Assembly: GCA_020431405.1 (NCBI GenBank)
Contig: JAGQIK010000584.1
Location: forward strand, 1-33,243
Reading direction: 5' to 3'
Length of the DNA: 33,243 bases
Source of the DNA: Myxococcales bacterium
GTDB taxonomy: Bacteria; Myxococcota_A; Polyangia; GCA-2747355
Shown here: positions 1 through 33,243 of the stretch, piece after piece
Numbering within the stretch: the first letter of the stretch is position 1
How the letters are laid out: each line of letters begins with the position of its first letter
Translations under genes and position numbers: made by a program
The notes under the pieces: generated by a model
The model's input: the letters and a program-made list of their open reading frames with translations, nothing else
Databases searched by the model: none
Told to the model about the DNA's origin: nothing

Positions 1-81
1 CTCGAGGTCGCACGCGCCGCAGGCGAGCGCGAGCGCTGCCGCTGTCGCTGCCGCGAGCCATCGCGCGACGTCCGTTCTCAC
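1..81 (-). CDS. Putative lipoprotein, N-terminal fragment (runs off the left edge)
   Basis: Reading leftwards from a GTG at 81, 27 codons stay open to the window edge. They encode a short basic start (MRTDVARW), an Ala/Leu-rich hydrophobic stretch and a Cys in the context LALAC followed by GAC, which fits a lipobox. The start overlaps the stop of the upstream acyltransferase gene as GTGA, so the two are probably translationally coupled. An envelope partner of the acyltransferase is plausible; an LptC-like protein would fit that neighbourhood, but nothing of the mature domain is inside the window. Function unknown. Confidence 0.5.
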   Translation of the reverse strand, partial: MRTDVARWLAAATAAALALACGACDLE

Positions 82-686
82 GCCGCGCCCCCGAGCAGGG
101 CCCGCCCCGCCAGCCGCCGCGCGCGCTGGTGTGTGCGCGCCAGCGCGCGCTCCACCGAGCCCTGCGCGCCGTCGATCACGCGCGCTCCGATCACCACCAC
201 GATCGTAGTGAAGGGCAGCGGCAGCTGCATGCGATCCCAGCTAGACAGCGTCAGCGCGCGCCGCGCCACGGCGGCTACGGGCACCACGATGGCGCCGCCA
301 CAGCGCGCCAGCGCCGCCAGCTTGTCACCGCCGCGATGTCTCGGGCCGCGCGGTCCGTCAGCGGCCACCGCCACGGGCTCGCAGCGGCGCAGGCGCCGCA
401 CCAGCGCGAGCGCGCCACTCACCGCGCCGCGGCTGCTCGAGCCACGCACCGTGGGAAACCCCAGCGCGTTGGCCACGCGGCTGGCGAGCTCGCCGTCGCG
501 GCTGCGGCTGACAAGCACCGCCGGCACCGGCTCGAAGTCGAAGGCGCACAGCCCGATCTGATCGCCGTGCCAGAAGGCGTAGAGGCCATCGGCGCGCTGC
601 GCACCGACCACGCGCACGCGCCACGTCACGCGCAACAGTCGCACCAGCAGCAGCGCGAAGAAGGCGAGGATGCGGCGGCCCTTCAC
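78..686 (-). CDS. DUF374-type lysophospholipid acyltransferase family protein
   Basis: This 202-residue protein looks like the DUF374 branch of the LPLAT acyltransferases, membrane-bound enzymes that move acyl chains onto lipid or lipid A-type acceptors. Visible features are an N-terminal hydrophobic anchor (FFALLLVRLLR, about residues 8-20), the FWHGDQ block around residues 38-43 carrying the presumed catalytic His, the VSRSRDGE block and the highly characteristic ADGPRGPRH block near residues 108-116. The length is typical of the family. The start is a GTG with no clear ribosome-binding site, so the true start may differ slightly. The gene ends in a GTGA overlap with the next minus-strand gene, a putative lipoprotein, suggesting an envelope-lipid operon. 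Family assignment is firm; the acceptor lipid is unknown. Confidence 0.8.
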   Translation of the reverse strand: MKGRRILAFFALLLVRLLRVTWRVRVVGAQRADGLYAFWHGDQIGLCAFDFEPVPAVLVSRSRDGELASRVANALGFPTVRGSSSRGAVSGALALVRRLRRCEPVAVAADGPRGPRHRGGDKLAALARCGGAIVVPVAAVARRALTLSSWDRMQLPLPFTTIVVVIGARVIDGAQGSVERALARTHQRARRLAGRALLGGAA

Positions 687-742
687 GCAGGCAAAGCTAG
701 CACGAGGGGAGACCTAGGAGCTCACGAGTGCTCGGTGTCGCA

Positions 743-763
743 GGCCTCGGGCCTCGGGCCTCG
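743..763. repeat. Three tandem GGCCTCG heptamers
   Basis: Three perfect head-to-tail copies of GGCCTCG lie just outside the left arm of the first palindromic element. Related heptamer runs occur beside the second palindrome (2407-2432) and before lptD (13788-13815), so this is a dispersed intergenic motif rather than a local accident. Confidence 0.7.
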
Positions 764-780
764 GCGAACGTGGCAACGTG

Positions 781-906
781 CAGCAACGAATCCGAATACA
801 TGAACGACGGAACAAAGAACGCGAGTTTCGAATCGAGGTCGGCTGGCCTTTCATTCGAGGTTCGCGCTCCTTGTTCCGTCGTTCATGTATTCAATCTCGT
901 TGTTGG
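781..906. repeat. Palindromic intergenic element, copy 1
   Basis: Arms 781-833 and 853-906 are inverted copies of each other: 43 of 53 aligned bases match, with a perfect 22-base core that includes GAATACATGAACGACGGAAC. The 19-base spacer would form the loop of a large hairpin. The element sits between nagA and the DUF374 gene and contains no credible gene. A second copy with its arms in the opposite order lies on the other side of nagA at 2232-2380. It resembles a MITE or REP-type intergenic palindrome; no transposase is nearby. Confidence 0.8.
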
Positions 907-939
907 CAATTCGCGCGTTCTACTGACGCTGGCGCGAGC

Positions 940-2151
940 CTATGGCTCGAGTGCCTCCAGCTCGCCGCTCGCCAGCTTGCCAGCGATAAACGTCGCCGTC
1001 ACCGCGAGCTCGTCGTCGAGCACGACGAAGTCGGCGTTGCGCCCCTGCGACAGCGAGCCGAGCTGACTGGCACCCACCAACCGCGACGGGACACGCGAAG
1101 CGCACGCGACGGCGCTGCGCAGGTGAACGCCGGCCAGCTGCACCATGTTCTGCACGGCGCGATCCATCGAGAGCACCGAGCCGGCGAGGGTACCGTCCTC
1201 GAAGCGCGCCGACCCATCGCGCACCTGCACCGGCCGGTCGCCAAGACGCGCCGCGCCGGGCTCGGCGTCGAGCGCGGCCGTGCAGTCGGTGATCAACGCG
1301 ACGCGTTCTACGCTCAGCAGGCGCGGCACCAGGCGCAGCGTCGGCGCGGCCACGTGCACGCCGTCGGCGATCACCTCGGCGGTCAGTGAATCGAAGGCCA
1401 GCGCGGCGCCCACAACGCCCGGCTCGCGATGGTGCAACGGTCGCATGGCGTTGAACAGGTGCGTCACCGAGCGCGCGCCGGCGTCGACCGCGGCCGCCAC
1501 CTGCTCGAACGTCGCGTCGCTGTGCCCCACGCTGACCGCGACGCCGCGCGCCGCCAGCGTGCGCACCAGCCCGAGCGCGCCGGGCAGCTCGGGCGCGATC
1601 GTCATCACCGAGACGTGACCGCGCGCCGCCGCCAACAGCTCGTCGAGCAGCGCGCCATCCGGGGCGCGCATGTGCTCCACCGGCTGCGCGCCCGCGCGCG
1701 CCGGGTTGAGAAACGGTCCCTCGAGGTGCGCGCCGATCACGCGCGCGCCTTCGTGGGCGTCGTCACCGGCGCGCTGCTCGGCCTCGCACGCGTCGGCGAT
1801 GGCTTCCAGCGCGCGCAGCGTGCGCGCTACGGAGGCTGTGAGGATCGTCGGGCACCACGCCGTGGTGCCGCGCTCGCAGTGTGCCCGCGCGATGACCTGC
1901 AGCGCCTCGGCGCTGCCGTCGACCACGTCGGCCCCGCGCGCGCCGTGCACGTGCACGTCGACGTAGCCCGGCGCCACCGTGAGCTCGCCGAGCTGCAGCG
2001 TCGTCGCCGCGCTGGCAGGCGGCGCCTCGCTCGCCGCGCCCGACCACAGCACCGAGCCGTCGCGCACGAGCAGCACGCCCGGCGAGACGATGCCGCGGTC
2101 GAGCAGCAGGCGAGCTTCGAGGCGTAGGTCGCAGGGGAGGGGGGCGGTCAT
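940..2151 (-). CDS. nagA: N-acetylglucosamine-6-phosphate deacetylase
   Basis: NagA is a cytoplasmic metal-dependent amidohydrolase that removes acetate from GlcNAc-6-phosphate, feeding amino-sugar recycling or catabolism. The 403-residue length fits the family. Visible signatures in order are the metal-site motif GYVDVHVHGARG, the glutamate block GAHLEGPFLN, the His blocks SVGHSDAT and THLFNAMRP, the EVIADGVHV block, and the catalytic Asp in LITDCTAAL. The C-terminus keeps the amidohydrolase SLSQGRNADFVVLD block. ATG start, but no obvious ribosome-binding site. No nagB, PTS or sugar kinase gene is adjacent; instead the gene stands alone between two mirror-image palindromic elements, so its regulation and partners are not shown by context. 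Confidence 0.93.
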   Translation of the reverse strand: MTAPLPCDLRLEARLLLDRGIVSPGVLLVRDGSVLWSGAASEAPPASAATTLQLGELTVAPGYVDVHVHGARGADVVDGSAEALQVIARAHCERGTTAWCPTILTASVARTLRALEAIADACEAEQRAGDDAHEGARVIGAHLEGPFLNPARAGAQPVEHMRAPDGALLDELLAAARGHVSVMTIAPELPGALGLVRTLAARGVAVSVGHSDATFEQVAAAVDAGARSVTHLFNAMRPLHHREPGVVGAALAFDSLTAEVIADGVHVAAPTLRLVPRLLSVERVALITDCTAALDAEPGAARLGDRPVQVRDGSARFEDGTLAGSVLSMDRAVQNMVQLAGVHLRSAVACASRVPSRLVGASQLGSLSQGRNADFVVLDDELAVTATFIAGKLASGELEALEP

Positions 2152-2231
2152 CGAGGTCTAGTGTAAACGGAGCGCAGGCGGACTTCATGCGTAGTGCTGG
2201 CTTGGCGCTCGGGCCTGGGCCTCGCGAATCG

Positions 2232-2380
2232 CCAACAACGAACTTGAATACATGAACGACGGAACAAGGAACGCGAACCTCGAATGACCGCCACCGCTAC
2301 CGCGGCGAACACGCGCGTCGACGACGAATTCTGAGCTCGCGTTCTTTGTCCCGTCGATCATGTATTCGGATTCGTTGCTG
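2232..2380. repeat. Palindromic intergenic element, copy 2 (inverse orientation to copy 1)
   Basis: The left arm (about 2232-2287) matches the reverse complement of the right arm of copy 1, and the right arm (about 2333-2380) matches the reverse complement of the left arm of copy 1. The element is therefore the same unit flipped, although its central spacer (about 45 bases) is unrelated to that of copy 1. Similarity continues outside the arms (CGCGAATYGCCAACAAC at one end). The element fills most of the 281-base gap upstream of nagA, which holds no other gene. Confidence 0.8.
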
Positions 2381-2406
2381 CTCGTTGGGGCATTCGAGGC
2401 TGTGAA

Positions 2407-2432
2407 GCCCGAGGCCCGAGGCCTGAGGCCCG
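2407..2432. repeat. Degenerate GGCCTCG-type heptamer run (reverse sense)
   Basis: GCCCGAG, GCCCGAG and GCCTGAG follow one another directly outside the second palindrome and abut the stop codon of the next minus-strand gene. This mirrors the heptamer run outside copy 1 and could also act as a GC-rich transcription barrier. Confidence 0.55.
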
Positions 2433-3455
2433 CTACTTCCTGATCACCGCCCCCACCGCCTCGAACCCCACGCCCAGCGTGAGGTCGAGCTTGCCGTCGC
2501 CGTCGACATCGACGTCCCCCTTGAGCAGCTGCGAGACGAGCGAGTTGCCCTTCACCTCGGCGGCGCTGACGGTGTTGTCTTTGTTGGCGTCGAAGAGATT
2601 GATCAGTTGATCGCGCGTGCTCTGGCTGGTGTTGGGGTCGTTGATCTCGTCGGTGATCAGCTTCGCCAGCTCGGGGATCAGCACGCCGTCGATGGTCGCT
2701 TGCGAGAGGCCGCCGGCGATGCTGCCGTTGCTCAGCGAGCCGTCGTCGTGAAGGGTGCCCTTGACGATCGCGCCGCTGAGCGGCACCTGCACCGGTTGCG
2801 AGCCGCTGATCTTGACGAAGATCGGCAGCACCTTGGCGCCGAGCGTGAGCTGGCCGCCGGAGATGCTGCCTTTGAGATCCGTCGCAGGCTGCGTGCTGTC
2901 GACGTCGAAGCTGGTCTTGCCGTCGAAGCAGGTCGTCATCGCTTGCGGGCGACAGGCCGCGAGGCTCGACTGGTCGGTGCAGCAGACGCGGTCGCTGCCG
3001 AGGTAGTAGCGACCGACCGTGCCGACATGGTTCTTGAAATCGGCGGCGTAGACGCGCATCAGCAGGATCGTCGATCCGCTGAGCACGCTCAGGCGCAGAT
3101 CATCGACGAGGCTGCGCTGCGGCGTGAAGGCCTGCAGCGTGCTCACGAGCGTGCCGAGGGCGTTGTCGATCTTGCCGTCGTTGTCGAAGTCGAAGCCGAA
3201 GCTCGACGCCTCGGCCGCGTCCTTGGGCAGCCGCAGATCGAACATCACGTGGTCGCGCGTCTCGGTCGGTCCGAAGTCGGGCAGCGGGCCGCTCTGGTCG
3301 CCCGGCGCCGCGCCATCGGCGCCGTCGGGGCGCGCACTGTCGGGAAAGGCGAGCCGGCTGTCGCCCGCGTCCGCGTCGCCGGTCGCGTGATCGGCCGAGC
3401 CGGCGCAGCTCGCGATCACCACCAGCGCCGCGACGAGCAGCGTCCACCTGCACAT
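2433..3455 (-). CDS. Putative lipoprotein with EF-hand-like calcium motifs
   Basis: The 340-residue protein starts with a lipoprotein signal (hydrophobic ALVVIA then SCAGS; lipobox Cys near residue 17), followed by an Asp/Gly/Pro-rich linker. Two stretches resemble EF-hand or dockerin-type calcium loops: DFDNDGKIDNALG near residue 90, and near the C-terminus DANKDNTVSAAEV followed by DVDVDGDGKLDL. Between them are a Cys-containing segment (CCTDQSSLAAC, then TTCFDG) and a beta-rich domain. I do not recognise the main domain. It is probably anchored in the envelope and calcium-stabilised. It lies 36 bases downstream of a second lipoprotein gene on the same strand, suggesting co-transcription. 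Confidence 0.7.
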   Translation of the reverse strand: MCRWTLLVAALVVIASCAGSADHATGDADAGDSRLAFPDSARPDGADGAAPGDQSGPLPDFGPTETRDHVMFDLRLPKDAAEASSFGFDFDNDGKIDNALGTLVSTLQAFTPQRSLVDDLRLSVLSGSTILLMRVYAADFKNHVGTVGRYYLGSDRVCCTDQSSLAACRPQAMTTCFDGKTSFDVDSTQPATDLKGSISGGQLTLGAKVLPIFVKISGSQPVQVPLSGAIVKGTLHDDGSLSNGSIAGGLSQATIDGVLIPELAKLITDEINDPNTSQSTRDQLINLFDANKDNTVSAAEVKGNSLVSQLLKGDVDVDGDGKLDLTLGVGFEAVGAVIRK

Positions 3456-3491
3456 GGGTTGATGATAGCAGCGGCGGTCGCCGCTCGCGGG

Positions 3492-3962
3492 CTACGGCGA
3501 GATCAGGTAGCGGTCGACCACGAGCACGTCTTCTTTGGGCGGCGTGCCGGGGCCCTGGTGCATCGGCGACTTGGTGTTCTTGTAGGTGCCGATCAGCTCG
3601 ACCTCGACGCCCTCGCGCAGCTCGGGCTTCTGCTTTTCGTAGATCACCGCGGTGAGCGTGCCGCTGCCGTCGGTGACCGTGAAGATCATGCTCGGCGGCA
3701 CCAGCCGGATGCCCTTGAACGACGAGACGCGACCGCGCACGCGCACGACCTTGTTTTCATCGACGGTCAGCGAGCCGATCTTCACGCCGGTCGCCGCGTC
3801 CGACGCACGATCGGGCTTGGTCGGCGCCGCCGGCTTGGGAGGCGGGTCGGCGCGCTTGGCCGGCTGCTTCTTGTTGGTCGGCTGTGCAGGAGGCGGCGTG
3901 CTGGAGGCGCAGCCAGCGACCAACGCCAGCAGCGACAGCGAGCTGAGTGTGGTTCGAAGCAT
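3492..3962 (-). CDS. Small lipoprotein with an OB-fold-like domain
   Basis: The start at 3962 (MLRTTLSSLSLLALVAGC) gives a textbook lipoprotein signal with the lipobox LVAGC. An in-frame ATG at 3980 would add six residues and is less likely. After a Pro/Lys-rich linker, the last about 90 residues look like a nucleic-acid-type OB fold: VVRVRGRVSSF, then FTVTDGSGTLTAVIYE, then VEVELIGTYK, a pattern shared with tRNA-anticodon or BOF-like domains. In exported proteins such folds usually bind other ligands, so no nucleic-acid role should be assumed. It lies 23 bases after the outer-membrane protein gene and 36 bases before the EF-hand-like lipoprotein gene, so the three probably form one operon. 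Confidence 0.7.
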   Translation of the reverse strand: MLRTTLSSLSLLALVAGCASSTPPPAQPTNKKQPAKRADPPPKPAAPTKPDRASDAATGVKIGSLTVDENKVVRVRGRVSSFKGIRLVPPSMIFTVTDGSGTLTAVIYEKQKPELREGVEVELIGTYKNTKSPMHQGPGTPPKEDVLVVDRYLISP

Positions 3963-3985
3963 GCCTACATTAGACCACATCGCGT

Positions 3986-5533
3986 CTAGCGATGCAGCTC
4001 GATGTTGTAGACGGTAGTGCGGCCCTCGCGCACGACCACGGTCTTGCGCTGCGTGCGATGGCCGCGCGCCGAGAAGATCAGCTGGTAGCTGCCCGGCTTG
4101 AGCTGCACCGAAAACGAGCCGTCGCGCTCGGGTTTGATCGTCTTGTTGAGCTTGGGGATCAGGATCGTCGCCGAGCGCAGCACCTTGCCGCGCACGGACT
4201 TGACCTTGCCGCGCACGGTGCCGGGCGCGATGCCGCTGCGCGGCTCGAGCTTGAGCGTCAGCTGCGCCGTGCCGCCTGCGCTGATCACGACTTCGCCTTT
4301 GCCCGGCTTGTAGCCCTCGGCGCTAGCCGAGACGGCGTAGCGGCCAGGGGCAAGGCCGTAGCTGACGAAGTTGCCGCTGGGGTCGACCACCAGCTCGGAG
4401 ACGTCGTCCTCGCCGATGCGCAGCCGCGCGCCAGCGATCGGGTTGCTGTTGCGGCTGTCCACCACCTGGCCGCGCACCTTGCCCGGCTTCGGCGCTGGCT
4501 TGGTGCCGCCGCTGCCGTTGCCACCGTTCTTGGTGACGTAGCGCACCACCTGCTTGGGCTTGGCGAACGGATCGAAGCGGTAGCTGAGCCGGAAGACCAG
4601 GTTCCAGCGCGGCAGCACGTAGGCGTACTTGTCGGCAGCGATGGGCAGCGGCGTACCGTTGCCGACGCCGGCGATGCCGATGTCGAGCGCGGCGAGCAGC
4701 TGCAGACCGCGCTCTTTGGTCGGCCACAGGCGCGCGCCGAATGTCAGGATGCCCGGGCTCTTGCCGATGCCAGGGGCGCCGCCGCCGACGTACGGCTCGA
4801 GCGAGAACTCGAGAAACGGCGCCACGTACTTGATGTCGTACTCGGCGCCAACGCGCAGCAGAACACGGTTGAAGGAGCTGATCTGCGCGGCGTAGCGCTG
4901 CGCGGGTGTCAGCTGCGAGGGATCGTCGAAGAGGTTTTCGGAGCTGTCGACGGCGATGCCGACGTTGACGTGCGCCGCGAAGCCAGCCCGCTCGAGCGAG
5001 GCGAGTAGCGCGAAGCGCAGGCTGGTGGCCGATCCCGCCGCCTCGAAGAAGCCGGCGCCGGATGGGAAGCGCAGGTCGAACGCGCCGCCGATCGCGATGA
5101 GGCCGAAGTCATAGCCGCCTTTGATCGACAGCTGCGGGTCACCGACGGCCACTTGCAGCTCGTCCACGCCGGCTTGGGTGCTGTTGTCGGTGATCACGTG
5201 CAGCGCGAAGGCTGCCTCGAGGAAAGACAGCGGCGCCCAGGTCACCGAGTACGTGTTGACCAGACGCGAGTGGTTCTGATTCTGCGCGAGGAAGCCGCTG
5301 GCGCGGAAGAACTGCAGATCAGCGCCCAGCGCGATCAGCCCGGCGGGGTGGTTCTTGGCCGCCAGCGTGCGCACGATGCCGCGGTGACCGAGCAGGTTGC
5401 CCCCCCCACGGGGGGCGGCCTTGACCTTGGCGGCGCTCGGCTCTGCGTCGGCGTCAACGTCCTGCGCCAGCGAAGGGGCAGCCAGCAAAAGTGTCGTGAT
5501 CAGTGCGCTACAGCTCAAGAGATTGCGGCGCAT
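3986..5533 (-). CDS. Outer-membrane beta-barrel-like protein with two C-terminal regulatory-like beta domains
   Basis: A 515-residue exported protein. The signal peptide ends near APSLAQ (residue 24). Residues about 45-330 alternate hydrophobic and polar residues in barrel-like strands (for example LIALGADLQFF, LQLLAALDIGIAGVG, WNLVFRLSYRFDPF). A Gly/Lys/Pro linker follows, then two carboxypeptidase-regulatory-like domains: KVRGQVVDSRNSNPIAGARL with GNFVSYGLAPGRYAVSASAEGY, and VRGKVKSVRGKVLRSATILI with GSFSVQLKPGSYQLIFSARG. The second also resembles PEGA. The barrel probably sits in the outer membrane with the beta domains in the periplasm or outside. It is the first gene of a three-gene minus-strand run and is divergent from kinase 1. 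Specific function unknown. Confidence 0.72.
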   Translation of the reverse strand: MRRNLLSCSALITTLLLAAPSLAQDVDADAEPSAAKVKAAPRGGGNLLGHRGIVRTLAAKNHPAGLIALGADLQFFRASGFLAQNQNHSRLVNTYSVTWAPLSFLEAAFALHVITDNSTQAGVDELQVAVGDPQLSIKGGYDFGLIAIGGAFDLRFPSGAGFFEAAGSATSLRFALLASLERAGFAAHVNVGIAVDSSENLFDDPSQLTPAQRYAAQISSFNRVLLRVGAEYDIKYVAPFLEFSLEPYVGGGAPGIGKSPGILTFGARLWPTKERGLQLLAALDIGIAGVGNGTPLPIAADKYAYVLPRWNLVFRLSYRFDPFAKPKQVVRYVTKNGGNGSGGTKPAPKPGKVRGQVVDSRNSNPIAGARLRIGEDDVSELVVDPSGNFVSYGLAPGRYAVSASAEGYKPGKGEVVISAGGTAQLTLKLEPRSGIAPGTVRGKVKSVRGKVLRSATILIPKLNKTIKPERDGSFSVQLKPGSYQLIFSARGHRTQRKTVVVREGRTTVYNIELHR

Positions 5534-5711
5534 TCAGCTTCGCCTCCGATGTGCCGGCCGGCTCGACCTAGACCCCCGGGCCGCGTCATGTCTCCGCGCC
5601 CCACCAGTATTCACGCAGATGGTACCCGAACGAGCGCTGCCTTGGTGGACAGCGTGAGGCCACGATTGTAAACTTGCGTACGGATAATATTCCACTTTTA
5701 CCGGAGCGAAG
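5534..5711. promoter_or_regulatory. Divergent intergenic region with an AT-rich promoter-like patch
   Basis: This 178-base gap separates the outer-membrane protein gene from kinase 1. Positions 5664-5700 are strikingly AT-rich for this window and contain a -10-like GATAATAT at 5683-5690 on the plus strand, but no well-spaced -35 is visible. A GGAG at 5703-5706 lies five bases before the kinase GTG and supports that start. Confidence 0.35.
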
Positions 5712-7457
5712 GTGGCTAGCGCAGCCACAGCGATTCAAAGGCCGCGCGAAGACGGGGCTCAGACCCACTACGGCCGCTACGAGATCGTCCGCAAGCTCGC
5801 CACCGGCGGCATGGGAGAGGTGTTTCTAGCGAAGTCTCGCGGCGCCGCGGGCTTTCAGAAACACGTCGTCATCAAGAAGATCCTGCCGCACCTGGTCGAG
5901 CATCAGCAGTTCGTCGACGGCCTCGTGCGCGAGGCCAAGCTGCTCGTGCTGCTCGACCACCCAAACATCGTGCAGGTGCTCGATCTGGGGCGCGACGGGC
6001 CCGACTACTTCATGGCCATGGAGTTCGTCCATGGCTACAACATGGCGACCATCGCCCACTACTGCGCGCAGAAGCGGGTGCTGATCCCGCAAAACGCCTG
6101 CGCGTACATCGCGCTGCAAGTGCTCGGCGGGCTCGAGTACGCCCACGACATCACCGGCCCCGAGGGCGCGCGCCACAACATCATCCACCGCGACGTCTCG
6201 CCGCAAAACGTGCTCATCTCGCGCGATGGGCGCGTCAAGCTGACCGACTTCGGCATCGCCAAGGTGCTCAACGAGGCCGAGGCCGAGGTCACCAAGAGCC
6301 TCAAGGGCAAGTTCCGCTACATGGCGCCCGAGGCGGTGGACGGCGGCCGCATCGACCAACGCTACGACCTCTTTGCGGCCGGGATCCTGCTCTTCGAGGG
6401 GCTCTGCCGCCGGCACCTGTTCGGTGGTCGCAGCGACGTCGACATCCTCGCGCAGGTGCGCGAAGCGCGCGTCCCGCCCATCGCTCGTTATCACCCGGGC
6501 GTTTCGCCCGAGCTCGTCGCCGTGGCCGAGCGCGCGCTGGCCAAGGATCCAAGCGATCGCTACCAGAACGCCGCCGACTTCGCCGGCGACCTGCGCCGCG
6601 CGATCCAGCCGGTCACCGACAACGAGGCCGGCAAGGAGCTGCGCGCGTTCATCGAGGATCTCTACGAGCGCGAAGACTTCCCGATCAACAAGCCCAAGCT
6701 GCCCGACGTCGACGCGCCGGATCCAAACGTCACGCGCTCGGTGGTGCTGACGTCGAATCTCGGCATCGCGCACGACGAGCTGGCGCCCTCCAAGGGCGAG
6801 CGGCGGCCGCAGAAGAAGGTCAGCGGTGTGATGCTGCTGTCGATCGGCTTCGTGCTGATCACCTGCGCCGTGGCCTACCTGGCCTACGCGCTGCTGGTCA
6901 AAAAGAACGACATCGGCGCTGGCTCCGCGGGCAGCCCTGTGATCATCAAGGTCGAAAAGAACGGCAGCGGCAGCACCGCCGCTGCGTCGCGCGGCAGCGG
7001 CAGCGGCAGCGGGGCGATCGTCGGCGTGGGATCGAGCAGCGGCAGCGGCGACGTGGATCCAGGCAGCGGCGACGGCACCGGCAACGGCAGCACGACGGCT
7101 GCCGGCAGCGGCAGCGGCAAGCCCGCGCGCGCCAAGGTCGGCCGTCACAAGATCCGCCGCCACCGCCCGGGGCCGTTCAAGAGCGCTATGGGACGGCGCG
7201 CCTTCGCGCGCCACCAGGGCAGCCTCTACAAGTGCTTCCAGAAGCACGTCAAGCCGGGCGATCCGGCGGTCTCGCTGCGCGTCGTCTCGACGATCCTGGC
7301 CAGCGGCCACGTCAAGCAGGTCGTCATCGAGCCGCCGACCCGCGCCAACTCACCGCTCGGCCGCTGTGTCGCCGCGGTGGCCAAGCGCATCCGCTACCCG
7401 CGCCACGACAAGGCCGAGGTTGCATTCCACCAGCCGCTGAAGGTCAAGATGCAGTAG
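5712..7457 (+). CDS. Transmembrane Ser/Thr protein kinase with AgmX/PglI-like C-terminal domain
   Basis: A 581-residue Hanks-type kinase. The kinase domain (about residues 23-298) keeps the Gly-rich loop LATGGMGEVFLA, the ATP Lys in VVIKKI (about residue 55), HRDVSPQN (159-166), DFG (179-181) and MAPE (204-207), so it should be active. A transmembrane helix spans about 372-395 (MLLSIGFVLITCAVAYLAYAL). The exported part has a long Gly-Ser-rich linker, then a domain of about 90 residues with LYKCFQKH, VSTILASGHVKQVVI, LGRCVAAVAKRIRYP, which matches the AgmX/PglI-type tail found in many myxobacterial exported proteins. The GTG start has a GGAG five bases upstream. It probably couples an envelope signal to cytoplasmic phosphorylation; substrates are unknown. 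Confidence 0.88.
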   Translation: MASAATAIQRPREDGAQTHYGRYEIVRKLATGGMGEVFLAKSRGAAGFQKHVVIKKILPHLVEHQQFVDGLVREAKLLVLLDHPNIVQVLDLGRDGPDYFMAMEFVHGYNMATIAHYCAQKRVLIPQNACAYIALQVLGGLEYAHDITGPEGARHNIIHRDVSPQNVLISRDGRVKLTDFGIAKVLNEAEAEVTKSLKGKFRYMAPEAVDGGRIDQRYDLFAAGILLFEGLCRRHLFGGRSDVDILAQVREARVPPIARYHPGVSPELVAVAERALAKDPSDRYQNAADFAGDLRRAIQPVTDNEAGKELRAFIEDLYEREDFPINKPKLPDVDAPDPNVTRSVVLTSNLGIAHDELAPSKGERRPQKKVSGVMLLSIGFVLITCAVAYLAYALLVKKNDIGAGSAGSPVIIKVEKNGSGSTAAASRGSGSGSGAIVGVGSSSGSGDVDPGSGDGTGNGSTTAAGSGSGKPARAKVGRHKIRRHRPGPFKSAMGRRAFARHQGSLYKCFQKHVKPGDPAVSLRVVSTILASGHVKQVVIEPPTRANSPLGRCVAAVAKRIRYPRHDKAEVAFHQPLKVKMQ

Positions 7458-7488
7458 CCAGGCTTAGAGGTCGCGCCGCAGAGAGAAG

Positions 7489-7670
7489 AGGCCACAGGCA
7501 ACAGGCCACAGGCCGCAGGATCGCAACGCGAGCGCTCGTGCTCGCTTCGCCGGCGCGTGGACGCGCGTCGCTAGCGCGCGCCACCGGCGGCCCTGCCGCA
7601 GAACGCTGCGGCGAAGCGTTCCATGTGGTCGCAGGCAGGCCTGTGGCCCGTGGCCTGCGGCCCGTGGCCT
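7489..7670. repeat. Inverted repeat of GGCCAC-rich arms between convergent genes
   Basis: Arms 7489-7519 and 7640-7670 are inverted copies with 26 of 31 bases matching and no gaps. Each arm is built of AGGCCAC/CGGGCC-like submotifs. The 120 bases between them contain a smaller hairpin (7595-7601 with 7606-7612, GCCGCAG/CTGCGGC). The whole 230-base gap between kinase 1 and the convergent glycosyltransferase gene holds no gene. It could serve as a two-way terminator or be another dispersed palindromic element. Confidence 0.65.
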
Positions 7671-7687
7671 TGCCCCAGGTTTGCTCG

Positions 7688-10123
7688 CTAGCGCAGCTTG
7701 ATCGCCGCGTAGCGCGCTACCTCGCGCCAGGGCGGCGGCTTGCGTCCGACGCGTGCGCGCGCGTGCCCGCGCGTGACGTGCGACTCGATGGCGCTTCCCA
7801 GCGGCGCGCCGAGCACGCCGATGGCGGCGTAGCCGTCGTTGGGTGTCAGCCACAGCGGGGTCTTGGCGCCGAAGCGGGCCAGCATCGGCGCGGCGGTCTT
7901 CTGTTTGAAGGCGCGACCGGCGTCGCCGCGAGCGCCGAAGGCGACGATGGCGCCCTTGGGGAAGCGGTCGAGGTAGCGCGAGAGCTCGCCGAACATGGCG
8001 GGGTGGATGTGCACGTCGAAGCCGCGCTCGTCGATGACGGCGCCGCTGTTGCGGTCGATGATGGCGACGTTGAGGCCCTTGCGGTTGTGGCTGACGCGAC
8101 GGCCGGCGACCCAGATCTCGCAGAAGCGCCCGCCGTAGAGGCCGCCGCTGACGACAGCGATGTCGACGGGGCTCTTGCCGAGGTTGCCGCCCAGCTCGCG
8201 CGCGACCGGGCGCGGGCGCGGCAAGAAGTGGTAGAGGTCGAGACGGTTGATGCCGCGCTCGACGAGCTTGGCGGGGATGGCGAGGCGCAGCGTCGACCAG
8301 TGGCCGTGCGCGAGCGGGCCCTTGCCGACGCGCTTGCCGTTGAACGTGGCGAGCAGGCGTGTGCCGGGCTGAGCCGCACGCGCGCGCAGCAGCAGCGTCA
8401 CGGCGCCGGGGCGGTTGATCGGCAGGAAGATGTGGCCGTGCGGCCGGCGCAGCGGCACGTAGTGCACCGGACCGTCGCGCACGGGGAAGCCGAAGTCGCG
8501 CGAGAGGTTGTAGCGAAAGCGCAGGCTCGCCAGGCCCATCATCGAGTGCAGCAGCGGCTTTCCGGCCGGGTTGGTCGCCGGGTTGACCTCGCCGAGCAGG
8601 TAGCTGCCATCGATGCGATCGTAGACCTCGGGCGAGCCGCCGCGGCGGAAGGTGAACGCCAGCGAGCCAGGCAGCGACAGCGGGTTGCCGACAGCGCGAT
8701 AGAGCCGGTCGACCAGGCCGTTGGTGACGGTCATGTAGAGGCCCTGCGTCGAGCGCACCTGGTACCAGCGCAGGTTGCGCCGTCCGAAGTCGCGCATCCA
8801 GGCGATGTTGAAGATCGCCGCGGCGACGATGGCCGCGCCGGCGACCACGGCCGCGGTGCGGCGCGGGCGTGCCGCGAGGCGCGCGATGACGAAGCGCAGC
8901 GAGACGGCGAGGCCGTAGATGAAGATCGGCAGGCACGACGTGAAGCGCCGCGCCGAAAACTCCCAGCCCCACCAGTCGTGCACGGCGCCGCCCATGAAGG
9001 TGAACGCGGCGAAGACGAGCAGCAGCCAGCGGGCGCCGTAGAGGCCGCGCCACGCCGCGCCGAGGATGCCGAGCAGCGACAGCGCGTAGAGCGGCGCCGA
9101 CGGCAAGAGCCCGTTGCGTGGCGAGAACAGCGTCGAGTGCCAGGCGCTATCGGACCACCACAAAAAGCCCTCGCCCTGCGGGACGGTCAGCGGTGAGCCA
9201 TAGAGGTACGACCACATCAGAAGCTGCGGCGAAAAGACGAGCAGCGCTACGGCGGCGCCGAGCAGCGGGGCGCCGAGTGCGCGAAAGTCGCGGCGCATCA
9301 GCGCGGGCCACACGGCGGCGACGCCCGCTTCGAGCGGCAGCAGCACGAAGGGCAAGCACGCCGGACGCACCAGCACGGCGAAGCCGGTGAGCGCGCCGAG
9401 CAGCACGAAGCGGCGTGTGGTCATCTCGCGCCGCCAGCGCAGCCAGGCGAGCACCAGCAGCGAGGTGGCCATCGCGGCAGCGGCGTGCGAGTAGGAGGCG
9501 CGCGTCAGGCAGTAGTAGGGCAGCGGGCCGGCCAGCGCGCCGCCGATGGCGGTCCACAGCGCGAGCGACTCCTTGCGCCGCGCCGACAGCGGCGCGCTGA
9601 TGAAGCGCTCGCCCGCGCTCCGCGGCGGCGCTGGCGACTCGAAGCGTGCATCGGAGAGCAGGCGCAGCACCATCAGGTAGCACAGCAGCACGGCGAGCCA
9701 GCCGAACAGCAGCGAGCCGTAGAAGGTGCCGATCTGGTGCGCGCGCGAGAAGCCCTCGAGCGAGAGCGGCCGGCCCAGCGCGCGACCGATGCGCACCAGC
9801 GCGTGGGTCGCGGCGAAGAAGGGCGCCCAGCAGATCGCCGGACCGATGCCGAAGACATTGCGCGCGTGGCCCGTGCGCGTGGTGCCGAATCGGAACGGGT
9901 TGCCCCACTTGTCGTACTCGTTGGCGAACTCGAGATCACCGTCCATCTGCAGCGAGCGCAGGTAGACGTAGTAGTAGTAGCCGTCGAGCTCGGCGACGCC
10001 GCCGATGTGGCCCTGGTAGTCGCGCAGCGTGAAGTAGGCGAGGGTGCCCAGGCCGAGCAGCGCCAACAACCAGCGCGCGTCTCGGCGGCGCACGAGGCGC
10101 GATATCCTGCCGCTCTCTGCCAT
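7688..10123 (-). CDS. GT-C-type membrane glycosyltransferase fused to a C-terminal ILEI/FAM3-like domain
   Basis: An 811-residue protein starting at MAESGRIS (ATG at 10123). After one N-terminal helix comes the acidic loop motif LDGYYYYVYLRSLQMDGD, typical of GT-C enzymes that take sugars from polyprenyl-phosphate donors. About ten further membrane segments reach to about residue 430. A beta-sandwich-like region follows (GAVTLLLRARAAQPGTRL, then STLRLAIPAKLVERGINRLD). Residues about 670-785 then match the ILEI/FAM3 fold: KGLNVAIIDRNSGAVIDERG, LDRFPKGAIVAFGARGDA, and the closing DGYAAIGVLGAPLGSAIE. FAM3-like domains bind sugars in some glycosyltransferases such as POMGNT1. The reading frame stays open far upstream over accD, but only this start gives the expected N-terminus. 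It is convergent with kinase 1 and divergent from the exonuclease gene. Confidence 0.78.
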   Translation of the reverse strand: MAESGRISRLVRRRDARWLLALLGLGTLAYFTLRDYQGHIGGVAELDGYYYYVYLRSLQMDGDLEFANEYDKWGNPFRFGTTRTGHARNVFGIGPAICWAPFFAATHALVRIGRALGRPLSLEGFSRAHQIGTFYGSLLFGWLAVLLCYLMVLRLLSDARFESPAPPRSAGERFISAPLSARRKESLALWTAIGGALAGPLPYYCLTRASYSHAAAAMATSLLVLAWLRWRREMTTRRFVLLGALTGFAVLVRPACLPFVLLPLEAGVAAVWPALMRRDFRALGAPLLGAAVALLVFSPQLLMWSYLYGSPLTVPQGEGFLWWSDSAWHSTLFSPRNGLLPSAPLYALSLLGILGAAWRGLYGARWLLLVFAAFTFMGGAVHDWWGWEFSARRFTSCLPIFIYGLAVSLRFVIARLAARPRRTAAVVAGAAIVAAAIFNIAWMRDFGRRNLRWYQVRSTQGLYMTVTNGLVDRLYRAVGNPLSLPGSLAFTFRRGGSPEVYDRIDGSYLLGEVNPATNPAGKPLLHSMMGLASLRFRYNLSRDFGFPVRDGPVHYVPLRRPHGHIFLPINRPGAVTLLLRARAAQPGTRLLATFNGKRVGKGPLAHGHWSTLRLAIPAKLVERGINRLDLYHFLPRPRPVARELGGNLGKSPVDIAVVSGGLYGGRFCEIWVAGRRVSHNRKGLNVAIIDRNSGAVIDERGFDVHIHPAMFGELSRYLDRFPKGAIVAFGARGDAGRAFKQKTAAPMLARFGAKTPLWLTPNDGYAAIGVLGAPLGSAIESHVTRGHARARVGRKPPPWREVARYAAIKLR

Positions 10124-10183
10124 ATGCTCGCCGCAGTGTATCCCGCTGATTCGGCCGGCGCGATTGCGGTAGCATCGCCAGTC

Positions 10184-10924
10184 ATGGCGCCGACACACGA
10201 ATACCCGGGCGGCTATCTCGTTTTCGACATCGAGTCGGTGCCCGATCCGCGCCTGCACGCCCCCGTAGGCGAGCTGCCGCCGGGCGAGCGCGCGCCGATG
10301 GCGCCGATCCCCGAGCAGCGTATCGTGGCGCTGGCGGCGCTGCGCCTCGACGCCGACTATCGCCCGCTCTGGCATCGGCTGCTCGGCGGCAGCGCGCGCG
10401 ACGAGGCGACGATGCTGCGCGAGCTGGCGGCCGAGCTCGACGGCGCGCACGAGACCACCGCCATCGTCACCTTCGCCGGCCGGCACTTCGACGTGCCGCT
10501 GGTGCTGCTGCGCTCGATGGCCCATGGGCTCTCGGCGCGCTGGTACTACGCGTCGCGCGCCTACCGCGAGCGCGGCGGCGGCGGCGCCCACGTCGACCTG
10601 CAGGACTCGCTCGGCTACGTGCGCAACCTCTCGCTGCGCCGCGCCGTGCGGCTGTTCGGCCTGCCCGGCAAGCTCGACGTGCAGGGCGACGACGTCGAGG
10701 CGCTCTACGCCGCCGGCGAGCTCGAGCGCATCGAGGCCTATTGCCTGTGCGACGTGGCCCAGACGGCTTTTCTGCTGCTGCGGCTGCGCCTCGTTCAGGG
10801 TGTGCTGGACGGTGCGGCGTACCAGGCGCGGGCGCGCGCGCTCTACGACGCGCTGCGCGATGACGCCCGGTTGGCGGCACTTTTTGCCGCTACCGATACC
10901 AAGGCGCTGCTCGGCGCCGCTTGA
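10184..10924 (+). CDS. PolB-type 3'-5' exonuclease domain protein
   Basis: A 246-residue protein resembling the stand-alone exonucleases related to the proofreading domain of family B DNA polymerases (DNA_pol_B_exo2). Visible DEDD motifs are Exo I in LVFDIESVPD (Asp and Glu near the N-terminus), Exo II in FAGRHFDVPLV, and Exo III in IEAYCLCDVAQT. A HVDLQDSLGY segment lies between II and III. It is expected to trim single-stranded DNA or RNA ends in a two-metal reaction. The ATG at 10184 starts just before the conserved core. An in-frame ATG at 10124 would add 20 residues and would sit directly back-to-back with the ATG of the divergent glycosyltransferase gene. accD follows 33 bases downstream. 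Confidence 0.82.
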   Translation: MAPTHEYPGGYLVFDIESVPDPRLHAPVGELPPGERAPMAPIPEQRIVALAALRLDADYRPLWHRLLGGSARDEATMLRELAAELDGAHETTAIVTFAGRHFDVPLVLLRSMAHGLSARWYYASRAYRERGGGGAHVDLQDSLGYVRNLSLRRAVRLFGLPGKLDVQGDDVEALYAAGELERIEAYCLCDVAQTAFLLLRLRLVQGVLDGAAYQARARALYDALRDDARLAALFAATDTKALLGAA

Positions 10925-10957
10925 CTCGCCCCGAAGCCCCACGGTAATCGTGCCGCA

Positions 10958-11797
10958 ATGGCGTGGTGGAGACGCAAACGAGCCGTCACCGGCGAGGTCA
11001 AAAAGTCCGTGCCCAAGGGGGTATGGTCCAAATGCCCCTCGTGCGGCGAGATCCTCGTCGAATCGGACATCGTCGACAATCGCAGCGTCTGCCCGGCCTG
11101 CGGCTACCACCACCCGCTGACGGCACGCGACCGGCTGGCCTCGATCATCGACAAGGGCAGCTTCGTCGAGCTCGGCATGGGGGTCGAGCCCGAGGATCCA
11201 CTCGGCTTCAAGGACTCCAAGCGCTACCGAGACCGTATCAAGCAGGCCAAGAAGAAGTCGGGCGAGAGCGAGGCGGTGATCGCCGGCACGGCGACCATCG
11301 GCGGCCGGCCGGTGGGCGTGGGCGTGATGGTCTTCGCCTATATGGGCGGCTCGATGGGCTCGGTGGTGGGCGAGCGGCTGACGCGCATGCTCGAGGTTTC
11401 GCTCGAGCGCCGGCACCCGGCGATCATCTGCTCGGCCTCGGGCGGCGCCCGCATGCAGGAGGGGATCCTCTCGCTGATGCAGATGGCGAAGGTCACGGCC
11501 GCCATCTCGCGCCTGCGCGAGGCCGGACAGCCGTATATCTCGGTGATGCATCACCCGACCACCGGCGGCGTCGCGGCGAGCTTTTCGATGCTGGGCGACG
11601 TCAACATCGCCGAGCCGGGCGCGCTGATCGGCTTCGCCGGCCCGCGTGTGATCGAGCAGACGATCCGCCAGACGCTGCCCGAGGGCTTCCAGCGCTCGGA
11701 GTTTCTGCTCGAGCACGGCCACGTCGATATGATCGTGCAGCGCGAGGCGCTGCGTGATCGGCTCGACTACCTCGTCCGCATCCTCACGCATAGGTAG
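10958..11797 (+). CDS. accD: Acetyl-CoA carboxylase carboxyltransferase subunit beta
   Basis: AccD forms the carboxyltransferase with AccA and makes malonyl-CoA for fatty-acid synthesis. The 279-residue protein has the N-terminal zinc ribbon with four Cys (CPSC at 26-29, CPAC at 45-48), the crotonase-like core and the acyl-CoA binding blocks, including CSASGGARMQEGILSLMQMA and HHPTTGGVAASFSMLGD, then the GFAGPRVIEQTIRQ block. Length and order are normal for the family. Folate synthase gene folC begins five bases after its stop, a pairing common in bacteria that suggests a shared transcript with the upstream exonuclease gene. Confidence 0.96.
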   Translation: MAWWRRKRAVTGEVKKSVPKGVWSKCPSCGEILVESDIVDNRSVCPACGYHHPLTARDRLASIIDKGSFVELGMGVEPEDPLGFKDSKRYRDRIKQAKKKSGESEAVIAGTATIGGRPVGVGVMVFAYMGGSMGSVVGERLTRMLEVSLERRHPAIICSASGGARMQEGILSLMQMAKVTAAISRLREAGQPYISVMHHPTTGGVAASFSMLGDVNIAEPGALIGFAGPRVIEQTIRQTLPEGFQRSEFLLEHGHVDMIVQREALRDRLDYLVRILTHR

Positions 11798-11802
11798 AAC
11801 GG

Positions 11803-13095
11803 ATGACGGTGCTGGCGCCGGTGCTGGCTCGACTGCTGGCGCGCGCGCGCTTCGGCCTGCGCCCCGGGCTCGAGCGCACGCGGGCGCTGCTCGACACCCT
11901 CGGCGCGCCCGACGAGGGGCTGCGCGTGGTGCACGTGGCGGGCACCAACGGCAAAGGCTCGGTGGCCGCGATGTGCGCTGCAGGGCTCTCGCGTTGCGGG
12001 GTGCGGGTGGGGCTGTTCACGTCGCCGCACCTGGCGCGCTTCGCCGAGCGCGTGCGCGTCGACGGTCTCGAGCTCGACGACGCCGCGCTGGCGCGGCAGC
12101 TCGATCGCGCGCTGCAAGCGAGCGAGGAGGCGACGTTCTTCGAGATCGCGACGGCGGCGGCGCTGTGCGCCTTTCGCGAGGCGGGCGTCGACATCGCCGT
12201 GCTCGAGGTGGGCCTCGGCGGGCGGCTCGACGCCACCAACGCGGCACGCGGCGGGGTGGGCTCGGTCTCGCTGATCACGGCCATCGCGCGCGATCACCAG
12301 GCGGTGCTCGGCGAGGATCTGGCCGGCATCGCGCGCGAGAAGGCCGGGATCCTGCGCGTGGGTCGCCCGGCGATCGCGCTCGAGCCCGAGGATCCGGCGG
12401 TGCGGGCGGCGCTCGAGCAGTGCGCCGCCGAGCGCGGCGCTGGGCTGCGCTTCGTCGAAGCGCCGCGTGGTCGGCCCTTCGACTTCGAGGGATCGCGCTG
12501 GCGCTTGCGCAGCGTGACGCCGTCGCTCGGGGGGATCCACCAGTGCGCCAACGCCGCGCTGGCCCTCGCGGCTGGCGAGGCGCTCGACGTCGACGCGGAG
12601 CGCTACCGCGCCGGGCTCGAGCAGGCGCGCTGGGCCGGGCGCCTCGAGCAGATCGACGACGTGCTGCTCGACTGCGCCCACAACGAGGCGGGGGCGATCG
12701 CCCTAGCTTCGTACCTCGCAGGGGCCAACCGTGACCGTGCGTTGGCGTTGGTGTTCGGGCATCTCGACGACAAGGACGGGCGCTCGGGGATCGCGCCGCT
12801 GCTCCCGCATATCGGCGAGATCGTGCTCGTGGCGCCGCCCGGCGGGCGGGGGGCAGATCCGGCGTCGTTGGCGGCGTGGCTGCGCGCGCGGGGGCGTTCG
12901 GTGCGCATCGCTGACAGCGTGGCTGAAGCGCTCGCGGCGCGTCGCGGGCCGACGCTGGTGGCCGGGTCGATCTACTTGGTGGGCGCGGCGCGTGCGCTGC
13001 TGCTCGGCGAGCGGCCCGATCCCGTCGCCACCTCGGACCCCGCCGCGAAGCGCGAAATTCCATCGCGGCTCGCGCCGCGAGGAATATCAGATTGA
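11803..13095 (+). CDS. folC: Bifunctional dihydrofolate synthase / folylpolyglutamate synthase
   Basis: FolC is a Mur-ligase-like ATPase that adds glutamate to dihydropteroate and then to folates. The 430-residue protein shows the ATP loop HVAGTNGKGSVAAMCAAGL (about residues 44-62), the FTSPHLARFAERVRVDG block, LEVGLGGRLDATN, the ITAIARDHQAVLGEDLAGIA block with EKAGILR, and the C-terminal DCAHNEAG and FGHLDDKDG blocks. It starts five bases after accD. The last about 25 residues (after RALLLGERPD) look poorly conserved. A hairpin four bases after the stop may end the transcript. Confidence 0.95.
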   Translation: MTVLAPVLARLLARARFGLRPGLERTRALLDTLGAPDEGLRVVHVAGTNGKGSVAAMCAAGLSRCGVRVGLFTSPHLARFAERVRVDGLELDDAALARQLDRALQASEEATFFEIATAAALCAFREAGVDIAVLEVGLGGRLDATNAARGGVGSVSLITAIARDHQAVLGEDLAGIAREKAGILRVGRPAIALEPEDPAVRAALEQCAAERGAGLRFVEAPRGRPFDFEGSRWRLRSVTPSLGGIHQCANAALALAAGEALDVDAERYRAGLEQARWAGRLEQIDDVLLDCAHNEAGAIALASYLAGANRDRALALVFGHLDDKDGRSGIAPLLPHIGEIVLVAPPGGRGADPASLAAWLRARGRSVRIADSVAEALAARRGPTLVAGSIYLVGAARALLLGERPDPVATSDPAAKREIPSRLAPRGISD

Positions 13096-13098
13096 TTC

Positions 13099-13114
13099 GA
13101 CCGCTGACGCGGTC
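13099..13114. terminator. Hairpin after folC (no U-tract)
   Basis: A perfect six-base stem GACCGC/GCGGTC with a four-base loop lies just after the folC stop and before the promoter-like hexamers of the next gene. There is no T-run, so it is at best a weak or Rho-assisted stop, or a repressor site. Confidence 0.3.
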
Positions 13115-13118
13115 AAAT

Positions 13119-13147
13119 TCGTCACCGCCGAGACGACGGACTACAAT
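13119..13147 (+). promoter_or_regulatory. Sigma70-like promoter for the AMIN-like gene
   Basis: TCGTCA at 13119-13124 (4 of 6 to the consensus -35), a 17-base spacer, and TACAAT at 13142-13147 (5 of 6 to the -10). Transcription would start near 13154, about 20 bases before the ATG, with a GAGGAGG ribosome-binding site in between. Confidence 0.5.
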
Positions 13148-13174
13148 AGGCGCTCCCCTTCGAGGAGGCCCACC

Positions 13175-13771
13175 ATGCGAAGCACGACCCTCGTCGCGTT
13201 CCTGCTGCTGACGCTCGTCGGCTCGGACGCGCTAGCCCAGCGCCGGCTCGTCGTGCGTCCGGCCCGCAATGTCGATCACAGCGACCGCGACCCGTACCTG
13301 CCGTACGGCGGCGTGACCCTCTCCAAGGGAGGCGAGCCGCCCAAGCCGGTGCAGGCGCCAGCCGGCTGGGTCAACGTCAACTGGCCGGGCTTTCGCTACG
13401 TGCGCGACACGGGCACCGCCGAGGTGTTCCTGCAGATGAGCGGCACGCCGAGCTACAAGGTCAAACGCTCGGCCTACCGCGTGGTGGTCAAGCTCGAGAA
13501 GACACAGGCGCACCTGCGCAACACGTTCCGGCCGGTGATCACGCGCCACTTCCCGGGCGCTGTGTCGCGCTTCCGCGTGCGCAAGCGCAAGAACGGCGAG
13601 CTGTGGCTCGACATCCGCCTGCGCTACGCGCGCAAGCCGATCGTTCAGGTCAAAAACATCTCGCCCTACACCTACCTGGTGGTGTCCTTCCCGCGCGGTC
13701 GCCAGTACCGCATCCGCCGCGTGCGTCGCTGGAAGCGGCGCAGGATCGGCAACGTCAATCCGAACAAGTAG
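13175..13771 (+). CDS. Exported AMIN-like domain protein
   Basis: The ATG at 13175 has a strong GAGGAGG ribosome-binding site and opens a 198-residue protein. It has a cleavable signal peptide (VAFLLLTLVGSDALA then QRR). After a short polar linker, one domain of about 110 residues shows alternating strands: TAEVFLQMSGTPSYKVKRS, YRVVVKLEKTQ, FPGAVSRFRVRKRKNGELWL, and TYLVVSFPRGR. This pattern resembles AMIN domains, which bind peptidoglycan or localise envelope machines. The C-terminus is very basic (RRVRRWKRRR). The gene sits alone between folC and lptD with its own promoter. AMIN assignment is by pattern only. Confidence 0.6.
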   Translation: MRSTTLVAFLLLTLVGSDALAQRRLVVRPARNVDHSDRDPYLPYGGVTLSKGGEPPKPVQAPAGWVNVNWPGFRYVRDTGTAEVFLQMSGTPSYKVKRSAYRVVVKLEKTQAHLRNTFRPVITRHFPGAVSRFRVRKRKNGELWLDIRLRYARKPIVQVKNISPYTYLVVSFPRGRQYRIRRVRRWKRRRIGNVNPNK

Positions 13772-13787
13772 CCCTCTCGGGCTTTCT

Positions 13788-13815
13788 GGCCTCGGGCCTC
13801 GGGCCTCGGGCCTCG
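13788..13815. repeat. Four tandem GGCCTCG heptamers
   Basis: Four perfect head-to-tail copies lie in the 74-base gap between the AMIN-like gene and lptD. The same heptamer flanks the palindromic element at 743-763. Confidence 0.75.
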
Positions 13816-13845
13816 GACTGGTAGGCTCGCGCTGCGCGCTTCGCC

Positions 13846-15867
13846 GTGCGAGCCCCTCACGTGCATCGACGCAGCCTGCAACTCCTGACGCTGGTCACAG
13901 CGCTCTGCGCCGCTAGCTCGGCGCGGGGGCAGACGCTGCGCGCGGTGCGGCTGCGTATCACGCGCGCGCGCATCGAGGCCGAGGGGAGGGTGCGCCTCGG
14001 GCTCGGCGGCTGCCGATTGCTCGCCCACAAGCTCGTGCTCGATCGCCTGCGCCGCCGGCTCGAGGTCTTTCGCCCCGAGCTGCAGACGCCCGGGCTGCGG
14101 CTCACCGCCCGCCGTTTGCTGCGCGTGCCCTCGCAGATCGTCGCCGAGCACGCGCTCGTCGAGCTGTGCGCCTGCGCGTCACGCGGCGCCGGCCCCTCGC
14201 TGCGCGTTCGCGCGCGCCGCGCCCGTGTCTCGAGCGACGGCGCGCGCCTTCATCTGAGCTGGCCGGTGCTCTCGCTGGGCCGGCTGCCGCTGCTCGCCGC
14301 GCCTTACTGGGCGGTGCCGTTGCATCCCGGCGTGAGTGGCCTGCTCGCGCCGCAGCTCGGCTACAGCGCGCGCGACGGCGTGCGCTTGGCGCTGCCGGTC
14401 TACCTCGCGCCTTCATCCATCGCCGACGTGACGCTCGCCCCCGGCTTCGTGCAGTCACGTGGCGTGTCCATCGCCGCGCGCGCGCGCGTCTTCGCCCACG
14501 GTGACGCCGGCGCCACCATCGCCACACGCGTGCTCGACGACAGCGGAACCCTGCGCGCCGCCGCGCGCGGCGGGCTGTGGATCGACGGCGCGCGCCCGGG
14601 CACCTCGCTCGGCCTGGCCCTCGATCTCGTCTCGGACGAGACGTTGGTGCGCGACCTCTCGCGCGATCCCGACCGCGTCTTTTCGCCCTACGCGCGCACG
14701 CGCTTGTGGAGCGGCTGGGCGCGCGGTCCGGTCTACGCGATGCTGGCCCTCGACGCGCTCGAGCGCCTGCAGCCGCCGGCGCTCGAGACCGGCGCCACAG
14801 CACGCCCCAGCGATCCACGGCCGCTACGCGCGCGCGCGGCCGCCCGTATCGCGCTGGCGCCGCTGCCGCTCGCGTGGGGCTTCTTCGCGCTGGCCAGCGT
14901 CGACGCGGTCTACCGCAGCGACGCGCTGGCGCCATCCGCAGCGGGGGCGCCGACGCCCGCCCTCGGCAGCGAGCTCTTCCTCGAGGTCAGCCCCGCGCTG
15001 GCCTTGGCGCGCAGCATCGGTCGGTTGCTGCGCTTCGATGCCCTCGCGCGCTACCGGCTGCAGAGCGCGTTCGGCCTCGAGCGCGAAAACGACGGGCGGC
15101 GCAGCGAGCACTCGGCGCGTTTTGGCGCCGAGCTCTCGTTGCCGCTAGCGCGCCTATTCCGCGGGCCGCACGCCGAGCTGCGCCACGTGGTCTCGCCCTT
15201 CGTGGGGTGGCAGGCCGCCGTCGGCACGCGCCGCCTGGTCGAAGGTGGACGCTCGCTCGCCATCGGCGAGCACAACGCCGCGCTCGCCGGCGTGCGCAGC
15301 CAGCTGTGGCGCGATGGTCGCGCGCTCGCCCGCGGCGCGCTGGCGTTGCTCGCCGGCAGCGACACGCGCCGTCTGCTGGCGCGCCTGCGCCTCGGCACCC
15401 GCCATCACCTGGTGCTGCGCGGCCTCTTCGATCTCTCCTCGGCCGACGCCGGCGCGACGCCGCGCGCTGCCGACCTCGAAGGCCGCCTCTGCCTCGCCCC
15501 CGGCGCCGCGCTGCTGTGCGGCGGCTTCGTGCGTCAGCGCCTCTCCGCCCTCGGCGAGCTGCTCGCCACCGACGGCGCGCGCTGGTCGATCGTCAGCGCG
15601 CTCGACGCCGGCCCGGTCGACATCCCCGCTGCCGACCAGCTGCGCTTCGCGCTGCGCGCGCCCCTCGGTCGGCTCTCGCTAGCCCTCGCCCTCGCCGTCG
15701 ACGCGCGCAGCGGCCGGATTGCCTACGCGCGCTACCACGCCTCGGCGCGCTTTGGCTGCCGCGACTGCTACCGCGTCGGCGTCACCGTGCTGTCGCGCGA
15801 CGGCCAACGTTACGATGGGCTCGTCGAGCTGACGATACGGCCGGGCGCCCTCTGGGGCTGCCGCTAG
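13846..15867 (+). CDS. lptD: LPS-assembly protein LptD-like outer-membrane protein
   Basis: LptD is the outer-membrane beta-barrel that inserts LPS into the outer leaflet together with LptE. In this 673-residue protein a signal peptide (ending SSARGQ, about residue 29) precedes a short LptA/OstA-like beta region, with GRVRLGLGGCRLLAHKLVL and the LRLTARRLLRVPS segment. The LptD core follows: LSLGRLPLLAAPYWAVPL, GLLAPQLGYSARDGVRLALP and VTLAPGFVQSRGVSIAARAR, then long barrel-like strands. Cys residues in the N-domain (56, 108, 110) and at the C-terminus (GCRDCYR, WGCR) recall the inter-domain disulfides of LptD. The start is GTG at 13846; GTG at 13861 is an equally possible start. It is shorter than E. 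coli LptD. Confidence 0.75.
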   Translation: MRAPHVHRRSLQLLTLVTALCAASSARGQTLRAVRLRITRARIEAEGRVRLGLGGCRLLAHKLVLDRLRRRLEVFRPELQTPGLRLTARRLLRVPSQIVAEHALVELCACASRGAGPSLRVRARRARVSSDGARLHLSWPVLSLGRLPLLAAPYWAVPLHPGVSGLLAPQLGYSARDGVRLALPVYLAPSSIADVTLAPGFVQSRGVSIAARARVFAHGDAGATIATRVLDDSGTLRAAARGGLWIDGARPGTSLGLALDLVSDETLVRDLSRDPDRVFSPYARTRLWSGWARGPVYAMLALDALERLQPPALETGATARPSDPRPLRARAAARIALAPLPLAWGFFALASVDAVYRSDALAPSAAGAPTPALGSELFLEVSPALALARSIGRLLRFDALARYRLQSAFGLERENDGRRSEHSARFGAELSLPLARLFRGPHAELRHVVSPFVGWQAAVGTRRLVEGGRSLAIGEHNAALAGVRSQLWRDGRALARGALALLAGSDTRRLLARLRLGTRHHLVLRGLFDLSSADAGATPRAADLEGRLCLAPGAALLCGGFVRQRLSALGELLATDGARWSIVSALDAGPVDIPAADQLRFALRAPLGRLSLALALAVDARSGRIAYARYHASARFGCRDCYRVGVTVLSRDGQRYDGLVELTIRPGALWGCR

Positions 15868-15878
15868 CTGAAAGCGAA

Positions 15879-16271
15879 TCAGTCGCTCGATCCCGAGCCC
15901 ATCGCCGCCTCGTAGGCTTTGCCTGGCGTCCCGCCGAGCGCCAGCACCAGCGCCGCCTCGTCGCGCGTGACGAGCTTGCGTTTGACCTCGGGCGCCACGC
16001 GCACCATCTGGCCCGCCTCGAGCACGTGCTCTTCGCCGCGCGCCTGCAGCACCACCGAGCCGCGCAGCACCACGTAGACCTCCTCGTGCGCTTCGCTCTG
16101 GTGGTCGTGCTCTGGATAGCCGTCGCAGTGGGCGTCGAGCGACAGCACGTTCATGCCCCACGACGTGACGCCGAGCGCCTGCCGCGCGGTGCGGAACTTG
16201 ATGCCCGGTATCTCGTGCGGGCCGCTGTAGGCCTCGATCTCGTCGGCGCGAAGGATGGTGATAGGCTGCAT
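15879..16271 (-). CDS. Small single-domain cupin
   Basis: A 130-residue protein with one cupin barrel. Motif 1 is in YPEHDHQSEAHEEVYVVLRG (His55, His57 and Glu63 or Glu64 as likely metal ligands), followed by VVLQARGEEHVLEAGQMVRV and a second half with fewer ligands (KRKLVTRDEAALVLALG). Small cupins of this kind are metal-binding enzymes or sensors of small molecules; no substrate can be read off. The ATG has an AGGAG eight bases upstream. An AraC-family regulator gene is transcribed divergently 56 bases away, which suggests it controls this gene. Confidence 0.8.
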   Translation of the reverse strand: MQPITILRADEIEAYSGPHEIPGIKFRTARQALGVTSWGMNVLSLDAHCDGYPEHDHQSEAHEEVYVVLRGSVVLQARGEEHVLEAGQMVRVAPEVKRKLVTRDEAALVLALGGTPGKAYEAAMGSGSSD

Positions 16272-16327
16272 GGGCGTGTGCTCCTGTCGGTCTTTTCCCC
16301 GATTCGCTGTCGCCTGAGAGCCTAGCC

Positions 16328-17218
16328 TTGGCCAGCCAAGACAAGCTTGAACAAACGCGACCGAGCGGCCACGGCCGCGCCCGTGGGCTGGTCAGCCGGC
16401 CCAGCGGCCCCGGCGTGCGTGCGCGCTTCTATCGCGCCCCCGAGGACCTGCGCGAGATGGTCGAGCGCTTCTGGGTCGGCGAGTGGGACTTGCCCGCCGA
16501 GGCGCCGCACGAGACGCAGCTGCTCGGCGATCCCTGCGCGCACGTCGTGTTCGAGCGCGGCGATCACACGGGCGAGCCCGAGCGCCGGCTCGTCGGCGTG
16601 TGGACCAAGCTGTGGCGCCGCCGTCTCGAAGGGCGCGGCCGCGTGCGCGCCGCCAAGCTGCGCGCCGGCGCCTTCGGCGCGCTCTTCGCCGGCGCCGCCG
16701 CGCGCTTCAGCGATCGCATCGTGCCGCTCGACGATGCCCTCGACGGTGCTCTCGACATTGCGCTCGAAGACGACGTGGCGCTCGCCGCCGAGCTCGACGC
16801 GCTGCAGGCGGTCGTGCTCGACGCCGATGACGACGAGCCCGCCTTCGTCGCGCTGGCCCAGTGGCTGCGCGCACGCCGCCGCACCGATCGCCGCGAGCAC
16901 GTCAGCCTCGCTGTCGCGCTCGTCGAGCGCATCGCCAGCGACCACGAGATCCGCTCCGTGCAGCGCCTCGGCGAGGCGTCCGGCCTCGACCCGCGCTCGC
17001 TGCAGCGCCTCTTTCGCGAGCACGTCGGCGCGTCGCCCAAGTGGGTCATTCGCCGCAGCCGCTTGCAGGAGGCAGCGGCGCGCATCGAGCGCGGCGAGGC
17101 GCCCAACCTCGCTCAGCTCGCCGCCGCCCTCGGCTATAGCGATCAAGCCCACCTGGCGCGCGACTTCAAGACCGCCGTCGGCCGCAGCCCGAGCGCGTTT
17201 CGGCGCCAGGGCGGCTGA
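16328..17218 (+). CDS. AraC-family transcriptional regulator
   Basis: A 296-residue regulator. The N-terminal part (about residues 30-165) resembles the DUF6597-type sensor region of AraC proteins (RFYRAPEDLREMVERFWVGE, then LLGDPCAHVVFE and VGVWTKLWRRRLEGRGRV, then AGAFGALF). The C-terminal about 100 residues hold the two helix-turn-helix motifs: SVQRLGEASGLDPRSLQRLF and the signature LAQLAAALGYSDQAHLARDF followed by VGRSPSAFRR. Start choice is uncertain: TTG at 16328, or GTG at 16415, which begins just before the conserved region. It is divergent from the cupin gene, its most likely target. Confidence 0.85.
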   Translation: MASQDKLEQTRPSGHGRARGLVSRPSGPGVRARFYRAPEDLREMVERFWVGEWDLPAEAPHETQLLGDPCAHVVFERGDHTGEPERRLVGVWTKLWRRRLEGRGRVRAAKLRAGAFGALFAGAAARFSDRIVPLDDALDGALDIALEDDVALAAELDALQAVVLDADDDEPAFVALAQWLRARRRTDRREHVSLAVALVERIASDHEIRSVQRLGEASGLDPRSLQRLFREHVGASPKWVIRRSRLQEAAARIERGEAPNLAQLAAALGYSDQAHLARDFKTAVGRSPSAFRRQGG

Positions 17219-17321
17219 GCCGCGCGCCCTCGATGCGGGTGCGTTTCTCAACTCGCTCGAAACGCTGTGATACGATCGAAGCTCTCCAATTGTGATCTGG
17301 CTTACGAGGAGGGCTGCGACC

Positions 17322-19271
17322 GTGCTCACCCGCTCAAAGGTACTGTGTGTTGCCGTCATCGGGCTGCTCGCCATCGCCTGCGGCGACGATTCGAAGCAGC
17401 AACAACAGAGCTGGCCCGACTTCGGTGATGGTCCAGCGGCACGCCCCGATCAGGGCATCACCGACATCGGCGAGCTGCCCGATGGCCTGCCGGCCAACCC
17501 CGAAGGGCCGGTGATCGAGTTCCAGTCGCCGATGGCGGGCGAGGTCGTCGCCGGCGCGGTGGTGAAGATCCGCGCCAAGATCACCGACCCCGACGGCATC
17601 GATGATCAGTCCGTCACCGTCACCGCGCTCAACGGCGATCCGGTCAAGATGACGATCACCTCCGAAAACGACGTCTACGAGGGGCTCGTCGACATCTCGG
17701 TGTTCACCGACAACGTGGCGGTGCGCGTGCAGGCCGCCGATCTCGGCGGTCAGGCCAACACCAAGGACCTGCTGTTCAAGCGCGACCCCGGCCCGCAGAT
17801 CCAGATCATCTCGCCCGCCGAAGACAGCCGCCACAAGGGCAGCGTCTCGGTGCGCGTCGTCGTCACGCCGCGCGGCGGCCGCACGATCAAAGCCACCGAG
17901 GTACGCATCGGCTCGGTGATGGTCACGACGACGAGCAAAGATCTGGCGAACGGCAAGAAGGAGTACACGGGCACCATCAAGTTCGATGACCCACAGTTCG
18001 TGCCGCCGCTGTCGGGTGCGCAGGTCATCAGCGTCGACGCCACCAACAGCGAGGACACCACCAGCAGCGCCCAGCGCAACTTCGTCGTCGACGACGCGGG
18101 GCCGACCATCGCGATCACCAGCCAGGTCGCCGGTCAGCTGATCGGCGGCATCATCCAGCTGCGCGCCGAGGTCAAAGACGAAGCCGGCATCGTGCCTTCC
18201 ACCGTGCGTGTCGTGATCGGCAACAACCTCGACACGCGCAACGTGGTGCTGCGCAACAGCGCGGGCACCAGCGTGTGGACCGGCCAGTTCGACACGCGCA
18301 CGCTGCAGCAGAACTACCTCTGGCCGGTGATGTCGTTCCGCGCCGCCGACACCCTCGGCAACGAGTCGCACGAAGACATCGAGGTTGGCCTCGACAACGG
18401 CGCACCCGTCATCGAGCTCGACCAGCAAGGCACCTACTACCACTGGCGCGAGAAGGAGAAGAAGTTCGAGGCCTCGCACCCGTTCGACGCCCTCGGCACC
18501 GACACCGCCAACGACGGCGACCAGGTGCCGCAGATCACCAAGCTGCGCGCGCGCGTCGAGGACTCCGGCAACTACGCGCCCTCGGCGCCGTGGATCCCGA
18601 TCTCGGCCGTCGACTTCTCCACGGTGCGCATGTTCGTGCTCGACGACACCAGCCAGGCGCTCGTCGTCGACACCGACGACGACGGCTACTGCGACGCGAT
18701 CAACCCCAACTTGATCCCCAAGGGCAGCACGCCGGCGCCGGGGCAGGCGGTGGCGGTGACGATGGTCGGCCTCGCGCCGTCCGGCACGGCCGACTTCACG
18801 CCCACCGGCAGCCCGCCCGGCGGATTTGACGACGGCACGGACCCAGACCCACCCAAGCCGCTGTGCAAGACGACGCCGTCGACGGTCTGGACCTACGCCA
18901 ACTCGACGGCCAACCGCCCGGCGATCTTCACCATCCCGCCGATCTCGTCGACGAGCATCGGCTGCGAGGGGCTGCCCTTCGACTTCCTCGCCAACCAGTT
19001 CACCGACAAGAGCTGGGTTTGCGTCGCCGTCTCCGCGCGCGACAACCTCGGCAACCGCGGCGTCTCGCAGCCGCTGCGCGTGTTCTACGATCAGTCGTAC
19101 GTCCCCACCGCCTACGGCTACACGCCCTACACCGGCGGCACGGCGATGCCCAACTGCACGGGCACGCTGCAGGCCAACGGCACCGTCGACACGAGCAAGC
19201 CGTGCATGTTCCGCGCCGCCGGCGACCCCAAGCCGCAGCGCTTCCCCACCTCTTGGCTCAAAGAGCAGTAG
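17322..19271 (+). CDS. Large lipoprotein with several Ig-like domains
   Basis: The GTG at 17322 is preferred over GTG at 17292: it has an AGGAGGG about ten bases upstream and gives a clean lipoprotein signal (VLCVAVIGLLAIAC, lipobox Cys at 20, then GDDSKQQQQ). The 649-residue protein then shows at least three Ig-like modules, each opening with a G-P-x-I-x-I pattern: GPVIEFQSPMAGEVV, GPQIQIISPAEDSRHKG and GPTIAITSQVAGQLIGG. A fourth possible unit starts at APVIELDQQGTYYHWRE. The C-terminal third is rich in Thr/Pro with paired Cys (for example DDDGYCDA, PLCKTTPS, SIGCEGL, CTGTLQ, KPCMF). It probably sits on the cell surface or in the periplasm as an adhesin or scaffold. Convergent with the repeat-protein gene. 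Confidence 0.72.
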   Translation: MLTRSKVLCVAVIGLLAIACGDDSKQQQQSWPDFGDGPAARPDQGITDIGELPDGLPANPEGPVIEFQSPMAGEVVAGAVVKIRAKITDPDGIDDQSVTVTALNGDPVKMTITSENDVYEGLVDISVFTDNVAVRVQAADLGGQANTKDLLFKRDPGPQIQIISPAEDSRHKGSVSVRVVVTPRGGRTIKATEVRIGSVMVTTTSKDLANGKKEYTGTIKFDDPQFVPPLSGAQVISVDATNSEDTTSSAQRNFVVDDAGPTIAITSQVAGQLIGGIIQLRAEVKDEAGIVPSTVRVVIGNNLDTRNVVLRNSAGTSVWTGQFDTRTLQQNYLWPVMSFRAADTLGNESHEDIEVGLDNGAPVIELDQQGTYYHWREKEKKFEASHPFDALGTDTANDGDQVPQITKLRARVEDSGNYAPSAPWIPISAVDFSTVRMFVLDDTSQALVVDTDDDGYCDAINPNLIPKGSTPAPGQAVAVTMVGLAPSGTADFTPTGSPPGGFDDGTDPDPPKPLCKTTPSTVWTYANSTANRPAIFTIPPISSTSIGCEGLPFDFLANQFTDKSWVCVAVSARDNLGNRGVSQPLRVFYDQSYVPTAYGYTPYTGGTAMPNCTGTLQANGTVDTSKPCMFRAAGDPKPQRFPTSWLKEQ

Positions 19272-19286
19272 TAGCCGCCGCCTCGA

Positions 19287-19315
19287 GCCCGAGCTCGCGC
19301 TAGAGCAGCTCGGGC
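19287..19315. terminator. Hairpin between convergent genes
   Basis: A perfect nine-base inverted repeat, GCCCGAGCT (19287-19295) and AGCTCGGGC (19307-19315), with an 11-base loop sits between the Ig-like lipoprotein gene and the repeat-protein gene, overlapping the last codons of the latter. There is no T-run on either side, so any terminator activity would be non-classical. Confidence 0.35.
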
Positions 19316-22300
19316 GGTCCGAGCGCCTCGCCGCCCGCCGGCGACGTCAGCACCTTCAACACCCCCGCCGACTTCTTGCCGCTGCCGCCGCCTCCGCCGC
19401 CACCCTTGGCCGGAGGCTGCTGGCGCGGCTGCGGCCGCGGCTGCGGCTGCGCGCCGGGCGTCGCCGGCAGCGGGTCGAGCTTGATGTTGATGAAGAACAG
19501 CAGCTTGACGAAGCGGTTGCGGCCGATGCGCTGGTAGCCGAACAGACCACCGGGCAGCACCTCCCAGCGGAAGTCGCCCGGGCGGTCACGCGCCACGGTG
19601 AACAGCGGGAAGAAGTGAAACGCCCAGCGGTCGTTGACCTTGCTGCGCCAGTAGTAGGCGTTGGCCACCAGCGTGTAGTGGTCCTTGGCCTTCTCGATGT
19701 CCCAGAACAGCGGGAACACGACGCGCGTGCGGTAGCTCGGACGCCGGAAGTACCAATACAGCGGAAAGCCGATCGTCGTCGCGCGTTTGACGCCGCCGAA
19801 GTGCCAGAACAGCGGGAAGACGAGCACGTCGGATGATTTCTCGCGCGAGCGCACGTAGACGTTGGGCACCACGAACCACGAGGTCGCCTTCTCGACGTTG
19901 TCGCGGTGGCGCATCAGCAGCGGAAACAGCACCGTCGTGCGCGAGGCGAAGCGGTTGTTGAAGTCCCAGTACAGCGGGAACGCCACGGTGGCGCTCGAGT
20001 CGACGTCGCGATAGCGCCAGTAGAGCGGGAACAGCAGGTGGAAGGCGCTCTCCTTGGACCAGGTGCCGTAGTACGACGGCAGCGAGAAGAACGTCGAGCG
20101 CTGCGTCAGGTGGTTGCGGTGGTAGACGAACAGCGGGAACGTCATCGTCAGCGTGCGCTTGAGCGTGCGCGCGTGCAGGATCGGCGGCACGTACCAGAGC
20201 TTCTGATCGCTCGACAGCTCGAGGCCGAAGATCGGCGTGAAGAAGCGCCACTTGCCGATGCCCTTGTGGTTGTAGAACAGCGGGAAGAACGCCGTCGTGC
20301 GCTCGCTGGGCGACGAGCCGTGATAGAAGATCGGCGCCAGGCCGAAGGCGCTGTGGTCGTTGTTGCGGCGATAGAAGAACGGCCCGACAAACGTCGTCGA
20401 CGTGCGCGCCTTGGTGTTGCGCCAGTGCCAGAACAGCGGCGGCACGTGCGTGTAGCTGCTCACGCGCGTGTTTTTGTGAAACAGCAGCGGCATCAGGCCG
20501 AGGCTGTAGCCGTGCTCGTCCTTATCCTCGCCGCGGTAGGTGCGGTAGTAGAACGGGCCGACGATCCACAGCCGACGACGCTCCTTGAAGTCGTTGTGAT
20601 AGAAGATGAACGGCAGCGAGGCGAGGTAGCTGCTCTTGTTGTCGCGCTGGTAGAGCGCAAACGGGAACAGCACGTCGGTGCGCTTGTACTCGCGCTTGGA
20701 CCAGTGCCGATACGAGATGTAGGGGCCGTAGACGAGCGTCTTGCGCTCCTGATTCCAGAAGCGCCACACCAGCGGGAAGATGACCGTGAAGTTCTCGCCG
20801 CCCTTTTCGCGCTGCCGGAAGTAGAACGGGAACACGGCGAGGTTGCGCTGCTTGGGGTCGGCGATGTGCCAGTAGATCGGAAACACGACCAGCGCCTTCT
20901 GCTTGGGCGAGTCGTGGCGCACGCCGAAGGGCAAGATGATCGTCGTCGTCGACTTCTCTTTGGGCCGCTTGTAGTGAAAGAGCAGCGGGATCACGGCGAA
21001 GCCCGATAGCTCGCTGCTGTGGCCCCAGATCACGGGGCCGATCACGTTGCGGCGCAGCCCCGTGCGCGAGTTGCGCTCGAAGCCGCCCAGCGGCGTGACC
21101 AGCAGGCGCTGCTCGCGCGTGCGCTTGTAGTAGAACAGCGGAAGCACCGTGGTGTCCGAGCGCAGCACCGCGCCTTTGGCGTCGAGCTGCGCGCGATGGT
21201 GCGCCAGCGGAAACACCGTCCAGCCGGCGCGCCGCTTCTCGCGGAAGCTGTAGTAGAGCCCCGCCAGCGTGGTGTGCTCGCCGGTGCGCGGGTCGCTGCT
21301 GCGATAGAACAGCGGCGGTAGCACGGTGGTGTAGTCGCGGCCCTTCCAGTGGCCGGTGGCGAAGAGCGGCAAAAGCCCGGTGACCGTGCCTTTGCGGCTC
21401 TTGCTGCGCACGAAGGGGCCGGCGATCCACGTGTCGTAGCCGTCGGACACCGAGCTGACGTGCCAGAACGCCGGAAACAGCACCTGGTAGCGATCACCGC
21501 CGCGGCGGCCGGCGAAGAAGATCGGCGCCAGGCCGGCCTGCCAGCCGCTGCCGTATTCGCGCCGGAAGTACAGCGGGCCGAGCACGGTCGTGCTCGTGCG
21601 CGGGTTCTTGATGTGCCAGAAGGCCGGAAACAGCACGGCGTGGCGATGCCCCTGCGTGGCGCCGGTGAAGAGCAGCGGGAAGATGCCCGCCGACCAGCCG
21701 GTCTTCTTCGAGCGGTAGTACAGCGGGAAGAGCAGGTTGAAGCTCGTGCCGTCGGGGCTGCTGTTTCGATAGAAGATCGGAAACAGCACGCTGGTGGCGT
21801 TGCCGCTCTGCCGATCGGCGAAACGCCAGAACAGCGGAAACAGGATCTGCGTGTCGCCTTCGGGATCGTGGTGATACCAGAACGGCGGCACGACCCAGTT
21901 GGTGGTGCGCTCGACCTTGTCGTACCAGCGCCAGACCAGCGGGAAGAGCGTGTCGACCTCGCGGTGGCTGTCGCGGCGGTGGTAGAACGGCGGCACCAGC
22001 ATTCCCCACTGCGTGACCTTCGCCGCGTCGTCGCGCTCGTAGAGAAACAGCGGCGAAAAGACGTTGGCGCGCCGGCCGCCGTCGACCTTGCGGTAGTAGA
22101 AGATCGGCAGCAGCGTCGTGTAGCTGCGACGCGGGCTCGACGAGTGCCACAGCAGCGGAAACAGCACGGTCGTCGCGCTGTCGCGCGTGCGATGGCGATA
22201 GAAGAGCGGCGCGATGGTCGTCGATTCGCCGGGGCGCCGCCGGTAGTAGAACAGCGGCAGCAAGGCGGTGGTCTTGGTGTCGCCTTCGCGCGCGTGGAAG

Positions 22301-23172
22301 TTGAGCGGCAGCACCCAGGTAAACGAGCTCTGCGGTCCGCTCGAGTGATAGAAGAGCGGGAAGATCGCGTTGGCGCGCTGCTGCTCGTGACGCTTCCAGT
22401 AGTAGATGCCGAAGAGCAAGCCGCGCGAGTAGGCGTTCTTCGAGTCGCTGCCCCAGAACGTCAACAGCGGCGGCAGCACCAGCAGGCGCTTGGTGTCGTT
22501 GCGCGAGTAGTGAAACAGCGGCAGCACCGTCAGGCCGGCGCCCTTGTCGTAGTCGGTCCAGAAGAGCAGCGGCCAGAAGCGATAGTTGCGCTCGCCGGGC
22601 GCGCGCCGGTACTGGAACGGCGGCACGATCACGCTCACCGTCTTGGCTTTGTCGTCTTCGAAGCGCCAGTAGAACGGGAAGAACACGCGCGAGCGCGAGG
22701 TCTTGTCGCTGAAGCGCCAGTAGAACGGAAAGACCACGCGGTAGCCCGGCGTGCCGGCGTGGTGCCAATAGATGCCGAGTGCCTCGGTGAAGCGTTTGTC
22801 GCCCGAGCGATAGAACAGATACATCACGTTGATCGGCGTCGTGACCTTGTGGCACTTGTGGTCGCCGAGGATGTGGCAGAAGTTGCCGACGCCGCACTGC
22901 GCGTCGCTCTGGCACGACTTGCCGATGGCGGTCTTGGGGTCGACCTTCGGCGGCGGCGCTGACGTGGCCGGCGCCGCGGCAGCGGGCTGCGTCTTCGCGG
23001 GCGGCGGCGACTTCTGCGCCACGCGTTTCCACTGAAACGGCGACGCGTCTTTGGCCCGACCGTCTTTGGCCCTAGCGAGCCGGAAGAAGGGCGAGCCTGG
23101 GCCTGCGTGCGCCAGCGAGGGCAGGGCGACGATCGACAGCAGGAGCGCGAGGCGGAGCGAGTGGAGGCTCAA
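19300..23172 (-). CDS. Giant exported protein of about 60 aromatic FPLF(Y/W) repeats
   Basis: A 1290-residue protein. A signal peptide (LALLLSIVALPSLAHA) is followed by a Pro/Ala linker and a four-Cys segment (Cys 87, 93, 99, 107; CQSDAQCGVGNFC). From about residue 148 to 1212 a motif recurs roughly every 18 residues, about 60 times: hydrophobic pair, F/L-P, L/F, then F/Y/W, W/Y and a basic or polar turn, as in VLFPLFWRF, TTVLFPLLWHS, VFFPFYWRF. The C-terminus is Pro/Gln-rich, then poly-Gly (GGGGGGGSGKK). Each unit looks like one beta-strand plus a turn. I know no named family with this repeat; a very large barrel, a beta-solenoid or a surface fibre are all possible. The start appears to be TTG without a clear ribosome-binding site; it follows the small exported-protein gene by 34 bases. 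Confidence 0.8.
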   Translation of the reverse strand: MSLHSLRLALLLSIVALPSLAHAGPGSPFFRLARAKDGRAKDASPFQWKRVAQKSPPPAKTQPAAAAPATSAPPPKVDPKTAIGKSCQSDAQCGVGNFCHILGDHKCHKVTTPINVMYLFYRSGDKRFTEALGIYWHHAGTPGYRVVFPFYWRFSDKTSRSRVFFPFYWRFEDDKAKTVSVIVPPFQYRRAPGERNYRFWPLLFWTDYDKGAGLTVLPLFHYSRNDTKRLLVLPPLLTFWGSDSKNAYSRGLLFGIYYWKRHEQQRANAIFPLFYHSSGPQSSFTWVLPLNFHAREGDTKTTALLPLFYYRRRPGESTTIAPLFYRHRTRDSATTVLFPLLWHSSSPRRSYTTLLPIFYYRKVDGGRRANVFSPLFLYERDDAAKVTQWGMLVPPFYHRRDSHREVDTLFPLVWRWYDKVERTTNWVVPPFWYHHDPEGDTQILFPLFWRFADRQSGNATSVLFPIFYRNSSPDGTSFNLLFPLYYRSKKTGWSAGIFPLLFTGATQGHRHAVLFPAFWHIKNPRTSTTVLGPLYFRREYGSGWQAGLAPIFFAGRRGGDRYQVLFPAFWHVSSVSDGYDTWIAGPFVRSKSRKGTVTGLLPLFATGHWKGRDYTTVLPPLFYRSSDPRTGEHTTLAGLYYSFREKRRAGWTVFPLAHHRAQLDAKGAVLRSDTTVLPLFYYKRTREQRLLVTPLGGFERNSRTGLRRNVIGPVIWGHSSELSGFAVIPLLFHYKRPKEKSTTTIILPFGVRHDSPKQKALVVFPIYWHIADPKQRNLAVFPFYFRQREKGGENFTVIFPLVWRFWNQERKTLVYGPYISYRHWSKREYKRTDVLFPFALYQRDNKSSYLASLPFIFYHNDFKERRRLWIVGPFYYRTYRGEDKDEHGYSLGLMPLLFHKNTRVSSYTHVPPLFWHWRNTKARTSTTFVGPFFYRRNNDHSAFGLAPIFYHGSSPSERTTAFFPLFYNHKGIGKWRFFTPIFGLELSSDQKLWYVPPILHARTLKRTLTMTFPLFVYHRNHLTQRSTFFSLPSYYGTWSKESAFHLLFPLYWRYRDVDSSATVAFPLYWDFNNRFASRTTVLFPLLMRHRDNVEKATSWFVVPNVYVRSREKSSDVLVFPLFWHFGGVKRATTIGFPLYWYFRRPSYRTRVVFPLFWDIEKAKDHYTLVANAYYWRSKVNDRWAFHFFPLFTVARDRPGDFRWEVLPGGLFGYQRIGRNRFVKLLFFINIKLDPLPATPGAQPQPRPQPRQQPPAKGGGGGGGSGKKSAGVLKVLTSPAGGEALGPPELL

Positions 23173-23206
23173 AAGTAGCGGGGAGTGTCTGCTTGGGAGG
23201 CTCGGC

Positions 23207-23785
23207 TTAGAGCGGGAGGATCATCTTCCACTCTTTGTTTTCGCGCACGAAGCGCAGCTCGCCTTCTTGCGACTGCGTTCCGTTCTTGCGGCGCACGCGC
23301 ATCACCGCGACCGCACCTTTGATCTTCGTGCCCACCACCGATAGCTGCGCGCTGCCCCACTGCTTCTTGAGCTGCGCGATGAACTTCTTCGGCGACGCCA
23401 TCTGCACCTGGTGGTTGAGGATCATCTGGTAGTAGGTCGAGTGCGTGTCGATATACGTCGCGAGGTCGCCCTTTAGCGCGGCGCGACGCAGGCGCTTGAA
23501 GCTCTTCTTCGGCGTCGACAGCGCGACACGCGGCTTGGGCAGGCGAAACTGGATGCGGCGGATCTTGGAGACGGGCAAGCGCATCTTGCTGCCGTTGGGC
23601 AGCCTGATCGTCGCCTGGCCGTCGTAGTAGTGCAGCAGCTGGCCGACGATCTTGGTGCGGTCGATGAGCTGGATGACCTCGTCGGCCAAGGCGGCTCGCG
23701 GCGCGAGCAGGGCGGCGGCGAGCAGAAAGCAGGCCGCTGCCAGCCGATGCGCCGTATGGCGGCGAGCGTAGATGCCGCTTTGCAT
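23207..23785 (-). CDS. Small exported protein upstream of the giant repeat protein
   Basis: A 192-residue protein with a signal peptide (AAACFLLAAALLAPRAALA, then DEV). Residues about 36-78 form a small beta-domain of the SH3/Sm-like type seen in many exported bacterial proteins: LIDRTKIVGQLLHYYDGQAT, then GSKMRLPVSKIRRIQF. The remainder (about 95-192) looks like a cone-shaped alpha+beta fold with a helix pair (SFKRLRRAALKGDLATYIDT) and a strand-rich end, GAVAVMRVRRKN then LRFVRENKEWKMILPL, reminiscent of NTF2/SnoaL-like domains. The ATG has a GGAGG eight bases upstream. It is the first gene of a two-gene operon and may chaperone or anchor the repeat protein; that role is inferred from position only. 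Confidence 0.68.
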   Translation of the reverse strand: MQSGIYARRHTAHRLAAACFLLAAALLAPRAALADEVIQLIDRTKIVGQLLHYYDGQATIRLPNGSKMRLPVSKIRRIQFRLPKPRVALSTPKKSFKRLRRAALKGDLATYIDTHSTYYQMILNHQVQMASPKKFIAQLKKQWGSAQLSVVGTKIKGAVAVMRVRRKNGTQSQEGELRFVRENKEWKMILPL

Positions 23786-24078
23786 GGGGTCCTCCAGATC
23801 TTCCTCAAGTCCAAGTCCCTTGGATCGCTAGGGAACTTGCGGCGCCTTTACCGCATGGCGGCTGGCAGTGTCAAGGCCTGTAGCCTGGCGCGCTGGTCGG
23901 TTGGACGCGCGTATAACGCTTGGGGCTGCCTGCGTGGCCGCCGCGCGCGCCCGGCGGCTGCGGCAGCTAGATCAACTTCGCGAGATGTCATAACATTAAC
24001 AGTTGTTTGTCAGAGAGCGCGCGGGTGCCCGTCTCCGGGAGGGGAGGGGTACGCGTGTAGCGCGAAGGCCGGGGGTCT
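23786..24078. other. Divergent intergenic region, repeat-protein operon / kinase 2
   Basis: The 293 bases hold a consensus -35 promoter for the leftward operon (23845-23874), an imperfect inverted repeat (CAAGTCCCT at 23812-23820 against AGGGAACTTG at 23830-23839) that would fall at the 5' end of that transcript, and a TATAAC at 23912-23917 with no matching -35. Near kinase 2 there is an AT-rich patch (23985-24012). No RNA gene or ORF is supported. Confidence 0.45.
23845..23874 (-). promoter_or_regulatory. Sigma70-like promoter of the repeat-protein operon
   Basis: On the minus strand a perfect TTGACA (23874-23869) is followed after 18 bases by TAAAGG (23850-23845), a weak -10. Transcription would start near 23838, giving a leader of about 50 bases that begins with a small hairpin and ends in the GGAGG ribosome-binding site. 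Confidence 0.45.
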
Positions 24079-27069
<2,991 letters not shown>

Positions 27070-27071
27070 CC

Positions 27072-27656
27072 GTGTACGTGCGCAGGCGAAAGCGTAAGAA
27101 GCGGCGCCGCGTCGAGCCGCAGAAGATCGGGCAGCTGCTCGAGCAGTGGCTGCGCGACGAGCACCTCTCGAGCGAGATGGTGCTCTACCGGCTGATCGAA
27201 CGCTGGCCGAAGCTGGTGGGTGATCGCATCGCGAGCCGCGCGCGGCCGACGCGCGTCGATCGCGGGCGCCTCACGGTCAGCGTCGCCAACAGCGCCTGGC
27301 TCAACGAGCTGACGTTCCTCAAGGACGGTCTCGCCGAAAAGCTCAACCAGGCCCTCGGCGCCCAGTCGAAGGTCTCGTCGAGCGACTCGTCGAGCGACAA
27401 CCCGATCCGCGAGATCCGGCTCGTGATCGGGCGCGTCAACTGGCGCCCGCGTCCCGCGCCGAAGCCGCCCGCGCCGCCGTCGCCACCCGCGCGCGACGCC
27501 ATCGAACGGGCGCTGGCGCCGCTAAGCGCCGAGATCTCGCGACACGGCACGCTCGACGCCGAGCTCGTGCGCGCCATCGAGCGCGCGCGTCGCATGCAGC
27601 TCGCCGCCGCGACGCGCGCGCCGGCAGCCACGCGCTCGCCGACAGCGACGCGCTAG
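27072..27656 (+). CDS. DciA/DUF721-like protein
   Basis: A 194-residue protein that starts (GTG) two bases after the kinase 2 stop, implying co-translation. After a very basic N-terminus (MYVRRRKRKKRRR) the DUF721 core is visible at about residues 16-100: KIGQLLEQWLRDEHL, IERWPKLVGDRIASRARPTR, RGRLTVSVANSAWLNELTFL, KDGLAEKLNQALG and finally IREIRLVIG. DUF721 proteins include DciA, which helps load the replicative helicase DnaB in bacteria lacking DnaC. The C-terminal 80 residues are Pro/Ala/Arg-rich with no clear fold. A replication-initiation role is inferred from the family; a nucleic-acid-binding role is more general and safer. Confidence 0.8.
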   Translation: MYVRRRKRKKRRRVEPQKIGQLLEQWLRDEHLSSEMVLYRLIERWPKLVGDRIASRARPTRVDRGRLTVSVANSAWLNELTFLKDGLAEKLNQALGAQSKVSSSDSSSDNPIREIRLVIGRVNWRPRPAPKPPAPPSPPARDAIERALAPLSAEISRHGTLDAELVRAIERARRMQLAAATRAPAATRSPTATR

Positions 27657-27816
27657 CCGCCAGCCACGCGCCAGGCTGGGAGCCGACTCCTCGGATCCAC
27701 CCCCGCTCCCCCACGCGCCGCGCGCGTGCAGCGCTACATCGCCGCGAAACGAGGGGCTTCGCGTCGCGGCGCGCTTCTTGCTCGACTCGCTCGTGCGGGA
27801 GCAATGAGGGGAAGGC

Positions 27817-28872
27817 ATGAGCACGAGGGAGCACTCGCGCGCGGCCGGCGCGATCACCATCGCTTTTGTCGTAAGCGCGTTGTCTTGGGCCTGCGTACCC
27901 GACACGTCATCGAGCTCGCGGCCGGCGGTATGTCAGCCAGGGGCAACGCAGGCGTGTCTGTGCAGCGCCGCCTTGCAAGGCGTGCAGCGCTGCGCCGACG
28001 ACGCCCTGCATTGGGACAACTGCGACTGCAGCGGCTCGCAGCCGCAGCAGCCGACGCAGCCGCCCACCCAGCCGCCGACACAACCGCCCACGCAGCCCGA
28101 TCCAGGCGGCACGCCGCAGACGCCCACCGTCACGCGCGTGGACAACATCTCGGGGCTTCCTGGCAGCGTGCTGTTCGAGAACAGCGGCGCCACGCGCGGC
28201 GTGGTGATGCTGCACGGCAGCGAGGGCGGCGCCGGTGTCGACCCCGACGCCGAGCCGCTCGCCAAGCGTGGCTTCACGGTGCTGGCGCTGTGCTGGTACG
28301 GCTGCACGGGACGGCCCGACAAGATCCTTCGCATCCCGCTCGAGACGGCGGTCGACGCCATCAAGTGGCTCAAGCAGCGCGTCTCGTCCGGGCGTGTCGG
28401 CCTCTACGGCATCTCGCGCGGCGCCGAGTTCGCCGTGCTGCTCGCCAGCAAGCTGCAAGCGACCGACCTCGCCACGGCTGTCGCCGTACACGCACCGAGC
28501 GACTTTGTCGTCGGCGCCTTCGACCCGCTCAAGCCCAACGACGGCATCATGGAGTACGGTCCCTACGGTCAGTTCGTCTCGGCGCCCTCGTGGACGTGGC
28601 AGGGCCAGGACGTGCAGCCAGGGGCTGACGGTTGGACCACAGGGCCGCGCATCGAGATCGAGCGCTACCCCGGCCCGCTGCTGCTCAGCCACGGCACCAA
28701 CGATCAGCTGTGGTCGGTGGATCGCTCCAAGCACCTCGCTGCCGCGCGCCAGGGTACCTCGCTGATCACCGAGACGAAGTACTGGCAGGGCGAGGACCAC
28801 GTCGTCTCGCCCGCCAACTACACGGCGTTTACCGACATGCTGGCGACGTTCTTCGGCAAGTACATACAGTAG
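27817..28872 (+). CDS. Exported BAAT-type alpha/beta hydrolase (putative lipoprotein)
   Basis: A 351-residue protein. The N-terminus has a hydrophobic segment ending WAC (Cys near residue 26), a likely lipobox, then a six-Cys module (CQPGATQACLCS, then CADDALHWDNCDC) and a PTQPPTQPPTQP linker. The catalytic domain (about 105-351) resembles the BAAT/acyl-CoA thioester hydrolase C-terminal fold: GVVMLHGSEGG, ETAVDAIKWLKQR, the nucleophile elbow GLYGISRGAEFAVLLAS, the acid in LSHGTNDQLW and the His in GEDHVVSP. Because it is exported it cannot meet cytoplasmic acyl-CoA, so the substrate is probably an ester outside the cell. A GAGGGGA ribosome-binding site precedes the ATG. Convergent with the nitrilase-family gene. 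Confidence 0.8.
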   Translation: MSTREHSRAAGAITIAFVVSALSWACVPDTSSSSRPAVCQPGATQACLCSAALQGVQRCADDALHWDNCDCSGSQPQQPTQPPTQPPTQPPTQPDPGGTPQTPTVTRVDNISGLPGSVLFENSGATRGVVMLHGSEGGAGVDPDAEPLAKRGFTVLALCWYGCTGRPDKILRIPLETAVDAIKWLKQRVSSGRVGLYGISRGAEFAVLLASKLQATDLATAVAVHAPSDFVVGAFDPLKPNDGIMEYGPYGQFVSAPSWTWQGQDVQPGADGWTTGPRIEIERYPGPLLLSHGTNDQLWSVDRSKHLAAARQGTSLITETKYWQGEDHVVSPANYTAFTDMLATFFGKYIQ

Positions 28873-28887
28873 CCAGTCGTCGCGGAG

Positions 28888-29727
28888 CTAGTCGCCGAGC
28901 AGCCGCGCGTGCTGCATGCACGGCAGCTCGCGGCGCACGCGCGCGACGCGCTCGAGGTCGAGCTCGGCGATCGCGACGCCGTCGCCATCGCTCGCCTGCG
29001 CCACGACCATGCCCCACGGATCGATGATGCAGCTCTTGCCGTAGCTGACGCGCTGCTTGGTGTGCCGGCCGTGCTGGCCGGCGGCGAGCACGTAGACCTG
29101 GTTTTCGATGGCGCGCGCGCGCAGCAGCGGCAGCCAGTGGTCCTTGCCGGTGTGCAGCGTGAAGGCCGCCGGCACGGCGACCACCTCTGCCCCGCGCCGC
29201 GCGAGCTGCCGATACAGCTCGGGGAAGCGCAGGTCGTAGCAGATGCTGAGCCCCAGCGTCGCGGCGCCCACCGGCGCGCAGACCACCTCCGCGCCAGCCG
29301 TCACGTGCGCTGACTCCTGAAACTCGGCGCCGTCGGGGATGGCCACGTCGAAGAGGTGGATCTTGCGGTACGCGGCGACGAGCTCGCCCTGGCCGTCGTA
29401 GAGCAGCGCGGTGTTGTAAAAATGCGCGGCGTCGATGGCGTCGTCGCGCGTGGCGACGCCCCCCGCCAGCAGGTAGGCGCCCCAGCGACGCGCCAGCTCG
29501 GCGGCGTGGGTCAGCACTTTGCCCGGGGTCTCGAGGCGCTCGGCCATCGCCGCCTTGTCGCCCAGGCGCCCGATATACGGATAGTTTTCGGGGAGCACGA
29601 GCAGGTTGGCGCCGCGCGCGACGGCCTGCTCGCAGAGCGCGCTGGCGGTCGCCAGGTTGGCGTCTATATCCTGTCGCGCGCACATCTGGACTACGGCGGC
29701 GACGAGCGGATCGGGTGCGTTGGTCAT
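28888..29727 (-). CDS. Carbon-nitrogen hydrolase (Nit1/Nit2-like amidase)
   Basis: A 279-residue cytoplasmic member of the nitrilase superfamily. The Glu-Lys-Cys catalytic triad is visible: Glu in LLVLPENYPY (about residue 47), Lys in AYRKIHLFDV (about 121) and Cys in LGLSICYDLRFPELYRQL (about 163). The LRARAIENQVYVLAA block and the SYGKSCIIDPWG block follow. This pattern matches the Nit1/Nit2 group, which includes deaminated-glutathione amidase and omega-amidase, metabolite-repair enzymes. The choice between these two substrates is not settled by the sequence. A GAGG lies nine bases before the ATG. No co-directional neighbour is close, so it is probably transcribed alone. Confidence 0.88.
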   Translation of the reverse strand: MTNAPDPLVAAVVQMCARQDIDANLATASALCEQAVARGANLLVLPENYPYIGRLGDKAAMAERLETPGKVLTHAAELARRWGAYLLAGGVATRDDAIDAAHFYNTALLYDGQGELVAAYRKIHLFDVAIPDGAEFQESAHVTAGAEVVCAPVGAATLGLSICYDLRFPELYRQLARRGAEVVAVPAAFTLHTGKDHWLPLLRARAIENQVYVLAAGQHGRHTKQRVSYGKSCIIDPWGMVVAQASDGDGVAIAELDLERVARVRRELPCMQHARLLGD

Positions 29728-29799
29728 CTGCGATATCCTCGCCGGAAGACTGCCATTCCCATTTGCAGTTGCATACCCCCGCGGCCCTGTGCTAGCTCA

Positions 29800-29914
29800 T
29801 ACCCCGATCGCAGGTGGGCCTGAAGGTCTGACGTGGCGTTGTCGTATCGTCACCACGTCCGTCCCGAATGCTCAAAGCACTAACCGGTGAGCCTGCTGGC
29901 TCGCCGTTTTTTTT
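29800..29914 (+). ncRNA. Candidate small RNA or terminated leader before rimP
   Basis: A textbook terminator ends a rightward transcript here, but the only gene to its left on this strand stops 1 kb away, behind an opposing gene. The transcript must therefore start between about 29740 and 29870. It would contain a seven-base hairpin GACGTGG/CCACGTC (29830-29836 with 29853-29859). The 5' end is a guess: TTGCAT at 29769 could be a -35, but no good -10 follows. It does not match SRP RNA, tRNA or 6S RNA features I know. Confidence 0.35.
29886..29914 (+). terminator. Intrinsic terminator
   Basis: GGTGAGCC (29886-29893), a four-base TGCT loop, GGCTCGCC (29898-29905), one extra C-G pair at the base of the stem, and eight consecutive T (29907-29914). 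It is by far the clearest Rho-independent terminator in the window. Confidence 0.85.
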
Positions 29915-30058
29915 GGGACAAGGACAAGCTTGAGTCGTCGTCACCACATCGCTTCGCCGCAGCGCGAGGCAGCCACTCCGAACCAGGCTTCGCGACAGGC
30001 GACGCCGTGGGCGATGCCGGCATGCGGCCTATGACGCTGTCGGTATGAGACGCCACCG

Positions 30059-30616
30059 ATGGTGGATATCAGGCGCCTGCAGGCGATTTGTGAGCGAGGC
30101 CTCGATCCGCTCGGGCTCGAGTTGGTCGAGTTGGAGTACGTGCGCGAGCCGCAAGGCTGGGTGCTGCGTGTCTTCATCGACTATCCCCCGGCGGGCACGG
30201 AGGGCGACGACGACCTGCGCTCGCGCATCGCACACGGCGATTGCGAGCGCGCCAGCCATCAGCTGAGCGCCGTCCTCGACGTCGAAGATCCCATCGACTC
30301 CGCCTATCGCCTCGAGGTTTCGTCGCCTGGCGTGCAGCGTCCGCTGCGCCGTCAGCGCGACTTCGCCCGCTTCTGCGGGCATCTCGTGCGTGTCGAGCTC
30401 GCCGAGCCGCTCGACGGCCGCCGCCGCTTCGCGGGTCGGCTCGTCGCGACGCAGCCGGGCGAGGGTAGTGAGACAGAAGCGGGGGGAGACGGCATGGGAG
30501 CAAACGGAACGATCACCGTCGACGTCGATGGCAAGCAGTTCGAGCTGTCCATAGAGGGGATCAAGAAGGCGCGGCTCGACGAAGACCCGCGTGGCGTTAG
30601 CGCAAGCGGAGCATAA
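30059..30616 (+). CDS. rimP: Ribosome maturation factor RimP
   Basis: RimP assists 30S subunit maturation. The 185-residue protein has the N-terminal alpha/beta domain ([20 protein letters not shown], then VLRVFIDYP and the [19 protein letters not shown] block) and the signature [20 protein letters not shown] followed by the SH3-like C-domain, ending [17 protein letters not shown] Gly/Glu-rich insertion (about residues 138-155) interrupts the C-domain loop, which is unusual but outside the conserved strands. First gene of the conserved rimP-nusA-ylxR-infB cluster; nusA starts 13 bases after its stop. Confidence 0.93.
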
Positions 30617-30629
30617 GGAATAGAGGTCC

Positions 30630-32348
<1,719 letters not shown>

Positions 32349-32401
32349 GAGTGCGCTCAGTTGTTGGACGTGTTGGACGTGAACCCGAGGAGATTCAACG
32401 G

Positions 32402-32884
32402 ATGCCGACTCGCAGCTGCGTAGGCTGCCGGCGGCGTCGAGAAAAATCAGAGCTTCTGCGGCTGGTGGCGACCAGCGTGGGGCGGCTGTCGCTCGATGCG
32501 ACGCAGCGCGCGCCGGGGCGTGGCGTATATATATGCGCCTCGGCGAGCTGCCTGCAGCGAGCGCATGTCAGTCGAGGGTTCGCGCGCGGATTGCGCCGAA
32601 AGCTCGCCGACCAGCCGCTCGATCAGCTGCAGCAGCGAGTGCTCGCGGCGCTCGACCAGGCCGTGATCGCATTGCGCCAGCAGGCGCGGCGCGATGGCCG
32701 GGCGGTCGACGACCCCGAGGCCGACGGCGGCGTGAGGGTCGTCGAGCCGAAGTGTGCGGCGCAGCTGGAAAGCTGGGCGGCGCAGCGAGCAGCGGTGGCC
32801 GAGCCCGTCGGCGAGACGGACGCGGTAAGAGGCAAGCGAGGGCGGCGCGGCAAACGCGCGCCGTCGGAGCAAGAGAAGAAGTAG
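32402..32884 (+). CDS. ylxR: YlxR-family (DUF448) protein
   Basis: The ATG at 32402 has a GAGGAG upstream and begins directly with the conserved [20 protein letters not shown] block. An earlier in-frame GTG at 32345, overlapping the nusA stop, would add 19 unconserved residues. The first about 80 residues are the YlxR fold, including [18 protein letters not shown]. YlxR proteins are small RNA- or nucleoid-associated factors in the nusA-infB cluster. The rest, to residue 160, is an Ala/Arg/Glu-rich extension ending in [17 protein letters not shown], longer than most family members and likely disordered. Confidence 0.9.
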
Positions 32885-32926
32885 CGAAAAGCGGCGGCGC
32901 TCGGGCGCCCACGTGCTGAGGACAAG

Positions 32927-33243
32927 ATGGAGGCAGTTACGGTGGCCAGGGTTCGAGTCTATGAGCTCGCGCGGGAATTCAATATGCCCCAAGCGGAAGT
33001 CGTGGCGAAGGTGCGTGGGTTGGGCATCGACGTGAAGAACCACATGAGCAGCATCGAGCTCGAGGATGTTCAGCGGCTCAAGCGCGCGCTCGAGAAAGAG
33101 CGCAGCGAGAACCGCGAGACGAAGCGGCTCTCCAAGACCGTATTCCGCCGTCGCTCGCGCGGTTCGGCGGACGACGCCCCGGCCAAGCCGCGGGCGGCTG
33201 CTGCCGCTGCCTCCCCGGCGCCGCGCAGCGCCCCCCCGCGCGC
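32927..33243 (+). CDS. infB: Translation initiation factor IF-2, N-terminal part (runs off the right edge)
   Basis: The ATG at 32927 has GAGG five bases upstream; an in-frame GTG at 32942 is an alternative. The visible 105 residues contain the IF-2 N-terminal module VARVRVYELAREFNMPQAEV, VAKVRGLGIDVKNHMSSIEL and the following Lys/Arg-rich helix, then the start of the long Ala/Pro-rich linker typical of IF-2 (DDAPAKPRAAAAAASPAP). The GTPase domain lies beyond the window. It is the fourth gene of the rimP-nusA-ylxR-infB cluster. Confidence 0.92.
   Translation, partial: MEAVTVARVRVYELAREFNMPQAEVVAKVRGLGIDVKNHMSSIELEDVQRLKRALEKERSENRETKRLSKTVFRRRSRGSADDAPAKPRAAAAAASPAPRSAPPR

Follow-up and report, generated by a model that had tools for sequence, protein, structure and literature searches.

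Does the protein encoded at positions 7688-10123 of the window, the whole 33,243-nucleotide stretch of DNA analysed here, join a GT-C glycosyltransferase to an ILEI/FAM3 domain, and what would such a tail contribute to the enzyme? The minus-strand frame comprises 811 residues with no internal stop and contains all the sequence blocks on which the preliminary description relied: LDGYYYYVYLRSLQMDGD, GLNVAIIDRNSG, FPKGAIVAFGARGD and IGVLGAPLGSAIE. Because the same frame stays open upstream as far as 12016, the start at 10123 counts as inferred; it was set by alignment with the ortholog of the window protein (P0001) in genome G001, referred to as L009. The features discussed below are collected in Table 1.

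Table 1. Positions of the gene, its domains and its candidate functional residues in the window.
Feature	Position	Strand	Basis
Gene for membrane glycosyltransferase (GT-C) with beta-sandwich and ILEI domain, 811 residues	7688..10123	-	open frame; 29 fetched relatives; start aligned to L009
Membrane GT-C part (very likely), residues 20-470	8714..10066	-	hydropathy peaks; PMT_2 in 10/25 aligned relatives, not in the window protein
Asp47, candidate catalytic Asp, shortly past the first membrane segment	9983..9985	-	invariance; putative role from GT-C enzymes, e.g. GT136 ORF12 (PMC11127046)
Predicted beta-sandwich, residues 485-640, also in ILEI-less relatives	8204..8671	-	alignment; model strands; weak CBM6/35/36 and BcsB likeness
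ILEI/FAM3-fold domain, residues 650-800	7724..8176	-	profile against PDB; model against PDB, Z up to 12.4
PF15711 match, residues 683-772	7808..8077	-	Pfam scan and genome profile search
Lys682, POMGNT1 Arg129 position	8078..8080	-	alignments
Gly733, POMGNT1 Asp179 position; Asp734 adjoins	7925..7927	-	alignments
Asn762, POMGNT1 Arg207 position	7838..7840	-	alignments

The C-terminal domain of the window protein is a true ILEI/FAM3 domain. A Pfam scan matched PF15711 (ILEI) to residues 683-772 with 45.1 bits (E=1.5e-11; cut-off 27), the sole Pfam match of the protein at E<=10; in a genome search the same domain scored 50.2, and the window gene was the only ILEI match in the source genome (11.2 Mb, 733 contigs). 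Searched singly against PDB, the window sequence reached FAM3A (E=0.0039), TMEM2, the cell surface hyaluronidase (0.0051), FAM3C (0.05) and FAM3B (0.18). A profile built from four bacterial fusion sequences (A2) returned eight PDB matches at E<0.1, all to FAM3B (3.1e-11), FAM3A (3e-10), POMGNT1 (4.8e-10), FAM3C (5.8e-10) or TMEM2 (5.7e-9), with the next, unrelated, entry at 0.19. The sequence profiles and the fold thus agree in bearing out the ILEI/FAM3 identity that the preliminary description had assigned to the tail.

The fold was evaluated by modelling residues 642-799 from the window sequence and seven phage ILEI sequences, with no animal sequence in the input. Although the model is of middling quality, given a mean pLDDT of 63 and a pTM of 0.68, its best structural match was the POMGNT1 stem (5ggf; Z 12.4, 2.8 A over 130 residues), and the top 11 PDB entries were all POMGNT1, FAM3A, FAM3B or FAM3C (Z 10.3-12.4), well above the entries that followed (TMEM2, Z 7.8; designed Top7 proteins, Z 7.7 and lower). 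The 21 best chains in a Foldseek search were likewise all of the ILEI fold (E=2.0e-4 to 1.0e-3; next 0.096). The domain is therefore predicted to adopt the beta-beta-alpha fold of FAM3B, FAM3C and the POMGNT1 stem, and the proposed superposition on FAM3B and on that stem succeeded for both.

The preliminary description had placed a beta-sandwich-like region after the membrane part and ahead of the ILEI domain, and a low-confidence single-sequence model of residues 487-811 (mean pLDDT 40; its ILEI part useless) backs this with eight strands predicted for residues 532-633 (46-147 in model numbering). The matches of the sandwich model, with Z up to 6.8 and below the level that the tool regards as meaningful, were headed by Hikeshi, followed by BcsB and later by CBM6 and CBM36; the likeness to CBM6/35/36 and BcsB domains is weak (Z 5 to 6.8). 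Foldseek returned no match to the model of residues 487-811 at E<=0.001. In the alignment, the sandwich is common to the well-covered relatives, with or without ILEI.

The enzyme part is very likely a GT-C glycosyltransferase of the PMT_2 sort. Neither Pfam at E<=10 nor NCBIfam at 0.01 gives a glycosyltransferase match for the window protein, so the assignment, which agrees with the preliminary description, draws its good though indirect support from relatives, conserved residues and hydropathy. PMT_2 (PF13231) was detected at E<=0.01 in 10 of the 25 aligned family members (30 rows minus L025, L027, L031, L032 and L040) and above the cut-off in five of 17 relatives scanned singly (L016, L029, L019, L028 and L037); the 25-row family profile had no match among solved structures at E<=5. 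The hydropathy profile has nine peaks reaching 1.3 or more, preceded by a weaker one at residues 15-33, and together with the acidic residue D47 in the first loop this describes a multi-pass membrane part. Residues invariant in all 25 members include D47, H213, R253, Q300, Q316, W323, D383, R392 and R393, and D47 is present in all 28 rows with a residue at that position. In GT136 ORF12 the proposed catalytic Asp also adjoins the first membrane helix, and its Ala variant is reported to be inactive (PMC11127046); the invariance of Asp47 and the comparison with other GT-C enzymes make it the likely catalytic base.

A search with the window protein gave matches in 50 of 192 genomes of the class. 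From 30 loci, with the window locus itself set aside and L013 replaced by the longer stretch L009, 29 relatives were obtained. Three have a full ILEI domain past the sandwich (L009, L015 and L024), 24 end after the sandwich without ILEI, L025 is cut at two N of its contig and L027 runs off its contig end. Since the two N (L053 5421-5422, on the longer stretch of L025 in genome G431) fall inside the ILEI part of this fifth GT-C fusion, the missing half of its domain is probably an assembly gap, not biology. As most relatives are without ILEI, the module would be unneeded for the core reaction. Within the membrane core P0001 and L009 are 58% identical, while the sandwich and the ILEI domain each reach 50%; the ILEI part of P0001 is 22% identical to that of L015 and 33% to that of L024.

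A survey of 317 genomes of the class found PF15711 above the cut-off in seven, four of which (G000, G001, G439 and G461; families f1, f5 and f8) bear it on this GT-C, so that bacterial fusions do occur in three families. The other three encode unrelated, apparently secreted proteins: L042 with collagen repeats and ILEI, the low-complexity protein L043 with ILEI, and L046 502-2511 (-), a secreted-looking combination of CBM6, an ILEI-like domain (26.4 against a cut-off of 27 in the protein scan) and a hydrolase-like part. Among 377 genomes drawn from the phylum, three have PF15711: that of the window, G224 (two tandem domains) and G124, the latter two not on a GT-C as judged by eye from the frames. 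No relatives were found in viral contigs or a phage collection with the bacterial ILEI queries, or in plasmids with the whole window protein.

Several further loci came to light in these searches. In G224, L010 6630-12020 (-) encodes a very long DDDGDG-repeat protein whose C terminus holds two ILEI domains in tandem (93.7 and 77.3 bits), the second with R/D/R at the sugar-contact positions considered below and the first without, comparable to TMEM2 and FAMP-1, in which one of two domains lacks the triad. L042 1378-2607 (-) and L011 5510-7237 (-) read, from their frames, as tail-fibre-like ILEI proteins resembling phage adhesion modules. Two sub-threshold ILEI matches were discarded as false, the frames reading as a spermidine-synthase-like membrane protein (L003, G011) and a Lon-like protease (L004, G055); the single match in a general collection of genome contigs (L005, Pelosinus) was attributed to chance, lying inside a protein whose frame reads as a LuxR-type membrane protein.

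The history of the fusion was assessed with a tree of 27 enzyme cores, the short L027, L031 and L040 being left out. The fusions lie at two places in this tree and three changes are needed. Placing all five in one clade was rejected (p-AU 0.0042), but a clade of the five with the ILEI-less L039 was not (p-AU 0.095); both scenarios therefore stand, one gain of ILEI followed by loss in L039 or two separate gains. No ILEI remnant was visible by eye in the three frames past the stop of L039.

Next, we examined the residues through which the domain would contact a sugar. In the POMGNT1 stem, R129, D179 and R207 are reported to have a direct role in binding beta-linked GlcNAc (PMC9802357). The contact residues were taken from the accounts in PMC9802357, PMC9437275 and PMC10206443, and the POMGNT1 numbering was counted along the aligned sequence, where the 50- and 28-residue spacings fit. 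The corresponding window residues, K682/G733/N762, include no exact match, although Asp734 lies one residue off the missing Asp, and the domain thus lacks the signature of a POMGNT1-type GlcNAc lectin. R/D/R is complete in five of ten bacterial domains in the alignment as computed (L015, L042, the second of G224, L011 and L043); the others include L009 (R/D/E), L024 (R/E/R), L046 (A/D/R) and the first of G224 (Y/A/K). The K/G/N triad disfavours POMGNT1-like GlcNAc binding in the window protein, and with it the earlier suggestion that the domain might bind O-mannosyl glycans in the manner of POMGNT1; with these contacts changed, the domain would have another ligand, or weak or no binding of this kind.

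The same changes lend some weight to an alternative, unlikely but deserving a hearing, in which ILEI has lost sugar binding and serves as a structural or docking piece that packs on the sandwich or pairs with a partner protein. Such residue loss has precedents: the three key residues of TMEM2 are described as conserved in domain 1 and none of them in the lectin-like domain 2, so that one of its paired domains has lost them (PMC10206443), and Caenorhabditis elegans Fam3L1, where neither D179 nor R207 is conserved, is reported to lack GlcNAc binding (PMC9802357). A possible loss of ILEI in L039 would likewise suggest a dispensable module. However, the distant fusion L015 retains all three residues and L024 has R/E/R, so that some fusion members look like binders, and the neighbouring Asp734 of the window also speaks against a mere docking role.

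A bacterial O-glycosylation system, to which the preliminary description had tentatively linked the gene, is not supported by its surroundings. The window gene stands alone among genes unrelated to it: its neighbours are an exonuclease gene in divergent orientation (PF10108; 10184-10924 +) and, convergent to it, a Ser/Thr kinase gene at 5712-7457 (+), with AccD and FolC following, and none of the adjoining genes serves donor synthesis, acts as a flippase or belongs to a glycan cluster. At four other fusion loci, L009, L051 (L015), L052 (L024) and L053 (L025), thirteen of the larger set of neighbouring frames were scanned; neither a gene common to the loci nor a glycan cluster appeared, and the sole carbohydrate gene among the thirteen encodes a GH2 enzyme close to L025. 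It is accordingly improbable that the protein is a PMT-like protein O-glycosyltransferase that uses its ILEI domain to recognise the O-linked glycans of its substrates. The PMT_2 matches of the relatives are in keeping with such an enzyme, but PMT_2 spans other enzyme kinds too, among them lipid A, cell-wall and polysaccharide enzymes; POMGNT1 is reported to apply the same domain to O-mannosyl glycans (PMC9802357), but the triad is lost in the window copy, and we found no linked substrate or glycosylation gene. An assembly or frame artefact can be set aside almost entirely: the source genome is assembled in 733 contigs, but the copies in three separate genomes, G001 (53% identity), G439 and G461, have the same domain order, and the window gene is one stop-free open frame.

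Elsewhere in the window, 940-2151 (-) encodes an N-acetylglucosamine-6-phosphate deacetylase (nagA) above the cut-off, about 5.5 kb off and with no evidence of linkage. Besides the kinase at 5712-7457 (+), the window encodes a second Ser/Thr kinase at 24079-27069 (+), one of the two with an AgmX/PglI C-terminal match just below the cut-off and one with PEGA. The products of 19300-23172 (-; 1290 residues) and 16322-17374 (-; 350 residues) have no Pfam match at 0.01.

What we observe is the homology of the ILEI domain and its fold, a link to GT-C enzymes that runs through relatives, a fusion that is conserved and contact residues that have changed; beyond this, we consider it reasonably probable that this is a GT-C enzyme with an acceptor-holding tail. 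A PMT_2-like GT-C in the inner membrane would use a sugar carried on polyprenyl phosphate and, with Asp47 after the first membrane helix as the likely catalytic base, transfer it in the periplasm to a glycan or glycoconjugate that serves as acceptor. The periplasmic tail, consisting of the beta-sandwich of the well-covered relatives and, in a few, the ILEI lectin module, may hold or position that acceptor, as proposed for EmbC and GT136 ORF12, whose tails bind carbohydrate. In the window lineage, the altered GlcNAc residues would imply a different glycan, or weak or absent binding of that type. Acceptor recognition by the ILEI tail is a plausible best guess, because GT-C enzymes that carry a tail for carbohydrate binding in the periplasm are established and ILEI is a lectin fold.

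A wider reading, which we offer with more doubt than conviction, is that a lectin fold familiar from animal cytokine-like proteins and a single animal glycosyltransferase was acquired independently, on one or two occasions in one bacterial class, by a glycosyltransferase whose own fold is unrelated, that its site was retuned to another glycan in the window lineage, and that these enzymes form an undescribed GT-C family in which a replaceable tail sets the choice of acceptor. Among the titles returned by searches of mostly non-subscription literature for ILEI/FAM3 in bacteria or on bacterial glycosyltransferases and for the GG domain, none reports the pairing of GT-C with ILEI. The family offers a natural experiment, the same GT-C with and without a lectin tail and with contact residues kept (L015) or changed (P0001), and allows a direct test of what ILEI contributes to a glycosyltransferase, a question that bears on POMGNT1 and FAM3 too. 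Furthermore, it supports viewing bacterial PF15711 proteins as lectin-bearing, not cytokine-like.

Among known systems, the POMGNT1 stem (5ggf, 5ggj) resembles the window protein in that an ILEI fold (Z 12.4) is joined to a glycosyltransferase, but differs in its sugar triad, R/D/R there and K/G/N here. FAM3A, FAM3B and FAM3C share the fold and the profile of the window domain, but are single-domain secreted signalling proteins, not enzymes. A study of the GG domain reportedly deals with phage fibres and POMGNT1. The CBM_1 of phage TP-778L Tal and T4 gp35 likewise score above the PF15711 cut-off, and sequences closely related to these two share 15-21% identity with the window domain; in contrast to the window protein, both serve the virion in adhesion or as part of a fibre and are not enzymes. 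ILEI modules in phage adhesion devices have been described (PMC9437275), and the POMGNT1 stem, FAM3C and phage tail modules provide precedents for ILEI as a lectin (PMC9802357; PMC9437275). GT-C enzymes with periplasmic carbohydrate-binding tails include EmbA/B/C, AftD and GT136 ORF12 (PMC11127046; PMC3044687); mycobacterial EmbC differs from the window protein in its other lectin-like fold and its arabinan acceptor (PMC3044687), and its module is reported to matter for acceptor use, whereas ORF12 seemed able to catalyse its reaction without its module in the conditions used (PMC11127046). GT136 ORF12 of Citrobacter youngae O1, compared here by its description, belongs to an O-antigen cluster with a donor synthase and a flippase, and the available part of the report mentions no ILEI domain; as proposed for the window protein, however, a GT-C is followed by a C-terminal periplasmic beta-rich carbohydrate-binding module, an Asp close to the first membrane helix is essential, and the enzyme acts on a periplasmic glycan (PMC11127046).

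What the first reader, a model, noticed from the sequence alone, without database searches (positions are those of the whole stretch)
19300..23172. About 60 tandem 18-residue aromatic/proline repeats in one exported protein
Seen: from residue 148 to 1212 a core such as VLFPLFWRF or TVLPLFYYK recurs about every 18 residues, roughly 60 times, with variable turns and no insertions of other domains. A signal peptide, a four-Cys module and a poly-Gly tail frame it. Known: I recall no named repeat family with this F-P-L-F/Y-W consensus; MORN, WG, YD and RHS repeats differ in length and key residues. Inference: each unit is one beta-strand and a turn, so the protein may be a very large barrel, a solenoid bridging the envelope, or a surface fibre. 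This is the best candidate for an undescribed system here.
Basis: partly seen in the sequence, partly recalled or inferred. Interest (0 to 1): 0.85.

Follow-up and report, generated by a model that had tools for sequence, protein, structure and literature searches.

The report
Giant exported hairpin-repeat ribbon protein
A bacterium of a myxobacteria-like lineage exports a protein made almost wholly of about 60 copies of a small aromatic- and proline-rich beta-hairpin, predicted to line up as one very long single-layer sheet and, in its clade, encoded next to the same small exported partner protein; its fold resembles known hairpin-repeat scaffolds, but its sequence family, size and gene setting are essentially undescribed.

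Summary
The 1290-aa product of window 19300-23172 (-) holds about 60 tandem units of about 17.7 residues (consensus TTVLFPLFWRxRDPxx), far above shuffled controls. It is not one strand per unit: AlphaFold2 on nine units (mean pLDDT 88) and covariation across about 1,600 units indicate that each unit is a beta-hairpin, with one polar turn and one apolar Pro turn. The closest solved folds are the rare single-layer meander sheets (CPAP/Sas-4 TCP domain, MORN arrays, OspA). This protein would have about 124 strands against about 20 in CPAP. There is no match of the array in Pfam, PHROGs or PDB sequences. A curated but functionless NCBI model (LA_1737_Cterm, NF047486) covers part of the family; one relative passes its cut-off. 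Relatives with 24 to about 100 units occur across the class and show a three-unit superperiod. In one clade of long forms, an N-terminal four-Cys module and a small exported partner gene directly upstream occur together: 27/27 with both, 0/15 with either among the rest. Best reading: an exported envelope scaffold or spacer ribbon with a dedicated partner. The hairpin fold is fairly well supported; function and overall shape are inferred.

The parts
19300..23172 (-). Gene of the hairpin-repeat protein (1290 aa, TTG start)
   Evidence: homologues in 26 of 39 related genomes
23104..23172 (-). Sec signal peptide, residues 1-23 (ends AHA|G), no lipobox
   Evidence: sequence, judged by eye; similar leaders in relatives
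22852..22914 (-). Four-Cys module, residues 87-107 (CQSDAQCGVGNFCHILGDHKC)
   Evidence: weak matches to Dickkopf_N and Myxo_Cys_RPT; present in 27/27 relatives with the partner gene, 0/15 without
19522..22791 (-). Array of about 60 hairpin units, residues 128-1217, consensus TTVLFPLFWRxRDP
21226..21693 (-). Nine units (residues 494-649) modelled by AlphaFold2, mean pLDDT 88.3
   Evidence: fold matches
19462..19623 (-). Conserved C-terminal cap, residues 1184-1237 (FPLFTVARDRPGDFRWEVLPGGLFGYQRIGRNRFVKLLFFINIKL)
19303..19461 (-). Variable Pro/Gln/Gly-rich C-terminal tail, residues 1238-1290
   Evidence: not conserved among relatives
23207..23785 (-). Partner gene: 192-aa exported protein; C-terminal part probably NTF2-like, N-terminal half looks like a small SH3/Sm-like barrel (by eye)
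   Evidence: directly upstream of the repeat gene in 14 first-set loci and 13 of 13 further genomes found by the partner alone
17292..19271 (+). Convergent neighbour: probable lipoprotein with Ig-like Big_7 domain
   Evidence: Pfam Big_7; homologue beside the repeat gene's 3' end in 9 other partner-clade loci

Best explanation
This is an exported, extremely long beta-meander protein. SHOWN by computation: about 60 tandem units of 17-18 residues; relatives with 24 to about 100 units; an N-terminal four-Cys module that co-occurs with an upstream partner gene. PREDICTED with good confidence for a nine-unit stretch: each unit is a beta-hairpin whose polar turn (RDPxG) lies on one edge and whose apolar Pro turn (VLFPLFW) lies on the other, so that the chain forms a single-layer sheet like the CPAP TCP domain or MORN arrays. 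INFERRED: after Sec export the about 124 strands form a stiff ribbon, or a superhelix with a three-hairpin repeat, tens of nanometres long, that acts as a structural spacer or scaffold of the cell envelope or surface. The continuous aromatic/Pro edge would be the docking or self-association strip, and the Cys module the likely attachment site of the small exported partner protein.
For: Array statistics. AlphaFold2 model of 9 units: mean pLDDT 88.3, pTM 0.69, strand-2-strand-3 pattern per unit. Fold matches: CPAP/Sas-4 TCP domain Z 13.5 (149 aligned, rmsd 8.2 A), MORN1 Z 12.2 (155 aligned, rmsd 5.9 A), junctophilin Z 9.9, OspA Z 9.7, SET7/9 and the phi92 spike lower. OspA, SET7/9 and that phage spike are the natural elongated single meander sheets named by the CPAP authors (PMC3776556). 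Covariation peaks at hairpin pairs +5/-5 and +3/-3 across the polar turn. Apolar residues sit on both faces next to Pro and charged residues at the other edge. Partner and Cys module co-occur 27/27 against 0/15.
Against: The full-length model failed (pLDDT 28), so the overall shape is unknown. The 9-unit model rests on 12 rows cut from only two proteins, some out of phase, and Foldseek gave no hit at E <= 0.001. The covariation test is weak in a divergent subset and does not settle pairing across the Pro turn. The long hydrophobic edge is odd for a free-standing soluble ribbon. No cell-biological data bear on location or function; Z of 12-13.5 shows a shared arrangement, not homology.
Confidence: 0.5

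Rival explanations
1. A compact rod: hairpins wind into a superhelix with three hairpins per turn, apolar Pro edges forming the axis and charged tips pointing out, in the manner of choline-binding modules (about 20 turns here).
For: Family-wide similarity of units at lag 3 and 6 but not 1, 2, 4 or 5; small residue before Pro recurs every third unit with z 5.9 and 4.8 at lags 3 and 6 after the three recently expanded proteins and several close orthologues are left out; three-unit block expansions in L028, L045 and L046; choline-binding modules are hairpin-plus-linker solenoids of triangular prism shape (PMC4471590, PMC5137146). It buries the hydrophobic edge.
Against: Fold comparison ranks flat single-layer sheets first and no choline-binding module was listed in the rows shown (a missing listing does not exclude it). 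Linkers of 3 residues are shorter than the about 6 of choline-binding repeats. The unit differences between the window protein and L051 are one and two units, not three.
Confidence: 0.3
2. A peripheral membrane ribbon: the aromatic/Pro edge inserts into one leaflet of a membrane along its whole length, the charged edge facing the periplasm or medium; it could tether or stiffen the outer membrane or guide lipids.
For: Positions -3 to +3 around Pro are apolar on both faces while the other edge is charged in about 60 units; Trp/Tyr at +3 resembles an interfacial belt; exported by signal peptide.
Against: No lipid-binding domain match; MORN arrays, of similar architecture, were long assumed to bind lipid, but a structural study recasts them as protein-interaction modules (PMC7725318). 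Net charge is not conserved: basic in the window protein, acidic in L045 and L047.
Confidence: 0.15
3. A giant transmembrane beta-barrel or a lipid-transport groove bridging the envelope.
For: Meander strands, export signal, hydrophobic residues on both faces.
Against: Strands of 6 residues with tight 2-3-residue turns on both edges and half of each strand polar are too short to span a membrane; fold matches are single-layer sheets; no Pfam barrel or TamB/AsmA match.
Confidence: 0.05

Closest known systems
TCP (G-box, Tcp10_C) domain of CPAP/Sas-4
   Same: Tandem beta-hairpins in one single-layer antiparallel sheet; aromatic residues along one edge; best structural match (Z 13.5; PMC3776556)
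   Different: About 20 strands against about 124; PDG turns rather than FPL and RDPxG turns; cytoplasmic and eukaryotic; no sequence match in Pfam
MORN repeats (MORN1, junctophilin)
   Same: One hairpin per repeat in an elongated all-antiparallel sheet; Z about 12; bacterial members exist (PMC7725318)
   Different: About 23-residue YEGEW-type units and 2 to over 20 repeats; no Pfam MORN match here
LA_1737 family (NCBIfam NF047486; the name is that of a Leptospira locus, from my own knowledge)
   Same: Profile matches the repeat array of the window protein (50 bits) and several relatives; L042 scores 87 bits, over the cut-off of 60
   Different: The model covers only 158 residues and names no function or structure; the window protein itself is under the cut-off; no paper on LA_1737 was found
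Choline-binding modules (LytA, CbpL)
   Same: About 20-residue aromatic hairpin repeats; triangular arrangement that would suit the three-unit superperiod here
   Different: Different consensus and longer linker; no Pfam match; not among the rows shown of the fold matches

Membership tests
MORN repeat | Match to the Pfam MORN profile with about 23-residue YEGEW-type units | tested here: not met
   No MORN match at E <= 1 in P0001 or seven relatives; unit is 17-18 residues
MORN repeat | One beta-hairpin per repeat in an elongated single antiparallel sheet | tested here: met
   AlphaFold2 model of nine units, pLDDT 88; Z 12.2 to MORN1; predicted, not solved
TCP / Tcp10_C domain | Sequence match to the Tcp10_C profile | tested here: not met
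   No match in Pfam at E <= 1
TCP / Tcp10_C domain | Free-standing single-layer meander of hairpins | tested here: inconclusive
   Best fold match Z 13.5 but rmsd 8.2 A over a 9-unit model; global shape of the full array not modelled
LA_1737 family (NF047486) | Score over the curated cut-off of 60 bits | tested here: not met
   P0001 50 bits, E 3.1e-13; relative L042 87 bits, over the cut-off
Choline-binding module | Match to the choline-binding repeat profile | tested here: not met
   No Pfam match at E <= 1
Choline-binding module | Hairpins stacked in a triangular superhelix (three hairpins per turn) | tested here: inconclusive
   Three-unit superperiod in sequence but no model of the superhelix
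Outer-membrane beta-barrel | Membrane-spanning strands of about 9 or more residues with alternating faces | tested here: not met
   Predicted 6-residue strands with short turns on both edges

The most novel reading that the evidence does not exclude
A new class of bacterial envelope nanofilament: a single exported chain that folds into an uninterrupted single-layer beta ribbon (or three-hairpin-per-turn rod) of about 124 strands, tens of nanometres long, with its own Cys-module docking site and a dedicated exported partner, widespread in a myxobacteria-like class and never characterised.
Probability: 0.3. Interest if true: 0.8.

Novelty: new variant of a known kind. Interest (0 to 1): 0.6.

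Why it matters
The CPAP structure paper counted very few natural single-layer meander sheets (PMC3776556). A bacterial family with 24 to about 100 hairpins per chain would offer natural sheets of many lengths for studying sheet stability without a core, and may be a molecular ruler or scaffold of the envelope in a myxobacteria-like lineage. The strict co-occurrence of Cys module and partner gene gives a direct test of function.

Tried and rejected
AlphaFold2 on residues 82-1241 with one homologue gave pLDDT 28 and is not used. A first internal-repeat alignment of 12 units (A5) and a C-terminal one (A9) aligned poorly and were not folded. Collection scans: the genome scan returned one locus, L051; three viral scans, phages and plasmids gave no relative, so it is not a phage or plasmid gene on these data. 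PDB sequence search gave nothing credible. Literature search for LA_1737 returned only unrelated tomato and mosquito papers; one query was malformed. Foldseek's top rows by E-value (UVR8, BamB, RCC1 propellers) have TM about 0.2 and were set aside as noise. Choline-binding modules did not appear among the fold matches shown, which does not exclude them. hisS next to short forms and plsX-fabD next to some long forms are lineage-specific neighbours and say nothing on function. Covariation in the window protein alone is uninformative.

Full report
THE OBSERVATION. The reading frame at 19300-23172 (-) encodes 1290 residues from a TTG codon, with the codon-position GC bias of a real gene. Its hydrophobic residues repeat every 17.7 positions, with spectral power far above 500 shuffles. 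A weight matrix trained on the family finds about 60 contiguous units, residues 128 to about 1215, plus a terminal cap; the total score is 823 against at most 38 in shuffles. The consensus, numbered from the nearly invariant Pro (0), is T-5 T-4 V-3 L-2 F-1 P0 L+1 F/Y+2 W/Y+3 R/H+4 x R+6 D+7 P+8 G+9.

KNOWN FAMILIES. Pfam gives only weak hits in the Cys module, PHROGs none and PDB sequences none. NCBIfam NF047486, LA_1737_Cterm, matches the repeats at 3.1e-13 (50 bits, cut-off 60). A relative, L042, scores 87 bits and passes the cut-off. So there is a curated name, without function, for part of this family.

RELATIVES. 26 of 39 related genomes hold homologues, and the window's own genome has a second copy with its own partner (L028). 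A C-terminal profile finds the family in 45 of 284 genomes drawn across the phylum, 41 of them in the window's class. Unit counts run from 24-29 (short forms) through 54-65 (most long forms) to 80-100. Phage and plasmid collections hold none. The lineage name is inferred: the homologue L051 lies in a record titled Deltaproteobacteria.

STRUCTURE. The full-length prediction failed for want of alignment depth (pLDDT 28). I then aligned non-overlapping nine-unit windows of the protein itself and of its homologue L051. This gave a model of residues 494-649 with mean pLDDT 88.3. Every unit shows strand-turn-strand: six residues, a 2-3-residue polar turn, six residues, then a 3-residue apolar turn holding the Pro. 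The unit is thus a hairpin, not one strand. The closest solved structures are the CPAP/Sas-4 TCP domain (Z 13.5), MORN1 (Z 12.2), junctophilin and OspA. The CPAP paper describes its domain as a single-layer sheet of about 20 strands without a core and names OspA, SET7/9 and a phage spike as the only other natural cases in the PDB of 2013 (PMC3776556); these same proteins appear in my list. rmsd values are 4-10 A for most rows and no Foldseek E-value is below 0.001, so this is shared architecture, not shown ancestry.

INDEPENDENT SUPPORT. Across 32 proteins and 1,585 units, covariation between neighbouring units peaks at +5/-5 and +3/-3, the pairs expected for a hairpin across the polar turn. 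In that set the in-register sum (x+y=0) has mean z 9.7 against 5.0 on either side. The test is weaker in 15 divergent proteins and does not resolve pairing across the Pro turn; orthologues share history, so the z values are not probabilities. Residues -3 to +3 are apolar on both faces while the rest is polar, so the ribbon has one hydrophobic and one charged edge.

THREE-UNIT SUPERPERIOD. Units resemble those three and six places away, but not one, two, four or five (mean z over 42 proteins 1.45 and 1.58 at lags 3 and 6, otherwise slightly negative). In L028, L045 and L046 the array grew by three- or six-unit blocks. After those and several close orthologues are left out, a small residue before Pro still recurs every third unit (z 5.9 and 4.8). 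This suggests a superhelix with three hairpins per turn, as in the triangular choline-binding modules (PMC4471590, PMC5137146), or three-unit building blocks. The available model cannot decide.

GENE SETTING. Directly upstream, 34 bases away, lies a 192-residue exported protein (23207-23785) whose C-terminal part is weakly NTF2-like (DUF4440, SnoaL and Lumazine_bd_2 hits). Its homologues precede the repeat gene in 14 first-set loci. A search with the partner alone found 28 copies in 27 genomes. Of these, 13 lay in genomes not used before, and all 13 have the repeat gene directly downstream; one further copy sits at a contig end. All 27 repeat proteins with a partner carry the four-Cys module, and none of 15 without a partner does. 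These proteins are related, so 27 is not 27 independent events. A convergent Big_7 lipoprotein gene (17292-19271) is shared by nine other partner-clade loci.

FUNCTION. Export, length, regularity and lack of any catalytic domain argue for a structural role. I propose an envelope or surface scaffold or spacer, with the aromatic/Pro edge as the contact strip and the Cys module as the docking point for the partner. In CPAP an aromatic edge binds a proline-rich peptide (PMC3776556), and Pro-rich stretches flank the array here, but this is only an analogy. If flat, about 124 strands at 4.8 A would span about 60 nm (inference). Location, partner binding and function are untested.

VERDICT. A real and unusual repeat family of a known architectural kind, largely undescribed, with a clear next experiment.

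Noticed in passing
window 17292-19271 (+): Probable lipoprotein with an Ig-like Big_7 domain, convergent with the repeat gene; homologues sit at the same place in nine other partner-clade genomes. Possibly a third component.
   Followed up: partly
L028 2123-5680 (own genome, contig C232): Second long copy in the same genome, with its own partner gene upstream and a strong three-unit (53-residue) repeat, a sign of recent block expansion.
   Followed up: partly
L048, L069-L072: Short forms (24-29 units, no Cys module, no partner) lie directly behind hisS, often overlapping it, in at least two families.
   Followed up: no
L036, L038, L074: Long forms without partner lie beside the plsX-fabD-fabG-fabF fatty-acid cluster.
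   Followed up: no
L031-L035, L057-L068, C-termini: Many partner-clade members of other families end in a conserved (Q/K)TAWYG motif about 25 residues before the C-terminus; the window protein lacks it.
   Followed up: no
window 5712-7457 and 24079-27069 (+): Ser/Thr protein kinase-like genes near the cluster, the second with a C-terminal PEGA domain; similar kinases lie near the repeat gene in many relatives.
   Followed up: no
L046 and L075: Largest arrays seen, about 100 and 80 units.
   Followed up: no
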